Shown here piece by piece: positions 1 to 64,000 of a stretch of DNA of 64,000 nt. Position 1 is the first letter of the stretch. Every line of letters starts with the position of its first letter. The translations under genes were made by a program, and so were the position numbers. The notes beneath the pieces were generated by a model. It had not been told where the DNA came from, did no database searches, and saw nothing but the letters and a program-made list of their open reading frames with translations. The stretch comes from an uncultured Opitutia bacterium. GTDB taxonomy: Bacteria > Verrucomicrobiota > Verrucomicrobiia > Opitutales > Opitutaceae. The stretch is from NCBI GenBank assembly GCA_903825285.1, contig CAIJZY010000046.1, positions 62,001 through 126,000 on the forward strand. The letters run 5' to 3'.

Positions 1-470
1 AGCTCGCGGCAGCGCTTCACCAGCGGCGTGAAGGCGTCGTGCAGCCGCTGCAGCTCGGACTCGTAGGCGGCGTCGGAGTACTCGCGGACGGCGAACTTCT
101 TCTTGTCGGCGTAATTGCCGGGGTTCACCCGGACCTTCTCGACGTGCTCGACGGCCTCCATCGCGGCGCTGGGGAGGAAGTGGATGTCGGCGACCAGCGG
201 GATGTGGCCGAAGCCGGCGGCGGTGAACTGCGCGCGGATGTCGCGCAGGCACTGCGCGGCGGCGACGTTGGGCGCGGTGATGCGGACGATCTCGCAGCCG
301 ACCTCGGCGAGGGCGATGGACTGGCGGACGGTGGCGGCGACATCCTGTGTGTCGCTCGTGGTCATGGACTGCAGCCGGATCGGATGGGCGCCGCCGATCC
401 CGACGGCGCCGACCATGACCTCCGTGGTGGGCCGGCGCACGGTGCGGAAGCGTGACGCGCAGTACGACAT
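1..470 (-). CDS. ispG: 4-hydroxy-3-methylbut-2-enyl-diphosphate synthase, N-terminal part
   Basis: This is the first 156 residues of IspG (GcpE), the cytosolic [4Fe-4S] enzyme that converts MEcPP to HMBPP in the MEP isoprenoid pathway. The ATG lies at 470, ten bases after the rseP stop. The frame is open to the left edge, so the gene is truncated by the window and not broken. TIM-barrel motifs are visible: IRLQSMTTSDTQD, ADIHFLPSAA and VRVNPGNYADKK. The following stretch (FTPLVKRCREL) looks like the plant/chlamydial long form of IspG, which has an extra domain; this is inference because the rest, including the cluster cysteines, is outside the window. It is the last visible gene of the uppS-cdsA-dxr-rseP-ispG run. 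Confidence 0.9.
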   Translation of the reverse strand, partial: MSYCASRFRTVRRPTTEVMVGAVGIGGAHPIRLQSMTTSDTQDVAATVRQSIALAEVGCEIVRITAPNVAAAQCLRDIRAQFTAAGFGHIPLVADIHFLPSAAMEAVEHVEKVRVNPGNYADKKKFAVREYSDAAYESELQRLHDAFTPLVKRCRE

Positions 471-480
471 GCGGCGCGGG

Positions 481-1938
481 TCAGGGCTTGGCGGGCGCCG
501 GGACGGCGGCCGGCGCGGCGGCGCGCGGGGCGGCCTCCGCGCGGTTCTCGCGGCGCATCCGGGCGACGTCAAAGAAGCTCACGTACAGGATCATCGAGAG
601 CAGCAGCACCATGAAGATGCCCTGCGTGGTCGCGATGACGTTGACCGGCAGGGCGCGGCCACGGAGGCGGGCGAGCGTGGCGAACACGATCTGGCCGCCG
701 TCGAGCACCGGGATCGGGAGCAGGTTGAAGATGGCCAGGTTGACATTGATCAGGATCGTGAACCACAGCAGCCGGCGGACGTCCCACTGCGCCTGCCGGT
801 GCAGCTCGCGCGCGATGCCGATGGGGCCGGAGAGCTTGGAGGGGCCGATGTCCGAGCTGGGGCTCAGCAGCGCGCCCAGCGTGCGGAAGGTGCCGGTGAC
901 ATTGTCGGCGATCTGGGCGAAGGGCGACGGGTGGATGATGATCGTGCTGTCGCGGTAGCGGATGCCGACGCGGGCGACCTTGGCGCCGGTGCGCTCGTCG
1001 ATCTCCAGCCGCGGCTGGATCGCGAGGCGGATCTCCTGGCCGTCGCGGCGCAGCCGGAACTCGGAGGCGCGGCCGGCATGCTGCGCGAGGTGCTCGCTCA
1101 GGGCCAGGCGCTGGAAGAGCAGCTCGCCGTCCACGGCGAGGATGTGGTCACCCGTCCGCACGCCGGCGGCCTCGGCGGGCGAGCCCGGCAGCACGGAATC
1201 GACGGAGAGGTCCTCGGCCGGCTCGATGCCCGCGCTCCGGACATTGTCCTCGCCGACCAGGCGGGGGTAGACGGTGAGCTGGAGCGTCCGGCCGCCGCGC
1301 TCGACCACGAACAGCGACTCGCGCCGGCCGTCGCCCGCCCGGGCGTGGCCCAGGAGGATGTTGGTGATGATGTCCTCGAAGTTCTGGACCGGGATGCCGT
1401 CGATGGCCCGGACGTAGTCGCCGGGCTGCAGGCCGGCGGCGAGCGCGGGGTTCGGGGCGGCGGTGCCGTCGGCCAGCCGGATGGTGGGGGCGAGGTGGCC
1501 GATCTGGGTGGTGTTCCACTCCGCGATGGTGGGCTGGCCGGCGACCCAGACGACGCAGGCGAGGCCGAAGGCGAAGAGGACGTTGAAGGCCGCGCCGGCG
1601 ACGAACACGAGGACCTTGCTGAGGTAGCCGATGGGGGGCAGGGCGGCGACGTCGAGCTCGCTCGCGCCCTCGACGGGCCCGAGGTCGGCGAGCTGGGGCA
1701 GCAGCACGTAGCCGCCGAGGGGGATCCAGGCCAGCCGGTACTCGACGCCGTCGCGGCCGGTCCAGGCGACGATCGCGGGCCCGAAGCCGATGGAGAACCG
1801 CTCGACCTTCACGCCCCGCCAGCGGGCCACGAGAAAATGGCCGAGCTCGTGGACGAAGATCGAGCTGCCGAAGAAGACGACGACAAGCAGGATGGACCAG
1901 AGGCTGGCCAGCAGGCTGGCGGACGAGTCAAGGGGCAT
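481..1938 (-). CDS. rseP: RIP metalloprotease RseP (site-2 protease)
   Basis: 485-residue inner-membrane zinc protease of the S2P family. In other bacteria it cuts anti-sigma factors and signal-peptide remnants inside the membrane. The zinc motif is HELGH at residues 30-34 in the first membrane helix. Two PDZ domains follow, with ligand-loop sequences GLQPGDYVRAIDG and AGVRTGDHILAVDG. The third catalytic motif, LLPIPVLDGGQ, lies in a C-terminal helix. The end is an Ala/Pro-rich tail. It starts at ATG 1938, 12 bases after the dxr stop, and is followed closely by ispG, which is the usual dxr-rseP linkage. Two PDZ domains match the E. coli-type architecture. Confidence 0.95.
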   Translation of the reverse strand: MPLDSSASLLASLWSILLVVVFFGSSIFVHELGHFLVARWRGVKVERFSIGFGPAIVAWTGRDGVEYRLAWIPLGGYVLLPQLADLGPVEGASELDVAALPPIGYLSKVLVFVAGAAFNVLFAFGLACVVWVAGQPTIAEWNTTQIGHLAPTIRLADGTAAPNPALAAGLQPGDYVRAIDGIPVQNFEDIITNILLGHARAGDGRRESLFVVERGGRTLQLTVYPRLVGEDNVRSAGIEPAEDLSVDSVLPGSPAEAAGVRTGDHILAVDGELLFQRLALSEHLAQHAGRASEFRLRRDGQEIRLAIQPRLEIDERTGAKVARVGIRYRDSTIIIHPSPFAQIADNVTGTFRTLGALLSPSSDIGPSKLSGPIGIARELHRQAQWDVRRLLWFTILINVNLAIFNLLPIPVLDGGQIVFATLARLRGRALPVNVIATTQGIFMVLLLSMILYVSFFDVARMRRENRAEAAPRAAAPAAVPAPAKP

Positions 1939-1950
1939 GGCGGGTCGGGA

Positions 1951-3129
1951 TCACGCGCGCAGGCGCGCGGTGGCGGCGCGGCGGGCGCCGGCGTCGGCGT
2001 CAAGGACCGCGGCGAGGCTGGAGGGTTCGAAGTTTTCCACGTGCTGGAGAGTGTGATCGACGACTGCCGGAATCGCAAGAAACGGGAGGCGACCGGCCAG
2101 AAAGGCGGCCACGGCGACCTCGTTGGCGGCGTTGAAGACCGCGGGCGCCACGCCGCCGGCGGCCATCGCCTGCCGGGCAAGCCGGAAGCACGGGTAGCGC
2201 AGCTCGTCCACCGGCCGGAAGTCGAGCCCGAGCAGCTTGGTGAAGTCGAGGGCCGCGTCCACCCCCGGCGCCCGCGCCGGATGAAGCAGCGCGTGCTGGA
2301 TCGGGAACGTCATGGACGGCGGCGAGAGCTGCGCGAGCATGGCGCCGTCGGTGAACTCGACCAGGCAGTGCACGATGCTCTGCGGGTGGATCACCGCGGT
2401 GCACTGCTCCGGGCGGAGGCCGAAGAGCCACTGGGCCTCGATCAGCTCGAGTCCCTTGTTGGCGAGCGTGGCGGAATCGACCGTGATCTTCGGCCCCATC
2501 GACCAGGTGGGATGCTTGGTGGCGTCGGCCGGTGTCACGTGCGTCAGCCGCTCGTGCGACCAGTCGCGGAACGCGCCCCCGCTGGCCGTCAGCACGATCC
2601 GGCGCACCCCGGCCTGCGGGTGTCCGGCGAGGCACTGGAAAACGGCGCTGTGCTCGCTGTCCACCGGCAGGAGCTTCCCGCCGTGCTTCTGCGCCGCGGC
2701 CATGATGAACCGGCCGGCCAGCACGAGGATCTCCTTGGACGCGAGGGCGAGGTCCTTGCCGGCGGCGAGCGCGGCGAGCGCGGGCTCGAGCCCGGTGGTG
2801 CCGACGACGGCGACCAGGACGGTGTCGGCCGCGGGCAGCGCGGCGAGGGCGACCAGCCCGGCGGGACCGCCGTGGAGCTGGGTGCCCGGCGGGAAGGCGC
2901 CGGACGCCTTGGCGTCGGCGTAGGCGGCCTCCTCATAGACCGCGACGTGCGGCACGTGGAAGTCGCGGGCGATCTGCGCGAGCCGGGCGTGATGGGCGCG
3001 GGCCGCGATGCCCACCAGCTCAAGCTTGTCCGGGTGCGCCGCGATCACGCGCAGCGTGCTCTCGCCGATCGAGCCGGTGGCGCCGAGCAGGACAACGCGC
3101 TTGCGGGGACTGGAAGGTGAGGCGGCCAA
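1951..3129 (-). CDS. dxr: 1-deoxy-D-xylulose-5-phosphate reductoisomerase
   Basis: Converts DXP to MEP with NADPH, the committed step of the MEP pathway. Visible are the nucleotide-binding LGATGSIGE, the ASKEILVLAG segment, the metal/substrate motif DSEHSAVFQ, VDSATLANKGLELIEA and the C-terminal NAANEVAVAAF. The frame runs open up to an ATG at 3279, but that extension is a translation of a 7-bp periodic intergenic repeat (3185-3298). I therefore place the start at an in-frame TTG at 3129, nine residues before KRVVLLG; no clear ribosome binding site decides this. An in-frame TTG at about 3165 is an alternative. It lies between cdsA and rseP in the same direction. Confidence 0.9.
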   Translation of the reverse strand: MAASPSSPRKRVVLLGATGSIGESTLRVIAAHPDKLELVGIAARAHHARLAQIARDFHVPHVAVYEEAAYADAKASGAFPPGTQLHGGPAGLVALAALPAADTVLVAVVGTTGLEPALAALAAGKDLALASKEILVLAGRFIMAAAQKHGGKLLPVDSEHSAVFQCLAGHPQAGVRRIVLTASGGAFRDWSHERLTHVTPADATKHPTWSMGPKITVDSATLANKGLELIEAQWLFGLRPEQCTAVIHPQSIVHCLVEFTDGAMLAQLSPPSMTFPIQHALLHPARAPGVDAALDFTKLLGLDFRPVDELRYPCFRLARQAMAAGGVAPAVFNAANEVAVAAFLAGRLPFLAIPAVVDHTLQHVENFEPSSLAAVLDADAGARRAATARLRA

Positions 3130-3184
3130 GGAACGGAGAGGTTGGCGGAACCGGCCGCGGCGGGGCAAGCCTGTGCTGGCGGGA

Positions 3185-3298
3185 AGTCGGAGCTCGGCGT
3201 TCGCAGCTCGGAGTTCGATGATGGTGGGCGGGAACCGTGGCGGTGTGCGGACCTGCGCTTCACTCCACGATCTCCGCACTGCGATCGCCGATCACCGC
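3185..3298. repeat. Intergenic inverted repeat, 7-bp unit family
   Basis: The left arm (about 3185-3219) reads as degenerate 7-mers of the type GCTCGGA/GTTCGCA. The right arm (about 3262-3298) carries the complementary type CGATCTC/CGATCGC. It fills the cdsA-dxr gap. The same family appears at 15216-15298 and 40000-40080. Confidence 0.65.
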
Positions 3299-3312
3299 CC
3301 GCCGGCCCGGGC

Positions 3313-4146
3313 TCAGGGCAGCCCGAGCAGGAAATAGCCCAGCGGGGCGGTGAGCAGCAGGCTGTCGCTGACGTCGAAGACGCCGCCGATGCCGGGGACG
3401 CCGCCGCCGGAGTCCTTGAGCGCGGCGCGCCGCTTGATGATGGACTCGATCAGGTCGGAGACGATGGCCACGACGGCGACGGGGGCGGCGAGCAGCGCGC
3501 CGATCAGGGGGTTGAAGTGCGGCGGCAGGGTGCCGCGGCCGAGCCAGGCGACGAGCGCGCCGACGCCCGCGGCGACGACCACGCCGCCGACGGCGCCCTC
3601 CCAGGTCTTCTTGGGCGAGATCTGCGGCGCCATGTGGTGCCGGCCGATCGCGAGGCCGGTCAGCAGCGCGCCGACATCGCAGAACTTCGCGACGGCCACG
3701 ACCCAGACGCAGAGCAGGAGCCGGCCGTCGGGCGTGACGACATCGCCCGGGAGCGGGGTGACGATCCGGACGAGGTACTGCAGCATGAGGGCGACGTAGA
3801 CCAGGCCGAAGACCGTGCTGGCGAGGGCCTCGACGCGCGTGGCGGGATCGCGCTCGCCGAGGATGCGGATGGAAAAGACGATGACGGCGAGGGCGAGCGC
3901 GTGGGCGCTGGCCGGCAGGCCGACCTGGGCGTGCAGCCACGGCGCGATCGTGATCAGCGCGCCGAAGGCCATGCCGAACCGGTGGAACGGCGCGAGGCCG
4001 GCGCCCCCGAGGAGCTGGTAGAGCTCGCGCAGCGTGAGCACCGAGAGGAGCGTGGCGAGCACCACGGCGCCGGTGGTGCGGAAGAACCAGATCGTGGAAA
4101 AGACCACGCCCCAGAGGAGGACGGTGCTGAGGATGCGTTTGCCCAT
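3313..4146 (-). CDS. cdsA: Phosphatidate cytidylyltransferase
   Basis: 277-residue polytopic membrane enzyme making CDP-diacylglycerol from phosphatidate and CTP, the entry to phospholipid headgroup synthesis. The C-terminal family signature is present as IKRRAALKDSGGGVPGIGG followed by VFDVSDS. The usual histidine of GHGG is isoleucine here and the usual DRxD reads DVSD. I believe similar variants occur in related phyla, so I treat it as lineage variation. Several hydrophobic segments precede it. ATG at 4146 (MGKRILS) lies 5 bases after the uppS stop, so the two genes are probably cotranscribed. Upstream in-frame codons overlap uppS and were not used. Confidence 0.93.
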   Translation of the reverse strand: MGKRILSTVLLWGVVFSTIWFFRTTGAVVLATLLSVLTLRELYQLLGGAGLAPFHRFGMAFGALITIAPWLHAQVGLPASAHALALAVIVFSIRILGERDPATRVEALASTVFGLVYVALMLQYLVRIVTPLPGDVVTPDGRLLLCVWVVAVAKFCDVGALLTGLAIGRHHMAPQISPKKTWEGAVGGVVVAAGVGALVAWLGRGTLPPHFNPLIGALLAAPVAVVAIVSDLIESIIKRRAALKDSGGGVPGIGGVFDVSDSLLLTAPLGYFLLGLP

Positions 4147-4151
4147 GGGGA

Positions 4152-4925
4152 TTACTTGCTGGCGGGGTGGACCGGGGCCCGCACCTGCTCCGTGGTGCGC
4201 CCGTAGCGGCGCTCGCGGCGGGCGTACTCGGCGCAGGCGGCGGCGAGGTCGTCCCGGGTGAAGTCGGGCCAGAGCACGGGCGTGAACACCAGCTCGGCGT
4301 AGGCGCCCTGCAGGAGGAGGAAATTGCTCAGCCGCGTCTCGCCGGAGGTGCGGATGATGAGGTCGGGGTCGGGCAGGTCCGCGGTGCCGAGGTACCGGCT
4401 GAACGTCGCCCACGAGCTGTCGTTGAGCTTCTCCTCGCCGGCGGCCACCGCCGCGGCATACGCGCGGGCCGCGTCCACCACCTCGGTGCGCGAGCCGTAG
4501 TTGAGCGCGAGCACGAGCGTGTAGTCGGTGAACCCCGCCGTCTCCGTGATCGTGCGCCGCAGCTGCCGCTGCACGCCCGCCGGCAGCTCGTCGGTCCGCC
4601 CGATCGTGCGCAGCCGCACGCGGTCCTGCACGAAGGTCTTCAGCTCCTGCTTCAGGTAGAACTCGAGCAGCCGCATCAGGCCGCCGACCTCCGCCGGGGG
4701 CCGGTTCCAGTTCTCCACCGAGAACGCGTAGAGGGTGAGCATGCGCACGCCGAGTTCGCGCGCGGCGTTGGTCACGGTCCGGACCGTCTCGACCCCGCGC
4801 CGGTGGCCCTCGAGCCGCGGCAGCCCGCGCTGCTGGGCCCAGCGTCCGTTGCCATCCATGATGATGGCGACATGCGCGGGGACCTTCCCCTGGGCAGACT
4901 CGGGACGGGCAGCGTTTTGGGGCAT
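4152..4925 (-). CDS. uppS: Isoprenyl transferase (undecaprenyl diphosphate synthase)
   Basis: 257-residue cis-prenyltransferase that elongates FPP with IPP to undecaprenyl-PP, the lipid carrier for peptidoglycan and O-antigen. The catalytic N-terminal motif is IIMDGNGRWAQQRGLP, with the metal-binding aspartate. SVENWNRP and the C-terminal signature PDLIIRTSGETRLSNFLLLQ are present. Start chosen at ATG 4925; a GTG three codons upstream (4934) is the alternative. It is the first gene of the minus-strand run uppS-cdsA-dxr-rseP-ispG. Confidence 0.95.
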   Translation of the reverse strand: MPQNAARPESAQGKVPAHVAIIMDGNGRWAQQRGLPRLEGHRRGVETVRTVTNAARELGVRMLTLYAFSVENWNRPPAEVGGLMRLLEFYLKQELKTFVQDRVRLRTIGRTDELPAGVQRQLRRTITETAGFTDYTLVLALNYGSRTEVVDAARAYAAAVAAGEEKLNDSSWATFSRYLGTADLPDPDLIIRTSGETRLSNFLLLQGAYAELVFTPVLWPDFTRDDLAAACAEYARRERRYGRTTEQVRAPVHPASK

Positions 4926-5032
4926 GCGGTGCACGGAGTTAGGGTGGCGGGACCTGATTTGACAAGCCGCGTTCGCGGGCGGTGAGCCGGGCCGCGCTTG
5001 CCTTCTGCCGGTCCGCCGGGCAATCCCGGCCC

Positions 5033-5329
5033 ATGCAGACCAAGCCCCTGACTGCCACCGCGATCAAGCGGGCCCTCGCCGAACTCCCGGGCTGGTCCGG
5101 TGGCCCGAAGGCCCTGACCCGCACCTACACCTTCGGCAGCTTTCGCGAGGCCATGAGCTTCATGGTGCGCGCCGGTTTCGAGGCCGAGGCGCTGAACCAC
5201 CACCCGGAGTGGACCAATGTCTACAACCGCGTCGTCATCCGGCTGAACACGCACGATGCCGGCGGTCGGGTGACCGCGAAGGATGTCGCGCTCGCGCGCC
5301 GGCTGCAGGCCCTGGCCTGGGTGGACTAG
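5033..5329 (+). CDS. Pterin-4a-carbinolamine dehydratase
   Basis: 98-residue small alpha/beta protein of the PCD/DCoH family, which dehydrates 4a-hydroxytetrahydropterins to recycle the pterin cofactor. The active-site histidines sit in the diagnostic segment EALNHHPEWTNVYNRV, and the final W lies near the C-terminus (LAWVD). I chose ATG 5033 (MQTKPL) because it gives the usual family length. An upstream codon at 4982 would add 17 residues with no family counterpart. It is a single gene, divergent from uppS and convergent with the membrane-protein gene, with a GC-rich hairpin just after its stop. Confidence 0.9.
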   Translation: MQTKPLTATAIKRALAELPGWSGGPKALTRTYTFGSFREAMSFMVRAGFEAEALNHHPEWTNVYNRVVIRLNTHDAGGRVTAKDVALARRLQALAWVD

Positions 5330-5340
5330 GCCTCCCCAGG

Positions 5341-5414
5341 TAGGGCGGGGTCGCCGACCCCGCCTTGTTCCAAAATTCAAAAATCTGGAAGGCGGGGTCA
5401 GCGACCCCGCCCTA
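5341..5414. repeat. GC-rich double-palindromic hairpin
   Basis: Arms 5341-5366 and 5389-5414 are near-perfect reverse complements, and each arm is itself a palindrome (GGCGGGGTC against GACCCCGCC). The 22-nt loop is A-rich. It lies between two convergent genes, 11 bases after the pterin dehydratase stop. It could act as a bidirectional terminator, although no T-tract follows either arm. Confidence 0.8.
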
Positions 5415-6784
5415 CAACTGAATCCTCCGCCGGCTCGCGCCACAGGGCGAGCAGCGCGGCGGCGGCGGCACTCGCATTAAACAGCGCGACCGCCAGCCAA
5501 AGCCACGTGGCCCGGTGCAGTCCATGGTCAGGCCAGCGCGCGGCGAGCAAATCCGGGGCCGCATCTCCGGGCGGCCTGGTCAGCAGGCCGGGCAGGGCCT
5601 GACGCACCGCCGGCTGCGCCAGCAGGCGGTCGAGGTAGCCCACCTCGGGATAGGGCCGCACGGGGAAAGTCGCCGCCTCCAGGGCCGCGGGACCTCCGCC
5701 GGCGTAATAGTGCTGGATGAGCTGGGTCTGACCCTGCGCGTAGCCCCGCATCACCGGCACGTCGTAGATGGTGTGGCTGCGGGCGAACCGCCAGCCCAGC
5801 AGGCCGGTCCAGCCGGCCCACGCCACGACCAGTCCCAGCATCGCGGCGCGCAGTCCGCGGCGGCCGGCGGCGGCCGCGAAAAAATCATGGGCGAGGAGGC
5901 CGTTCGCGACGACGCCGACGGCGGAAGAGCAGCGCCGTCGCCAGCAGGGCGGGACTCCACAGCAGCAGCGCGAACCACGTCGGCTGCGTGGCGGGCCAGG
6001 AGAACGCGTGGGCCGCGGTGTGCAGGATGTCGGTCAGCTGGCCGCCGCCCTGGCGGAGCGACGGGCTGCGCAGCACCGCCAGCAGTCCGCCCGCCACGAT
6101 CGCGAGGCTGAGCCCGGCGGCCGCGAGCAGCGGTCCCCGCGCGGCGCCGGGCAGGCGCAGCCGCCGCAGGCAGAGCAGCGCGGCGACGGCGGACGCGGCC
6201 GGGCCGCTGCCGAAGGTGACGGCGCCGATGAGCCCCGCGGCGAGCCCCAGCCACCACCAGCCGTCGCATCCCGCCAGCGCGTCGGCGGCGACGAGCTGCA
6301 CGATGGCGGTGAGCACCAGCAGCTCGACCGAGGACTGGAAGCCCCACAGCGCGTTGCCGTAGAACAGCGGCGAGGCCAGCCAGACCGCGGCGACGAGGGC
6401 GGTGAGCGCGAGCCCCGTCGCGGTGGTCCGCCGCCGGACCTGGCGGAAAAGAAACGCGAACGCCGCGGCGAGCAGCGCGTTGTTCACGAGCATCTCCGCG
6501 AGCATGTCCCAGCGGCCCGTGAGCCGGTAGAGGCCGTAGGCGATCAGCCGCGTGGCCACCAGCGGGTGGTCGCTGTGCAGGATGACGAAGTGGCGCCAGG
6601 ACAGCACGTGCTGGGCGTCGGGCACGATCAGCTGCTCGGCCTCGGCGATCCATTGGTCGTGGAACGGCACCGGCGAGCCGGCGTAGAAGGTCAGCGCGCT
6701 CCGCCCGGCGAAGATCATCAGCCCCGCGAGGAGCGCCAGGGCCCACGCCCGGCCGGCGGCGCGCGGTGGGGACGGCGGGGCCAT
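5398..6784 (-). pseudogene. Polytopic membrane protein, frameshifted
   Basis: Two minus-strand frames read as one protein. The first part (6784 down to about 5930) begins MAPPSPPRAAGRAW and has many membrane helices and the segment PVPFHDQWIAEAEQLIVP. It then runs into an artefactual RRRRRRERPPRP and a stop at 5885. In the neighbouring frame the sequence continues naturally as VGVVANGLLAHDFFAAAAG and on to 5398. The span 1387 nt equals 3n+1, so one inserted base near 5925-5935 explains everything. It may be a sequencing error or a real lesion. The overall look is an uncharacterised integral membrane protein of glycosyltransferase-39-like topology; I do not recognise a specific function. ATG at 6784 follows the small lipoprotein by 4 bases. 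Confidence 0.6.
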
Positions 6785-6788
6785 GATG

Positions 6789-6938
6789 CTACCGGCCGAG
6801 CGGGACGCTCACGCTGGCGCCCCCGCGGAGCGGGTGATCCGAGCCGGCCTGCGCCCAGGAATGGAGGCTCGTGCAGCCGGTGAAGGTGGCGACGAGGAGG
6901 ACAGCCAGGCAGGGCAGGGCGCGGCGGAGGGAGTGCAT
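6789..6938 (-). CDS. Very small putative lipoprotein (49 aa)
   Basis: Reads MHSLRRALPCLAVLLVATF then TGC at residues 20-22, a lipobox-like end to a signal peptide, leaving a mature peptide of only 28 residues ending VPLGR. It lies 10 bases after the proA stop and 4 bases before the next ATG, so translational coupling is likely. I know no family. The tight fit between two same-strand genes and the convincing signal peptide are the only support. Confidence 0.55.
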   Translation of the reverse strand: MHSLRRALPCLAVLLVATFTGCTSLHSWAQAGSDHPLRGGASVSVPLGR

Positions 6939-6948
6939 GGCGGATGGG

Positions 6949-8226
6949 TCAGCCGCGCACCTGGCCGGTTCCCTCGATCACGAACTTGTGCGTGCAGAGC
7001 TCGCGCAGCCCCATCGGGCCGCGGGCGTGCAGCCGGTCGGTGCTGATGCCGATCTCGGCGCCGTAGCCGAACTCGAAGCCGTCGGTGAAGCGCGTGCTCG
7101 CGTTCCAGTAGACCGTGGCGCTGTCCACCTCGGCCAGGAACCGCCGCGCCGCGGCCGCGTCGGCCGTCACGATCGCGTCGCTGTGGTTCGAGCCGTCGCG
7201 GTTGATCGTCGCGATGGCGTCGCCGAGCGAGTCCACGACGCGCACGGCGATCACGTAGTCGAGGAACTCGGTGGAAAAGTCGGCCGCGGTCGCCGCGGTG
7301 TGCGGGATCCCCGCCGCGGCGAGCAGCGCGGCGCTGGCGGCGTCGCAGCGCAGCGCGACCTTGCTCGCCACGAGCGACCGGCCGGCGGCGGGCAGGAACT
7401 TCGCGGCGAGGTCGCGGTGCACCAGCAGCTGCTCGGCGGCGTTGCACGCGCTCGGGCGGGAGGCCTTGGCGTTGACCGTGATCCGCTCGGCCATGGCGAG
7501 GTCGGCCGCGGCGTCGACATAGACAAAGCACACGCCCCGGTAGTGCTTGATGACCGGGATGGTGGAGTTCTCCGCGACGTAGCGGATGAGGCTCTCGCCG
7601 CCGCGGGGGATGAGGCAGTGGACGAGCGTGTCGAGCTTCAGCAGCGTGGCGAGGGCGGCGCGGTCGGTGGTGGGGATCAGCTGGACCGCGTCGGCCGGCA
7701 GCGCGCCGGCATGCGCCAGGGCCTGCTGGATCAGGGCGACGAGCGCGGTGTTGGTCTGGAAGCACTCCTTGCCGCCGCGGAGGATGCAGGCGTTGCCGCT
7801 CTTCAGGCAGAGCACGGCGCAGTCGATGGTGACGTTGGGGCGGGCCTCGTAGATGATGCCGATGACGCCGATGGGCACGCGCAGCTTGCGAATGCGCAGG
7901 CCGTTCGGGCGGGTGGTTTCCTCGAGGACGTCGCCGACCGGATCCGGGAGTGCGACGACCTCGCGAACCGACTGGGCCAGGTGCGAGAGCCGGGCGGGGG
8001 TCAGCGTGAGGCGGTCGCGGGCGGCGGCGGTCAGCGCGGCGGCCTCGGGCGACGCGAGGTCGCGCGCGTTGGCCGCGAGCAGGCCCGGCTGCGAGGCGTC
8101 GATGAGGTCCGCCAGCCGCGCCAGCGCGGCGTTCTTTGCCGCGGTCGGGGCGACCGCCAGCGCCAGCGACGCGGCGCGGGCGCGCTGCGCGAGGGCGGTG
8201 ACGAGGGTGGCGAGTTCCGAGGCCAT
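6949..8226 (-). CDS. proA: Glutamate-5-semialdehyde dehydrogenase (gamma-glutamyl phosphate reductase)
   Basis: 425-residue NADPH-dependent enzyme of the aldehyde-dehydrogenase superfamily that reduces glutamyl-5-phosphate for proline synthesis. Recognisable are VPIGVIGIIYEARPNVT, SGNACILRGGKE, LIPRGGESLI, the catalytic cysteine in SACNAAEQLL, and the C-terminal GPMGLRELCTHK. Start chosen at ATG 8226 (MASELATL); an upstream in-frame extension to 8289 is repeat-derived. No proB is in the window. It is first of a three-gene minus-strand set. Confidence 0.95.
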   Translation of the reverse strand: MASELATLVTALAQRARAASLALAVAPTAAKNAALARLADLIDASQPGLLAANARDLASPEAAALTAAARDRLTLTPARLSHLAQSVREVVALPDPVGDVLEETTRPNGLRIRKLRVPIGVIGIIYEARPNVTIDCAVLCLKSGNACILRGGKECFQTNTALVALIQQALAHAGALPADAVQLIPTTDRAALATLLKLDTLVHCLIPRGGESLIRYVAENSTIPVIKHYRGVCFVYVDAAADLAMAERITVNAKASRPSACNAAEQLLVHRDLAAKFLPAAGRSLVASKVALRCDAASAALLAAAGIPHTAATAADFSTEFLDYVIAVRVVDSLGDAIATINRDGSNHSDAIVTADAAAARRFLAEVDSATVYWNASTRFTDGFEFGYGAEIGISTDRLHARGPMGLRELCTHKFVIEGTGQVRG

Positions 8227-8241
8227 GAGGTAGGGGAAAGT

Positions 8242-8319
8242 GTCACGTAACCGGTGACAAGTAACAAGATTTCCGCCGCGCGCCGGCAAATCGTGTCCCT
8301 TGCCCCTGGTCCCTTCGTG
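8242..8319. repeat. Two 7-bp periodic arms
   Basis: 8242-8268 carries units of the GTGACAA/GTAACAA type. 8293-8319 carries GTCCCTT/GCCCCTG type units. The arms are not complementary to each other, so each looks like half of a repeat pair. It occupies the gap between proA and the ABC permease. Confidence 0.5.
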
Positions 8320-8340
8320 CGGCGCTCCGCGCCGCCCGCG

Positions 8341-9756
8341 TCACTCAAACATCCGCTTGCGGTTGAGCTGCCAGATGGAGATGGCCATCACGACGGTGGT
8401 GATGCCGGCGAGGACGCCGAGGATGGGCAGCAGCTCGGTGAAAGTGCGGCCGGCCCACAGCACGGCGGCGAAGCCCTCCATGGACCAGTAGACGACGGTG
8501 AACTTCCCGATGCGCTGCATGAACTCGGGCATGAGGCTCAGGGGGAACCAGGCGCCGCCGGTGGCGCTCATGACCATGACGAGGAAGGTGGAGAGGCCGT
8601 TGGCGGCCTGGGCATTGGGCGAGACGGCGGCGATGAACATGCCGAACGAGGTGCAGGCGGCGGCGGCGGCGGCGCAGACGACGAGCAGGTTGCCGAAGTG
8701 GCCGAACACATCGATGCCGTACATCAGGCGGCCGGCGAGGAAGAGCGTGATGAGCTGCACGAGCCCGAGGAGGATGCCGTAGAAGAAGCGGCTCCACAGC
8801 AGCTGGGCGCGCGTGACCGGCGCGGAGAGCAGGCGCTGGAAGAGTCCGGTGTTTTTCTCGTCAAAGTACGCCGCCGAGGAGCCGCTGATGGCGAACAGCA
8901 GGAACATGATGGCCCAGCCGCCGACGAGCCGGGTGGCCATCGGGCTCTTCACGTCCTTCCCGACCACCTGCTCCTGGTCGATCTTCACCAGCTTGGAGAA
9001 ATAATCCGACTTCGTCTCCGGCTTGGCGGGCGTAGCCGCGGTTCCGGCGGCCGGGGTCGGCGCGGGCGCAGCCGGAGTGTTGTCCAGCCGGCGCAGGCTC
9101 GGATCGGCCGCCGGCTTGGTCGCCTGGTCGAGGCCGAGGCTGCCGGACTCGATGGTGCGCTGGATCTCGGCGGGGTCGCCGCCGAAGTTGTGCGCGATCG
9201 TCTCGGCGAGGCTGCGGTTGAACTGGGTGAAGCGGGTGTTGCCGAGGAAGGCCTGGGCGCGGGCCTGCAGCGACTGGCCCAGCAGCTCGGGCACGTTGGA
9301 GAAAATGACCTTCTGCAGCAGTCCGCTCACCGTCTGGGACTCGATCTCGTTGCGCGGGTCCGACAGGATCTTGAGGTGCAGCCCGATCGCGTCGCGCTGC
9401 ACGACGTCCTCCGGGATCACCACCGCGAACCGGAACTGGTTGTCGCGGATCGCGGGCCGCAGGTCGGCCTCGGTCAGCGGCCGCGTGGCGTGGTGGGGAA
9501 GATCATAGGTCGTGATGACCTTGAAGGCGGACTCGGCGCGGAGGGCGTCCACCAGCTTGGCGGCGCCCGGGTTGGTGCTGGCGTTGACGACGCCGAGCGG
9601 GATGCCGGACGGGCCGCTGTCGGTCTGGTTGAGGCCGAAGACCCAGCCGAAGATGTAGATCAGCGCGATCGGGACGAGGAACGTGAGGCTGACCGCGGCC
9701 CGGTTGCGGAGGAAGTTGGCGATGTCCTTCCGGACGAGGGTGAGGATGACGTGCAT
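8341..9756 (-). CDS. ABC-2 type transporter permease
   Basis: 471-residue permease of the ABC-2 exporter class. One N-terminal membrane helix (FLRNRAAVSLTFLVPIALIY) is followed by a large periplasmic domain of about 230 residues and then five or so helices in the C-terminal half, as in NatB/YhaP-type proteins. The periplasmic domain includes an Ala/Pro/Thr-rich linker (PAAPAPTPAAG). ATG 9756 lies 4 bases after the stop of the ATPase gene, so the two certainly form a unit. Substrate unknown; the family exports drugs, ions or peptides. Confidence 0.85.
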   Translation of the reverse strand: MHVILTLVRKDIANFLRNRAAVSLTFLVPIALIYIFGWVFGLNQTDSGPSGIPLGVVNASTNPGAAKLVDALRAESAFKVITTYDLPHHATRPLTEADLRPAIRDNQFRFAVVIPEDVVQRDAIGLHLKILSDPRNEIESQTVSGLLQKVIFSNVPELLGQSLQARAQAFLGNTRFTQFNRSLAETIAHNFGGDPAEIQRTIESGSLGLDQATKPAADPSLRRLDNTPAAPAPTPAAGTAATPAKPETKSDYFSKLVKIDQEQVVGKDVKSPMATRLVGGWAIMFLLFAISGSSAAYFDEKNTGLFQRLLSAPVTRAQLLWSRFFYGILLGLVQLITLFLAGRLMYGIDVFGHFGNLLVVCAAAAAACTSFGMFIAAVSPNAQAANGLSTFLVMVMSATGGAWFPLSLMPEFMQRIGKFTVVYWSMEGFAAVLWAGRTFTELLPILGVLAGITTVVMAISIWQLNRKRMFE

Positions 9757-9760
9757 GGCG

Positions 9761-10678
9761 TTACTCGCGGAGGGTCCGGCCGGTGAGGTGGAGGAAGACC
9801 GCCTCGAGCGTCGGGCGGGCGGCGGTGAAGAGGCGGGGCGGGAGCCCGAGCGCCTCGGCGCGGGCGTAGAACGCGGACAGCCGGAAGTCGGCGCGCGGCT
9901 GGAAGCGGTGGCGGCCCTCCTGCGTCACGATCGTGCCGTCGCCGCCGAGCTGGGCCGCAAGCGCGTCGGTGGCGGGCGTGGCGGGGAAACCGATCTCCTC
10001 CTCGAACGGCAGGCGCGTGAGCAGCTCGTCGAGCGTGCCCAGGGCGAGGATCCGGCCGTGGTCGATGATCGCGATGCGCGAGCACAGGCGCGTGGCCTCC
10101 TCCATGTAGTGCGTCGAGTAGATGATGGTGAGGCCGCCGCGGTTGAGGCGCTCGAGGTAGTCGAAGATGGCGTTGCGCGACTGCGGATCGACGCCGACGG
10201 TGGGCTCGTCGCAGAGCAGCAGCCGCGGCCGGTGGAGGAGGGCGGCGATGAGGTTGAGCCGGCGCTGCATGCCGCCGGAGAAGTGCTTCACCTGGTCGTG
10301 GCGGCGGTCCGCCAGCTGCACGGCCTCGAGGTCCTCGTCGATCCGCGCCCGGAGCTTCGCGCCGTGCAGGCCGTAGAGCTCGCCGAAGACGCGGAGGTTC
10401 TGCTCGGCGCTGAGCTCCTCGTAGAGCGCGATGGACTGCGGCACGAGCCCGAGCGCGGTGCGGCTGGAGGGGTCGGCGGGCGAGACCGGCGCGCCGGCGA
10501 TCGTGAGCGTGCCGGCGTCGGGCGAGCGCAGGCCGGAGGCGAGCGACATCAGCGTGGACTTGCCCGCGCCGTTGGGCCCGAGCAGCCCGAAGCATTCGCC
10601 CGGGGCGATGTCGAGGGAGACGTCATCAAGGGCCGTCAGCGCACCATAGCGCTTCGTGACGGAGCGGAGGGAGAGCAT
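9761..10678 (-). CDS. ABC transporter ATP-binding protein
   Basis: 305-residue cytosolic ATPase of the ABC-2/DRA family. Walker A is GPNGAGKST, the signature FSGGMQRR, Walker B LLLCDEPTVGVD, and the switch histidine lies in YSTHYMEEA. The region after the ATPase core (residues about 220-305) is the regulatory tail typical of drug and sodium exporters. Upstream of and coupled to the permease. The region before ATG 10678 holds a run of T and a 9-bp periodic repeat, so its promoter must lie within or beyond it. Confidence 0.9.
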   Translation of the reverse strand: MLSLRSVTKRYGALTALDDVSLDIAPGECFGLLGPNGAGKSTLMSLASGLRSPDAGTLTIAGAPVSPADPSSRTALGLVPQSIALYEELSAEQNLRVFGELYGLHGAKLRARIDEDLEAVQLADRRHDQVKHFSGGMQRRLNLIAALLHRPRLLLCDEPTVGVDPQSRNAIFDYLERLNRGGLTIIYSTHYMEEATRLCSRIAIIDHGRILALGTLDELLTRLPFEEEIGFPATPATDALAAQLGGDGTIVTQEGRHRFQPRADFRLSAFYARAEALGLPPRLFTAARPTLEAVFLHLTGRTLRE

Positions 10679-10734
10679 GGGGAATGTGGCTGGAGATGAG
10701 ATAAAACCGCGGCCGAGTCGAATGGTTACTCTTT

Positions 10735-10872
10735 TTTACCGCGCAGGTCGCGAAGCCCGCAAAGTTCAGCCCGGCCTGAGCACAAAGCGGGCCCCAATGC
10801 CCGGATCTAACCCGCACCTGGGCCCGACGAATCGGGGCTGGGCTTCGCGCCCTTCGCGCGCTTCGCGGTGAA
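10735..10872. repeat. Intergenic inverted repeat, 9-bp CGCGAAG family
   Basis: Left arm 10735-10764 and right arm 10841-10872 are imperfect reverse complements made of units like CGCGAAGCC. The ends read TTTACCGCG and CGCGGTGAA. The right arm ends 3 bases before the stop of the kinase gene. This is the same family that bounds the GxxExxY gene at 31.1 kb. Confidence 0.75.
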
Positions 10873-10875
10873 GCC

Positions 10876-11874
10876 TCACCCTGCGGTGAGCTTGGCGGCG
10901 GCGGCGCGGATGCGGGGCCAGTGGGCGTCGGGGATGGCGGCGCCGAGGTGCTGGACGGTCTCGGACCCGAGCAGCGAGCCGATGGCGCCGGCGGCGGGGA
11001 GCGGGGCGCCGCGGAGGTAGCCGTAGAGGAAGCCGGCGGCCCAGGCGTCGCCGGCCCCGGTGGTGTCGACCACGCGCTCGGCGCGGACCGGGGCGATGCG
11101 GTGCAGCTCGCGGCCGCGCGCGATCCACGCGCCCTCGGCGCCCATCTTCACCGCGGCCACGCCGCCGAAGGCGGCCAGCTCGCGCGCGAAGTCCGCGTAG
11201 TCGTCCTTGCGCTGGAACAGCGCGCCGGCCTCGTCCTCGTTGGCGAAGACCACGTCGAGGCCCTCGCGCAGCTGCGCGAAGATCCAGTCGCGGGCGGCGT
11301 TGACCACCTCGAAGGAGGCCAGGTCGATGCTGACCGTGCAGCCGGCGGCGCGGGCGGCGCGGACGACCGCGTTGGCGAGGGCGGGGTTGAAGAGCAGGTA
11401 GCCCTCGATGTGGGCGTGGCGCGAGCCGCGGAAATCCGCGGCGGTGATCTCCGCCGGCTCCAGCGTCATGGCGGCGCCGAGGTGCGTGCGGAGCGTGCGC
11501 TGGCCGTCGGGCGTGACGAGGGAGAAGCACTGCCCGTTGGGCACGGCGGCGCGCTTGAACCGGGAGCCGTCGCAGCCCGCGGCCACGAAGCTCGCGTAGT
11601 ACTGGTCGCCGGTGACGTCGGTGCCGATCTTGCCGAGGTAGGTGGTGCGGACGCCCAGCCGCGCCGCGCCGAGCGTGGTGTTGGCCGCGGAGCCGCCGGT
11701 CTGCCGGGCGATGTGGCCGCCGACGCGGCGGACAAGCGCGGCGATGTCGGCGTCGTCCACCAGCACCATGCCGCCCTTGGCGCCGGTCACGTGGGCCGCC
11801 AGGAACGCGTCATCCACGTGCGCGAGCAGGTCCATGATGGGATTGCCGACACCGATGAGGTCGAAGGAGGTCAT
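10876..11874 (-). CDS. PfkB-family sugar/nucleoside kinase (adenosine-kinase-like)
   Basis: 332-residue ribokinase-fold kinase. The N-terminus GVGNPIMDLLAHV, the substrate loop QTGGSAANT and the catalytic/anion-hole motif DTTGAGDAWAAGF (aspartate base) are intact. The length and N-terminus resemble the bacterial adenosine-kinase-like branch, but substrate cannot be fixed from sequence. ATG 11874 was preferred because the long upstream extension overlaps the next gene. It lies downstream of the DUF6941-type gene on the same strand, 35 bases away. Confidence 0.85.
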   Translation of the reverse strand: MTSFDLIGVGNPIMDLLAHVDDAFLAAHVTGAKGGMVLVDDADIAALVRRVGGHIARQTGGSAANTTLGAARLGVRTTYLGKIGTDVTGDQYYASFVAAGCDGSRFKRAAVPNGQCFSLVTPDGQRTLRTHLGAAMTLEPAEITAADFRGSRHAHIEGYLLFNPALANAVVRAARAAGCTVSIDLASFEVVNAARDWIFAQLREGLDVVFANEDEAGALFQRKDDYADFARELAAFGGVAAVKMGAEGAWIARGRELHRIAPVRAERVVDTTGAGDAWAAGFLYGYLRGAPLPAAGAIGSLLGSETVQHLGAAIPDAHWPRIRAAAAKLTAG

Positions 11875-11909
11875 GATTTCAGGGGGGCGGGAAAAGGGGG
11901 CGGGGGCGC

Positions 11910-12296
11910 TCAACCGTTGCTGACGGTCAGGTTGGTGGCGAGCAGCGGCTCCTCGTCCACCTCGATCAGGATGGAGTAGTCGCCGGGTGTGGGGAAGGTG
12001 AGGTTGCGGATTTCGTTGATGAGGTTGATCCGGTGGAGCGGGCTGTGCGACTCGAACGGGCGGTCGATCAGGACCTGGAGCTGCGTGGGGTCGAGGCCCA
12101 TGGACAGGCGCATCCGGTGCGGGCCGGGCGCGCAGTCGGTGATCGTGAGGAACCAGACCATGAAGGGGTGCGCGACCGGGAACTGGCGGGCGTTGATGTT
12201 GGAGAACGCGCCGAGGATCGTGTGCTTGCCCGTGCCGGGGTCGATGTGGACGCCGTCGCAGGTGAGCCAGGCCAGGAGCTGCGGCTTCGATTGCAT
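11910..12296 (-). CDS. DUF6941-like protein
   Basis: 128-residue soluble protein beginning MQSKPQLLAWLTCDGVHID. The CDGVHIDPGTGKHTILGAF opening and the all-beta pattern (PGPHRMRLSMGL, TFPTPGDYSILIEVD) resemble the DUF6941 family, of unknown function and often described near regulators. Start taken at ATG 12296; a longer in-frame version to 12395 would overlap the divergent small membrane gene. Function unknown. Confidence 0.55.
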   Translation of the reverse strand: MQSKPQLLAWLTCDGVHIDPGTGKHTILGAFSNINARQFPVAHPFMVWFLTITDCAPGPHRMRLSMGLDPTQLQVLIDRPFESHSPLHRINLINEIRNLTFPTPGDYSILIEVDEEPLLATNLTVSNG

Positions 12297-12393
12297 GGCG
12301 GAAGTGGGGGCGGGCGCGGGGAGCGGGGCAATCCCATTTCCACCGGGCGAATATTTCATGGTCTCCGGCCGGATTCGGGATAACCACGACAGC

Positions 12394-12585
12394 ATGACCC
12401 CGCCGACCAGCGTCCTCGACTCCCTCGCGGCCTACCCGCGGTGGCTCGTGGCGGCGTGCCTGACGGTCGTGGCGGCGGCGCTCATCTGGGTGATGGCCAA
12501 GGTGCTGAAGTGGACGCTCTACCTGCTGATCGGCCTCGTGCTGATCGGGGGCGCGGCGACCACGATCTGGCTGCTCCTGCACTGA
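12394..12585 (+). CDS. Small two-helix membrane protein (63 aa)
   Basis: ATG 12394 gives MTPPTSVLDSLAAYPRWLV with two hydrophobic helices (about residues 16-34 and 41-61) joined by KVLKW. No known family. It is divergent from the DUF6941-type gene, with about 97 bases between the starts, and precedes pyrG by 105 bases. Support is the clean two-helix composition in a space otherwise without a gene. Confidence 0.5.
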   Translation: MTPPTSVLDSLAAYPRWLVAACLTVVAAALIWVMAKVLKWTLYLLIGLVLIGGAATTIWLLLH

Positions 12586-14313
<1,728 letters not shown>

Positions 14314-14370
14314 TCGAACCGCGGGCGCCCGTGGCGGTCTGGCGGAGCGCCGCCCGAATGACCGCTTTCC

Positions 14371-14402
14371 CTTTCGTGCATTCTGTGTATTTCGTGGTGG
14401 CC
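14371..14402. repeat. Single 9-bp periodic arm before kdsA
   Basis: CTTTCGTGCATTCTGTGTATT and on to TTCGTGGTGG, a right-hand arm of the CACGAAATA family, ending 8 bases before the kdsA ATG. No left partner is evident. Confidence 0.6.
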
Positions 14403-14410
14403 ATCCGCTG

Positions 14411-15205
14411 ATGCTCTTTCACCCCCAGAAACTCCTCCTCATCGCCGGGCCCTGCTCGCTGGAGAACGAGCGCGTCTGCCGCGCCGTCGCCGTCACGCTG
14501 GGCCGCATCCGGCGGAAATTCCCCGAGCTGAACCTCGTGTTCAAGGGCTCCTTCGACAAGGCCAACCGCACCTCCGTGAAGGGCGCCCGCGGCACCGGCC
14601 TCGAGGCCGGGCTCGAGCTGCTCGCGATGGTGAAGCGCGACTACGGCTTCCCGGTGCTCACCGACATCCACGAGCGCGCGCAGGTGCCGGCGGTCGCCTC
14701 GGTGTGCGACGTGCTCCAGATCCCCGCCTTCCTCAGCCGCCAGACCGACCTCCTCCTCGCCGCCGCCGCCAGCGGGCGCGTGGTCAACGTCAAGAAGGGC
14801 CAGTTCCTCTCCCCGCACGAGATGACCTATGTCACCGGCAAGCTGCGCGAGGGCCGGGCGAAGGAGATCTGGCAGACCGAGCGCGGCACCACCTTCGGCT
14901 ACGGCAACCTGGTCGTGGACATGCGCTCGTTCCCCATCATGCGGGAGAACGGCTACCCGACGATCCTCGACGCCACGCACAGCGTGCAGCTCCCCGGCGC
15001 CGCCGGCGGCAAGAGCGGGGGCCAGCGCGAGTTCGTCGCCCCGCTCGCCAGGGCCGCGCTCGCCGCGGGCGCCGACGGGCTGTTCCTCGAGACGCATCCC
15101 AACCCGGCCAAGGCCATCTCCGACGGGCCGAACATGATCCCGCTCGACGAGCTCCCCGCGCTGCTGGCCGACTGCCTCGCCGTCTGGAAAGCCGTGCGCC
15201 AGTAG
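14411..15205 (+). CDS. kdsA: 3-deoxy-8-phosphooctulonate synthase (KDO-8-P synthase)
   Basis: 264-residue TIM-barrel enzyme that condenses PEP with arabinose 5-phosphate to give KDO-8-P for lipopolysaccharide, so the cell has a Gram-negative outer membrane. Motifs: [56 protein letters not shown] and [17 protein letters not shown] 14411. It lies about 100 bases after pyrG on the same strand with a repeat arm between them. It draws on arabinose 5-phosphate, which is not a product of the araBAD pathway downstream. Confidence 0.96.
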
Positions 15206-15215
15206 CGCGCCCGGC

Positions 15216-15298
15216 GGTCGCAGGTCGGAATGTCGGGTGACCGGCGGACGGGCCGACCGCCGGCACCCCGAGCTGCGAACTCCGAACTGCGATCGCCG
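15216..15298. repeat. Intergenic inverted repeat, 7-bp unit family
   Basis: Left arm 15216-15240 (GGTCGCA/GGTCGGA units) and right arm 15270-15298 (ACTCCGA/ACTGCGA units) are degenerate reverse complements in the kdsA to lipoyl-protein gap. Confidence 0.55.
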
Positions 15299-15363
15299 CC
15301 CTCCCCGCCGCTCCTTGACCGAGGCGGGCGGACCCCCACACTCGCGGCAACCAAATCCCCGCC

Positions 15364-15834
15364 ATGGACACCCTTCTTATCGACGTGCCGGTCCCTTCGA
15401 TGGGCGCGACTGTCAGTGAACTCAATGTGATCGTGATCAAGGTCAGCCCCGGCGACCGGGTGACCAAGGGCCAGCGCCTGGCCGACCTGGAAAGCGACAA
15501 GTCGGCCTTTGAATTCGAGAGCCCGTGCGACGGCATCGTGCGCGAGATGCTCGGCCAGCCCGGGGCGACGATGAAGTCGGGGGATGTTTTCTGCCGGATC
15601 GAGACCACGGACAGCACGCTGCGGCACCTCGCGGAGCCGGCCGCACCCGCGCCCGCGGCGCCCGCGCCGAAGGCGGCGGGCCCGGTGGTCTGGACGCCCC
15701 GCGCGACCAAGCTGGCGCAGGAGGCGGGGCTCGATCCCGCGAAGATCACCGACATCGAGGCGACCGGCCCCGGCCACCGCGTCTCCGGCGACGACGTCCA
15801 GCGCTACCTCGCCGCGCGCAAGGGCCAGGATTGA
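15364..15834 (+). CDS. Lipoyl domain plus E3-binding domain protein without acyltransferase
   Basis: 156 residues. Residues 1-80 form a lipoyl/biotinyl domain with the modified-lysine segment DLESDKSAFEFESP. An Ala/Pro linker follows. Residues about 113-150 form a peripheral subunit-binding domain (PRATKLAQEAGLDPAKI then GHRVSGDDVQRYL). The family's usual 2-oxoacid acyltransferase domain (about 230 residues) is missing and the stop is clean. It may be an accessory swinging-arm protein for a 2-oxoacid dehydrogenase encoded elsewhere. No E1 or E3 gene is nearby. The stop abuts a nested palindrome exactly. Confidence 0.8.
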   Translation: MDTLLIDVPVPSMGATVSELNVIVIKVSPGDRVTKGQRLADLESDKSAFEFESPCDGIVREMLGQPGATMKSGDVFCRIETTDSTLRHLAEPAAPAPAAPAPKAAGPVVWTPRATKLAQEAGLDPAKITDIEATGPGHRVSGDDVQRYLAARKGQD

Positions 15835-15990
15835 TTCACCACGAAGGTCACGAAGCGCACAAAGCCTTCGCGGGCTTGGCGGTCTTCGCGGTTAGATTCC
15901 ATTTCCGTCCAAACCAGTTACCGCGAAGCGCGCGAAGATCGCGAAGCCCGGCAGGTTTGGACTTCGTGCGCTTCGTGAGCTTTGTGGTAA
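15835..15990. repeat. Nested palindrome filling a convergent gap
   Basis: Outer arms 15835-15864 and 15962-15990 (CACGAAG 9-mers) enclose inner arms 15865-15894 and 15918-15949 (CGCGAAG 9-mers). Both pairs are inverted and concentric. It starts at the base after one stop codon and ends 4 bases before the other. Confidence 0.8.
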
Positions 15991-15994
15991 AACC

Positions 15995-16750
15995 TCAGGT
16001 CGCCTGCAGCTCGTAGCTCAGCACGCTGAGCGCGTAGGTGGCGGCGGTCTCGCAGCGCAGCACGAGCGGGCCGAGCGTGATGGGCTCGAAGCCGCAGGTC
16101 TTGGCGAGGCTCAGCTCGGCGGGAGTGAAGTCGCCCTCGGGACCGATGAGCCAGACGACCGTGCGCGGCGCGCGGCCCTGCGCGGCGTGAAAGGCGGCGA
16201 GCACGGTCTTCAGCGACTTGGCGCCGGGCTGCAGGCTGGCGATGAGCTTCAGGTCGTAGCCGCGCGCCGACTCCATGAACGCGGCGGCCGGCTGCACCGG
16301 CGCCACCTCGGGCAGGAACGGGTTGCCGCACTGCTTGGCGGCCTCGAGCGCGGCGGTCTGCCACTTCTCCGTCTTCCGGTCGGAGCGCTCGGCGGCCAGG
16401 TGCACCTGCGTGCGCTCGCTCTCGAGCGGGACGATCCGCGCGGCCCCGATCTCGGTGGCCTTGCGCACGATCGCGTCCATCGACGGCCCCTTCGGCAGCG
16501 CCTGGCCGAGCGTGATGGCGTAGGGGAGGGGCTTGGCTTTCTGGCGGAAGCGCACCTTCAGCAGCGCCGCGTTCTTCCGGTCGGCGGCCAGCTCGCAGAT
16601 CCACTCGGTGCCGCGGCCGTCGAACGCGACGACCGTGTCGCCGGGACGCGCGCGGTTGACCGCGACCAGGTGGTGGGACTCGTCGGCGCTGAGCGTGAGC
16701 TCCGCCGGCTCGGCGGTGGGCGGCGTGCAGTAGACGCGGAAGTCGGGCAT
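15995..16750 (-). CDS. rsmE: 16S rRNA (uracil1498-N3)-methyltransferase RsmE
   Basis: 251-residue SPOUT-class RNA methyltransferase that methylates U1498 of 16S rRNA. The knotted SAM site is seen in LIGPEGDFTPAEL and the LGPLVLRCETAATYAL C-terminus. The N-terminal PUA-like RNA-binding region includes SADESHHLVAVNRARPGD. ATG 16750 matches family length. Single minus-strand gene converging on the lipoyl protein. Confidence 0.93.
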   Translation of the reverse strand: MPDFRVYCTPPTAEPAELTLSADESHHLVAVNRARPGDTVVAFDGRGTEWICELAADRKNAALLKVRFRQKAKPLPYAITLGQALPKGPSMDAIVRKATEIGAARIVPLESERTQVHLAAERSDRKTEKWQTAALEAAKQCGNPFLPEVAPVQPAAAFMESARGYDLKLIASLQPGAKSLKTVLAAFHAAQGRAPRTVVWLIGPEGDFTPAELSLAKTCGFEPITLGPLVLRCETAATYALSVLSYELQAT

Positions 16751-16840
16751 GGCGGCGAAAGGGTTCGGGTTGCGGCCACTACGTTTGGCGCGATCAGGGC
16801 CCCCAGCTCAATCCAAACCCGTCCGCTCCATCCGGCCCGG

Positions 16841-16876
16841 AAAAACAAAAGGGCGCCGGATTTTCATCCGGCGCCC
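16841..16876 (-). terminator. Rho-independent terminator, minus strand
   Basis: A perfect 10-bp stem GGGCGCCGGA / TCCGGCGCCC (16851-16860 with 16867-16876) has a 6-base loop. On the minus strand it is followed by TTTTGTTTTT. It would end transcripts coming from the lipoprotein gene or from an RNA in the 16.9-17.2 kb gap, before rsmE begins. Confidence 0.85.
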
Positions 16877-17071
16877 CCTTGAAACTACAAACCTTTTGCT
16901 AACCCCTTGGGTAACTAAATACGCAGGGAAAGACGCGGGCCGGTCCGGAACGTTCAAACATGGAGCAACAATCGCCCGCGGCGCTTGTTGGATCGTAGCC
17001 TAAGAGCGAGCCGGGCCAGCCCTTAACGTCATTCGCATGACATTATGAAATCAGTCCGATGTTTGGGCAGG

Positions 17072-17103
17072 TTTGACCGCCAAGACCGCGCAGCCCGCGA
17101 AGG
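17072..17103. repeat. Single 9-bp CGCGAAG-family arm
   Basis: TTTGACCGCCAAGACCGCG followed by CAGCCCGCGAAGG, the same arm type as 31041-31070. A weak partner (GTGTGCTTGGCGG) follows at about 17118. Confidence 0.5.
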
Positions 17104-17229
17104 CTGGAGCCGGGTTTGTGTGCTTGGCGGCCCGGCGTGAGGCGTCGGGCTAGGCGACAACGGAGGGTCCTTCTTAGCTGAAGCTTCGAAGGGCAACCTT
17201 CGCCGGCACTACAATCGCGACAAACAAAA

Positions 17230-17754
17230 CTAGGGAGTCGGAGGCCGCGGAACAGAACCACTGAATACCTGCCATTTCCAGTTCTCGCCTCGTTTCACCA
17301 AGCAGATCGTGAAGCGGTAAGGGGTGCGGGTGATCTTGCCTTCACCTTCATTGATAACCTCCGCCCCCTCGCCGAAAATCCAGGCCGTCTGGCCCTCGAC
17401 GTGAACGGTGACGCTCGGCATGTCGAACGACAGGACGAAGGGCAGCGCGTAGATCTCCTTCAGGTGAGAGGAGAGGACTTGCCGTCCCTTGAACACTTCA
17501 CCCACGTCAGATCCGACGAGCATGATGTCATCGGAGTCGTCGAACAGCGCCATCGTCGCGGCCACATCACGATGCAGGGTGGCCGCGTTCAGCGCCTCCA
17601 GGGTTTTGCGGACATCCTGGCTGTCGCGGTGCGAAGTCCCCACCTGGCTTGTTCCTTCTTTCCCTCCCGAGTTGATGCTGATGCATCCAGATGTGAGCGC
17701 GAATGCGCCAAGCATGATCAGGGTAACCGGCAGGTAATGGCGAATTTGGGGCAT
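17230..17754 (-). CDS. NTF2/SnoaL-like lipoprotein
   Basis: 174 residues. The N-terminus MPQIRHYLPVTLIMLGAFAL then TSGC is a lipoprotein signal peptide with lipobox cysteine. The mature part has the cone-shaped NTF2-like pattern: ALNAATLHRDVAATMALFD, VFKGRQVLSSHLKEI, TAWIFGEGAEVI, and a final W-rich strand ENWKWQVFSGSV. Such domains bind small ligands or degrade them; no catalytic residues can be named. Start at ATG 17754, because the longer frame upstream translates the tRNA-Leu gene. It has lower GC and a looser neighbourhood than the housekeeping genes. Confidence 0.75.
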   Translation of the reverse strand: MPQIRHYLPVTLIMLGAFALTSGCISINSGGKEGTSQVGTSHRDSQDVRKTLEALNAATLHRDVAATMALFDDSDDIMLVGSDVGEVFKGRQVLSSHLKEIYALPFVLSFDMPSVTVHVEGQTAWIFGEGAEVINEGEGKITRTPYRFTICLVKRGENWKWQVFSGSVPRPPTP

Positions 17755-17900
17755 GCGCGTCTGTCTATTGGCCGCATTTATGATTTCCAGTCGAAATTGC
17801 CGACTGCCATCAATGGTCCGGCAAGTGGCCCTCACGCTTCGAGCCTTTGCGCGAGAAGTCGGCGCGGCAGTCTTCCGGCCACTGCTGTGGCGGCGAAGAC

Positions 17901-17988
17901 TGGTGCCCAGAGTGGGGGTCGAACCCACATGACTTTTGAGGTCGACGGATTTTGAGTCCGTTGCGTCTGCCAATTCCGCCATCCGGGC
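17901..17988 (-). tRNA. tRNA-Leu (anticodon CAA)
   Basis: 88-nt class-II tRNA with encoded CCA. The acceptor stem is GCCCGGA/TCTGGGC. The D-arm begins TGGCGGAATTGGCAGACGC. The anticodon arm ACGGA-CTCAAAA-TCCGT gives anticodon CAA (reads UUG). A long variable arm and GTGGGTTCGACCCCCAC T-arm follow. It lies 146 nt upstream of the lipoprotein gene on the same strand. Confidence 0.97.
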
Positions 17989-18175
17989 CACGGAGGGTTG
18001 GCGCAACCTAGAATCGGTCCCCGCCGTGTAAACTGCTATTTTGTCCCCAGTAGCCTCCGCCTTGGGAAAAATCCCCTCCAGCTGGCTTCCGAAGCATCGC
18101 CCACCGGCTTTGCTATTTGATCAATTGAGGACGACGGTCCTTCGGTGCCGAAGGGCCACAACAAACAGTCGCCCG

Positions 18176-18736
18176 TTGAATACCAAAATCAGCATTGCCC
18201 AAAGCCATTACAACCAGGCCAACCTCGCGCACTTCCGCCTGCTCGAAGCCGCCGAGGCCGCCAAGACTGCGGCGACGCTGATTGATGACGTCATCGTGAT
18301 CGCCACGCTCACCGCCCAGGAGGCCAGTCGCCAGGCCAGCGAGGTCACGCGGCTCGCGACGCAGGCGGCCGCCAAGGTCGTGGAGGTGGCCCGGGTCACC
18401 GCCCTCTCCGCCGACAAGATTTCCGCCGATGCGCTGCGGGCCGCCAGGGTCAGCAGCGACGCAGCCGCCCGCCACGCGACCGAGGTGAAGAAACTCGCCG
18501 CCGTGGTCGCCGCCGAGGTGGTCGAAGTCGCGCGGGTCACCGCGGCCGCTTCCCAAAAACTCGCCGCCGAGAGCGAAGCACTCGTCGTGCGCGTCGCCAT
18601 CGCCACCAAGTCGGCCGCCGCCTCTTCCGACGGCGCAGTCGCGGCGAGCGCCCTGCTCCTCTCCACCGCCAAATCCATTCTGGAAGACTACAAGCGCGAG
18701 GCTGCCATTGCCGCGACTGGCGATCCAGTCGGCTGA
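18176..18736 (+). CDS. Alanine-rich helical repeat protein, unknown
   Basis: About 187 residues from a TTG at 18176 (LNTKISIAQSHYNQANLAHF); the true start is uncertain and the frame is open back to 18041. The sequence is almost entirely Ala/Val/Glu/Lys/Thr helix. An internal duplication is visible: EVTRLATQAAAKVVEVARVT and, about 75 residues on, EVKKLAAVVAAEVVEVARVT. It predicts a long coiled coil or helical bundle. It could be a structural or signalling linker, or the N-terminal piece of a lost larger protein. No enzyme motif. Followed by a mosaic of repeat arms. Confidence 0.55.
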   Translation: MNTKISIAQSHYNQANLAHFRLLEAAEAAKTAATLIDDVIVIATLTAQEASRQASEVTRLATQAAAKVVEVARVTALSADKISADALRAARVSSDAAARHATEVKKLAAVVAAEVVEVARVTAAASQKLAAESEALVVRVAIATKSAAASSDGAVAASALLLSTAKSILEDYKREAAIAATGDPVG

Positions 18737-18772
18737 ATAAATGCGCACCATAAGGTTCCGTCCACACGACCG

Positions 18773-18989
18773 TTCTTCGTGGGCTTCGTGACCTTCGTGG
18801 CAAGGATCATTCCGTGAGCAGCGCAGTCGTCGCCTCGCGCTTCCGGGTCCATCCCGTGCGCTTCCTTCTGCGCCTCCGCCACTCCGCGTTTCGGCGATCA
18901 TTCCCTGGGTGAATTTCACCACGAAGGTCGCGAAGCACACGCAGGCCGTCCCCCACGGAATCCCCTTCCATCCGCGTCATCCGCGGGAG
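18773..18989. repeat. Mosaic of four repeat arms
   Basis: 18773-18803 (TTCGTGGGC-type 9-mers) pairs with 18914-18941 (CACGAAGGT-type). Between them lies 18855-18895 with CTTCTGCGCCTCCGCC-like units. Outside lies 18965-18989 with ATCCGCGTCATCCGCGGG, the family that is perfect at 29.7 kb. The 300-bp gap holds nothing else that I recognise. Confidence 0.65.
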
Positions 18990-19036
18990 AAACCTCCGGC
19001 CGTTTCCTCCTCGAGTCCTCGGCGCCGGGAACGCAC

Positions 19037-19306
19037 TTGCAGTCCCCCTTTGGCGACGTTTACTCTGCGCGCAAATTTGTGAGCGCCGCCGCCGACAAAC
19101 CCGAGGAGGTCCTCGCCAAGCGAGAACTCGATGTTCTGGGCCTGTACCAGAAGGGGTTAAGGCTGTTCCAAATTTCCGAGGAGCTGCAGATTTCGTCCAA
19201 GACCGTCCGGGTCCTCGCGTGGCGCATCCGCCAGAAGCTGGGCGACAAGGCCCTGCCACGCCAGTTCAACCGGAAGGCCAAGCGCGCGCGGCGGAAGTCC
19301 GCCTGA
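19037..19306 (+). CDS. LuxR/GerE-type helix-turn-helix protein, no receiver domain
   Basis: About 89 residues. Residues 24-72 (LAKRELDVLGLYQKGLRLFQ, then ISEELQISSKTVRVLAWRIRQKLG) match the LuxR-type HTH that binds DNA in many response regulators. The C-terminal tail is strongly basic (RKAKRARRKSA). No N-terminal sensor or receiver domain is present. The start is a TTG at 19037 and is uncertain. It could be a stand-alone regulator or a fragment. It is convergent with the methyltransferase gene, 9 bases apart. Confidence 0.7.
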   Translation: MQSPFGDVYSARKFVSAAADKPEEVLAKRELDVLGLYQKGLRLFQISEELQISSKTVRVLAWRIRQKLGDKALPRQFNRKAKRARRKSA

Positions 19307-19315
19307 TGCCGCGGA

Positions 19316-20782
19316 CTACAGCCGGTCGTAGAAATTCGCGCAGAAGTCGTCGATCACGCGGATGGTGCCGGTGTTCAGGCCGTAGATCGCGTTGAAGGCG
19401 GAATTCAGCTCCTGCTGAACGGCGTCCGCGACTGGCCCACCGTCCCGCTGCAGCCGCTGCACCAGTCCGCGGACTTTGCGCGCGATCGCCTTCTTGGCCG
19501 GGGCCGCGGGCTCGAGGTAGGGGAGCTTTCTCAGGTAATTCGCCGAGATGTTGTTCGAGCGGACCAGCACCATGCGCGCGAAATACCAGGCGAGCCGGGA
19601 GTTCAGCAGGCCCAGCGCGTAGTACAGGGTCTCGGTATCGTCGAAAAAGAAGTTGGCGTTCACGCCAAACAGGGCGCCGGGCGGCAGGTAGGCCGCGGAG
19701 AACCGCACGCCGACCGACGAGCAGGTGATGCCCGGCTTGAAGAAATAGCCCTTGTTCCGGACGAGGTACGTCTCGCTCGCGGCGGCGCTCGCGGCGAAGT
19801 CCTTTCCGATGTAGTAATCCGGCGAGTACCAGTAGGGCTGACGCGCGCCATTCTTGTAGTAGGGCACCCATGCGGGATCGCCCTGCACGTCCGCCGCCGG
19901 ACGCAGGAACCGCTTGTCATTGCCCGTGGAGATGCCGGTCCCGCCCTTGGCGATGTCGCCGAGCCGGCGGGGCGCTTTCAGATAGAGTTCGCGGATCTGC
20001 GCCGGCAGGCCGATCAGGATCGCTGCATCGGGGTACTGCCGGAATTTCTCCTGCGGGATCAGCTCCACGCTCGCGGGCTGCGCGTAGTCCTCCTCCGACT
20101 GCACGCGGTTGACCAGGCGGACCCGCTGCGTCCCGGGCTTGCCGCCGGCCGCGACTCGCTTGGTGGCGGTCAGGATGCAGGTGCGGACATCCGCCGCGCT
20201 TTGGTGAAACAATTTCCGCGGCGCGAGCAGGAGCTCGTTGAGGTCCAGTTCCCGGAGGAGAAATTCACGGAAGGGCCGGTAATAGATGTTCGTCAGGAAG
20301 GAGTCGGCGAGGATGAGGCTCAGCTGTCCGCCGGGCACCAGCGCCCGGATGGCCTGGTAGGTGATGATGCTGTAGGTGTTCTTCGCGCCGATTTCCTCGG
20401 CCACGCGCTGCAGCCGCGCCCGGTGGTCGCGGACCCAGTGGGAGTCGTCGCCGTTGTAGGGTGGGTTGCCGACGATGAAGTGATAGGACGCGGGGAAGGG
20501 ATCGGTGGCGTCGAAGACCGTGACGTGGGGGAAAGTTTTTTGGAGCGCCGCGACCTTGGCCGCATCGATGTCGAACCCGTGGAGATCCTCGGCCCGGACG
20601 CCCTGCCCAAGCAGATAGTGCAGGAAAACCCCGTCACCCGCGCTGGGATCCAGCACGCGCCGACCGGGACGATAAGCGGCGAGCACCGGCCGGCACATGT
20701 AGGCCACCGTCCGCAGCGGGGTTTCATAGAAGCCGTTGACGCGGTCGGGACCGAGATGGCTCTTGGGGAATACGGTGGGCAT
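19316..20782 (-). CDS. N6-adenine DNA methyltransferase (TaqI-like), solitary
   Basis: 488 residues. SAM motif I is VLDPSAGDGVFLHYLL and the catalytic motif IV is NPPY in HFIVGNPPYNGDD, which together define a gamma-class N6-adenine methyltransferase. The C-terminal half (from about residue 270) has the layout of a TaqI-like target-recognition domain, with ISTGNDKRFL and VRSNNISANYLRKLPY near the end. ATG 20782 is preferred to the upstream extension. No restriction endonuclease gene is adjacent, so it may be an orphan or a modification-only defence gene. Neighbours are a LuxR-type HTH and the Ala-rich protein. Confidence 0.85.
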   Translation of the reverse strand: MPTVFPKSHLGPDRVNGFYETPLRTVAYMCRPVLAAYRPGRRVLDPSAGDGVFLHYLLGQGVRAEDLHGFDIDAAKVAALQKTFPHVTVFDATDPFPASYHFIVGNPPYNGDDSHWVRDHRARLQRVAEEIGAKNTYSIITYQAIRALVPGGQLSLILADSFLTNIYYRPFREFLLRELDLNELLLAPRKLFHQSAADVRTCILTATKRVAAGGKPGTQRVRLVNRVQSEEDYAQPASVELIPQEKFRQYPDAAILIGLPAQIRELYLKAPRRLGDIAKGGTGISTGNDKRFLRPAADVQGDPAWVPYYKNGARQPYWYSPDYYIGKDFAASAAASETYLVRNKGYFFKPGITCSSVGVRFSAAYLPPGALFGVNANFFFDDTETLYYALGLLNSRLAWYFARMVLVRSNNISANYLRKLPYLEPAAPAKKAIARKVRGLVQRLQRDGGPVADAVQQELNSAFNAIYGLNTGTIRVIDDFCANFYDRL

Positions 20783-21053
20783 CGATCGCGGAGGCAGGGC
20801 CGCCCACAGTGTTGTCGGCCCGAGCGAACGTTCCAACAGAATCGTCAGGCGGATCCGGTTGCCCCGCAGCGACACCACCAATTCTATTGCGCAGAATAAT
20901 CAGCCCTTATGCCGCAAAGGTCTTATCACATAAATAAGGATGGAACATAGCTCGGGCTGCGTTGTATGTGTCTCCACGTTAGTTAATACCCCGCCTCCTT
21001 CCCCTGTGGAACGAATCCAGCTTGGCCACAGGAGCTTGGTTATCCTCTCCCCG
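20783..21053. promoter_or_regulatory. Divergent, lower-GC promoter region
   Basis: 271 bp between the start of the methyltransferase (minus) and the DUF3570 gene (plus). It contains the most AT-rich stretch of the neighbourhood (20880-20945, with TTATCACATAAATAAGG). Promoters for both directions are expected here, but I cannot fix -35/-10 boxes with confidence. Confidence 0.4.
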
Positions 21054-22220
21054 ATGCCTCACCTGATTCGTCTGATGTCCCAGCGCGCCCGAACCCTCGC
21101 CGTGACCGGCGCGCTTTATCTGCTGCTCGTGCGGGAGACCCGCGCCGAATCCAGCGTCACCTACAAGTACGAGGATTACCAGGAGGCGGGCGGGCGCATC
21201 GCCGTGAAGGCTCAGTACGCGCTTTTCGACCAGACCATCGGCACGGACACCGTGGTGAAGGTCAGCGGGGCGATCGACGCCATCACCGGGGCCACGCCGA
21301 CGGGCCAGCCGGGCGCGACCGCCGCGGATCCGGTGATGATGACCCAGATCGAGGACCGGCGGAAGGCGTGGACGGCCGACTTCTCCCGCCAGATCGGCCG
21401 GGTCAACCTCGACCTCGGGGTCGCCGACTCGCGCGAGAGCGACTACGTCTCCAACGGGCTCTCGCTCACCACCGTCACGGATTTCAACGCCAAGAACACC
21501 GCGCTTGTGCTCGGCGTCGCCGCCAACAACGACAACGTGAAGGTGTTCTACCAGAGCGCGCGCGCCTTCAAGCGGGGGCTCGACGGCCTGATCGGCGTGA
21601 ACCAGCTCATCGATCCCGCGACCTCGCTGACCTTCAACCTCACCGTCGGACGCGCCTCGGGCTACCTGAGCGACCCGTACAAGATCATCCTGAAGACCAC
21701 GCAGATCCTCCCGGGCGTCACACTGCCGCTGACCTTCCCGGAGAACCGCCCGCAGGAGCGCAACAAGTGGATCGCATTCGTCGGCTACAACCACGCGGTC
21801 GCGGCCTGGGACGGCGCGGTCGACGCCAGTTACCGCTTCTACCACGACAGCTTCGGCACCGCGAGCCACACGCTCGCGGTCACCTGGCTGCAGAACCTCA
21901 ATGCCCACCTGATCCTCGCGCCCACGGTGCGCTACTACGAGCAGAGCGCGGCGGACTTCTACCATCTCTCGCTCGACGGCACGAGCATTGTGCCGGGCTT
22001 CACGCCCAATGCCGCGGGCCCGTTCTTTTCGGCCGACTACCGGCTCAGCCACCTGCGCACCTACACCTACGGGCTCAAGCTCGTCTGGCATCCCACGGAC
22101 TCGGTCCAGCTGGACCTGGCCTACGACCGCTACGAGATGAAGGGCCTGGACGGCCTCACTTCCCCCACCGCGTATCCCCGCGCGAACACCGTGACGGCAG
22201 GAGTCCGTTATGCGTGGTGA
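21054..22220 (+). CDS. DUF3570 outer-membrane-like protein
   Basis: 388 residues. The signal peptide is MPHLIRLMSQRARTLAVTGA and onwards, cleaved near TRAES. The mature part begins SSVTYKYEDYQEAGGRI and shows alternating amphipathic beta strands with aromatic ends and the C-terminal YAW typical of outer-membrane barrels. It matches my memory of the DUF3570 family, which occurs beside a DUF4266 lipoprotein; that partner follows here. The alternative start is ATG 21075. Function unknown; the family is usually near an FAD:protein FMN transferase, which is absent here. Confidence 0.75.
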   Translation: MPHLIRLMSQRARTLAVTGALYLLLVRETRAESSVTYKYEDYQEAGGRIAVKAQYALFDQTIGTDTVVKVSGAIDAITGATPTGQPGATAADPVMMTQIEDRRKAWTADFSRQIGRVNLDLGVADSRESDYVSNGLSLTTVTDFNAKNTALVLGVAANNDNVKVFYQSARAFKRGLDGLIGVNQLIDPATSLTFNLTVGRASGYLSDPYKIILKTTQILPGVTLPLTFPENRPQERNKWIAFVGYNHAVAAWDGAVDASYRFYHDSFGTASHTLAVTWLQNLNAHLILAPTVRYYEQSAADFYHLSLDGTSIVPGFTPNAAGPFFSADYRLSHLRTYTYGLKLVWHPTDSVQLDLAYDRYEMKGLDGLTSPTAYPRANTVTAGVRYAW

Positions 22221-22239
22221 TCTTTCCCTCCTTCCGCCC

Positions 22240-22479
22240 ATGACCTCTCGCCTTTTCCTCCGCCTCGGCCTGCTGGCCGGCGCCGCGCTCGCGTGCCTCC
22301 TCGGCGCGGGCTGCGCGACGCAGTCGGTGCAACCCTGGGAACGCGCCACGCTGGCCAGCTACGCGATGCGGCCGGACCGCGACCCCCTCGCCTCGGCCAT
22401 GTCGGAGCACATCTGGTTCTCGCGCGAGGCCGCCTCCGGCGGACGCGGCGTGGGCGGCAGCGGCTGCGGCTGCAACTGA
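22240..22479 (+). CDS. DUF4266 lipoprotein
   Basis: 79-residue lipoprotein. Signal peptide with lipobox LLGAGC. The conserved body is VQPWERATLASYAMRPDRDP then MSEHIWFSREAASGG, and the C-terminus ends in GGSGCGCN, the diagnostic cysteine-rich tail of DUF4266. It starts 19 bases after the DUF3570 stop. An upstream in-frame ATG (22210) overlapping that gene is less likely. The final CGC could bind metal or be modified; unknown. Confidence 0.8.
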   Translation: MTSRLFLRLGLLAGAALACLLGAGCATQSVQPWERATLASYAMRPDRDPLASAMSEHIWFSREAASGGRGVGGSGCGCN

Positions 22480-22511
22480 TCCACCCCGCCGGCGTCATAA
22501 CGGTTCTGCCC

Positions 22512-24383
22512 ATGATCTCCCCCCGCCTTCGGACCGGCCTGGTCCGCTTCCGCTCCCTCGCGATCCGCTTCCTCAATGTGCCCACCGGTCTGCTGCTGGT
22601 CTTCCTGCAGCGCACGCCGGTGCTGCCCCTGGCTGCCATGCTGGAGCGGCTCGCGGAGGCGACGCCCGCGGGTGTGGTGCTGAAGGCCGGCGTCGGCCTC
22701 GCCGCGCTCGGTGCCGTCGACACCCTGGCCGGTGCCACCACGGGGACGCAGCTGGTGTCCACCGTCTCCCTGCCCGCCGCCGCCACCGTCGGCGTGCCGT
22801 TCCAGATGGCGATCTACATCACCGGCCGCGGCGTCAGCTACGCGCAGTCCTGGGATGTCACCAACTCCCTGCCTCCCGGCATCACCCCGGCGGGCGCCAC
22901 CCTCACCGGCAACAAGTGGGCGCTCAATTCCACGACGCTGACCTACCTCCTGATCACGGGCACGCCGACCACGCCGGGCACCTACACCTTCACGGCGGAC
23001 GGCTGGCAGTACACCAATCTCTCTGGTCCCGTCACCAGCGGCACCGCCCAGATCATCGTCTCCCCCGCGGCGACCGGCAGCCCGACCATCACCACGCAGC
23101 CGCAGAGCCAGACCGTGTCCATTGGCGGCAGCGTGACGTTCACCGCCGCCGCCACGGGCACGCCCGCGCCCACGTACCAGTGGCGCAAGGGCACCTCGAA
23201 CGTCACCGGGGCGACCAACGCGAGCCTCACGCTCAGCAACGTCCAGGCCTCCGACGCCGGCACGTACACGCTGGTCGCGACCAATTCCGCCGGCACCGCC
23301 ATCAGCAACGGCGCGGTCCTCACCATCGCGAACACCGCGGCCCCGGTCATCACCCTGCAGCCGATCAGCCGCACCGTGTTCACGGGCGGCAGCGTCACCT
23401 TCAACCTCACGGCGACGGGCGCGCCCACGCCGACCTACCAGTGGTCCAAGGACGGCACGGTGCTTCCCGGCGCCACGGCGGCCAGCCTCACGATCTCCTC
23501 CGCGCAGGCGACGGACGCGGGCACCTACTTCGCCGTCGCGACCAACGCCGTCGGCACCGCCACCACCGCGGCCGCGACGCTGGATGTGCTGGCCCCCGGC
23601 ACCCAGCCGACCACGCTGCTCTCCGCTCTCTCCGTGCGCACGACGCTCGCCGCGGGGCAGACGCTCATCCCCGGCTTCGTCACCAACGGCAGCAAGTCGC
23701 TCCTGCTGCGCCTCGGCGGTCCGGTCCTGAACCAGTATGGCCTGTCGGGCCTGCCCGATCCCAAGCTCCAGGTCTTCAACAGCTCGGGCGTGATGACCTA
23801 CCAGAATGACAACTGGGATCCATCGCTGGGGCCCCTATTCAACACGGTCGGCGCCGGGCCCTACACCACGGGCAGCCTGGACTCCGGCCTGGTCATCACG
23901 CTCAACGGACTCAGCTCCTCCTATTGCTATGGCACCGGCTCCGGCACGGTGCTCTGCGAGCTCTTCGACACCAATACTTCCAATTATGCGGCCCGCCTGG
24001 TGGCCGTCTCCGCCCGCAACCAGGTGGGCACGGGAGCCGACGTGCTGATCGGCGGCTTCGTCATCAGCGGCACCGGCAGCAAGACGCTGCTCATCCGCGG
24101 CCTCGGGCCGGGGCTGGTCGCGCAGGGCGTGACCTCCGGCTATCTGGTCGATCCCTACCTCGAGATCCATGACCTCGCCGGCAACGTGATCGCGTCGAAC
24201 GACAATTGGGACTCCAGCCTCATTCCCATCTTCAACCAGGTCGGGGCCGCGGCGCTCACGACCGGCAGCAAGGATGCCGCCCTGCTCATCACGCTGCCCG
24301 CGGGGGTGTACACGGCGACGATCTCCGGCGTGAACGGCACGACGGGCAACGGCATGGTCGAGGTCTTCGAGGTCTGGCCCTGA
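22512..24383 (+). CDS. Secreted Ig-domain surface protein with duplicated C-terminal module
   Basis: 623 residues. The N-terminal 75 residues (MISPRLRTGLVRFRSLAIRF, then LQRTPVLPLAAMLERLAE) resemble leader regions I associate with Opitutaceae exported proteins. There is a putative Ig-like region (TVGVPFQMAIYITGRGVSYA), then two I-set-like Ig domains with PTITTQPQSQTVSIGGSVTF and PVITLQPISRTVFTGGSVTF openings and DAGTY motifs. Finally come two copies of a roughly 110-residue module, each with a conserved NDNWD motif and ending in LVITL or LLITL. It is probably a cell-surface or adhesion protein. It lies 32 bases after the DUF4266 gene and may share its transcript. Confidence 0.75.
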   Translation: MISPRLRTGLVRFRSLAIRFLNVPTGLLLVFLQRTPVLPLAAMLERLAEATPAGVVLKAGVGLAALGAVDTLAGATTGTQLVSTVSLPAAATVGVPFQMAIYITGRGVSYAQSWDVTNSLPPGITPAGATLTGNKWALNSTTLTYLLITGTPTTPGTYTFTADGWQYTNLSGPVTSGTAQIIVSPAATGSPTITTQPQSQTVSIGGSVTFTAAATGTPAPTYQWRKGTSNVTGATNASLTLSNVQASDAGTYTLVATNSAGTAISNGAVLTIANTAAPVITLQPISRTVFTGGSVTFNLTATGAPTPTYQWSKDGTVLPGATAASLTISSAQATDAGTYFAVATNAVGTATTAAATLDVLAPGTQPTTLLSALSVRTTLAAGQTLIPGFVTNGSKSLLLRLGGPVLNQYGLSGLPDPKLQVFNSSGVMTYQNDNWDPSLGPLFNTVGAGPYTTGSLDSGLVITLNGLSSSYCYGTGSGTVLCELFDTNTSNYAARLVAVSARNQVGTGADVLIGGFVISGTGSKTLLIRGLGPGLVAQGVTSGYLVDPYLEIHDLAGNVIASNDNWDSSLIPIFNQVGAAALTTGSKDAALLITLPAGVYTATISGVNGTTGNGMVEVFEVWP

Positions 24384-24401
24384 CGCGGGCCGGGCGGGGG
24401 C

Positions 24402-25220
24402 TCAGCTTCGCTGGATGCGGCTCTGCGCCTCCTCGTGGACCTCCGCGAGGAAGGTGTCGAGGTTGCGCTTGGAATCGAGGTCGAAGAGCTCCGCCACGCG
24501 GCGGTCGCACACGGGGACCAGCGCGCTGCAGTGCACGGCCTGCGCCAGCCGGCCGAGGTAGAGCGCGCGCGCCAGCGGCTCCTGCGGGTTCTGGTACTGC
24601 GTGCCGACGATGCGGTAGACCGTCTCGGGAAACGCCAGCTGCTTCAGCAGCTCGCCGCCGAGCGCGGCCTGGTCAAACTGGTAGCGCGCGCGCTCGTCGG
24701 CGGAGTACTCCGTCTCGAAGCCCGCGAACGCCAGCTGCTTCGCGCCGTACTGGCGTGCCCACTGGCTGTTGATCACGAGCATGCCGATCTCGTGGAGCAG
24801 CCCGACCATGTAGGCCACCGACCGGTCCTCGCGCTTGCGCGCCGCGGCCAGCTCTGCGCCCACCGCCGCGTAGACGGCCCGCCGCCAGATCTTGTCCGGC
24901 GTCAACCCGTACGCCTGCAGCGGCGACAGCATCGCCGCGCGTGCCAGCACCTGCGCGAAGATCCGCATCAGCTGCGTCGAGCCGAGCCGGTTCACCGCGT
25001 CCGTGATCGCCTCGCACGGCGACTGCGAGAAGAACGCCGAGTTCGCCACTGACATCACCCGCGCCGTCAGCGTCGGGTCCGTGCGCATGTGCTCCGCCAG
25101 GTCCGCGGCGTTGTAGTCCGAGCTCCGCAGCATCTCCTGGACGCGCGAGACGGAGCGGGACAACGGCAGGGTGCCCGCATTGATGAAGATCTTGATGGTT
25201 TCGCTGAGGTCGTAGGCCAT
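24402..25220 (-). CDS. HDOD-domain signalling protein
   Basis: 272 residues, essentially one HDOD domain: LPLSRSVSRVQEMLRSSDYN, LTARVMSVANSAFFSQ, the HD-like YMVGLLHEIGMLVINSQW, and FDQAALGGELLKQLAFPETV. Such proteins act as non-enzymatic relays in chemotaxis, biofilm or cell-cycle signalling. ATG 25220. Same strand as, and downstream of, the receiver-HDOD protein, suggesting one pathway. Confidence 0.85.
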   Translation of the reverse strand: MAYDLSETIKIFINAGTLPLSRSVSRVQEMLRSSDYNAADLAEHMRTDPTLTARVMSVANSAFFSQSPCEAITDAVNRLGSTQLMRIFAQVLARAAMLSPLQAYGLTPDKIWRRAVYAAVGAELAAARKREDRSVAYMVGLLHEIGMLVINSQWARQYGAKQLAFAGFETEYSADERARYQFDQAALGGELLKQLAFPETVYRIVGTQYQNPQEPLARALYLGRLAQAVHCSALVPVCDRRVAELFDLDSKRNLDTFLAEVHEEAQSRIQRS

Positions 25221-25385
25221 GGCCAATTGGGGAAATGGAAAAATTCGGGAGCGCTGCCGCCCGTTGGCTCTCCCATCGGTCATTTGGAGGAGAACCTGAG
25301 GCGGGAGAACACGCAGCGAGCCCGTCCGCCCTGAGATTAGCCGCTGGGGCCCGCCCAAGTGGCCAGCGTCGGGAGGGGCGGGCAG

Positions 25386-25411
25386 TTGAAAGTTGAATGT
25401 TGAAAGTTGAA
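25386..25411. repeat. Single 7-bp GTTGAAA-family arm
   Basis: Four units of GTTGAAA/GTTGAAT type in tandem, in the 270-bp gap between the two HDOD genes. The family reappears as a pair at 32486-32562. The remainder of the gap shows nothing I recognise. Confidence 0.6.
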
Positions 25412-25490
25412 GGCCCGGGCGTCTCCCGCGCCGCCTTGATGGCGCGAGAACTTCAGACCCCAACCCCGAGGCCTTCCGCCCCGGCCTCGC

Positions 25491-27269
25491 TCAGAGCCGC
25501 GCCAGCAGCTGATGCGCGGTCCAGTGGCTGGTGCTGGAGATCGCCATCAGGGTGTCGACCATCTCGGGCGGATCGAAGGGGAGGGTGACGCCGCGGGACT
25601 TCAGCAGGGCCCACGCGGGGTAGTTGGAGGCCCGCAGGCGATCGAGGATTTCCTTGGCGTCCGGCGCGGCGGCCGCGGCGGCCTGGGCGAGCAGGTGGGC
25701 GAGATGGATGACGTTGACGGTGATCTGCGACTCCGGCTCGGTGACCTTGGACGGGTCGTGGTGGAGCGCGGCGGCGTCCTGGACCAGGGTGGGTTGCCCG
25801 AGTGCGGCGAGCATCTGCCGGCCGGCCTGGTGGTGATCCAGGCCGAACAGCGCCGTCTCGGCCTGTTCCAGCGAGGTGTGGTCGCCCTCCGCCAGCGCAA
25901 GGGCCAGGGCGTAAATGCCCGGTTCGCCGATGGCGAACAGCCAGCGGCCGCTGTCGTACATGAGTCCGGCCGCCGTCAGCATGTGGTCGTTCTCCAGCGT
26001 GAGCAGCCGGCCGATCTCGAAGGCGGTGAGCGCGGTCGCGAGGGTGTGGGCGTAAAGCGGGCGGAGGTTGAGCGGGCCGCCCTTCGGCAGCCGGCCGGTC
26101 ACGCGCGCGACGGCCACAATGCTCATGACCTTGGCCACGCCTTCCTGACTCACGACCTGGCTGATCGCCGCGGCGGAATCCAGCCGGCGGTCCGTGCCCG
26201 AAACGCGCTCCAGCACCTGACGGTAGACGGGCAGGAAGCCGGGCGTGTCCCGCGCCGCAGCGGCGGCCTCGTCCAAGCCCATCTTGGGGACTGCCTGCAG
26301 CAACCGTAGCGAATCCGTCACCGCGGAGAACGGCGCGACCGGGCCGAGCCGAGCGATCGTGGCCTGCAGCTCCTCGGGCGTGACGAGCGGGCGGCGCATC
26401 GCGCGCTTGAGGAGCGGGCCGTACTGCCAAAGGGGTTTGCCGATGATGTCGCGCGCATATGCGGCGACGAACGACGCCGCCGGGGCCACGGCCTCTGCTT
26501 CCGCGCCGGCCGTCGAGGGTATGACCGGCAGCGCGGTGTGCGCGACCGAGCCGTTCATCTTCAGCACCGACAGCATCCGGTGACGGATCATGCCGAGCAG
26601 GGACTTGACCACGCCCAGGCCCTCGAAGACGCCGGCAAAGTCCTCCTCGCGCAGGCGGTCGAGGATCTTGTCCATGACGCCGTCGATGATGTTGATGCCG
26701 ACCGCATGGCTCTGCTGCCGGATGCTCTCCAGGGCCGAAATGAGATGCGGGTCGGACGCCGACGTCAGGTGGCGCTGCACGACCTTGAGTCCCTCCTCGA
26801 TGCTGCGGGTCGCGGCCGCAAGGACGCCGCCGTATTCCGACATGGACAGGCCCAGGCGCGCGCAGATCACTTCCGGCGTCTCCATGACCTGCGTCGTCCA
26901 CTTGGTGTCGACGGCCTTCGCCAGCTCGGCGAGCAGCACGTCGGACTGGTAGGGCTTCACATGCAGGCTCTGCACGCCCAGCTCAAGGTAGCGCACGACC
27001 GATTCGCGCTCCGTGTGCGCGCTGTAGACGATGACCGGCAGCCCCCGGTAGGCGGGGTGCTGGCGGATCATGCGGAGAAATTGCCAGCCCCATTCCTGGT
27101 CCAGCTGGTTGTCCACGACGACCATGTCCACGAGCACGTGCTCCTGGAGCTTGGACCAGGCGTTCGTGGTCGAGTCGGCGGACACGGTCTCGTGTCCGGC
27201 CTTGCTCAGCACCGTGCCCACGATCTTCTGCGCGAGCCTGTCATCCTCCAGCACAAGTACTTTGGCCAT
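25491..27269 (-). CDS. Response regulator: receiver domain fused to HDOD-type output
   Basis: 592 residues. Residues 1-125 are a CheY-like receiver with acidic pair ED/D8-10, phospho-acceptor D53 in VVVDNQ, the switch serine in VIVYSAHTE and the lysine in HVKPY. A middle helical region (130-300) follows. The C-terminal half is HDOD-like: FEIGRLLTLENDHML, GLMYDSGRWLF, and GLDHHQAGRQMLAALGQPTL with a following HHDP. ATG 27269 (MAKVLVLEDD) fits the receiver start. No sensor kinase is adjacent. Confidence 0.85.
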   Translation of the reverse strand: MAKVLVLEDDRLAQKIVGTVLSKAGHETVSADSTTNAWSKLQEHVLVDMVVVDNQLDQEWGWQFLRMIRQHPAYRGLPVIVYSAHTERESVVRYLELGVQSLHVKPYQSDVLLAELAKAVDTKWTTQVMETPEVICARLGLSMSEYGGVLAAATRSIEEGLKVVQRHLTSASDPHLISALESIRQQSHAVGINIIDGVMDKILDRLREEDFAGVFEGLGVVKSLLGMIRHRMLSVLKMNGSVAHTALPVIPSTAGAEAEAVAPAASFVAAYARDIIGKPLWQYGPLLKRAMRRPLVTPEELQATIARLGPVAPFSAVTDSLRLLQAVPKMGLDEAAAAARDTPGFLPVYRQVLERVSGTDRRLDSAAAISQVVSQEGVAKVMSIVAVARVTGRLPKGGPLNLRPLYAHTLATALTAFEIGRLLTLENDHMLTAAGLMYDSGRWLFAIGEPGIYALALALAEGDHTSLEQAETALFGLDHHQAGRQMLAALGQPTLVQDAAALHHDPSKVTEPESQITVNVIHLAHLLAQAAAAAAPDAKEILDRLRASNYPAWALLKSRGVTLPFDPPEMVDTLMAISSTSHWTAHQLLARL

Positions 27270-27422
27270 GGTGATATCAGCGCGCCGCGGCGACGGCCCG
27301 CGGCCGGCGGCCATGGGATGGTGGGGTGGGACAAGTCATTCGGGCATCCTATCGGCTGGTTTGAACCGGACTTGACGCGAAAACCAACGCAACCGCCTCT
27401 ATCTCAGACGGGTGGAGTATTT

Positions 27423-29636
27423 CTACTCCCCTAAGGCCATCGCGGCGGACGGCTGGAGGGCCTCGGCGACCGCGGCGAGCGGACCGGACCAGTCGCCGGT
27501 GACCGTCTGCCGGAACAGCTTGGCCGTGGGATACCACGGGCTGTCGCCGCGCCCCAGCTGCCAGCGCCAGTCCGGCGCAAAGGGCAGGAGCACCCAGACG
27601 GGCCGGCCGAGCGCGCCGGCCAGATGGGCGACGGACGTGTCCACCGCCACCACCAGGTCGAGCTGGGCCATGGCCGCGGCGGTGTCGGCGAAAGTTTGGA
27701 GCTGCGACGCGAGGTCGGTGACATTCGCGTGCTCCGCCAGGACGGCGGACTCCTCGGGCGTCGCGTCCTTCTGCAGGCTGAAAAATGCGGTGTCAGGCTG
27801 CGCGGCGAAAAGCGTGCGAAAGGTCGCGAGCGCGATCGAGCGGTTGTGGTCGTTGTCGTGCCGGCGGTTGCCGCACCAGACGAAGCCGACGCGGGGCGCC
27901 GCCGCCGGCAGGCGCCCGCGCCATGCGGCGGATGCCGCGGCGGGCACGCCCAGATAGGGCACGGCCGCCGGAATCGTCGCGAGCGTGGTCTCGCAGGCCC
28001 GCGGCAGGCTGAGCAGCGGGCAATGGAAGTCGGTGGACGGCGGCGGGGTGCCCGCCGCGAAGACGGACGCCGCGCCGGGCAGGTCCGCGAGCAGCGGCCG
28101 GAGCGCCGGCTGCACCTCCACGTGCACGACGGCGCCGCGCGCGGCGAGCAGCGGCACGTAGCGGACGAACTGCAGCGTGTCGCCCAGTCCCTGCTCGGCG
28201 TGCACGACGATCGAGTGGCCGGCGAGCGGCTCGCCCTGCCAGCGGGGACGGTCGGCCCAGCGCTCCCGCTCGGCCGCGGGCCGCAGCGCGAGGCGAAAAT
28301 CATAGTTGGCCCAGCCGGCCGCGAGGTCGCCGGCGAGCAGTTGCGCGGCGCCGAGGTTGAACCGCGCGGCGTCCAGGGCCGGGTTCGCCTGCAGGGCGTC
28401 GGTGTAGGCGACGATGGCCTCCGCGGGACGTCCCGCCGCGAGGAGCACGCCACCGAGGTTCGTGAGCGCGTCGGCATGCTGCGGCGTCAGCGCGAGCGCG
28501 CGGCGCAGCGCGTCCTCCGCCTCGGCCAGCGCGTTCTGCCGGCCGAGCACCAGCCCGAGATTGCTCCACGCGTCGGCGTAGCCGGGGGCGGCCGCGGTCA
28601 GCTCGCGGAGCACGGCCGTCGCCTCGTCCCAGCGGCGCGCGCCGAGCAGGGCGGCGCCGAGGCCGTTGCGGGCCTCGGCCGCGCGCGGGTCCTGCTGGAC
28701 CGCCAGCCGGTACTGTCCCACGGCCTCGTCATGGCGCTTTTCCGCCAGGAAGACGCCGCCGAGATTGGTCCGCGCCTTCGTCTCCAGCGGGTTCTGCGAC
28801 AGGCAGCGGCCGTAGGCCAGCCGGGCCTCGTCGAGCCGGCCGAGCTGCTGCAGCGCCACGCCGAGCCCGAGCCAGGCGTCGGGCTGGAACGGCTCGGCCG
28901 CGAGTGCGGCCCGGAAGGACTCCACCGCCTCCGCCGCGCGGCCGGTGCCGGTGAGGATGAGGCCGAGATTGTAATGTGCGCTGGCCAGGCGGGGCGTGAG
29001 CGCGATCGCGCGCCGGTAGGCGGCGAGCGCGGCCTCGTTGTGGCCGGCGGCGCGGCGGGCGATGCCGAGGAGGTTGTGGGCCTCGCCGTCCTGCGGCCCG
29101 AGGATCACGGCCGTCTCGGCCGCGGCGATCGCCGCCTCATGCTGGCCGAGCTGGCGGCAGGCGGTGCTGAGCCCCTTGAACACCGGCGCGAACTTGGGCC
29201 GGTGCCGGAGCGCGGCGCGGTAATGCGTGACGGCCTCGGCCCAGCGGCCCGACGAGACGAGCGCGTTGCCGAGGTTGCACCGGGCCTCGACCAGGCCGGG
29301 CCGGAGCCGCAGGGCCGCCTCGTAGGCGGCGATCGCCTCGGGCAGGCGGTGCTGGGCCTGGAGCAGGTTCGCGAGGTTGTAGTGGGCCTCGGGAAAATTC
29401 GGGTGGACGCGGACGGCCACGGCAAATGTCGCGAGGGCCTCCGTCAGCCGGCCGAGCGCGCCCAGCACCACGCCGTGCAGGCGCAGGGCCTCGGGGCTGT
29501 TTGGCTGGAGCCGCACGGCCTCCGCATAGGCGGCCTCCGCCTCCTCGAGCCGGCCGGCGCGGTGCAGCGCAAGGCCGCGCTCCAGCTTCGCCTTGAGGAC
29601 AGAGGGGGAGATCTTGCGCGGAACAGCGGTGGGCAT
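27423..29636 (-). CDS. TPR protein with C-terminal glycosyltransferase domain
   Basis: 737 residues. Residues about 15-440 are a string of roughly a dozen 34-residue tetratricopeptide repeats (pattern A..NLG..L...GR..EA...Y..AL...P). The last 270 residues form a GT-B-like domain with IVVHAEQGLGDTLQFVRYVP, VGFVWCGNRRHDND and VVAVDTSVAHLAGALGRPVW, close to the family of TPR-glycosyltransferases (heptosyltransferase/OGT-like). It may glycosylate a protein or a surface glycan; substrate unknown. ATG 29636. Confidence 0.8.
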   Translation of the reverse strand: MPTAVPRKISPSVLKAKLERGLALHRAGRLEEAEAAYAEAVRLQPNSPEALRLHGVVLGALGRLTEALATFAVAVRVHPNFPEAHYNLANLLQAQHRLPEAIAAYEAALRLRPGLVEARCNLGNALVSSGRWAEAVTHYRAALRHRPKFAPVFKGLSTACRQLGQHEAAIAAAETAVILGPQDGEAHNLLGIARRAAGHNEAALAAYRRAIALTPRLASAHYNLGLILTGTGRAAEAVESFRAALAAEPFQPDAWLGLGVALQQLGRLDEARLAYGRCLSQNPLETKARTNLGGVFLAEKRHDEAVGQYRLAVQQDPRAAEARNGLGAALLGARRWDEATAVLRELTAAAPGYADAWSNLGLVLGRQNALAEAEDALRRALALTPQHADALTNLGGVLLAAGRPAEAIVAYTDALQANPALDAARFNLGAAQLLAGDLAAGWANYDFRLALRPAAERERWADRPRWQGEPLAGHSIVVHAEQGLGDTLQFVRYVPLLAARGAVVHVEVQPALRPLLADLPGAASVFAAGTPPPSTDFHCPLLSLPRACETTLATIPAAVPYLGVPAAASAAWRGRLPAAAPRVGFVWCGNRRHDNDHNRSIALATFRTLFAAQPDTAFFSLQKDATPEESAVLAEHANVTDLASQLQTFADTAAAMAQLDLVVAVDTSVAHLAGALGRPVWVLLPFAPDWRWQLGRGDSPWYPTAKLFRQTVTGDWSGPLAAVAEALQPSAAMALGE

Positions 29637-29683
29637 TGATCCGTAATATCGAACCAAATCCGCCAAAATTGAGCGGGATCTCG

Positions 29684-29802
29684 CGGATCCGTGCCATCCG
29701 CGTAATCCGCGGGAAGACCAAGGCTCGAGCCTGCCAGCGGCTCGGGTTCACGAGCGGCCCGTGTTTTAGCTTCCCGCGGATTACGCGGATGGCACGGATC
29801 CG
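29684..29802. repeat. Perfect 33-bp inverted repeat, ATCCGCG family
   Basis: Arms 29684-29716 and 29770-29802 are exact reverse complements built from 9-bp units such as ATCCGCGTA/ATCCGCGGG. The loop is 53 nt. It lies between the URO-D-like gene and the TPR gene. Confidence 0.9.
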
Positions 29803-29812
29803 GCCGGCGGGA

Positions 29813-30919
29813 TCAGTACCGGCCGCACTCCTCGACCAGCTCCGCCACGCGATGGAGGCGGCTGACCAGGCCGTCGGGCGGCACCTGGTCGGCGACGCCC
29901 AGCACGTAGCGCGGCTCCTGGCGCATGATGGCCAGCGTGGCGCGCACATGGCGCTCGAACTCCATGTCGCTCACCGACGGCGCGAAGTACGCGCCCGGGA
30001 TCCCGCCCCAGCAGAGCGTCTTCGTCTCGCCGCAGAACCCCTTCCAGTCCTCCACCGCCAGGTCGCCGACGGGCGCGGGGGTCAGGCTCTCGATGAAGTC
30101 AAAGCCGACCGTGCACTCCTGCCGCAGCAGGCCGCGGAGGGTGCCGTCGAGGTGCATGCAGGAGAACTTGCCCGCCGCGCGGATGCGGGCGGTCCACTTT
30201 TCCTGGTAGCCCCGCATGTGCCGCTCGAACAGCACCGGGCCGACGCTCTCCGACGAGAGGTTCTCCGGGATCATCAGCAGCTCCGCGGGGCTGGCCACCG
30301 CCAGCGCCGCCGCCGCGTCGTGCGACTGCTCCGCCACCGCGAGCGTCTCCGCGAACAGCCCCGGGTCGTCCTCCATCATGTCCACCGCCGCGAGGATGCC
30401 CGCGTCGAGCGCGACGAGCTGCATGAACGGGCTCTTCGGCAGGTAGGCGAGGTGGAGGCCGATCTCGCCGATCTGCGGGCCGCGCGTCTGGCCGAAGGCG
30501 TAGTCGGCCACGTGGCGCGTGTTCGCGTGGATGTGCTGGTAGGCGCGCAGGTCGGCGGCGCCCTTGAGCAGGTGCTCGACCGGGCCCTCGGTGAACGACT
30601 CCGGCAGCCAGCGCCAGCGCTCCTGCAGCGAGCCGTGGGGCGTCACGAACTGGCGGACGCGGTCGGACCCCTCGCGCCACTCCGTGACGCGGCAGTTCTC
30701 GAAGATGGTCTGGAACGGGAAATAGCCCTGGAGGTAGAACCCGAGCCGCAGCTCGCGGTGCCAGTCGAGGTACGCGGAGCTTTGCTTGAAGTCGGCGGGA
30801 CGCTGGCCGCGCCCGATCTGGGCGGTGGCGAGGTAGTCGAGGTCGCCGAACCACGGCACGCAGTCGGGACGCTGGCCGCGCAGGACCGCGAGCGCGCGCT
30901 GACGGGGGGATTGGGGCAT
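29813..30919 (-). CDS. URO-D-superfamily protein, not the haem enzyme
   Basis: 368 residues of the uroporphyrinogen-decarboxylase fold: N-terminus SPRQRALAVLRGQRPDCVPW, middle RAAGKFSCMHLDGTL, then ESLTPAPVGDL and C-terminal VLGVADQVPPDGLVSRL. Divergent members of this fold in polysaccharide degraders are not HemE and are often linked to C1 transfer or demethylation; the true substrate is unknown. ATG 30919. It is divergent from the arabinose-side genes. Confidence 0.7.
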   Translation of the reverse strand: MPQSPRQRALAVLRGQRPDCVPWFGDLDYLATAQIGRGQRPADFKQSSAYLDWHRELRLGFYLQGYFPFQTIFENCRVTEWREGSDRVRQFVTPHGSLQERWRWLPESFTEGPVEHLLKGAADLRAYQHIHANTRHVADYAFGQTRGPQIGEIGLHLAYLPKSPFMQLVALDAGILAAVDMMEDDPGLFAETLAVAEQSHDAAAALAVASPAELLMIPENLSSESVGPVLFERHMRGYQEKWTARIRAAGKFSCMHLDGTLRGLLRQECTVGFDFIESLTPAPVGDLAVEDWKGFCGETKTLCWGGIPGAYFAPSVSDMEFERHVRATLAIMRQEPRYVLGVADQVPPDGLVSRLHRVAELVEECGRY

Positions 30920-31040
30920 CCCCCGTCGCTAGCGGCCCCCGCGCCCGGCGCAATCTCCGGCGTCGGGCCCCGCGCGCAATGAAGCGAAGCTGTCGGTTTC
31001 CGTTAGCTGGGTTGCTTGCCGTGACGCTCCCCAACCTTGT

Positions 31041-31485
31041 TTCACCGCCAAGATCGCTAAGCTCGCGAAGATGGAGATCGAGACTGTCGGAAATCAGGTG
31101 GTGGACGCGGCGCTCGTGGTGCATCGGGCACTGGGCCCGGGTTTGTTGGAATCATCCTATGAACAGTGCCTAGCGTTCGAGCTGCAGCGGCGCGGGCTCA
31201 GAGTTGAACGTCAAAAGGCGCTCCCTTTGGTTTATCACGGGCTGCGCATCGATGCCGGATATCGGGTCGATCTATGGGTCGAGCACAAGGTCATCGTGGA
31301 GTTAAAGGCCGTGGATCGCATCGAACCAATCCACCGGGCCCAGCTGCTTGCCTACCTGCGCCTCTCCAAGCAGCCTCTGGGCTACCTGATCAATTTTAAC
31401 GTGCGCTTGCTTCGAGAGGGTTTGCATCGTCTCGTGCTGAATCTGCCCGAGCCCCCTTCGCGCTCTTCGCGTCCTTTGCGGTGAA
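31041..31485. mobile_element. Candidate unit: GxxExxY gene bounded by inverted repeat arms
   Basis: Left arm 31041-31070 begins TTCACCGCCAAGATCGC. Right arm 31456-31485 ends CCTTTGCGGTGAAA. They are reverse complements with about six mismatches and belong to the 9-bp CGCGAAG family also seen at 10.7, 15.9 and 17.1 kb without any gene inside. The left arm ends at the base before the ATG. The right arm encodes the last nine residues and the stop. No target-site duplication is evident. Calling it mobile is inference. Confidence 0.45.
31071..31484 (+). CDS. GxxExxY protein (PD-(D/E)XK nuclease-like)
   Basis: 137 residues. The name motif is G24-LLE27-SSY30 in LGPGLLESSYEQCL. A PD-(D/E)XK-like core is visible: D67 in YRVDLWVEHK and E77-L-K79 in VIVELKAVD. 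The C-terminal end (PSRSSRPLR) is translated repeat arm and not family sequence. The family is widespread in Verrucomicrobiota and relatives and has no established function. ATG at 31071 sits directly on the end of the left repeat arm with no Shine-Dalgarno. Its TGA overlaps the GTG start of the next gene (GTGA). Confidence 0.88.
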   Translation: MEIETVGNQVVDAALVVHRALGPGLLESSYEQCLAFELQRRGLRVERQKALPLVYHGLRIDAGYRVDLWVEHKVIVELKAVDRIEPIHRAQLLAYLRLSKQPLGYLINFNVRLLREGLHRLVLNLPEPPSRSSRPLR

Positions 31486-32482
31486 AAAAAACTTCGAACA
31501 CGCCCGCCGGTTGTTGTGCGCGCTGCAGGTCGACCTGCGCGGGGCGCTGATCGCCGCGCGCGCGCGGCAGGCGCACACGTTCGCCCGCGTCGCCGCGGTC
31601 ACCGCCGCCGACACCATCTACCAGGTCGACAAGGTCTCCGAGGCCGTGATCCTCGCGTGGTTCGAGCGGCACTGGCCCCGCGCCTGGCCGGTCGAGCTGG
31701 TGATGGAGGGCGTCGACGAGGCGGAGCCGCTGACCTTCCCGCGCGGCACCCCGGTCGCGAAGACGGCCTTCAAGTGCCTGCTCGACCCGATCGACGGCAC
31801 CCGGAACCTGATGTACGACAAGCGCGCCGCCTGGGCGCTGGCCGCGCTCGCCCCGCAGCGCGGCCCCCGCACCCACCTCGGCGACATCGTCGTCGCCGCC
31901 ATGACCGAGCTGCCCACGTCCAAGCAGGCCGCCTCCGACCAGCTCAGCGCCGTGCGCGGCCGCGGGGTCGTCGCCCAGCGGCACGACCTCCGCACCGGTC
32001 GTCGCCGCCGGCTCGCCGTGCGGCCCTCGCCGGCCCGCCACTTCGAGCACGGCTTCGCCTCGATCGCGCGGTTCTTCCCCGAGGGCAAGGCCCTGCTCGC
32101 CACGCTCGAGGAGGACCTCTGGCGCCAGCTCGGCCTCCTCGGCAGGCGCGGCGGCCAGCTGGTCTTCGACGACCAGTACCTCTCGACCGGCGGACAACTC
32201 TATGAGCTCGCCGTCGGCCATGACCGCATGCTCGGCGACCTGCGCCCGCTCGCCTACGTGAAATTGGGACTCGGGTCCGCGTCGCTCTGCTGCCATCCCT
32301 ACGACATCTGCACGGAACTCATCCTCCGCGAGGCCGGCGGCCTGGTCGAGACGCCCGACGGCCGCCCGCTGCGCGCGCCGTTCAACACCACCACGCCGGT
32401 GGCGTGGATGGGCTACGCCAACCCCGCGCTCGCGCGGGTCGTCCGGCCGATTTTAAAGCGGCTGATCCGGAAGCATCTGTGA
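31481..32482 (+). CDS. Inositol-monophosphatase-family protein
   Basis: 333 residues. The metal-binding motif LDPIDGTRNLMYDKRAAWAL is clear. Upstream the acidic ELVMEGVDE takes the place of the family's first glutamate motif. The second aspartate motif reads CHPYDICTELILREAGG instead of WDxAAG. The family removes phosphate from inositol-1-P, PAP or fructose-1,6-P2; the substrate here is unknown, perhaps a sugar phosphate given the neighbouring arabinose genes. Start is the GTG at 31481, which overlaps the GxxExxY stop and lies inside the repeat arm. No better internal start was found. Confidence 0.75.
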   Translation: MKKNFEHARRLLCALQVDLRGALIAARARQAHTFARVAAVTAADTIYQVDKVSEAVILAWFERHWPRAWPVELVMEGVDEAEPLTFPRGTPVAKTAFKCLLDPIDGTRNLMYDKRAAWALAALAPQRGPRTHLGDIVVAAMTELPTSKQAASDQLSAVRGRGVVAQRHDLRTGRRRRLAVRPSPARHFEHGFASIARFFPEGKALLATLEEDLWRQLGLLGRRGGQLVFDDQYLSTGGQLYELAVGHDRMLGDLRPLAYVKLGLGSASLCCHPYDICTELILREAGGLVETPDGRPLRAPFNTTTPVAWMGYANPALARVVRPILKRLIRKHL

Positions 32483-32485
32483 GGC

Positions 32486-32562
32486 GTTGAAGGTTGGGTG
32501 TTGCAAGGCCGCCGGGTGGGGCGCCGGGCCGATCTTTCATCTATCAACCTTCAGCTTTCAAC
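32486..32562. repeat. Inverted repeat, GTTGAAA family
   Basis: Left arm 32486-32507 (GTTGAAGGTTGGGTGTTG) and right arm 32535-32562 (CTATCAACCTTCAGCTTTCA) are degenerate reverse complements with 7-bp units, in the gap before araB. Confidence 0.6.
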
Positions 32563-32602
32563 TCGCCGCCAGCGGCGCGTCCGGCATAACCTGCGCGCTG
32601 CC

Positions 32603-34273
32603 ATGGACCCCACGTTTACCCTTGGTCTGGATTACGGCACAAACTCGGTGCGCTGCCTCATCGTCCGGTGCGCCGACGGCCGCGAAATCGGCTCCTGCGT
32701 GGCGAATTACCCCAGCGGACGCGAGGGCGTGCTGCTCGACCCGAAGGACCACCACCTCGCGCGGCAGCATCCGGGCGACTACCTCGTCGGACTCGAGCAG
32801 AGCGTGAAGGGCGCGCTGGCGCAGGCCCGGAAGCAGCGCGGCTTCACCCCGGCGCGCATCATCGGCCTCGGCGTGGACACCACGGGCTCGAGCCCGCTGC
32901 CGGTGGACCTCAACAACGTGCCGCTGGCGCTGGCGCCGCAGTGGCGGAAAAACCTCCATGCGCAGTGCTGGCTGTGGAAGGACCACACCGGCTGGCGCGA
33001 GGCCGCGCGGATCACCGCCCTCGCCGCGCAGCACCGCCCGCAGTACATCGCCAAGTGCGGCAACACCTATTCCTCCGAGTGGTTCTGGTCGAAGATCTGG
33101 CACTGCCTCAAGGTCGCGCCCGCGGTCTTCGACGCCGCCTACTCCTGGGTCGAGCTCGCCGACTGGGTCCCGTCCGTCCTCGCCGGCGTCACCGACCCCG
33201 GCAAGATCCAGCGCGGCGTCTGCATGGCGGGACACAAGGCGCTCTACTGCGACGAGTGGGGCGGGCTGCCGGACAAGGAATTCCTGACCCTGCTCGACCC
33301 GAAGCTCGCCGCGCTGCGCGACCGGCTCTACGCGCGCGCGCATGACGCCACGGCCATCGCCGGCCGCCTGAGCGAGGCCTGGGCCCGGCGGCTGGGCCTC
33401 ACCGCCGGCATCCCGATCGCCATCGGCGAGATGGACGTCCACTACGGCGCCATCGGCTCCGGCGTGCGCGAGGGCACGCTCGTCAAGGTCATCGGCACCT
33501 CCACCTGCGACTGCGGCGTCGTCTCGGCGGCCAAGACTGTCCCGGACATCCCCGGCATCTGCGGCATCGTCCGCGGCGCCATCCTCCCGGGCTACTACGG
33601 GCTCGAGGCCGGGCAGTCGGCCGTGGGCGACATCTTCAAGTGGTGGGTCGAGGTCGTCTGCGGCGGCGACGCGCAGCGCCACGCCGAGCTGACGCGCCAG
33701 GCCGCCCAGCTCGCGCCCGGCGCCAGCGGGCTCGTGGCCCTCGACTGGAACAACGGCAACCGCACCATCCTCGTCGATCCGACGCTCTCCGGCCTGCTGG
33801 TCGGGCAAACGCTCCACACGACGCAGGCGGAGATCTACCGCGCGCTGATCGAGGCCACCGCCTTCGGCGCCCGCGCGATCATCGAGCGCTTCAAGGAATA
33901 CGGCGTGCCCATCGACCGCGTGGTCTGCGCCGGCGGCATCGCGGAGAAGAACCCGATGCTCATGCAGATCTACGCCGACGTCACGGGCTGCACCATGCTG
34001 GTCGCGGGCTCCTCGCAGGCCTGCGCCCTGGGCGCGGCCGTCGCCGCCGCGGTGGTCGCCGGCGCGCATCCGGACTTCCCGACGGCCCAGGCGCGGATGA
34101 CCTCCCTGAAGCGCGTCGCCTACCGGCCACGCCGTTCCGCCCAGCGGGTCTACGGCCAGCTCTACCACCTTTACCGCCAGCTGCATGACGCCCTCGGCGG
34201 CCTCAACCGGTCCGCCGACCTCTCCACGGTCATGAAGGACCTCCTCGCCATCAAGGAGGCCCAGCGCGGCTGA
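32603..34273 (+). CDS. araB: Ribulokinase
   Basis: 556-residue FGGY-family kinase that phosphorylates L-ribulose to L-ribulose 5-phosphate. N-terminal phosphate loop [28 protein letters not shown] with the family's threonine/glycine run, [14 protein letters not shown], and the C-terminal nucleotide site [23 protein letters not shown] 32603. It leads araB-araA-araD on the same strand, with repeats in two of the gaps. No AraC or LacI regulator is in the window. Confidence 0.92.
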
Positions 34274-34302
34274 CGCGCCCCGGCCCATCCCCAAGCCTCT
34301 CC

Positions 34303-35811
34303 ATGCAACATCTCTCCACCCCCGAAATCTGGTTCGTCTGCGGCTCGCAGCACCTCTACGGCCCGGGCCCGCTCCGCCAGGTCGCCGCCAACGCCCGCAC
34401 CGTGGCCGCCGCGCTGGCCGCGTCGCCGCGCCTGCCGCTGAAGACCGTCTACAAGGCGCTGCTCACCACGCCCGACGAGGTCACCAGCCTCATGCTCGCG
34501 GCCAACTCGGACCCGCACTGCGCGGGTCTGGTCCTGTGGATGCACACCTTCTCCCCGGCGAAGATGTGGATCCGCGGGCTCGGCGCACTGCGGAAGCCTT
34601 TCCTGCACCTCCACACCCAGTTTAACCGCGACCTCCCGTGGGGCACGATCGACATGGACTTCATGAACCTGAACCAGGCGGCGCACGGCGACCGCGAGGC
34701 CGGGTTCCTGCACACGCGGATGCGGCTGGGCCGGAAGGTGGTCGTCGGCCACTGGTCCGACCTCGAGGTGCACGACCGCATCGGCGCGTGGATGCGCGCC
34801 GCGCGCGCGTGGCACGACTGGCAGGGCGCGCGGTTCGCGCGCTTCGGCGACAACATGCGCCAGGTCGCGGTCACCGAGGGCGACAAGGTCGCCGCCGAGT
34901 CCAAGTTCGGCTTTGCCACCAACGGCTATGGCGTCGGCGACCTCGTCGCCACGGTCAACGCCGTCAAGGAGCCCGCCATCACCGCGCTCTGCGCCGAGTA
35001 CGAGCGCGACTACCGCGTCGTCCCGGCCCTGCGCAAGTCCGGCGCGCGCCACGCCGAGCTGCGCTACGCCGCGCGCCAGGAGCTGGGCCTGCGCGCCTTT
35101 CTAGAGGCCGCGGGCTGCAAGGGCTACACCGACACCTTCGAGGACCTCCACGGACTGAGGCAGCTGCCGGGCATCGCGACCCAGCGGCTGATGGCCGACG
35201 GCTACGGCTTTGGCGCCGAGGGCGACTGGAAGACCGCCGCGCTGGTGCGCGCCATGAAGGTCATGGGCGCCGGGCTGCCCGGCGGCACGTCGTTCATGGA
35301 GGATTACACCTACCACCTCGCGCCCGGCCGCCACCAGGTCCTCGGCTCGCACATGCTCGAGGTCTGCCCGTCCATCGCCGCGGCGCGGCCCACGGCGGAG
35401 ATCCACCCGCTCGGCATCGGCGGCAAGGAGGATCCCGTGCGGCTGGTGTTCGACGCCCCCGCCGGCGCCGCGCTCAACGCCTCGCTCGTCGACCTCGGCA
35501 ACCGCTTCCGCCTCCTCGTCAACGAGGTCGACGCCGTCCGCACGCCCAAGCTGCCGCGCCTCCCCGTGGCCCGCGCCGTGTGGGAGTGCCGGCCGGACTT
35601 CAAGACCGCCTGCGCGGCCTGGATCCTCGCCGGCGGCGCGCACCACACCGGGTACAGCTACGCCGTCACGACGGAGATGCTGGAGGACTTCACGACCATC
35701 GCCGGCATCGAGCTGGTGGTGATCAACGCCGACACCCGCCTCGCCGAGCTCAAGCAGAACCTCCGCACCAACGAGGTTTATTACCACCTCGCCCAAGGCA
35801 TCCGCGGCTGA
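34303..35811 (+). CDS. araA: L-arabinose isomerase
   Basis: 502-residue cytosolic Mn-dependent isomerase, L-arabinose to L-ribulose. The N-terminus [20 protein letters not shown] is diagnostic. [48 protein letters not shown] with the metal-site glutamate, and HMLEVCP follow. Length equals the E. coli enzyme (500). ATG 34303, 29 bases after araB. Confidence 0.97.
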
Positions 35812-35818
35812 ATTCGTC

Positions 35819-35915
35819 GTAGCGAGCAGTGCGTAGCGCGTAGCGAGCATCCGGATTCCACCGCAGCTGTCCCCGCTGAAAATCTACTCGCTACCCACTA
35901 CCCGCTACTCGCTAC
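35819..35915. repeat. Inverted repeat, GCTACTC family (7-bp units)
   Basis: Left arm 35819-35847 (GTAGCGAGCAGTGCGTAGCG...) and right arm 35884-35915 (CTACTCGCTACCCACTACCC...) are reverse complements. The right arm ends 7 bases before the araD ATG. Confidence 0.75.
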
Positions 35916-35922
35916 TTTCCGC

Positions 35923-36624
35923 ATGCTGACCGAACTCAAGCGCGAGGCCTATGAGGCCAATGTCGCCCTGCCGCGCCAGGGGCTGATCAACCTCACCTTC
36001 GGCAACGCCAGCGCGATCGACCGCGCCAAGGGCCTCTTCGCGATCAAGCCCAGCGGCGTGGACTACGCCGCGCTCCGGCCGGCCCAGATGGTGCTCGTCG
36101 ACCTCGACGGCAAGGTGGTCGAGGGCCGGCTCCGGCCCTCGTCCGACACGCCCACCCACCGCCGGCTCTTCCTCGCGTTCCGCCAGATCGGCGGGGTCGT
36201 CCACACCCACAGCCTGCACGCCACGGCCTTCGCCCAGGCGGGGCGGGGGCTCCCGTGCCTCGGCACCACCCACGCGGACTACTTCCGCGGCGAGGTGCCG
36301 GTGACGCGGAAGCTGACGAAGCAGGAGATCGGCGGCGCGTACGAGTGGGAGACGGGCAACGTGATCGTGGAGCGCTTCCGCCAGGACCAGCTCGACCCGC
36401 ACGACTGTCCCGGCGTGCTGGTGAACCGCCACGCGCCGTTCACCTGGGGCGGCACCGTGGCCCAGGCGGTCGAGGCGGCCGTCGCGCTCGAGTGCGGCGC
36501 GCGCCTGGCGCTGATGGCGCTCGCGCTCAACCCCAAGCTCGCCCCGCTCGAGCCCGAGCTGCTCGCGCGGCACTTCCGCCGCAAGCACGGCCCCGACGCC
36601 TACTACGGCCAGGGGAAGGCCTGA
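35923..36624 (+). CDS. araD: L-ribulose-5-phosphate 4-epimerase
   Basis: 233-residue class-II aldolase-fold zinc enzyme making D-xylulose 5-phosphate. Metal ligands are in HTHSLHATAF and the second site in NRHAPFTWG. GNASAIDR, IKPSGVDYAAL and GTTHADYF also match. ATG 35923 follows a repeat arm by 7 bases and has no Shine-Dalgarno. It completes araBAD. Confidence 0.94.
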   Translation: MLTELKREAYEANVALPRQGLINLTFGNASAIDRAKGLFAIKPSGVDYAALRPAQMVLVDLDGKVVEGRLRPSSDTPTHRRLFLAFRQIGGVVHTHSLHATAFAQAGRGLPCLGTTHADYFRGEVPVTRKLTKQEIGGAYEWETGNVIVERFRQDQLDPHDCPGVLVNRHAPFTWGGTVAQAVEAAVALECGARLALMALALNPKLAPLEPELLARHFRRKHGPDAYYGQGKA

Positions 36625-36629
36625 TTTTT

Positions 36630-36726
36630 CCCACGGAATACACGGAACACACGGAAGGATGAGTGGCCCTGATCCGAACCCAATCACGGAACCGAATTCC
36701 CCCTGCGCTTCCGTGTATTCCGTGGG
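36630..36726. repeat. Inverted repeat, CACGGAATA family, unequal unit number
   Basis: Left arm 36630-36657 has three 9-bp units (CACGGAATA, CACGGAACA, CACGGAAG). Right arm 36708-36726 has only two. The loop is 50 nt. It fills the araD-ROK gap and ends 9 bases before the ROK ATG. Confidence 0.8.
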
Positions 36727-36735
36727 CACCCAAAC

Positions 36736-37656
36736 ATGAATCTCATCGGTGTTGATATTGGCGGGACGAAATGCGCGCTCAGCGTGCCGGACGGGCCGGA
36801 CCGGGTCCGGGAGGTGGTGCGCTTCGCCACGACCGACGTGCGCGGCACGCTCGACCGGATCTACGCGGAGATCGCCCGCCTGTCGCCGCGCGACCCCGTG
36901 TTTGGCGTCTCCTGCGGCGGTCCGCTCGACAGCACCCGCGGCCTGATCCTCTCGCCGCCCAACCTGCCGGGCTGGGACCGCATCCCGATCACCGCGGAGC
37001 TGACACAGCGCTTCGGCGGCCGGGCGTTCCTGATGAACGACGCCAACGCCTGCGCGCTCGCCGAGTGGCAGTTTGGCGCCGGCCGCGGCTGCCAGAGCCT
37101 CATGTTCCTCACCATGGGCACCGGCATGGGCGCGGGCCTGATCCTCGACGGCCGACTCTACGAGGGCATCACCGGCAACGCCGGCGAGGTCGGCCACATC
37201 CGGATGGCGGCCGACGGACCCGTCGGCTACGGCAAGGCCGGCTCGTTCGAGGGCTTCTGCTCCGGCGGCGGCATCGCGCAGCTTGCCCGGCGTCGCGCCG
37301 CCGAATTTCCGGGACCCAGCACGCTCAAGTCGCTCGCGCCCGACGCGCTCACCGCCCGCGCGGTGGGCGAGGCCGCGGCGGCGGGCGACGCCCTCGCGCT
37401 CGCGCTGTGGCGCGAGGTGGGGGAGCGGCTCGGCGAGGCGCTGGCCGTCTTCATCGACGTGCTGAATCCCGAGCGGATCGTCATCGGCAGCATCTACCAG
37501 CGCTGCGAGCGGTTCATCGCCCCGGCGATGCAGGCGGTGATCAACCGCGAGGCCCTCGCCGCCAGCGCGCGCGACTGCCAGGTGGTGCCCGCCCAGCTCG
37601 GCGACGAGATCGGCGCCGCCGCCGCGGTGGCGATCGCCCATTACCACGCGCGGTAA
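36736..37656 (+). CDS. ROK-family sugar kinase
   Basis: 306 residues. ATP-binding GVDIGGTKCALSV, DANACALAEW with the catalytic aspartate, MGTGMGAGLILDGRLY, and GNAGEVGHIRM. The family's zinc-binding CXCGXXGC is replaced by EGFCSGGGIAQL, so the metal site is reduced. Glucose, fructose or N-acetylmannosamine are typical substrates; none can be chosen. It lies after araD on the same strand, so perhaps it handles another sugar released from the same polymer. Confidence 0.85.
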   Translation: MNLIGVDIGGTKCALSVPDGPDRVREVVRFATTDVRGTLDRIYAEIARLSPRDPVFGVSCGGPLDSTRGLILSPPNLPGWDRIPITAELTQRFGGRAFLMNDANACALAEWQFGAGRGCQSLMFLTMGTGMGAGLILDGRLYEGITGNAGEVGHIRMAADGPVGYGKAGSFEGFCSGGGIAQLARRRAAEFPGPSTLKSLAPDALTARAVGEAAAAGDALALALWREVGERLGEALAVFIDVLNPERIVIGSIYQRCERFIAPAMQAVINREALAASARDCQVVPAQLGDEIGAAAAVAIAHYHAR

Positions 37657-37667
37657 GCCCGACGGGC

Positions 37668-37782
37668 AAAATTCGAAATTCGAGGGAAGGCCCCAGGCTT
37701 CAATTTCTCAACCGGCGGCCGGGCGTGCGATTGATGCATTGGTGGCCTTGGCGCTTCCCTCGAATTTTCTCCTTCGTGCTTC
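37668..37782. repeat. Inverted repeat, TTCGAAATTCGAG family
   Basis: Left arm 37668-37689 (AAATTCGAAATTCGAGGGAA) pairs with right arm 37754-37768 (CTTCCCTCGAATTTT), followed by CCTTCGTGCTTC to 37782. Same family at 41.9, 51.3 and 54.4 kb. The rest of the 253-bp gap up to the lyase gene is probably its promoter region. Confidence 0.7.
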
Positions 37783-37909
37783 TGCTGAATATTCCGCGCA
37801 GAAAAAGCAATCTTGCCCAAGGATTTGCCATGACAGCACCGGTGGCGCGCCTAGCTTCGGCGCGTCGCCCCTGTCCGCCGGCCCGCTCGGCCGGAAAACC
37901 GTGCCCACC

Positions 37910-40018
37910 ATGAAACAATCCCGCCGCGACTTCCTGCACACCACCACGCTCCTGGCTGCGTCGCTGCCCCTGGCGCGATTCCCGCTCGGGGCCGCCGAAC
38001 CCACCGCCATGAAACCGACCCCAACCCCCGCCGCCGGCCCGCGCGGCCTGCTCTTCGACGCCGCCGACCTCCCGCGCATCCGTGCCAACACCACGGACCC
38101 GCGCTTCGCCGCGTTCTGGCAGTCGATGCTCGCCGCCGACGTCGCCGCCGACACCGACTTCCTCGAGCACCACGTGCGGCTCCGCAACCACGTCGTCGAC
38201 CTGCTGCACGTCCAGAAGATCCTCGACCGCGCCTCCTTCATCTACCTCGTCAACCGCGACCCCGCCCAGCTCGCGCTGGCGAAGCTCGCGATGCGGCGCA
38301 TGCTCGACTACCCGGAGTGGGACAGCTTCGTCGAGGGCGGGAAGCAGGTCTTCGGCATGCAGCGCGCCACCGAGGGCACGTTCGCGCTGCTGCTCGCGCT
38401 GGACTGCCTCGGCGACGCCCTCACGGCCGCCGAGCGCGCGGCCGTCGAGCAGGCGGTCCTGACCAAGGGCGTGCCGGCCTGCTACACCGCGGTCTATGGC
38501 ATGAAGTACCCGGACCGCGTGCGGGGCTGGGACTGGAATCCGCGCAGCGAGGTGGACGAGTTCCGCAACATCAGCCTCAAGCGCTGGCCGATCATCCTCG
38601 CCGCGACCAACCTCCGGATCATCCCCACCGCCTGCCTCGGCATCGCCGCCTGCTACTTCCGCGGCCGGCTCCCGCAGGCCGACGCCTGGCTCGAGCTCGC
38701 CCGGTCGAGCGCGCGCGCCTTCTCGACCATGTACGGCAGCGACGGCTGCTACGACGAGGGTGTGAGCTACTGGGGCTACACCACGCTCTACCTCGCGCTG
38801 TTCGCGGAGGTGCTCTGGCGCACCCACGGCATCGATGACCGCCAGCTGATCAACTACCCGGGCTCGGTGCGGTACGCGCTGACGATGACGAACCCGACGA
38901 TCGACGACCACCGCAAGGTTCGCGATTTCCAGCATGTGAAGGGCTTCACGATGCCGACGATCAAGCCGGAGTTCGACGTCGTGAACTTCGGCGACGCCAA
39001 CGGCGGCGTGGATGTCTCGGTCGCGGCCTGGGTGCGCCGCACACACGGTGACGAGGTTGCGCAATACGTCGCGCGCGAGATCGGCGAGGCGAAGTTCGTC
39101 TACGGTCTCATCTGGTACGACCCGGCCGCCAGCGAGGCGGCGCCGGAGCCCGCGCTGCTCGACCACCGCCTGGCGAACGACATCGTGGTGTCGCGCACCG
39201 GCTGGCACACGCTCGACACGGTCCTCGCCCTGCGCAGCGGCGGACCTGCGAACCACGAGCACGCGGACCGCAACAGCGTCATTTTCAAGGCCTATGGCGA
39301 GCGGCTCCTTCATGATCCGTTCCGCGCGGCCTATGTCCGCGCACAGCCGCGCTGGCTGCTGCGCCTGACCGAGGCGCACACCGCCGTGCTGATCGACGGC
39401 AAGGGTCACCAGTACCACGACGGCAGCGAGGGCACCAACGCGTCCTGGGCCACGGCCCGCGTGATCGGCTACCAGACCGGGCCCGGCTGGATGGCGGTGA
39501 CGAGCGACGCCACCGAGGCGTACAACCTGGTCAACGACAAGGTCACGCGCGTGCATCGCACGCTGGTCTTCCTCAAGCCCGACGTCGTGGTCTTCCTCGA
39601 CCGCGTCGCCCTGGCCGGCGCCACCGCCGCCGTGCAGGTGCGGTTCCAGGCCTACAACGAGGACCTCGCCGGGCAGGTCGCCGCCGACGGCAACCAGTTC
39701 CGCATCACCCGCCCGCACGCCACGCTCCTGGGTCGCGTGGCGCCCGCCGCCGGCCGCACCGTGCATCCCGGGCGCCTCGCCCTCGCGGAAGAGGATGGCA
39801 TCTATCCCTTCGCCGAGGTCGTCTCGCCCGCCGCCGCGGAGCACGCGATCCTCACGGTCTGCTCCGCCCGCCCCGCCGGCGAGGCCCATGGCGACCTGGC
39901 CATCACGACGGTCGAGGGCGGCTGGCACATCCAGGGCTCGCACGGCGGCCGGGCGATCAAGCTGGCCCTCACGGTGGGCGCGGACGCGGTGCCCGGCGTC
40001 GAAGTTTGGAGCGCGTAG
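37910..40018 (+). CDS. Tat-exported heparinase II/III-like protein
   Basis: 702 residues. The N-terminus MKQSRRDFLHTTTLLAASLP is a twin-arginine signal, so the protein is exported folded. The N-terminal alpha/alpha toroid (residues about 50-380) and C-terminal beta-sandwich with GPANHEHADRNSVIFKAYGE (the conserved His/Asn cluster) match the heparinase II/III family of polysaccharide lyases. Substrate (uronate polymer) unknown. It precedes a symporter. The final residues and stop lie in a 7-bp repeat arm. Confidence 0.8.
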   Translation: MKQSRRDFLHTTTLLAASLPLARFPLGAAEPTAMKPTPTPAAGPRGLLFDAADLPRIRANTTDPRFAAFWQSMLAADVAADTDFLEHHVRLRNHVVDLLHVQKILDRASFIYLVNRDPAQLALAKLAMRRMLDYPEWDSFVEGGKQVFGMQRATEGTFALLLALDCLGDALTAAERAAVEQAVLTKGVPACYTAVYGMKYPDRVRGWDWNPRSEVDEFRNISLKRWPIILAATNLRIIPTACLGIAACYFRGRLPQADAWLELARSSARAFSTMYGSDGCYDEGVSYWGYTTLYLALFAEVLWRTHGIDDRQLINYPGSVRYALTMTNPTIDDHRKVRDFQHVKGFTMPTIKPEFDVVNFGDANGGVDVSVAAWVRRTHGDEVAQYVAREIGEAKFVYGLIWYDPAASEAAPEPALLDHRLANDIVVSRTGWHTLDTVLALRSGGPANHEHADRNSVIFKAYGERLLHDPFRAAYVRAQPRWLLRLTEAHTAVLIDGKGHQYHDGSEGTNASWATARVIGYQTGPGWMAVTSDATEAYNLVNDKVTRVHRTLVFLKPDVVVFLDRVALAGATAAVQVRFQAYNEDLAGQVAADGNQFRITRPHATLLGRVAPAAGRTVHPGRLALAEEDGIYPFAEVVSPAAAEHAILTVCSARPAGEAHGDLAITTVEGGWHIQGSHGGRAIKLALTVGADAVPGVEVWSA

Positions 40019-40080
40019 CTCGGAGTTCGCGCCTTCGCCAGCACCCCCCGATCCCCGAACTTCGATCTCCGATCTCCGAA
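40000..40080. repeat. Inverted repeat, GATCTCC family (7-bp units)
   Basis: Left arm 40000-40029 overlaps the last codons of the lyase. Right arm 40056-40080 (CGAACTTCGATCTCCGATCT...) ends 7 bases before the symporter ATG. Confidence 0.65.
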
Positions 40081-40087
40081 ACGAGCC

Positions 40088-41878
40088 ATGCCTTCCTTCA
40101 ACACCGTCAACGCGATCGATTACATCCTGATCGCGCTGTATTTCGTCATCGTCATCTGGGTCGGATTCTACTCCGCGCGAAAGAACAAGGGCACGGACGA
40201 CTTCTTCAAGGCGAGCGGCCAGGTGCCGTGGTTCATGGCGGGCGTGTCGAGCTGGGTGGCCGGCTTCTCCGCGTTCATGTTCGTGGCCGCCGCCGGCTAC
40301 ACCTACAAGCATGGCTCGGGCGCGCTGGTGATCTTCACCTCGGCCTTCTGGGCCTACCTCGCGGGCTACTTCTACTTCGCCCCGATGTGGCGGCGGGCGC
40401 GCATTGGCGCCCCGCTGGAGTTCCTGACCAAGCGGTATTCCCCCTCGACGACCTACTTCTACACCGTGACGGCGATCGTGCCGCAGGTGATCGGGATCGC
40501 CCAGGGCATCTACATCCTCTGCATCTTCGTCTCGGCCGCGCTCGGCTTCGACCGCCAGGTGTTCGGGTTCGCCGGCCTGCAGCTGACCGGCCTGCAGCTC
40601 ACCATGCTTGTGGTCGGCGCGGTGATGATCCTCTACAGCGTCGTCGGCGGGCTCTGGGCCGCGGTGCTGTCCGACGCCATCCAGGGCGTGATCATCCTCG
40701 TGATGTCCGTGATCATCTTCCCGCTCTCGATGGCGTACGTCGGGCAGGGCGGGGGCTTCACGGCCGGCCTGCGGCGGATGTACCACGAGCTGCCCCATGA
40801 CTACCTTGTGCCGAGCGGGCAGCCGGTGGAGTTCTGGTTCCTCTCGGCGTACCTGCTCAGCGTGATGCTCGGCTACAACGTCGCCTGGCACTTCGCGCAG
40901 CGCTACAACAGCGTGCCGAGCGAGCGGGACGCCAAGCGCATGGCCATGCTCGGCGCGTGGCTCTCCCTGCTCGGGCCCCTGATGTGGGTCCTGCCGGTGA
41001 TGGGGGCCAAGCTGATCTTCCCCGACATGGCCGCGATCTGGCCCCACCTCAAGGCGCCGGAGGAGGCCTCGTTCGTCAGCCTCGCCATGCTGCTGCTCCC
41101 GCACGGCATGATCGGCTTCGTGGTCGCCGCCATCCTGTCCGCCACCCTCGGCCAGGCCAACGACGCGTTCAACTGGCTGTCGGCGGCGGTGACGAAGGAC
41201 GTCTACGTGCCGCTGCGCAAGCGGGTCGGCCTCCCGCCGGCCTCCGACCTGCACCAGATGCGCACCGCGCAGGTCACCATGCTCGTCATCGGCGTGAGCG
41301 GCGTCGCGCTGGCCTTCGTGATCTCGCGCCTCGGCGGCGCCTTCGACTTCGGGTTGAAGTACTACTCGATGGTCGGCCCGGGCTTCACCATGCCCGTCGC
41401 GCTGGGCCTGATCTACCGCAAGACCCCGTGGTGGTCGGGCATCGCCTCCTGCACCGCGGGCTTCGCCCTGTGCTTCCTCCTGTTCGGCCTGGACGCGTGG
41501 CCGGAGCAGGCCTACGCGCGCAACGTGCTGAGCGCCGCGCTGGGCTCGACCGTGGTGTTCGTGATCTCGGCCTTCTACTGGCGGCCCGAGGACCCGAAAA
41601 GCGCGCTGGCGATCCAGCTCGACCGCGACCTGCGCACGCCGGTCGAGGAGTCGAACCTGCCCTCCGGCCACGGCGCACTGGGCGTCTACGCCGTCATCGG
41701 CAACCTGAGCATCATCATCGGCCTCGTGCTCCTCGCCTGCTGGCTGGTGCCCTCCACCGCGATCGCCCCCGCGTCCATCAACGTCGTCGGCGGCAGCATC
41801 CTCGTCGCGGTCGGCCTCATCCTGCGCTGGGTGGCTCGCCCGACCCGGCCGGTGCCGGCCGGGAAGTCCGCAGGCTGA
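40088..41878 (+). CDS. Sodium:solute symporter (SSS family)
   Basis: 596-residue polytopic membrane protein with 13 or so helices. Family features: YFVIVIWVGFYSARKNKGTD at the N-terminus, then FFKASGQVPWFMAGVSSWVA, SVVGGLWAAVLSDAIQGVII and FVVAAILSATLGQANDAFNW. It resembles SGLT-type sugar/uronate transporters in polysaccharide-use loci. It probably imports the product of the adjacent lyase or arabinose; neither can be proved. ATG 40088. Confidence 0.88.
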   Translation: MPSFNTVNAIDYILIALYFVIVIWVGFYSARKNKGTDDFFKASGQVPWFMAGVSSWVAGFSAFMFVAAAGYTYKHGSGALVIFTSAFWAYLAGYFYFAPMWRRARIGAPLEFLTKRYSPSTTYFYTVTAIVPQVIGIAQGIYILCIFVSAALGFDRQVFGFAGLQLTGLQLTMLVVGAVMILYSVVGGLWAAVLSDAIQGVIILVMSVIIFPLSMAYVGQGGGFTAGLRRMYHELPHDYLVPSGQPVEFWFLSAYLLSVMLGYNVAWHFAQRYNSVPSERDAKRMAMLGAWLSLLGPLMWVLPVMGAKLIFPDMAAIWPHLKAPEEASFVSLAMLLLPHGMIGFVVAAILSATLGQANDAFNWLSAAVTKDVYVPLRKRVGLPPASDLHQMRTAQVTMLVIGVSGVALAFVISRLGGAFDFGLKYYSMVGPGFTMPVALGLIYRKTPWWSGIASCTAGFALCFLLFGLDAWPEQAYARNVLSAALGSTVVFVISAFYWRPEDPKSALAIQLDRDLRTPVEESNLPSGHGALGVYAVIGNLSIIIGLVLLACWLVPSTAIAPASINVVGGSILVAVGLILRWVARPTRPVPAGKSAG

Positions 41879-41879
41879 C

Positions 41880-41966
41880 GCACGAAATACGAGGGAAGGC
41901 TTCAAGCGACCGTTCCCGGGTGGTCCCGGGTTTGACTCGAATTTCGAATTTTCGCATTCGTGCTTC
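41880..41966. repeat. Inverted repeat, TTCGAAATTCGAG family
   Basis: Left arm 41880-41903 (GCACGAAATACGAGGGAAGG) and right arm 41934-41966 (ACTCGAATTTCGAATTTTCG, then CATTCGTGCTTC). The right arm has extra units relative to the left. It sits directly after the symporter stop. Confidence 0.7.
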
Positions 41967-41991
41967 CGCGCCACCCGCATAGCCTCCTTCC

Positions 41992-42807
41992 ATGACCAAG
42001 CTCACCGCGCGGTACTATCAGCAGTTCGACGCCGACTATTCCCGGCGCGTCCCGGCCGAGGGCTACGGCGGCTGGAAGCGTGCGGAGCTCGACCTCGCGC
42101 CGCGGCACACCGCCGTGATCGTGATGCATGCCTGGGAGTGCGGCACGATGGAGGACTGGCCGGGCTGGCGCCGCTGCGTCGAGTACCACCCGCGCGCGCT
42201 GCAGATCCTCAAGGAGGTCTTTCCGCCGCTCCTCTCCGCCGTGCGGGCGTCGCCGTTGCCGCTGTTTCACATGGTCGGCGGACGTGACTATTATTCCCAC
42301 CTCGCCGGCTATCGTCGGACCGTGCAGCTCGCGGGCCCGTCGCCGAAGTACGCGCAGGTGCGGAAAGACCCGGTCTGGAAACGGCTGGAGAATTTCCGGA
42401 AAAACGAGGTCTTCGTCGGCCGGCGCAACTGGCCCGACGTGAAGGCCGGGTTCAAGAAACTGGACTTTGCCCCCGAGGCGCGGCCGCGGCCCGGCGAGCC
42501 GATCGCGAAGGACGGCCACCAGCTCGCGGCGCTCTGCCGGGCGCAGGGGATCAACCACCTCGTCTACGTCGGGTTCGCGATCAACTGGTGCCTGCTGATG
42601 TCGCCCGGCGGCATGGTGGACATGGGCCGCCACGGCGTCTTCTGCTCGACGATTCCCGAGGCCGTGACCGCGGTGGAGAACAAGGCCACCGCCCGGAAGG
42701 AACTGGAGAAAGCCCAGGCCTTGTGGCGCGTGAGCCTCAACTCCGGCTTCGTCTTCGGCCTGAGGGATTTCATGCGCATGCTGAAGCGCCTCCCGCCGGC
42801 GAAGTGA
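41992..42807 (+). CDS. Isochorismatase-fold protein with altered catalytic site
   Basis: 271 residues with the isochorismatase/cysteine-hydrolase layout. The strand that normally carries the catalytic Asp (hhhhD.Q) reads TAVIVMHAWECG. The nucleophile-like Cys sits in GFAINWCLLMSPGGMVDM. No convincing catalytic lysine is seen. It could be an inactive binder or a hydrolase with a different triad. Last gene of the plus-strand run. ATG 41992. Confidence 0.65.
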   Translation: MTKLTARYYQQFDADYSRRVPAEGYGGWKRAELDLAPRHTAVIVMHAWECGTMEDWPGWRRCVEYHPRALQILKEVFPPLLSAVRASPLPLFHMVGGRDYYSHLAGYRRTVQLAGPSPKYAQVRKDPVWKRLENFRKNEVFVGRRNWPDVKAGFKKLDFAPEARPRPGEPIAKDGHQLAALCRAQGINHLVYVGFAINWCLLMSPGGMVDMGRHGVFCSTIPEAVTAVENKATARKELEKAQALWRVSLNSGFVFGLRDFMRMLKRLPPAK

Positions 42808-42817
42808 TACGGGTTTG

Positions 42818-43074
42818 GGTCACCACGAAATACACGAAACACACGAAAGGGTAGGGGACCGGAGGCTTGTTGCCCACGGAATACACGGATCACACGGAAG
42901 CCCGACCAAATCCTCTCAAACCTTCGCTTTGAGCTGCGCTCAAATCTCGGTTCGCAAGGGGTTGTCCACTCAATCCGGAATCAAGTCCTCGTCCGCTTCC
43001 GTGTGATCCGTGTATTCCGTGGGCAAAATACTCCGGGATCTATTTTGTGTGTTTCGCGTATTTCGTGGTGACCC
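42818..43074. repeat. Nested palindromic element, copy 1
   Basis: Outer arms 42818-42850 / 43044-43074 (CACGAAATA 9-mers). Inner arms 42873-42900 / 42996-43023 (CACGGAATA 9-mers, perfect 28 bp). The core 42901-42995 is centred on TTTGAGCTGCGCTCAAA. It is the inverted sister of copy 2 at 44296-44529 and fills the gap before the desaturase gene. Confidence 0.88.
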
Positions 43075-43101
43075 ATTCGGTGGGCCCAGACTTACGCGCG
43101 G

Positions 43102-44202
43102 CTAGCGCTGCTCGGCGGCCTCGCGGAGGAGCGTCTCGTCGCTGGCGCGGTCGCCCTCGTTTTTCGGCAGGGGCGGGACGTAGATGTAGGTCGGATCCTG
43201 GTTCTGGCGCCGGATGATCGGCCCCAGCTCGCGCCACGTCGCCCACAGCCCGTGCGGGGCGGGCGGGAGGTCGTGCGCGATGGCGGCGCGCAGCCGCGGC
43301 AGGTTGTAGAACGGCACCGCGGGAAACATGTGGTGCTCCACGTGGTACTGCATGTTCCAGTAGAAGAACGCCGGCACCCAGCTGCAGGTGTAGGTGCGGC
43401 AGCAGAGGCGGAAGTCCGGCGTGTTGGGCGAGAGGCCCACGTGCTGCGGCGCGCCGCAGAGGAAGCCCAGCCAGCTGCCGTAGAAGGTGCCGAGGTTCAC
43501 GAGCACGATCAGGAACCAGTGCCCTGTGACGATGAAGGTCACCGCCAGCGCGAGGTGGCCGAGGACCACGATGCGCGCCCACTGCCGGATCTCGCGGCGC
43601 TCCTTGGCGCTGGTCTCGGGCACCACGCGCTGCAGCCACGCCGCCTTGAAGAAGCCGTCGCGGCTCAGGTCGCCGAACGCCGCGGCCACCCAGAAGCGCA
43701 TGAGCTTGAGGATGCCGATGGGGTCGCCGGTGAAGAGGGTGACGATCAGCCGGACGCTTTTCAGGTCGAACTTCTGCGGCAGCACCACCTCGCCGTCGTA
43801 GTCCGCGTGTGTCGTGGCCTGGTGGTGCCGGATGTGGCTGGCGCGGTAGCCCACCGGGTCGAACCAGCCGATGAAGGAGAAGATTTTCAGGAAAAACGCG
43901 TTCCAGAACGGCGTGGCGAAGGGCGTCTTGTGGCAGAGCTCGTGGCCCGCGATGCCGCCGAAGAAGCTGGCGTTGGTGCCGTGCGCCAGGAGCGCGAGCA
44001 GCAGGAGCGGCAGCGCCCAGTGCCAGGTGTGCGCGTTGAGGCGCAGGAAAATCTGGTAGGCGATGGTGCCGGTGACGGCGAAGAGCAGCAGCTGCGAGCC
44101 GGCCTGGAGGAAGCCGCGCGCGTCGCTCTTGCGCATCAGCTCGCTCATCACGGCCTTGTCGACCTTGCAGCGGTACCAGTTGATTTTCACCTGTTCATTC
44201 AT
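43102..44202 (-). CDS. Membrane fatty-acid desaturase
   Basis: 366 residues with four or more membrane helices and all three histidine boxes of the di-iron desaturase family: HELCHK, HIRHHQATTH and the third in YHVEHHMFPAVPFYNL. It introduces a double bond or hydroxyl in a membrane lipid. Not obviously linked to the sugar genes. It is flanked on both sides by inverted copies of the same nested palindromic element. ATG 44202. Confidence 0.85.
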   Translation of the reverse strand: MNEQVKINWYRCKVDKAVMSELMRKSDARGFLQAGSQLLLFAVTGTIAYQIFLRLNAHTWHWALPLLLLALLAHGTNASFFGGIAGHELCHKTPFATPFWNAFFLKIFSFIGWFDPVGYRASHIRHHQATTHADYDGEVVLPQKFDLKSVRLIVTLFTGDPIGILKLMRFWVAAAFGDLSRDGFFKAAWLQRVVPETSAKERREIRQWARIVVLGHLALAVTFIVTGHWFLIVLVNLGTFYGSWLGFLCGAPQHVGLSPNTPDFRLCCRTYTCSWVPAFFYWNMQYHVEHHMFPAVPFYNLPRLRAAIAHDLPPAPHGLWATWRELGPIIRRQNQDPTYIYVPPLPKNEGDRASDETLLREAAEQR

Positions 44203-44295
44203 GGGGTGGGGAATGGGACGGGACGGGCGGGGGACCGAAACCCGATAGCCGAGTTCCGCCCGGACTCAAGCGACGTTTGCGGGGGGTGTGGAGTT

Positions 44296-44529
44296 GGGTC
44301 ACCACGAAACACACGAAAGGTTCGGACCGGAGTTATTGGCCCACGGAATACACGGATTACACGGAAACTGAAGAGACTTGCTTCCGGATCGAGTGGGCAA
44401 CCCCGAGCGGACCGAACTTTGAGCGCAGCTCAAAGTGAAGGTCCGCGAGGATTCGGCCGCTTCCGTGTAATCCGTGGGCCAAAAACTCCGAGGTCTTTTT
44501 CGTGTGTTTCGCGTGTTTCGTGGTGGCCC
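44296..44529. repeat. Nested palindromic element, copy 2
   Basis: Outer arms 44296-44320 / 44496-44529 and inner arms 44340-44366 / 44460-44478. The core 44367-44459, read on the minus strand, aligns along its length with the core of copy 1, including TTTGAGCTGCGCTCAAA and GGGTTGCCCACTCGATCCGG. The number of 9-bp units differs between arms. Confidence 0.88.
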
Positions 44530-44542
44530 ATCCGTCCGCCGC

Positions 44543-46534
44543 TCACGGCAGCGTGAGGGAGCGGAGGCGCCAGCCGGTCGCGAAGTAGAAGGTCTTGCCG
44601 ACCCACGGCCCGGCGACGTCGAGCCGGTCGCCCTCGGGGGAGCGCCACACGACCTCCAGCTCGCAGGTGCCGGGCTTCACGCGATAAAGCGTCTGCTCGG
44701 TGATGCCATACACGGCGTCGGGGCCACGGAAGATCGTGAACTGGATCTGCTCGGGCATGCGGCCGAATTCCGCCGGGATCGGGGCGACCGCCACGACCTT
44801 CCGCGCGACCGGATCCACCAGCGCGAGGCGCGTCGGGCCCGCGACCGCGGCGCCGAGCAGCTCGACCGTGTACCGCGTGTGGCCGAGGAGCGCGTAGACG
44901 AGGCCGTGCTCCGCCGGCGTCAGGGCGACGACGTCGGTGAGGTCCTTCAGGCCGAAGTCGCCGGTGTAGATCGCCTGGTCCTTGACCGGATCCCACAGCA
45001 CGAACGCGCCGCGCTTCGCCTTGGCCTTCGTGCCGGTGCCGCCCTCGATGCTCAGGCCGACCAGCAGCTGCTTCGGCTCGGGCAGCCACAGCAGCGAGAA
45101 GGGCGAGGTGTCCGGCAGCAGGTGGCGGTGGCTGGCATGGACCAGCGTCTTCGGGTCGAGCCAGGCGAGCGTGCCGCCCCAGGTGCCGTAGTCGGGCAGC
45201 GTGCCGATCCACATGCGCTCGGGCACGGTCGTGCCGTCGGGCTGGGGCAGGGCCGGGACGATTGCCATCGCGATCGGGCGGATGCCAACCTCGTCGAGCC
45301 GGCCGATGTCACGGGGGTTGGACGTGGCGTCGGTGCCGAAGCGCCAGGGCCGGCGCGGATCATAGAGGGAAATGTTGGCGTGCGGGTAGGAGCCGAACGC
45401 CATCGAGCCGTCGCTGAAGTTGCCGATGGTGTAGGCCTCGCCGAGCATGAGGCTGCAGCGGCCGAGGTTGACCATGCCGGAGCCGTCGGGCGCGCAGCGG
45501 AAGATGTGCTCGGGCAGGAAGCTCGAGCCGTAGAGGTTGCCGTCGAGCCCGCGGTGGAGGACGAAGAGATTGGAACCTCCACCCTGCCAGTCGAGCGGCA
45601 GCAGGCGCGGCGCGACGTTGGGGTTCGTGCTCAGGATCCGGAGCGTGTGGAAGGTCCCGGCGCCTTCGTCGCCGTCGTCCCAGACCGCGATCGAGCCGTC
45701 GGGCATGGGCAGGGCGTCGCGGAAGGCCGGGGGCGGGTTGCCGGCGCTGTAGAACGGCGGCAGCGGCGGCGGGAGAATCGTCACGGGCTCGAGCCGGTCG
45801 CCGTGCACGCGAAAGCTGCCGGCGTGGGTCTCATAGTAGAGCAGGCCGTCGACCCCCTTGTAGAATTGCAGGCGCGCGTCCTTGTCCTCGGGCGTGATCA
45901 CGGGCCCGACGGACTGCCGCGCGCCGGTCTGCGGGTTGATGAGGAGCAGGTGCGGATGGACGACCTTCGAGAGCGCGGCGAGCGAGCCGTCGGCGCCGGC
46001 GATCGGGTAGAGGTACTTGTCGGTGTCGTCCTGCGAGCCGAAGCGCGTGAACTGGCCCGTCGCGGGGTCGAAGCGCGTGAGCGAGCAGTCGGGATAGCCG
46101 CCGATCCAGAGCATGCCGTCGGGCGCCTCGGTGATGCCGGTGGGGAAGGTCGCGTGCTCGCCGTCAATCGCGCCGAGGTCCTCGAGGCCGCGCTCCGGGT
46201 GCGCCGGGTCGTAGCGCAGGAGGTGGCCGTCGGTGTGGGCGCCGATGTAGAGCGCGCCGGTGCGCGGGCTGCGGAACGACGCGGTCGGGTACTGCTGCTT
46301 CGCCGACGGCGCGTTGAACTGCCGGCAGTGGCCGGTGGCGAGGTCCACGTCGAGGACGAACAGGCCGCCGTTGTTCTGGCCCATCGAAATGAGCAGCGAG
46401 GCGGACTGGTGGGGTCCGCGTCCGGGATGCAGCCGGACCCAGTTGACCGCGCGAATCGGGATGCCGAGGTCCTTCACAACAGGCACGGCGGCGGAGGCGA
46501 GGGAGGCGAGCATAAGCAGGATGAGTCGTTTCAT
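44543..46534 (-). CDS. Secreted beta-propeller-like protein A
   Basis: 663 residues with signal peptide MKRLILLMLASLASAA. Repeated blades with motifs like GGLFVLDVDLATGHCRQF, GALYIGAHTDGHLLRYDP, GMLWIGGYPDCSLTRFDP and GTLAWLDPKT suggest a propeller of SMP-30/ligand-binding type. No catalytic residues are recognisable. Close paralogue of the next gene along the whole length (LGIPIRAVNWVRLHPGR against LGIPVRGVSWARLHPGR; both end FYFATGWRLRS(L/I)TLP). Family unknown to me. Confidence 0.6.
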   Translation of the reverse strand: MKRLILLMLASLASAAVPVVKDLGIPIRAVNWVRLHPGRGPHQSASLLISMGQNNGGLFVLDVDLATGHCRQFNAPSAKQQYPTASFRSPRTGALYIGAHTDGHLLRYDPAHPERGLEDLGAIDGEHATFPTGITEAPDGMLWIGGYPDCSLTRFDPATGQFTRFGSQDDTDKYLYPIAGADGSLAALSKVVHPHLLLINPQTGARQSVGPVITPEDKDARLQFYKGVDGLLYYETHAGSFRVHGDRLEPVTILPPPLPPFYSAGNPPPAFRDALPMPDGSIAVWDDGDEGAGTFHTLRILSTNPNVAPRLLPLDWQGGGSNLFVLHRGLDGNLYGSSFLPEHIFRCAPDGSGMVNLGRCSLMLGEAYTIGNFSDGSMAFGSYPHANISLYDPRRPWRFGTDATSNPRDIGRLDEVGIRPIAMAIVPALPQPDGTTVPERMWIGTLPDYGTWGGTLAWLDPKTLVHASHRHLLPDTSPFSLLWLPEPKQLLVGLSIEGGTGTKAKAKRGAFVLWDPVKDQAIYTGDFGLKDLTDVVALTPAEHGLVYALLGHTRYTVELLGAAVAGPTRLALVDPVARKVVAVAPIPAEFGRMPEQIQFTIFRGPDAVYGITEQTLYRVKPGTCELEVVWRSPEGDRLDVAGPWVGKTFYFATGWRLRSLTLP

Positions 46535-46568
46535 AAAATTGGGCAGGCGGCCGGAACAAGGCGGATAG

Positions 46569-46639
46569 CACCACGAAGGACACGAAGCGCACGAAGGCCA
46601 ACCTTTCCATCTGGTCCGGGCTTCCTGTCCTTCGTGGTC
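46569..46639. repeat. Inverted repeat, CACGAAGGA family, unequal arms
   Basis: Left arm 46569-46597 has three 9-bp units; right arm 46621-46639 (CTTCCTGTCCTTCGTGGTC) has about two. It lies between the two propeller-like paralogues. Confidence 0.7.
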
Positions 46640-46643
46640 AGGA

Positions 46644-48614
46644 TCATGGCAGCGTGATGGACCGGAGGCGCCAGCCGGTCGCGAAGTAGAACTCGCGGCC
46701 GACGATGGGGCCGACGACGTCAATCTGGTCGGCGTGGGCGGAGTTGAGCCAGACGAGCGTGTCGCGCTTCTCCTGGTAGACTTTCTGCCAGATGCGCTCG
46801 ACCTCGCAGGTGCCGGGCCGGATGCGGAAGAGGCAGTAGCCGGTGGCGCCGTAGATCGCGCCGTCCGGGCCGGCGCGGAGGCAGAACAGCCCGTGCCACG
46901 ACAACGGGCCGAAGTCCGCGGGCAGGTAGGACTCCGCCACCACGGCGCGCCGCGCCGGATCGATCAGCGCGAGCCGCGGCCGGACCTCCGGCGGGCCGGC
47001 GGTGAGGATGTGGTCGCCGCGGCCGATGAGCGCGTAGACGAGGCCATGGCCCGCGGGGAGCAGGGTCGTGACATCCGCCAGGTCCGCGAGGCCGAGGTCG
47101 CCGGCCCAGACCAGCTCGTCCTTCGCCGGATCCCAGAGCGCGAAGGCGCCGTCGAGCCGCGTGATTGGCACCCCCGTGCCGGCCTCGATGCTGAAGCCGA
47201 CGAGGACCTGCTTCAGCTCGGGCAAATAGAGCAGCGAGGCGGGCGTGGTGGCGGGGACGATTGCCCGGTGGGATTTTTTCGCGCCGGTCCTCGGGTCGTA
47301 CCATGCGAGCGTGCCGCCCGTGAGGCCGTAGTCGGGGCTCGCACCCATCCAGAGGCGCCCATCGGGCGTGGATATGAGCGCGTTGGGCCGGAAGCCGATG
47401 GCGTCGAGCCGGCCGAGATCGCGGGGATTGTCGCCGGGCCCGGTGCCGAAGTGCCGCGGCCGGGCGGGATCGTAGACCGAGAGCCGCGCCTCGGGATAGG
47501 AGCCGAGGTAGATCTTTCCGTCGAGCAGCGCCAGCGAGTACGCCTCGCCCATCGCGAAGGTGTGTGTTCCCAGGTCCTCGATCCGTTGCCCGTCGGGCGA
47601 CGCCCGGAACAGGTGGTTCGGCATGTAGCTCGAGCCGTAGAGGTCGCCATCGGGGCCGGGCTGGATCAGGTGGAGGTTCGAGCCGCCTCCGACCCAGTCG
47701 AGCGTGAGTGTGCGCGACGGGATGAGCGGGTTGGAGTTGGCGAGCAGGACGGAGCGCGGCGTGCCGGTCCCGTTGGGATACTCGTCGAGCAAGTGCGCGG
47801 TCCAACCGCCGGGCATCTCCGCCGGCGCCTGGTAGGCGTGCTTGTAGGTGGCATGGATGCCCGGCAGCGGCGCCGGCAGCTCGTCCACCGGCGTGAGGTT
47901 CATCCCGTCCACGCGGAACCGGCCGGCGTGCGAGTCGAGGTAGAGCCGGCGGTCCGTGCCCTTGTAGAACTTCAGGAACTGCGCCTTGTCCGTGACCTCC
48001 GTCACCGCCGGCCCGGCCTCGCGGTGCTCGCCGGTGCGCGGGTCGATCACGACCAGGTGCGGCCGGATGAACTTCACGATCGCCGCCAGCGAGCCGTCGT
48101 CGCCGCCGAGCGGGTAGAGGTAGTTGTCGGTCGCGTCCAGCGCGCCGAAGTTCGCGAACTTGCCCGTCGCCGGGTCGAAGGCCGTGAGCCGCGCGTGCGG
48201 GTACGTGCCGATCCAGATGCGGCCGTCGGGGGTCTCGCCCAGGCCGTTGGGCGCGGTGGCCTCGGGGTCGTACTTGCCGAGGTCCTCCAGCCCGCGCTCC
48301 GGATGGTTGGCGTCGAACCGGTGCAGGTGCGCGTCCCAGCCCGAGGCGATGTAGAGGATGCCCGTGAGCAGCGAGCGGTAGGAGGCGGCGGAGAACGTGG
48401 AGTTCACCTGGTCGTGCACCGCGTGCTGCCGGCAGCGGCCGGTGGCGAGGTCGATGTCGATGACGAAGAGCCCGCCGTGGTTCTGGCTCATCGAGGCGAG
48501 CAGCGAGGCGCGGCCGTCGGCGGTGCGGCCGGGATGCAGCCGCGCCCAGCTCACGCCCCGGACGGGGATGCCCAGGTCGCGGGCGACGGGCGGGGGCTGG
48601 GTGGGACGGGACAT
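46644..48614 (-). CDS. Beta-propeller-like protein B
   Basis: 656 residues, paralogous end to end with protein A but without an obvious signal peptide (MSRPTQPPPVARDLGIPVRG). Shared blade motifs include GGLFVIDIDLATGRCRQH, GRIWIGTYPHARLTAFDP and GEAYSLALLDGKIYLGSYPE. ATG 48614 was chosen; the frame can be extended to a TTG at 48692. It is possibly cytosolic, with A the exported form. Confidence 0.6.
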   Translation of the reverse strand: MSRPTQPPPVARDLGIPVRGVSWARLHPGRTADGRASLLASMSQNHGGLFVIDIDLATGRCRQHAVHDQVNSTFSAASYRSLLTGILYIASGWDAHLHRFDANHPERGLEDLGKYDPEATAPNGLGETPDGRIWIGTYPHARLTAFDPATGKFANFGALDATDNYLYPLGGDDGSLAAIVKFIRPHLVVIDPRTGEHREAGPAVTEVTDKAQFLKFYKGTDRRLYLDSHAGRFRVDGMNLTPVDELPAPLPGIHATYKHAYQAPAEMPGGWTAHLLDEYPNGTGTPRSVLLANSNPLIPSRTLTLDWVGGGSNLHLIQPGPDGDLYGSSYMPNHLFRASPDGQRIEDLGTHTFAMGEAYSLALLDGKIYLGSYPEARLSVYDPARPRHFGTGPGDNPRDLGRLDAIGFRPNALISTPDGRLWMGASPDYGLTGGTLAWYDPRTGAKKSHRAIVPATTPASLLYLPELKQVLVGFSIEAGTGVPITRLDGAFALWDPAKDELVWAGDLGLADLADVTTLLPAGHGLVYALIGRGDHILTAGPPEVRPRLALIDPARRAVVAESYLPADFGPLSWHGLFCLRAGPDGAIYGATGYCLFRIRPGTCEVERIWQKVYQEKRDTLVWLNSAHADQIDVVGPIVGREFYFATGWRLRSITLP

Positions 48615-48729
48615 GGGCGACCCGCGGGGAGCGGCGCGACGACCCAACTCCCGGGGTGCGCGGGCGGCAACGGGCTTTTTGTGTTTATTCAAGCCCCGGG
48701 GAACGCGTTTTCTGATTTGTCATTCGTGC

Positions 48730-48737
48730 GGAGGAGG
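48730..48737 (+). promoter_or_regulatory. Strong Shine-Dalgarno before the DegT gene
   Basis: GGAGGAGG lies three bases before ATG 48741. It is the clearest ribosome binding site that I noticed in the window and fixes this start. Confidence 0.8.
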
Positions 48738-48740
48738 AAA

Positions 48741-49994
48741 ATGACTGGTCGCATGAAAGCGCCCGCGTTCCGCCCCCGTCCCGCACCCGGTCTTGGTTTT
48801 CAGGCCATCGGCGCCGAGGAGGAGGCGCTGGTCCTCGACGTGCTGCGGCGCAAGGAGCCGTTCCGCTACTACGGCGCGGACCCGGCGCACCCGCCGGGCA
48901 TGACGGCGCAGCTCGAGCAGGAGTTCCGCGCCTACATCGGCACCGACTACGCGCTGGCCGTGACGAGCGGCTCGGCGGCGCTCGAGGTGGCGATGGCGGC
49001 GTGCGGCATCGGGCCGGGCGACGAGGTCATCGTGACCGCCTGGAGCTGGATCGCGTGCTTCACGTCCATCGTGCGCGTCGGCGCACGGCCGGTGCTGGCC
49101 GAGATCGACGAGAGCTTCAACCTCGACCCGAAGGAGATCGCGCGGCTGGCGACGCCGCGGACCCGCGCGGTGATGGTGATCCACTACCAGGGCGTGCCGG
49201 CGGCGATGGAGCCGATCGAGCTCGAGGCGCACCGCCGCGGCCTCTACGTGATCGAGGACTGCGCGCAGTCGCTCGGCTCGCGCTACCGCGGCCGGCAGAT
49301 CGGCACGTGGAGCGACATCGCCACGTACAGCTTCCAGTACAACAAGGTGGCCACGTCCGGCGAGGGCGGCATGGTCGTCACCCGCGACCAGCGGCTCTAC
49401 GAGCGCGCGGTGCGGATGAGCGACCTCGGCAGCTACCGCCCCGTGCACGCCGCGCAGGTGCCGTCCCGCGAGCCGGCCTTCGTCGGCGGGCAGTTCCGCA
49501 TGTCCGAGCTGTCGGCCGCGGTGGCCCTGGCGCAGCTGCGCAAGGTGGACAAGATCCGCGACCATTGCCGCGCGCTGCAGGCGCGCATCGTCCCGCGCAT
49601 CCAGGGCCTGAAGGGCCTGCGCCTGCGCCCCGTGGCGGACCCGACCGGCGACTTCGGCTTCGAGATCTACCTGCTCCTGGACCGTCACGAGCACGTGGCG
49701 CCGTTCCGCGAGAAGCTCGATGCGCGCAACGTCAACTGCGGCGCGCGCACCGGCACCTACCCGCAGTACAACCGGGACTACGTGAAGACCGGTCTCGCGC
49801 ACGCGCCGGGGCTGTCGCCCTTCCGCGACTTCAAGGACTGGCCCGCGCCGGGCTACCGTCCGGAGGATTTTCCCCGCACGGAGGACATCACCAAGCGCTT
49901 CCTCGCGCTGCCGCTCGGCTGGCGCTACACCGCGGAGGACGCCGACCACATCGCCGACTCCGTGATCGCCGTCCACCGCGAGGTCATCGGCTGA
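48741..49994 (+). CDS. DegT/DnrJ/EryC1-family aminotransferase (1)
   Basis: 417 residues, PLP-dependent sugar aminotransferase family. TSGSAALEVAMAACGIGPGD, VMVIHYQGVPAAMEPIELEA, VIEDCAQSLGSRYRGRQIGT, and the PLP lysine segment YSFQYNKVATSGEGGMVVTR. In sugar pathways these enzymes aminate 3- or 4-keto nucleotide sugars. The keto-sugar substrate is unknown. It is divergent from the propeller genes; a second member lies at 54.6 kb. Confidence 0.85.
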   Translation: MTGRMKAPAFRPRPAPGLGFQAIGAEEEALVLDVLRRKEPFRYYGADPAHPPGMTAQLEQEFRAYIGTDYALAVTSGSAALEVAMAACGIGPGDEVIVTAWSWIACFTSIVRVGARPVLAEIDESFNLDPKEIARLATPRTRAVMVIHYQGVPAAMEPIELEAHRRGLYVIEDCAQSLGSRYRGRQIGTWSDIATYSFQYNKVATSGEGGMVVTRDQRLYERAVRMSDLGSYRPVHAAQVPSREPAFVGGQFRMSELSAAVALAQLRKVDKIRDHCRALQARIVPRIQGLKGLRLRPVADPTGDFGFEIYLLLDRHEHVAPFREKLDARNVNCGARTGTYPQYNRDYVKTGLAHAPGLSPFRDFKDWPAPGYRPEDFPRTEDITKRFLALPLGWRYTAEDADHIADSVIAVHREVIG

Positions 49995-50000
49995 GGAGTT

Positions 50001-50080
50001 TCAGCGCGAAGACGCGAGGACGCGAAGGCCGATCGCAAAGTTGGCGCTTCGATCTGTGCGTCCTCGCGTCTTTGCATTTA
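50001..50080. repeat. Inverted repeat, GACGCGA family
   Basis: Left arm 50001-50028 (TCAGCGCGAAGACGCGAGG...) pairs with right arm 50056-50080 (GTGCGTCCTCGCGTCTTTGC...). It lies between the aminotransferase and sialidase-like genes. Confidence 0.7.
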
Positions 50081-50142
50081 ACTCCCACCCGCCAGCCACG
50101 GACTAGGCTCGCCCTTGGCGCAGGTTGGGTGCAGGGTGGGGC

Positions 50143-51276
50143 ATGGGCCCAATTCGCCTTGTCGTGGTCTCGGCCGCCCTGCTGGCGGCGACAGTCGCGC
50201 TCCCCGGTTCGCCCGCGGCGCTTTCGCTGCCGAAGTACGAACGGTACATTGCCATCGACGGCGCGTGCGCCTGGCCGCGGCTCACGGTGCTGCCGGGCGG
50301 CGAGCTCTCGGCGGTGATCTGGCCGTACCCGAACCACGGGTTCGTGCAGGGCGCGGCGGAATGCTGGAACAGCACTGACGACGGCCGCACCTGGCAGCGC
50401 GTCGGCGTCCCGGTGCCCAACGCGACCGGCACCAACCGCATGAACGCCGCCGCCGGCACGCTGGCCGACGGCACCTATGTGGTGCTGCTGTCCGGCTGGC
50501 CGCGGCCCTACCTGCCGCCGTGGCGCGGCACGCTGGCGGACGAGGCCAAGCTCGGGGACGCCTTCAAGGACCTCCGGACGCTCCCGCCCGTGCCGGCGGT
50601 GTCGCGCGACCATGGCCACACCTGGACGCAGTTTCCCGCCCTCGACGTTCCGCGGCAGTCCACCGGCCACTCGCTCACGCCCTACGGCCGCATCGCGCCG
50701 CTCCGCGGCGGCGGCCTCGGCGTCATGCTCTACGGGGACGATGTCTGGTTCTACGCCAGCGCCGACGGCGGCCACACCTGGCAGCCGCGCGGACGGGTGA
50801 CCGCCGACCGCGCGCACAACGAGACCACCTGGATCGAGCTGGAGAACGGCGACCTGCTGGCGGCGGCGCGCGGCGGCACCAACTCCTGCGTGGACGCCTA
50901 CCGATCCACCGACGGCGGCGCGACGTGGACGGCCGAGGGCCCGCTCACGCTCAACGGCCAGCATCCCGCGGACCTCACGCGGCTGCCCGACGGCCGGATT
51001 CTGCTCAGTTTCGGCGTGCGCACGCCCGGGCTGTGGGGTGTGGCCGTGCGGTTCGGCGACCGCACCGGACGCAACTGGAGTTCGCCGCTGGTGCTGGTGG
51101 ATTTCGAGGATTCGTCCGACCACCCGCGCGAGGCCGACCCCCGCCGCGACGGCGGCTATCCCTCAACCGTGGTGGCGGCCGACGGCACCCTCGTCACCGC
51201 CTACTACTGCCGCGGTGTCCCCGCGCACTACCGGTACCATATGGGAGTTGTCCGTTGGAAGCCCGTCGCGCCCTAG
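50143..51276 (+). CDS. Sialidase-like (BNR/Asp-box) exported protein
   Basis: 377 residues with a signal peptide (MGPIRLVVVSAALLAATVAL). Asp-box repeats S-x-D-x-G-x-T-W are present as STDDGRTW, SRDHGHTW, SADGGHTW and STDGGATW, giving a six-bladed propeller of sialidase type. HYRYHMGVVRW closes the domain. Sialidase activity itself is not proved; such folds also include other exo-glycosidases. It lies on the plus strand, facing the minus-strand GH38/PhyH group. Confidence 0.75.
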   Translation: MGPIRLVVVSAALLAATVALPGSPAALSLPKYERYIAIDGACAWPRLTVLPGGELSAVIWPYPNHGFVQGAAECWNSTDDGRTWQRVGVPVPNATGTNRMNAAAGTLADGTYVVLLSGWPRPYLPPWRGTLADEAKLGDAFKDLRTLPPVPAVSRDHGHTWTQFPALDVPRQSTGHSLTPYGRIAPLRGGGLGVMLYGDDVWFYASADGGHTWQPRGRVTADRAHNETTWIELENGDLLAAARGGTNSCVDAYRSTDGGATWTAEGPLTLNGQHPADLTRLPDGRILLSFGVRTPGLWGVAVRFGDRTGRNWSSPLVLVDFEDSSDHPREADPRRDGGYPSTVVAADGTLVTAYYCRGVPAHYRYHMGVVRWKPVAP

Positions 51277-51283
51277 GCGCCAC

Positions 51284-51315
51284 GGAAGCACGAAGGGGAA
51301 AATTCGAAATTCTCA
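51284..51315. repeat. Repeat arm, TTCGAAATT family
   Basis: GGAAGCACGAAGGGGAAAAT then TCGAAATTCTCAC. It overlaps the stop codon of the phytanoyl-CoA-dioxygenase-like gene. Single arm. Confidence 0.5.
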
Positions 51316-52104
51316 CGCGTAGGCCCCAATCCCGTGGAAACCCAGGAGCCGCTTGCGGCGGGGGTTGGCGCGGGCGATGACGTCCTCGGGCATGTGGTAG
51401 TTCACGTGCGGCCAGTACCGCTGCCCGATCATGCGGCGGGCGAAGGGGGTCTGCACGACCCAGCGCGTGCGGCCCTGCGAGACGTTGGGGCCGCCGCGGT
51501 GCCAGGTCTGGTCGTTCCAGAGCACGAGCGTGCCGGCGGGGCCGCAGGAGCTGACCAGGCCCTGGCCTTCCCACGTCGGGTTGCCGTCCGCGTCGTTGTC
51601 CTCGGGCCGCGGCGCGCGTCCGGCGCGGTGGCTGCCGGGGATGAACTGCGTGGGCCCGAGCTCCTCGTCCACGTCGCAGAGGTAGTAATTCATGTTGATT
51701 ACGTACGTCGGCATCGGGATGCGCGGGTCGAGCTTCACGCCGTCGGGGATCGGGAAGCGGCAGGTGTCGTCGAGGTGCCAGAACGTGATCGTCTTGCCCG
51801 GCATGGTGCGCAGGCCGGTCTGGGCGATCATGTGGCAGTCGTCACCCAGCACGGCCTCGGCGAAGCCCGCGATGCCCGGGTGGTCGATGAGCGCCTCGAA
51901 CACCTCGCCGTGCTCGAACAGCTTCGGCCGCCAGATTTCCTGCATGTGGTAGATCTCCGCCTCCGGGCTGTGCTGCGCGAACACGCGCTCCAGCGCCGCC
52001 CGCAGCGGCGCGACCTCGGCCGGCGAGAGCAAATTGGGCAGCACCAGAAACCCGTCGCGGTTGAACCGGGCGAGCAGCTCGGGGGTGGGAACGATGGGAC
52101 TCAT
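51313..52104 (-). CDS. Phytanoyl-CoA dioxygenase-like Fe(II)/2-oxoglutarate protein
   Basis: 263 residues. N-terminal PELLARFNRDGFLVLPNLLS. The iron site HxD is in WHLDD and the distal histidine in DQTWHRGGPN. RWVVQTPFARR supplies the oxoglutarate arginine. The PhyH family hydroxylates many small substrates, not only phytanoyl-CoA. It follows the GH38 gene on the same strand. ATG 52104. Confidence 0.82.
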   Translation of the reverse strand: MSPIVPTPELLARFNRDGFLVLPNLLSPAEVAPLRAALERVFAQHSPEAEIYHMQEIWRPKLFEHGEVFEALIDHPGIAGFAEAVLGDDCHMIAQTGLRTMPGKTITFWHLDDTCRFPIPDGVKLDPRIPMPTYVINMNYYLCDVDEELGPTQFIPGSHRAGRAPRPEDNDADGNPTWEGQGLVSSCGPAGTLVLWNDQTWHRGGPNVSQGRTRWVVQTPFARRMIGQRYWPHVNYHMPEDVIARANPRRKRLLGFHGIGAYA

Positions 52105-52112
52105 GAGGAGAT

Positions 52113-52192
52113 GATCGCGAAAGCGCGGAAGCGCGGAGTTGCCTGGAGCAAAGGGATGTTCGGGGCTTCCGTTCCTCCGCGGTTCCGCGATC
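52113..52192. repeat. Inverted repeat, GCGCGGAA family
   Basis: Left arm 52113-52138 (GATCGCGAAAGCGCGGAAGC...) pairs with right arm 52166-52192 (CTTCCGTTCCTCCGCGGTTC...) in the GH38-PhyH gap. Confidence 0.7.
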
Positions 52193-52196
52193 GGTC

Positions 52197-54347
52197 TTAC
52201 GCCGGCCAGCCGGCCTCGTCCTTGTACGGCCGGTAGGGCATGCCGCGGGTGAGGTCGGCGATGAGCGGACGCTGCTGGAGCAGGAGCGCATGGCGGTCGA
52301 GCTCCGCGGCGCGCACGGCGCCGGCGGGGAAGAACCGCAGCGTGAACGTGTGCTCGCCCTGGTCGATCCACGCGTAGTGCTCGAGCTTCGGCGGCAGGAT
52401 CTTCGGGTCGTGGTGCGCGAACGGGCAGGAGCGCAGCAGCGTCAGGTGCACGTCGTGGGCGTCGCCGCTCAGGGCGAAGACCTCCGGCGCGACCACGCCG
52501 GCGCGCTCGCCGTCGGCCAGCACCAGCAGGGAGCGGTCGCGGAGCGGGAGCTCGCGGCCGTCGCACGCGCGCGGCACGCTGCCGCCCGGGATGCCGTCCT
52601 CGCGGCGGGCGAGGTCGGCGCCGGGCGACCAGGACAGGCGCAGCAGCTTGTGCTGCTCGTGCCAGGTGACGCGCAGGCGCAGCTCGTAGAAGTCGGCGCC
52701 GGCGTACCGGCGCCAGTCGGCGCAGATCCGGCTCTGGCCGATGGTGCCGTCGATCCGCCACGCGTGGCGCAGCGGGCCCGACTCGATGTGCACCGGCGCG
52801 CTCCAGTGGGCGTGGTCCAGCTGCGGGCCGCCGAAGCGGTCGAGGTTGTGCGACCAGGTGTCGGACTTCTCCTCGATCAGCCGGAGCTCGGGCAGCGCGC
52901 AGACGTCGCCCTCGGCGGGCTGCAGCGTGCCGCTGCCGTTGGGCGCGGTGAGGAGGGCGAAGTCCGGCGCGGCGCCCTTCGGCGCGGGTGCGTCGCCCGC
53001 CGGCCGGCGCGCGATGCGCAGCGTGCGGAACGCGCCGGCGGCCACGTCGGCCGGGAAGAGGATCCGGATCGTGTCGGGCATCAGCGTCTCGGGCTCGATG
53101 ACCTGCACCGGGACGACCCGGTTGCGCTCGTCGAGGAGGCACCAGTCGGCCTGCCACTGCGTCCACTCCAGCCACGGCTCGTGCTCGAGGAAGTCGCGGA
53201 AGCGCGCGCCGGAGTAGTTGGCCAGGACCAGCCGCTGGCGGCGGTCGGGCGGCAGCGCGTGGGCGCGGCGGCGGAAGGCCTCGCTGACGAGGGTCTCGGC
53301 GGACGCCTTGACCCCGGCGAGCTGGTCGTCGGCGGCGCGGGCCGCGCTTGGCGTGCAGCTGCCGCCGAGGGTGTCATGGAAGGAATTGAAGCAGAGCGTG
53401 CGCCACGCCTCGTCGAGGGCGGGCTGGGCGGCGCGGCGCTCGGCGGGGGTGGCCGCGGCCAGCGCGCGCCCGGCGAGGGCGAGGTGGTTCTCGGCGCGGC
53501 GGACACCCAGCTTCACCGGCCGGTGGCCGGTGTAGCAGCCGATGGCGTGCATCTGGAGCTCGCCGGTGACGAGCGGCAGGTGCTTCAGCTGCGGGGCGAG
53601 GGCGCGGAAGTACTTCTCCGGCGAGGAGAACTCGAGCCGCGCGTTCGGGATGGCGTCGCGGTGGTCGCGCACCCACTGGATCATGTGCTCGTTCGGCCCG
53701 CCGCCGTGGTCGCCGACGCCGAGGAAGCACATGGTGTGGGTGACGCCGTTGGGCAACGGCGCGAGCGAGTGCTCCACCCACTCGAGGCTGGGCGGGAAGA
53801 TGGTGGCGTAGCCCGCGGAGATGCGGAAGGCGGTGACGCTCTTGCCGCCGGGGCGGCCGCGCCAGCGGAAGACGTTGGCCGGCAGCTCGCGCTCGTGCGC
53901 CATCGGCCGCATGAACACGTAGTTCGGCTGGCCGTGCGCGCGCAGGACGTCGGGCAGGGCCGCGGTGTGGCCGAAGGAGTCGACGTTGTAGCCGATGCGC
54001 GGGAAGAGCCCGAGGTGCTTCTCGAACCACGCCCGCCCAATCTCGATCTGGCGGTGCATGTTCTCGATCCCGGGCAGGTTGCAGTCGGGCTGGATCCACC
54101 AGCCGCCGACGACGGACCAGCGCCCGGCGCGGATGTGCTTCACGATGCGCTTGAACAGCGCGGGATCGTGCCGGCGCACCTGCTCATAGACCCATGCCTC
54201 GCCGCGCGTGAAGATGATGTCCGGGTGGCGGTCGAGCGTGTTGCACATCGTGTAACACGTGTTGAGGGCCTCGTCGACGCCGGCCGTCCAGGGCCAGAGC
54301 CAGACCGGGTCAATGTGGGCGTTGAAGATGATGTGGACGGTGCGCAT
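52197..54347 (-). CDS. Alpha-mannosidase-like glycoside hydrolase, family GH38
   Basis: 716 residues. The zinc site HID is in IIFNAHIDPVWLWPW. The nucleophile aspartate is in GYNVDSFGHTAALP. FMRPMAHERELPANVFRWRG and the C-terminal HDP follow in sequence order for GH38. No signal peptide, so probably intracellular, acting on imported oligosaccharides. ATG 54347. First of a minus-strand set GH38-PhyH. Confidence 0.85.
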   Translation of the reverse strand: MRTVHIIFNAHIDPVWLWPWTAGVDEALNTCYTMCNTLDRHPDIIFTRGEAWVYEQVRRHDPALFKRIVKHIRAGRWSVVGGWWIQPDCNLPGIENMHRQIEIGRAWFEKHLGLFPRIGYNVDSFGHTAALPDVLRAHGQPNYVFMRPMAHERELPANVFRWRGRPGGKSVTAFRISAGYATIFPPSLEWVEHSLAPLPNGVTHTMCFLGVGDHGGGPNEHMIQWVRDHRDAIPNARLEFSSPEKYFRALAPQLKHLPLVTGELQMHAIGCYTGHRPVKLGVRRAENHLALAGRALAAATPAERRAAQPALDEAWRTLCFNSFHDTLGGSCTPSAARAADDQLAGVKASAETLVSEAFRRRAHALPPDRRQRLVLANYSGARFRDFLEHEPWLEWTQWQADWCLLDERNRVVPVQVIEPETLMPDTIRILFPADVAAGAFRTLRIARRPAGDAPAPKGAAPDFALLTAPNGSGTLQPAEGDVCALPELRLIEEKSDTWSHNLDRFGGPQLDHAHWSAPVHIESGPLRHAWRIDGTIGQSRICADWRRYAGADFYELRLRVTWHEQHKLLRLSWSPGADLARREDGIPGGSVPRACDGRELPLRDRSLLVLADGERAGVVAPEVFALSGDAHDVHLTLLRSCPFAHHDPKILPPKLEHYAWIDQGEHTFTLRFFPAGAVRAAELDRHALLLQQRPLIADLTRGMPYRPYKDEAGWPA

Positions 54348-54369
54348 TGGGTTTAAATTCTAAGGTCAA

Positions 54370-54559
54370 AGCACGAAATTCGAGGGAATGATTCCTTGGG
54401 CCAGAGGCCTGAGGCTAGATGTCAGCGGTCAGATGTCAGAGATCAGAGGTCAGGAGCCTGGGTCCGCGGAGAGGGGCAGGTGAGAGGGCGAGAAGACTCC
54501 AACACCACGGCCTGACCCTCGACCTCTGACGTCTGACCTCTGCCATCTGACCTCTGATC
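54370..54559. repeat. Repeat block: TTCGAG arm plus GTCAGAG inverted pair
   Basis: GCACGAAATTCGAGGGAATG at 54371-54390. Then the pair 54412-54454 (GTCAGAG/GTCAGAT 7-bp units) and 54511-54559 (CTGACCTCTGACGTCTGACC...). The right arm ends on the stop codon of the second aminotransferase gene. Confidence 0.75.
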
Positions 54560-55787
54560 ACGCCCGCGCCAGCCGGCGCGTGACCGTCTGCACGGCCCGC
54601 GCGACCTTCTCGATGTAGGCGTCGGACATGGCCTCGTTGATCCGCAGGGTGATGCAGTCGGCGATGATGGCCTCGGCGACGGGGCAGTTGACCTGGCGGT
54701 AGTCCATGGTCGTGAGCCCCAGGTCGCGCACGGGCCAGGCGCCGCCGAAGAAGTTGTGGTTCTGGAAGACGGGGTAGCGGTAGACGGTGGTGGGGATGTA
54801 GCCGGGGCCGGCGATGACGCCCTCGGCGTTGAAGGCGGCGGCGAGCTCGTTGCGGCTCACGGTGAATTTCGCGGGCTCGATGCGGAGCAGGTAGAACCAG
54901 TAGCTGTGGAAGTCGCCCGGCGCGACCGTCGGCAGCAGCAGGCCCGGCGCGCCGGCGAGGCGCGCGGTGAGCAGCTCCCCCGCGCGGTTCCGGCGGGCGA
55001 CGATGTCGGTCAGCTTGCCCAGCTGGGCGGCGGCGACGGCCGACTGCGGCTCGCTCATGCGGTAGTTGGCGGCGAGTTCCTCGGGCGCGCGGCCGCCGGC
55101 GACGCGGTCGTAGGACTTGTCGCCCCACTTCGCGAGGCCCGGGCCCAGCTGCTCGCTGTTGGTGGCGACGAGGCCGCCGTCGCCGCACGCGATGTGCTTG
55201 AAGTCGTTGAACGAGTAGCAGCCGAAGTCGCCGACCAGGCCGATTGGCTGGCCCTGGTGGCGGGCGCCCCAGGACTGCGCGCAGTCCTCGATCAGCGCGA
55301 GGCCGTGCTCCTGCGCGATCGCGGCCAGCGCGGTGGTGTTGCACGGGTTGCCCGCGAGGTGCACGGCCATGATGGCGCGCGTGCGGGACGTCACCTTGCG
55401 GCGGACGTCGGCGGGGTCGAGGTTGTAGGTGCGCGGCTCGAGGTCGGCGAAGACCGGCACGCCCTGCTGGAACAGCACGCCGATGACCGAGCCCATGTCG
55501 GTGATCGGGGCGACGATGACCTCGTCGCCGGGCTTCAGCTTCAGCGCGGCGACGGCGATGTGCAGCGACGCGGTGCCGGAGGAGCAGGGGTAGCAGTACT
55601 TGAACGCGTAATGGCGGCGGAATTCCTCGATCAGCGCGGTGGTCTGCGGGCCCTTCCAGTAGAAGAGCGAGGGCTGCTGGACCATGGCGGTGAGGCGGGC
55701 GAGCTCGGGGGCGCCCCAGCGGACGGGCTGCGGCACGGGTTCGTCGACGATGGGCCGGTGGGCGGACGGGGCGGCGGTGGTGCTCAT
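54558..55787 (-). CDS. DegT/DnrJ/EryC1-family aminotransferase (2)
   Basis: 409 residues. CSSGTASLHIAVAALKLKPG, GLALIEDCAQSWGARHQGQ and the PLP lysine segment YSFNDFKHIACGDGGLVATN are intact. It differs from the first DegT protein in this window and is closer to the group making amino-deoxy sugars. The stop codon lies in a repeat arm. It is downstream of two amidohydrolase genes on the same strand. Confidence 0.85.
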   Translation of the reverse strand: MSTTAAPSAHRPIVDEPVPQPVRWGAPELARLTAMVQQPSLFYWKGPQTTALIEEFRRHYAFKYCYPCSSGTASLHIAVAALKLKPGDEVIVAPITDMGSVIGVLFQQGVPVFADLEPRTYNLDPADVRRKVTSRTRAIMAVHLAGNPCNTTALAAIAQEHGLALIEDCAQSWGARHQGQPIGLVGDFGCYSFNDFKHIACGDGGLVATNSEQLGPGLAKWGDKSYDRVAGGRAPEELAANYRMSEPQSAVAAAQLGKLTDIVARRNRAGELLTARLAGAPGLLLPTVAPGDFHSYWFYLLRIEPAKFTVSRNELAAAFNAEGVIAGPGYIPTTVYRYPVFQNHNFFGGAWPVRDLGLTTMDYRQVNCPVAEAIIADCITLRINEAMSDAYIEKVARAVQTVTRRLARA

Positions 55788-55805
55788 GGACGGAAAAGGT
55801 GGGGA

Positions 55806-56564
55806 CTAGAGCCGGAAGAACCTCCGGGCATTGCCGGAGCCGATCAGCTCGCGCGTGCGGGCGGGGATGAGGGCGCCGGTGAGCTTGGCGGCCTGGGCGC
55901 GGGTGGCCATGACCGGCGTGTCGGTGCCGAGCATGAACCGCCGCGCGGGGAACTTCTTCAGCATGATCTCCAGCGTGTCGGTCATCTCGCAGAGCGAGAT
56001 CTCCACGGAGAAGTTCTCGTGGTCGGGCGCGAGCTTCTCGACCTCCGTCTTGTAGATCCCGGAGAGCAGGACGTGGTGCGAGCGGAAGCGGAGGAGGAAC
56101 TGGGCGAGCTGCGGCACCGGCACGCCCTTGATCCGCAGGGCGAAATACTTGTGGCGGTCATCCTCCAGCCGGACGTTGAGGATCAGGCGGAGCTTGGCCT
56201 TGGCGAGCGCGGCCATGAAGTCGTCGAGGTGCCGCGCATTGAGCCGGTAGCGGTGGTAGTTCGGGAGGATCTTCACCGCGCGGATCGGCCCGGCGGCGAG
56301 GCACTCGGCAAGCTGCTCGCGCCAGTTGGGCAGCGCGGGGTTGATCACGGGCACGGGGATGAGCCCCGGCGTGCGGCGCACGGTCGCGAAGAGCGCGCGG
56401 TTGGCGGGCATCGGCTCGGGCAGGAAGAGCGCGCCGAGGTGCGAGACCAGCGCGCGGCGGATGCCGGCGGCGGCGAGATGGGCGGCGAGGGCGGTGCCGG
56501 TGCGGTCGGGGACCGGGGCGAAGGGCCACGGGCCGAGGTTGGCGTTGGTGTCGATGAGATTCAC
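55806..56564 (-). CDS. Amidohydrolase-fold protein lacking the HxH metal motif
   Basis: 252 residues. N-terminus MNLIDTNANLGPWPF has DTN where amidohydrolases have HxH. KILPNYHRYRL, HVLLSGIYK and a C-terminal LGTDTPVM resemble the amidohydrolase-2 fold. It may bind substrate without the usual metals. The start is a GTG at 56564. Same strand as the canonical member that precedes it. Confidence 0.65.
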   Translation of the reverse strand: MNLIDTNANLGPWPFAPVPDRTGTALAAHLAAAGIRRALVSHLGALFLPEPMPANRALFATVRRTPGLIPVPVINPALPNWREQLAECLAAGPIRAVKILPNYHRYRLNARHLDDFMAALAKAKLRLILNVRLEDDRHKYFALRIKGVPVPQLAQFLLRFRSHHVLLSGIYKTEVEKLAPDHENFSVEISLCEMTDTLEIMLKKFPARRFMLGTDTPVMATRAQAAKLTGALIPARTRELIGSGNARRFFRL

Positions 56565-56575
56565 GGCGAGGGGAT

Positions 56576-57352
56576 TCAGGACGGTTGCAGCCGCAGGAGG
56601 CGCGCGGCGTTGCCATAGAGCATGAGCTGGCGGTCCGCGGCGGGGAGCCGCGCGCTGCGGATGCGCTCGATGGTGACGGTGTTCTCGCGGATCGGGAGGT
56701 CGGAGCCGTAGACGACGTGGTCGGCGCCGAGGTGCTCGGCGGCGAACTCGACCAGGCCCTCCTCGGGGAAGCCGCCGGAGGTGTCCACGTACAGGTTCGG
56801 CAGGCCCTTCGCCTCCAGCACGCCGCGGAAGCCGATGCCGGTGAGGTGGGCCATGATGACGGTCACCGCGGGGAAGCGCCGCGCGAAGCGGGCGGTGTCC
56901 GACGGGTCGCTCTGGTGCCGGCGGTTGCCGATGTTGACCGTGCTCCAGCTGTGCTGCAGCACGGGCAGGTTGACGGCCTGCGCGGCCTTGGCGACGTGGC
57001 GCATGCAGGGGTGCGCGGCGTTGTTGGCGATCTCGAGCTTGATGCCGCGGAAGCCCGGCCGCGCCGCGCAGCGCTCGGCCTCGGCCATCGTGGCGCGCTC
57101 GCCCAGCAGCGGGTTCAGGTAGATGAACGCGCTGAAGTAGTCGGGGTACAGCCGGGCCACGCGCCCGCTGTCATCGTTGATGAACCGGAGCTGCTTCGCG
57201 TTGGGCGTGTCGCCGAACACGAGCACGTCGCCCAGCACGTTCATGTGCACGATGCCGAGCCGGCGGCCGTGGGCGATCACGCGCTCGAGTTCCGCGGGCC
57301 GCTTGCCGCGGTGGCAGAAGACGGGGTGGGTGTGGATGTCGATGATACGCAT
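56576..57352 (-). CDS. Amidohydrolase (amidohydrolase-2 family)
   Basis: 258 residues with the metal motif HTH in IDIHTHPVFC, MAHLTGIGFRG, and a C-terminal VVYGSDLPIREN with the catalytic aspartate. The family includes decarboxylases and lactone hydrolases of sugar and aromatic pathways. ATG 57352. The 100-bp divergent gap with the epimerase-like gene probably holds promoters for both. Confidence 0.8.
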   Translation of the reverse strand: MRIIDIHTHPVFCHRGKRPAELERVIAHGRRLGIVHMNVLGDVLVFGDTPNAKQLRFINDDSGRVARLYPDYFSAFIYLNPLLGERATMAEAERCAARPGFRGIKLEIANNAAHPCMRHVAKAAQAVNLPVLQHSWSTVNIGNRRHQSDPSDTARFARRFPAVTVIMAHLTGIGFRGVLEAKGLPNLYVDTSGGFPEEGLVEFAAEHLGADHVVYGSDLPIRENTVTIERIRSARLPAADRQLMLYGNAARLLRLQPS

Positions 57353-57452
57353 GAAAAATCAGGGGGAACGACTCCGCTGCCTGCACGGTGCGCCACAGAA
57401 AACGGAGTGACAAGACCGTTCGGCGGGGGCAGAGTCCCGCTCCCGAATTTTC

Positions 57453-58481
57453 ATGTCCCGCCCGCCGCTGAACGACCACGAGATTGAGCAACTGCTGTCG
57501 CAGCCGACGCCCGGCGCGATCGCCGCCGTCCGCCAGCTGGAAGGCGACTTCATGGTGCTGGGCGTGGGCGGCAAGATGGGCACGTCGCTGGCGGTCATGC
57601 TGCGCCGCGCGCTCGACGCCGCCGGCCGCAAGGCGACGGTCTACGGCGTGTCGCGCTTCAGCCGCCCCGCGGCCAAGGCGGAGCTCGAGGCCTGCGGCGT
57701 GACCGCGGTGTCCTGCGACCTCGCCGACGCCGCGCAGGTCGCGCGCCTGCCGCCCGCCGCGAACGTGGAGTACCTCGCGGGCCAGAAGTTCGGCACCGAG
57801 TCCGCGCCGGACGAGACCTGGATCCAGAACACGATCGTTCCCTCCCTTGTGGCCCAGCAGTTCCGGTCCTCCCGCATCGTCGTCTTCTCGACCGGCTGCG
57901 TCTACCCGTTCACGCCGGTGTCCGGCCGCGGCGCAACCGAGGCGACCCCGGTGGCCTTCCTCGGCGAGTACGCCAGCACCTGCGTCGGCCGCGAGCGCGT
58001 GTTCACCCACTACGCGCGGAAATACGGCACGCCGACGCTGATGTACCGGCTGAACTACTCGGTCGAGCTGCGCTACGGCGTGCTGGTGGACATCGGCCAC
58101 CGCGTGCTCCACGGCCAGCCGATCGACGTCACCATGGGCGTCTTCAACCTCATCTGGCAGGGCGACGCCTGCGCGCGGGCCATCCAGTGCCTGCAGCACA
58201 CCGCGAACCCGCCGAAGATCCTCAACATCACGGGACCGGACCAGATCGCCCTGGGCGACGTGGCCGCGCGCTTCGGCAAGCTCTTCGGCCGCGCGCCGAT
58301 CCTGACCGGCACGCCGGCGGAGACCGCGTGGCACTCGGACGCGAGCGAGTCCGTCCGGCTGTTCGGGCCGGTCACGAAGTCGCTCGACGAGCTCATCGGC
58401 CTCGTCGCCGACCACCTGCGCGCCGGCGGCCACTTGCTGGGCAAGCCCACGCACTTCGAGACCCGCGACGGCAAATACTGA
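57453..58481 (+). CDS. NAD-dependent epimerase/dehydratase-like protein
   Basis: 342 residues. A Rossmann-like start (MVLGVGGKMGTSLAVML), the serine region STGCVYPF, then GEYASTCVGRERVF. The catalytic YxxxK would read YASTC, so the lysine is replaced. It may be a reduced-activity or divergent extended SDR. It precedes the DHDPS-like gene by 2 bases and is surely cotranscribed. ATG 57453. Confidence 0.72.
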   Translation: MSRPPLNDHEIEQLLSQPTPGAIAAVRQLEGDFMVLGVGGKMGTSLAVMLRRALDAAGRKATVYGVSRFSRPAAKAELEACGVTAVSCDLADAAQVARLPPAANVEYLAGQKFGTESAPDETWIQNTIVPSLVAQQFRSSRIVVFSTGCVYPFTPVSGRGATEATPVAFLGEYASTCVGRERVFTHYARKYGTPTLMYRLNYSVELRYGVLVDIGHRVLHGQPIDVTMGVFNLIWQGDACARAIQCLQHTANPPKILNITGPDQIALGDVAARFGKLFGRAPILTGTPAETAWHSDASESVRLFGPVTKSLDELIGLVADHLRAGGHLLGKPTHFETRDGKY

Positions 58482-58483
58482 CC

Positions 58484-59530
58484 ATGGACCTGCGCCCGCA
58501 CCTGCTCTCCGGCCACGTCATCCCCGCCCAGCCGCTCGCGCTGGACGCGAACCGGAAATTCTCCGAGCGCCACCAGCGCGCCATCACGCGCTACTACGTC
58601 GCGGCGGGCGTCGGCGGCCTCGCCGTCGGCGTGCACTCGACGCAGTTCGAGATCCGCGAGGCGAAGCACGGGCTGTTCCGCCCGGTGCTGGAGCTGGCCG
58701 CGCGCACGATCGACGAGGAGCTGGCCCGTGCGCCGCGGCCGTTCCTCAAGATCGCGGGCATCTGCGGCCAGACCGCGCAGGCCGTCGGCGAGGCCGAGCT
58801 GGCCCGCGCGCTCGGCTACCAGGCCGGCCTGCTGAGCCTCGCCGCCTTTGCCGGCGCCCCCGAGGACGCGCTGATCGCCCACTGCCGCCGCGTGGCCGAG
58901 GTGATCCCGATCATCGGCTTCTATCTCCAGCCCGCCGCCGGCGGCCGGCTGCTCGGCTACTCGTTCTGGCGGCGCTTCGCCGAGATCCCGAACGTCGTCG
59001 CCATCAAGCTCGCGCCGTTCAACCGCTACCAGACGATCGACGTGATGCGCGCGCTGGCCGAGTCGGGCCGCGACGACATCGCGCTCTACACCGGCAACGA
59101 CGACTCGATCATCGTGGACCTGCTCACGCCGTTCACCTTCGAGCACCAGGGTCGCCGCGTCACGCGCCGGATCGTCGGCGGCCTGCTCGGCCACTGGGGC
59201 GTCTGGACGCGCTGCGCGGTGCAGCTGCTCGACGAGATCAAGGCCGCGCGCACCGCCCCGACGCTCGACGCCCGCTGGCTCGAGCGCGCGATCGCGGTCA
59301 CCGACATGAACGCCGCGCTCTTCGACTCCGCCAACGGCTTCCGCGGCTGCATCCCCGGCATCCTCGAGGTGCTGCGGCGCGGCGGACTCGTCCCCTCCAT
59401 TCACTGCCTGAATCCCCACGAGGTGCTGTCGCCCGGCCAGGCCGAGGAGCTGACCCGCGTCGCGCGGGCGTATCCCGAGCTGACCGACGACGCCTTCGTC
59501 GCCGCCAACCGCGACCGCTGGCTGGGCTGA
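58484..59530 (+). CDS. Dihydrodipicolinate synthase/N-acetylneuraminate lyase-family aldolase
   Basis: 348 residues, longer than the typical 290. Schiff-base lysine in VAIKLAPFNRY and the tyrosine in IGFYLQPAAGG suggest an active TIM-barrel aldolase. N-terminus SERHQRAITRYYVAAGVGGL and HSTQFEIREAKHG fit. The substrate could be a keto-sugar acid or sialic-acid-like compound; DHDPS itself is less likely in this context. ATG 58484, 5 bases before the peptidase gene ends the group. Confidence 0.8.
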   Translation: MDLRPHLLSGHVIPAQPLALDANRKFSERHQRAITRYYVAAGVGGLAVGVHSTQFEIREAKHGLFRPVLELAARTIDEELARAPRPFLKIAGICGQTAQAVGEAELARALGYQAGLLSLAAFAGAPEDALIAHCRRVAEVIPIIGFYLQPAAGGRLLGYSFWRRFAEIPNVVAIKLAPFNRYQTIDVMRALAESGRDDIALYTGNDDSIIVDLLTPFTFEHQGRRVTRRIVGGLLGHWGVWTRCAVQLLDEIKAARTAPTLDARWLERAIAVTDMNAALFDSANGFRGCIPGILEVLRRGGLVPSIHCLNPHEVLSPGQAEELTRVARAYPELTDDAFVAANRDRWLG

Positions 59531-59535
59531 GCCGC

Positions 59536-60678
59536 ATGACTGCGCCCGCCACCCTCGAGGCCCTGCTGGCGCAGATGGTGTCGTTCGACACCGTCAACCC
59601 GCGCTTCGGCGGCGCCGTCGGCGGCGAGGCCGCGCTGGCTTCGCATCTCGATAAGCTGGCGCGCGGCTGGGGCCTGGAAACCCGCCGCGCGGCGGTGGCG
59701 GAAAACGTCGCGGAGAATCTGATCGTGTCCTGTGCCCCGGTGCCGGGCGGCGAGTGGCTGGTCTGCGAGAGCCACCTCGACACCGTCAGCACCGTCGGCA
59801 TGACCATCGCGCCGCTGGGCGGGAAGATCGAGGGCGGGCGGCTCTACGGCCGCGGCGCCTGCGACACCAAGGGCTCGGGTGCGGCCATGCTCTGGGCGCT
59901 GCGCGAGTATGCGCGCGACGCGCGCCGGCCGCGGAACGTCGCGCTGGTCTTCGCGGTGGACGAGGAGGCGCGCATGACCGGCGCCCAGGCGTTCGCGCGG
60001 AAGGAGCTGCGGGAATTCCTGCCGCGGCTGCGCGGCGTGATCGTGGGCGAGCCGACGATGCTGCTGCCGGTGGTGGCCCACAACGGCGTGATCCGCTGGC
60101 GCACCGTCACCCGCGGCCGCGCGGCGCACTCGTCGGATCCCTCAAAGGGTGTCTCCGCCATCTCCGCGATGCGGGCGGTGCTCGAGCGGTTCGAGACCCA
60201 TTACGTGCCGTCGGTCCATGGCAGCCATCCGCTGACCGGCCGCGCCGCGGCGAGCGTCAACCTCATCCGCGGCGGCACCGCCGTGAACATCATCCCCGCC
60301 GAGTGCGAGATCGAGTGCGACCGCCGCACGGTCCCGGGCGAGACCGCCGCGCAGGTCCTGGCGGAGCGCGACACCGTGCTGGCCGGCCTGGCGGTGGAGC
60401 ACGACTCCCTCTATGTGGTGCCGGCGCTGGACGACGCGCCCGGCCGCGATTTTCACCGCTGGCTCAGTCCGGTGCTGACGCGGCACGGCTGCGACGCCAC
60501 CGGCCGAGGCGCGCCGTACGTGACCGACGCCAGCCACTACGCGGCGGCGGGTGCGCCGACCGTGGTGCTCGGCCCCGGCGACCTCGCGCAGGCGCACACG
60601 AAGGACGAATGGGTCGCGCTCGACCAGCTGCGGACCGCTTCGGCCGTGTACCTGGATGCGATGCGGGCGGCCGGGTAG
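59536..60678 (+). CDS. M20-family metallopeptidase/deacylase
   Basis: 380 residues of the ArgE/DapE/ACY1 family. Metal ligands in SHLDTVS and GRGACDTKG, the catalytic pair DEEA, and GEPTM are visible, as is AHTKDEWV near the end. It hydrolyses an N-acyl bond, perhaps a deacetylation in the same sugar pathway. It starts 5 bases after the aldolase stop. Confidence 0.83.
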   Translation: MTAPATLEALLAQMVSFDTVNPRFGGAVGGEAALASHLDKLARGWGLETRRAAVAENVAENLIVSCAPVPGGEWLVCESHLDTVSTVGMTIAPLGGKIEGGRLYGRGACDTKGSGAAMLWALREYARDARRPRNVALVFAVDEEARMTGAQAFARKELREFLPRLRGVIVGEPTMLLPVVAHNGVIRWRTVTRGRAAHSSDPSKGVSAISAMRAVLERFETHYVPSVHGSHPLTGRAAASVNLIRGGTAVNIIPAECEIECDRRTVPGETAAQVLAERDTVLAGLAVEHDSLYVVPALDDAPGRDFHRWLSPVLTRHGCDATGRGAPYVTDASHYAAAGAPTVVLGPGDLAQAHTKDEWVALDQLRTASAVYLDAMRAAG

Positions 60679-60691
60679 GGCGGGGCCGGGG

Positions 60692-60731
60692 CGAACGCCG
60701 AACATCGAACGTCCAACGCCGAACGCCCAAG
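60692..60731. repeat. Single arm of GAACGCC family (7-bp units)
   Basis: GCGAACGCCGAACATCGAAC followed by GTCCAACGCCGAACGCCCAA. The paired form is at 61945-62060. It ends 23 bases before the GNAT gene. Confidence 0.6.
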
Positions 60732-60754
60732 GTCGGCCACTCTCAATTTTCGGA

Positions 60755-61210
60755 ATGAGCGCAAATTACCGAGTCGCTGCGACCGCCGACCGGCCGGGAT
60801 GGATCGCGATGCGGCATGCGCTGTGGCCGGAGTGCCCGCTGGCGCGGCACACCCTGGAGGTCGAGCAACTGCTCAAGGGCGATGGGGTCATCGCGGTCGC
60901 CGAGCTGGCGGGCAAGCTGGTGGGCTTCGCGGAGATCTCGATTCGCCGGGACCACGTGGAGGGCACCCGCGCGGTTCCCGTGCCCTATCTGGAAGGCTGG
61001 TTCGTGCAGGCGGACTGCCGGGGGCGCGGCATTGGACGGGGCCTGATGGCGTTCGTCGAGCGCTGGGCGGTGGAACGCGGCTTTGGCGAGATGGCGAGCG
61101 ACGCCGAGATCGAAAATTTGCGCAGCATCGAACTTCATGCAAAGTCGGGGTTCTCGGAAGTCGGAAGAACCGTGCATTTCGTGAAAACCCTCGGCCGGAA
61201 GAACGCCTAG
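60755..61210 (+). CDS. GNAT acetyltransferase, AAC(6')-like
   Basis: 151 residues. LEGWFVQADCRGRGIGRGLM gives the acetyl-CoA site. MASDAEIENLRSIELHAKSG and the C-terminal FSEVGRTVHFVKTLG fit aminoglycoside 6'-N-acetyltransferases of type I. The same fold acetylates other amines, so drug resistance is only a possibility. ATG 60755. Confidence 0.72.
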   Translation: MSANYRVAATADRPGWIAMRHALWPECPLARHTLEVEQLLKGDGVIAVAELAGKLVGFAEISIRRDHVEGTRAVPVPYLEGWFVQADCRGRGIGRGLMAFVERWAVERGFGEMASDAEIENLRSIELHAKSGFSEVGRTVHFVKTLGRKNA

Positions 61211-61239
61211 CCCACGCCGCCCTCGCTCCGTTCGCGCGC

Positions 61240-61602
61240 ATGAAGCCCAAGTTCAAGTCCTCACGGGAAGTGATCCTCCGGAGCCGCGCCTGGGCGAAGG
61301 CGGTCAAATTCTACGGGCAGGTCCTCGGGTTTCCCGTCTCGCACCGCAGCGCCGGCTTGGTCGGTTTCGAAACGGGGAACATCTGCCTGTACGTCGAGAA
61401 GGGCCGACCCCACGGCCCCGTGTTTGAATTCCTGGTGGCCGATGTGTCCGCGGCCAAGGCCACGCTCCTGGCCGCGGGCTGCACGCTGATCGAGGAGGAT
61501 CCCCGCGTGCCCCGCTGCTACCTCCTCGATCCCTTCGGCCTCACCTTTAATCTTGGACAGGCGCCCGCCCAGCGACGCCGGAAGCAGCAGATGAAACGTT
61601 AG
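61240..61602 (+). CDS. VOC-family (glyoxalase-like) protein
   Basis: 120 residues with two beta-alpha-beta-beta-beta units: SREVILRSRAWAKAVKFYGQ, then VFEFLVADVSAAKATLLAAG. PRCYLLDPFGLTFNL closes the second half. The metal ligands are not certain. ATG 61240. Confidence 0.7.
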   Translation: MKPKFKSSREVILRSRAWAKAVKFYGQVLGFPVSHRSAGLVGFETGNICLYVEKGRPHGPVFEFLVADVSAAKATLLAAGCTLIEEDPRVPRCYLLDPFGLTFNLGQAPAQRRRKQQMKR

Positions 61603-61659
61603 CCCCTCATCGCTGTTCGGCAGGGTTCATTTTCCAAGTTAAGTCAGAACCATAACCCC

Positions 61660-61926
61660 ATGATCATCCAGAACACGAAGGACACCATCCAGGCCACGCA
61701 TGCGAATCTGGCGCGGTCCGAATTCGACGACGTCAACCTGCAGGAAACGCGGTTCAACAATGTGAACCTTTCGAAGGCGACGTTCACCGACATCAATTTC
61801 AGCGGCGCGAAGTTCAGCAACCTCAACCTGACCAATGTCGAGATCGAGGCCTGCGAGACGACGGGAATGAAGTTCCGCGGGGTGCTGGTGGCGGACCTGT
61901 TCGAGGCTTACCGGAAGAGAACTTAG
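61660..61926 (+). CDS. Pentapeptide-repeat protein
   Basis: 88 residues. Central A(N/D)LxX units: ANLARSEFDDVNLQETRFNN, then VNLSKATFTDINFSGAKFSN, LNLTN. Such right-handed helices occur in gyrase-protecting and other proteins. With only about nine repeats it is short. ATG 61660. Confidence 0.72.
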   Translation: MIIQNTKDTIQATHANLARSEFDDVNLQETRFNNVNLSKATFTDINFSGAKFSNLNLTNVEIEACETTGMKFRGVLVADLFEAYRKRT

Positions 61927-61944
61927 GTCGCGCGTTGCGGTACG

Positions 61945-62060
61945 CAGACGAACGCCGAACATCGAACGCCCAACATCGAGGGATCGTCCCGCGGCTTTGC
62001 CGCGCACTAGAATTCACTTCGGCGTTCGACGTTGGGTGTTCGATGTTCGGCGTTCGTCCG
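61945..62060. repeat. Inverted repeat, GAACGCC family (7-bp units)
   Basis: Left arm 61945-61980 (CGAACGCCGAACATCGAACG...) pairs with right arm 62019-62060. It ends 8 bases from the GH51 stop. Confidence 0.75.
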
Positions 62061-62067
62061 TCCCTGT

Positions 62068-63582
62068 CTAAAGCGTCACCACCGCAAGGCTCGCCGGCGG
62101 CAGCGTGGCGGTCAGTCGCCCGCCCGCGAAACGAAACTCGGTCCACGCGCGGCTCGCGACCCGGTCCGGCGCATCGGGCGTATTGCAGTCGGTCAGGGCC
62201 GGCGCCGTGAGGATCCGCCCGCTGGGCCGCGCCGACGCGGCCAGGCCGGTGAACGCCAGCTCGACCTCGACCGGCTCGGTCGGGTCGGTGTGCGCGAGCG
62301 TGACCGTGACTTTCCCGTCGTCCGCAAGCGACGCCGAGGCCGACACGCGCGGGTAGGGCAGGCCGTCGTGCGTGAGCAGCGCGGCGTCCGTCGTGACCGG
62401 CAGCCGGCGGGCATCCTGGTGCGGGACGTAGAGGTGAAACGCGTGCCAGGTCGGCGTGCGGATGGTCTGCGCGCCGAACGTGAGCAGCACGGAATGGAGC
62501 ACGTTGGCGACCTGGGCGGCGTTGGCCATGTGGACGCGGTCGGCGTGGTGGATGAACGCGTCAAACGTGAGCGCGGAAAGCAGCGCGTCGCGGATGGTCT
62601 GCTGCTGGAACAGCGTGCTCGTCCGCGCGCCGGGCTCGGGCGCGTACCAGGAGCCCCATTCGTCCACCACCAGCTTCACGCGCTTGGCCGGGTCGTGGCG
62701 GTCCATGATCGCGGCGTGCCGCGCGATGAGGTCGTCGATGTACCAGCCATGGGCCATGACGGTCCGCCACTCGGCGGGCGTGAACGTCGTGGCGCGCAGG
62801 GCCTGCGGGACGCGCCCGGGCGGGACGCCGCCGTTCATGTAGTAGTGGAGCGAGAGCCCGTCCATGACGTTGGGGTTGAACCGCGGGGCGGAGCACTCGC
62901 GCATCAGCACCTCGGTCCAGTGGAAGTCGTCGAGCCCCGGCCCGGTGGCGATGCGGAAGAGCGCGGATTTCTCGTAGCTGCCGAGGTAGTTCGCGTAGCG
63001 TCGGAACTCGTCGGCGTAGTGCTCGGCGCGCATCAGCCCGCCGCAGCCCCAGCTCTCGTTGCCCACGCCCCAGTAGCGCACGCCGAACGGCGCCGGGTGG
63101 CCGTGCGCGGCGCGCTCGTCGGCCAGCCCCGTGCCGGTGGGGGCGTTGAGGTACTCGACCCAGTCGCGCATCTCCTGGACCGTGCCGGAGCCGAGATTCC
63201 CGCAGATGACGGGCTCGGTGCCGGCCTGCGCGCATAAGTCGAGGAACTCATGCGTGCCAAAGGCGTTGGTCTCGATCTGGCCCCACGTGTCGTTGCGCAT
63301 GCGCGGGCGCGCGGCCCGCGGGCCGATGCCGTTGCGCCAGTGGTACGCGTCCGCAAAGCAGCCGCCCGGCCAGCGGAGGTTCGGCATCCGGATCTCGCGC
63401 AGCGCCGCGATTGCGTCGCGTCGGACCCCGCGCACGTGCGGGATCGCCGAGTCCTCGCCGACCCAGAGGCCGTCGTAGATGCACGACCCGAGGTGCTCGG
63501 CGAACTGGCCGAAGAGGTGGCGGCTGATCTTCAGCCCGGGCTGGTCGGCGGCGACGGCCAGGGCGATGCGGGAGGCGTTCAT
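62068..63582 (-). CDS. Alpha-L-arabinofuranosidase, family GH51
   Basis: 504 residues. N-terminus of the family ISRHLFGQFAEHLGSCIYDG. Acid/base glutamate in YWGVGNESWGCGG and nucleophile glutamate in VVDEWGSWYA. C-terminal beta domain complete. No signal peptide, so intracellular action on imported arabino-oligosaccharides is likely; araBAD in this window would use the released arabinose. ATG 63582. Confidence 0.93.
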   Translation of the reverse strand: MNASRIALAVAADQPGLKISRHLFGQFAEHLGSCIYDGLWVGEDSAIPHVRGVRRDAIAALREIRMPNLRWPGGCFADAYHWRNGIGPRAARPRMRNDTWGQIETNAFGTHEFLDLCAQAGTEPVICGNLGSGTVQEMRDWVEYLNAPTGTGLADERAAHGHPAPFGVRYWGVGNESWGCGGLMRAEHYADEFRRYANYLGSYEKSALFRIATGPGLDDFHWTEVLMRECSAPRFNPNVMDGLSLHYYMNGGVPPGRVPQALRATTFTPAEWRTVMAHGWYIDDLIARHAAIMDRHDPAKRVKLVVDEWGSWYAPEPGARTSTLFQQQTIRDALLSALTFDAFIHHADRVHMANAAQVANVLHSVLLTFGAQTIRTPTWHAFHLYVPHQDARRLPVTTDAALLTHDGLPYPRVSASASLADDGKVTVTLAHTDPTEPVEVELAFTGLAASARPSGRILTAPALTDCNTPDAPDRVASRAWTEFRFAGGRLTATLPPASLAVVTL

Positions 63583-63662
63583 GCGCGGGGGAGGGCGAAA
63601 AACTAGCCTTGGCTCTTGCGCCGCGCCGCGCCAATTGTCCAGCCCGGCATGGTTTCCCCCGC

Positions 63663-64000
63663 ATGACCCCCGCGCCCCTCCACCTGCCACCTGCCCCGGG
63701 CAGCGACCTGCGTGGCATGCTGCGGCAGCGAATCGTGGCGACCGCGCTCGGGCAGCTTGCCACTGCCGCGCAGGCGCGGGACCGGCTCTCGTCCGCGGCG
63801 CAGTGGCGGATCCACGCCGCGGGTATTCGGCGGCGGTTCGCGGCGGCGGTGGACCATCCCGCCCTGCGCCGCGCGCCGACGTGGCGCGAGCGGCCGCGCG
63901 GCGCGCGCGACTGCGGCGAATTTTCCATCGAGAACCTCCTCGTCGAGTCGCTGCCCGGCTCGTGGATGAATGTCACGGTATGGAAGCCCGACCCGCGCCG
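63663..64000 (+). CDS. Probable alpha/beta-hydrolase (acetylxylan-esterase-like), N-terminal part
   Basis: The first 112 residues of a gene cut by the right edge, ATG 63663. It includes GEFSIENLLVESLPGSWMNV, which resembles the entrance strand of the acetylxylan-esterase family (FESRPGFYV-type). The frame is open to the end. Divergent from GH51, 80 bases between starts. Function provisional. Confidence 0.5.
   Translation, partial: MTPAPLHLPPAPGSDLRGMLRQRIVATALGQLATAAQARDRLSSAAQWRIHAAGIRRRFAAAVDHPALRRAPTWRERPRGARDCGEFSIENLLVESLPGSWMNVTVWKPDPR

Follow-up and report, generated by a model that had tools for sequence, protein, structure and literature searches.

The GxxExxY gene in the window (the whole stretch of 64,000 nt of DNA analysed here) lies within a pair of inverted arms, and the same unit of arm, gene and inverted arm is found again in many phyla. 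The gene is inherited jointly with its arms, a single genome can hold several subfamilies, each with arms of its own, and arms without a gene, similar to those of the resident genes, are dispersed through the genome. We consider it somewhat probable that the window locus is one copy of a widespread REPIN/RAYT-like unit with a PD-(D/E)XK nuclease, and these arm-gene units point to an overlooked kind of mobile repeat system.

The GxxExxY gene of the window and its arms

The gene product matches the PDDEXK_3 profile (PF13366; E 1.7e-41, 141.7 bits against a curated cut-off of 22) and the GxxExxY profile TIGR04256 (E 5.7e-42, 142.7 bits against a cut-off of 35), and PF13366 was the only match in a Pfam-A scan. 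An inverted repeat of 34 nt (31037-31070 / 31456-31489), 79% complementary, brackets the gene; in the 30-nt arms delimited by the first-pass annotation, 24 of 30 positions pair. Each arm is composed of three units of about 9 nt, in which seven bases are followed by two more (CGCNAAG NN). TTCACC forms the outer tip, and that of the right arm overlaps the start codon (GTG, 31481) of the following ORF. The first-pass annotation had described the gene as exactly bounded by its arms. This layout of a gene within inverted arms was confirmed, as the left arm stops directly before ATG 31071 and the right arm codes for the C-terminus and the stop codon (Table 1). The element sits between two protein genes of the window, which has 70% GC and belongs to a draft genome of 3.74 Mb (G000). 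On its own the arm pair is improbable to a moderate degree only, an equally high score having been reached by 7 of 1000 Markov-simulated flank pairs; its weight comes from its recurrence elsewhere.

Among 45 sequences, E27, D67, E77, K79 and Y95 are invariant and Q91 is near-invariant; this E-D-ExK-QxxxY layout we take to be that of Cas4, RecB and lambda exonuclease enzymes. The AF2 model of the window protein (pLDDT 92.4, pTM 0.83) has Cas4 SSO0001 as its best structural match (Z 9.9, rmsd 3.6, 99 aligned). Foldseek gave lambda exonuclease at E 0.002, with tRNA-splicing endonucleases also among the matches, and no match at E 0.001 or better; matches of Cas4 profiles to the protein were weak, and no match was found among PDB sequences or in the phage collection. 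That no HUH enzyme is among the 50 VIA-align matches listed says nothing by itself. The protein is like Cas4, lambda exonuclease and RecB-type enzymes in its E...D...ExK...QxxxY layout and its fold, and unlike them in being a single minimal domain. Cas4 has iron-sulphur cysteines. Having the fold, as modelled, and the catalytic residues of the PD-(D/E)XK group, the window protein is predicted to be a nuclease. The values of dN/dS were 0.10/1.27, 0.20/1.60 and 0.20/3.18 for the three of six pairs with defined dS; since dN is about 0.1-0.2 against a dS of 1.3-3.2, the gene is under purifying selection.

Table 1. Arms and GxxExxY gene in the window (strand of an arm: that on which it reads 5'-TTCACC)
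Feature	Position	Strand	Remarks
Gene-free arm, left partner of inward-facing pair	10734..10764	+	
Gene-free arm, right partner of inward-facing pair	10843..10873	-	
Gene-free arm, first of four-arm cassette	15834..15864	+	
Gene-free arm, second of four-arm cassette	15866..15896	-	
Gene-free arm, third of four-arm cassette	15916..15946	+	
Gene-free arm, fourth of four-arm cassette	15962..15992	-	
Single gene-free arm	17072..17102	+	
Gene-free arm	18914..18944	+	weak second arm 18775-18805 matches 20/31
Left arm of the gene	31037..31070	+	TTCACCGCCAAG AT CGCTAAG CT CGCGAAG; ends one base before start codon
GxxExxY / PDDEXK_3 gene	31071..31484	+	137 aa; E27, D67, E77-x-K79, Q91, Y95 all present
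Right arm of the gene, inverted copy	31456..31489	-	encodes last eight residues SRSSRPLR and stop
Single gene-free arm	46566..46596	+	

Recurrence of the unit in other genomes

The GxxExxY family is carried by 40 of the 57 genomes of the relatives set, own genome included. A total of 218 loci were examined (133 from the relatives set, the best 80 of 580 confirmed from named records, and 5 viral), and arms were scored by local alignment of one flank against the reverse complement of the other, with a threshold of 28. Arms at or above the threshold were present in 110 of 132 testable loci of the own genome and its order-level relatives, in 64 of 77 testable loci from many phyla including archaea and at 5/5 viral contig loci, against 5/199 outer-flank controls. 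The question put by the first-pass annotation, whether homologues generally have flanking arms, is thus answered in the affirmative. On the strength of the outer-flank control, chance or base composition was rejected as the source of the arms. For the cross-phylum and viral set, 3/194 outer flanks score as arms, and the cross-locus control is higher (19/246) because the arms share a motif. The loci below the threshold (22/132 order-level, 13/77 cross-phylum) count against the explanation favoured below; the threshold misses some visible arms, for example those of L021.

Clear arms in the named set were seen in Acidobacteria, Chloroflexi, Bacteroidetes, Planctomycetes, Verrucomicrobia, Proteobacteria, a Dojkabacterium and Methanosarcinales archaea (groups taken from record titles). 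A GxxExxY gene with an arm score of 45 also lies on the 24.8-kb record NZ_OY725952.1 of Bacteroides finegoldii (L289), packed between radA and the gene of an FAD-dependent protein; the record is typed as a plasmid, yet carries thrA, asparaginase and radA and may be a piece of chromosome. Only 7 of 72,556 plasmid records matched the window protein, and the one inspected has no near-identical record to show an empty site. The arms of the viral-contig genes L145-L148 are rich in AT and quite different in sequence (the AAATTTTACTTAAAATTT type in L147/L148).

All four GxxExxY genes found in the own genome have arms, and these differ from pair to pair (CGCNAAG, CACGAAA, CGCTAAT and CGCGGA types). 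The tip TT(T)AACC opens both arms (108 anchored elements), and the element is AT-richer than its flanks in 106/108. For 39 elements with a strict 9-nt period, the left and right arms agree at 0.82-1.00 in unit positions, counting only those outside the positions fixed by the motif that selected the elements, and at 0.62-0.67 in spacer positions. A strict three-unit CRCNRA pattern, which covers just part of the arm diversity, occurs in 204/436 gene flanks (300 nt), on both sides in 85/218 elements, and in 8 of the outer zones.

Gene-free arms in the window and in its genome

The arms reported by the first-pass annotation at 10.7, 15.9 and 17.1 kb were recovered as a pair (10734-10873), a group of four (15834-15992) and one arm (17072-17102), and the window holds two others, 18914-18944 and 46566-46596. 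Exact matches to an IUPAC three-unit arm pattern number 245 in the own genome, against 0 for the reversed control. Among 100 listed arms (of the 245), 73 have another arm within 300 nt, and the 44 pairs of neighbours are 24 inward, 8 outward and 12 direct, so that the repeats occur mostly as inverted doublets, a trait of the REPIN type. Cassettes of four arms like that in the window recur at G000 C14:95570-95730, C22:1338-1499 and C24:10001-10167; they consist of two inward-facing pairs, and in the G000 examples listed the outer arms are of the CACGAAG type and the inner ones of the CGCNAAG type.

Arm density and presence of the gene

The median density of arms was 5.96 per Mb in the 40 genomes with the gene and 0.00 in the 17 without it (p 4e-7); the contrast held with one genome per genus (p 4e-6) and within the family (p 0.02, with only 4 genomes lacking the gene), all these tests being confounded by phylogeny and genome size. 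Repeats equally abundant without the gene, which the first-pass annotation had named as a refutation, were therefore not what we found: they are much rarer. Counting against a link between gene and arms, the four gene-free genomes of the family still hold 4-16 arms, two carriers of the gene have none by the IUPAC three-unit pattern, and among carriers the number of arms cannot be predicted from gene copy number (rho 0.21, p 0.20).

When dispersed arms were compared with gene arms in five genomes, they resembled those of the genes of their own genome more closely than those of almost any other genome; the genome's own genes ranked 1 of 30 for the own genome (98 of the 245 arms of G000) and 2, 1, 1 and 2 of 37 for the four others. 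The ranking used 11 of 22 arms for G039, after ten arms from the arrays C73 and C69 and a single gene arm had been dropped; for G056 only one arm of the cluster beside the gene was removed, and its rank is consequently flattered; G044, with ten listed arms, was left out. The gene is thus flanked by a repeat that is dispersed in the same genome, as in REPIN/RAYT systems.

Co-variation of arms and protein

The co-variation tests took 177 of the 218 elements, with an arm score of at least 28, a protein of at least 85 aa without stop and an arm of at least 16 nt. Protein identity correlated with arm similarity among 108 order-level loci (Mantel r 0.24) and 64 cross-phylum loci (r 0.35), with 0 of 300 permutations reaching the observed r in each set. 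A nearest-protein test kept the 100 of 108 elements that had a paralogue and at least 45% identity to their nearest other-genus protein. The nearest other-genus protein had more similar arms than the own-genome paralogues in 83 of these 100, and its arms were also more similar than those of other elements of that same other genome in 78/93. Mean arm similarity between genera climbs from 0.25 to 0.66 with protein identity, and same-genome pairs average 0.27. Host background does not explain the correlation between arms and protein; the co-variation would also be expected if arms and gene merely travelled together, without recognition.

Among 101 arm-bearing elements with a paralogue, only one same-genome pair exceeded 75% identity, and a genome nearly always has a single GxxExxY gene of any one subfamily. 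IS-like self-amplification of the gene-bearing unit was accordingly not seen.

Shared sites compared between genomes

A site between two conserved genes of the genus could be compared in 11 of 12 genomes. Five of the 11 have the gene there, with three arm types (CACGAAA, CCACGGAA and CGCGAAT); the five proteins fall into three subclades with 0.58-0.62 identity between subclades, and each subclade is close to other-genus elements of the same arm type (0.69-0.77 identity). By visual reading of the six gene-free genomes, the anchors lie only 16 and 27 nt apart in two, a degenerate arm pair is present in one, a heptamer arm pair in two and another sequence in one; G001 and G011 have neither an element nor an arm pair at the site. 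Five genes in three subclades with other-genus kin speak against vertical inheritance alone. At the window's own site, G008 has the whole gene with visible arms, G009 the gene and right flank, G003 a partial match, and G001 one degenerate arm and no gene (visual reading). No target-site duplication was detected in 108 anchored elements.

Comparison with known systems

The RAYT gene is characterized, in parts of PMC3116915, as a distinctive single-copy gene flanked by its own type of repeat, with its nearest relatives in other genomes and gene-free inverted doublets in the same genome. GxxExxY genes are alike in all these respects, being single-copy per subfamily, with their own arms at the flanks, kin in other genomes and gene-free inverted doublets. 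They differ in the enzyme, which is PD-(D/E)XK instead of Y1 HUH, with no Y1 HUH domain found, and in the arms, which are three tandem units of about 9 nt, whereas a REPIN side is a GTAG-tagged hairpin. Because the defining Y1 HUH enzyme is absent, the GxxExxY unit is not a member of REPIN/RAYT. TIRtrons/TIRYT, according to parts of PMC3733652, have a Y1 gene inside long terminal inverted repeats, and some of these repeats exist as gene-free families too; they are like our unit in that a small gene lies within terminal inverted repeats, and unlike it in enzyme class, the window locus having no Y1 gene between its repeats. The intervening sequences of 23S rRNA (S23p, PF05635) likewise have a small ORF in terminal inverted repeats of short tandem units. 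Their protein is unrelated, their units are heptamers against 8-10 nt here, and the classic ones lie inside rRNA genes, whereas the window has a PF13366 gene between two protein genes. In open-licence PubMed Central full text we found no report of arms around the GxxExxY family, prior art elsewhere being possible; the GxxExxY papers there are not about repeats, PDDEXK_3 is absent, and arm strings gave a chance match only.

Possible explanations for the arm-gene units

Under the explanation that we favour, the PD-(D/E)XK protein would recognise the tandem units of about 7 nt of its own arms and cut there, probably when the arms form a hairpin or cruciform or are single-stranded during replication. 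Repair or copying after the cut would then spread short arm pairs through the genome, and the gene would remain at about one copy per subfamily, occasionally moving between species or replacing another subfamily at the same site. The unit would work like REPIN/RAYT with a nuclease like Cas4 or lambda exonuclease in place of the Y1 HUH transposase. Against this count the missing signal of target-site duplication, the lack of a Foldseek match at E 0.001 or better and the fact that no movement was caught between near-identical strains. The first-pass annotation had suggested a REPIN/RAYT-like system; this interpretation is supported in part and has gained strength, and the comparison is apt for the single-copy gene, the other-genome kin and the inverted doublets; that the nuclease recognises or moves the arms is a step we infer. 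It had also taken the gene-bearing form as autonomous and the gene-free pairs as its copies. The dispersed arms do match those of the resident gene. "Autonomous" is doubtful, since hardly any genome holds the gene-bearing form in duplicate, and this rarity makes the GxxExxY gene resemble RAYT more than a self-copying element.

The arms might instead be the homing sites of a parasitic nuclease gene and not its products: the arm pairs would be older repeats, the nuclease would cut empty pairs, and host repair would copy the gene in. The same orthologous site holding different subfamilies, a degenerate arm pair, heptamer arms or nothing is what repeated occupation predicts, and the absence of target duplication and the exact bounding of the gene by arms also fit. 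Nevertheless, we regard homing as unlikely, because the arms track the protein across genera and so arrive with the gene, the element-free site-mates G001 and G011 show no arm pair, and the gene has not multiplied into the many pairs on offer. A passenger or self-regulatory role, in which the arms are autoregulatory sites or mRNA hairpins and dispersed copies were spread by an unrelated route, appears improbable to us. It would account for arms at the gene borders and for units better conserved between arms than the spacers, which regulatory binding would also produce, but it predicts neither hundreds of gene-free copies resembling resident subfamilies nor the scarcity of arms in gene-free genomes.

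Two further readings would give the arms to other known systems. As elements acting at the RNA level, like the 23S rRNA intervening sequences, the arms would pair in RNA, RNase III would cut and the protein would act on RNA. PF05635 genes do share the layout, with heptamer arms (17/30 loci against 0/26 controls), and the intervening sequence of Coxiella has a 28-bp terminal stem and tandem heptamers (parts of PMC4990558). The window unit, however, lies between two protein genes, the protein fold resembles DNA nucleases (although tRNA-splicing endonucleases also matched), spread between sites would still need a DNA step, and no Rfam match was obtained in the 17 arm-bearing PF05635 loci; we consider this reading very improbable. 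It is hardly credible that Y1 (HUH) transposases of the RAYT/TIRYT kind move the arms in these genomes, although 41/57 relatives contain Y1_Tnp, the own genome with 3 matches, and a link of REPs and TIRs to such enzymes has been published (parts of PMC3116915 and PMC3733652). Four genomes without a Y1_Tnp match are nonetheless rich in arms (G008 235, G055 31, G027 50 and G033 28), and within the stretch fetched only 1/32 Y1 loci has a three-unit arm of the GxxExxY type beside it, while 14/32 have inverted ends of their own with GGGGTCA. We therefore rejected Y1 transposases as owners of the arms.

To return to the nuclease-driven unit that we favour, it would, if true, mean that a REPIN-like repeat population has a PD-(D/E)XK nuclease, and no transposase, as its driver, and the natural protein-arm pairs would be a ready specificity code of which protein goes with which 7-nt unit. 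It would offer a first testable role for a common family whose function is unknown, assign a class of dispersed repeats crossing phyla to a likely owner, and make the persistence of miniature repeats in bacterial genomes directly testable with a protein of 137 residues. More broadly, and with doubt slightly outweighing belief, GxxExxY nucleases, which occur in bacteria, archaea and viral contigs, may define a class of mobile element of their own, in which a minimal Cas4-like nuclease is paired with tandem-unit inverted arms that match it, disperses arm pairs and changes arm specificity while it diversifies. Such a class would account for common repeats of the type ACC(A/G)CNNAG... that have had no owner so far, with S23p/IVS elements as a counterpart built on heptamer arms; through the resemblance to 23S rRNA intervening sequences, two puzzles would come under one architecture.

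Inverted ends of Y1 and PF05635 loci

The 14 Y1 loci with GGGGTCA in their own terminal inverted repeats (L302, L304-L310, L312, L314, L316-L318 and L320) are like published TIRtrons. The PF05635 (four-helix-bundle / 23S intervening-protein) loci are L034-L063 from related genomes, with inverted arms counted at a score of at least 28; as they gave no Rfam match, the arm-bearing ones do not lie inside rRNA genes within the stretches examined. Their arms consist of short tandem units, mostly heptamers (period 7).
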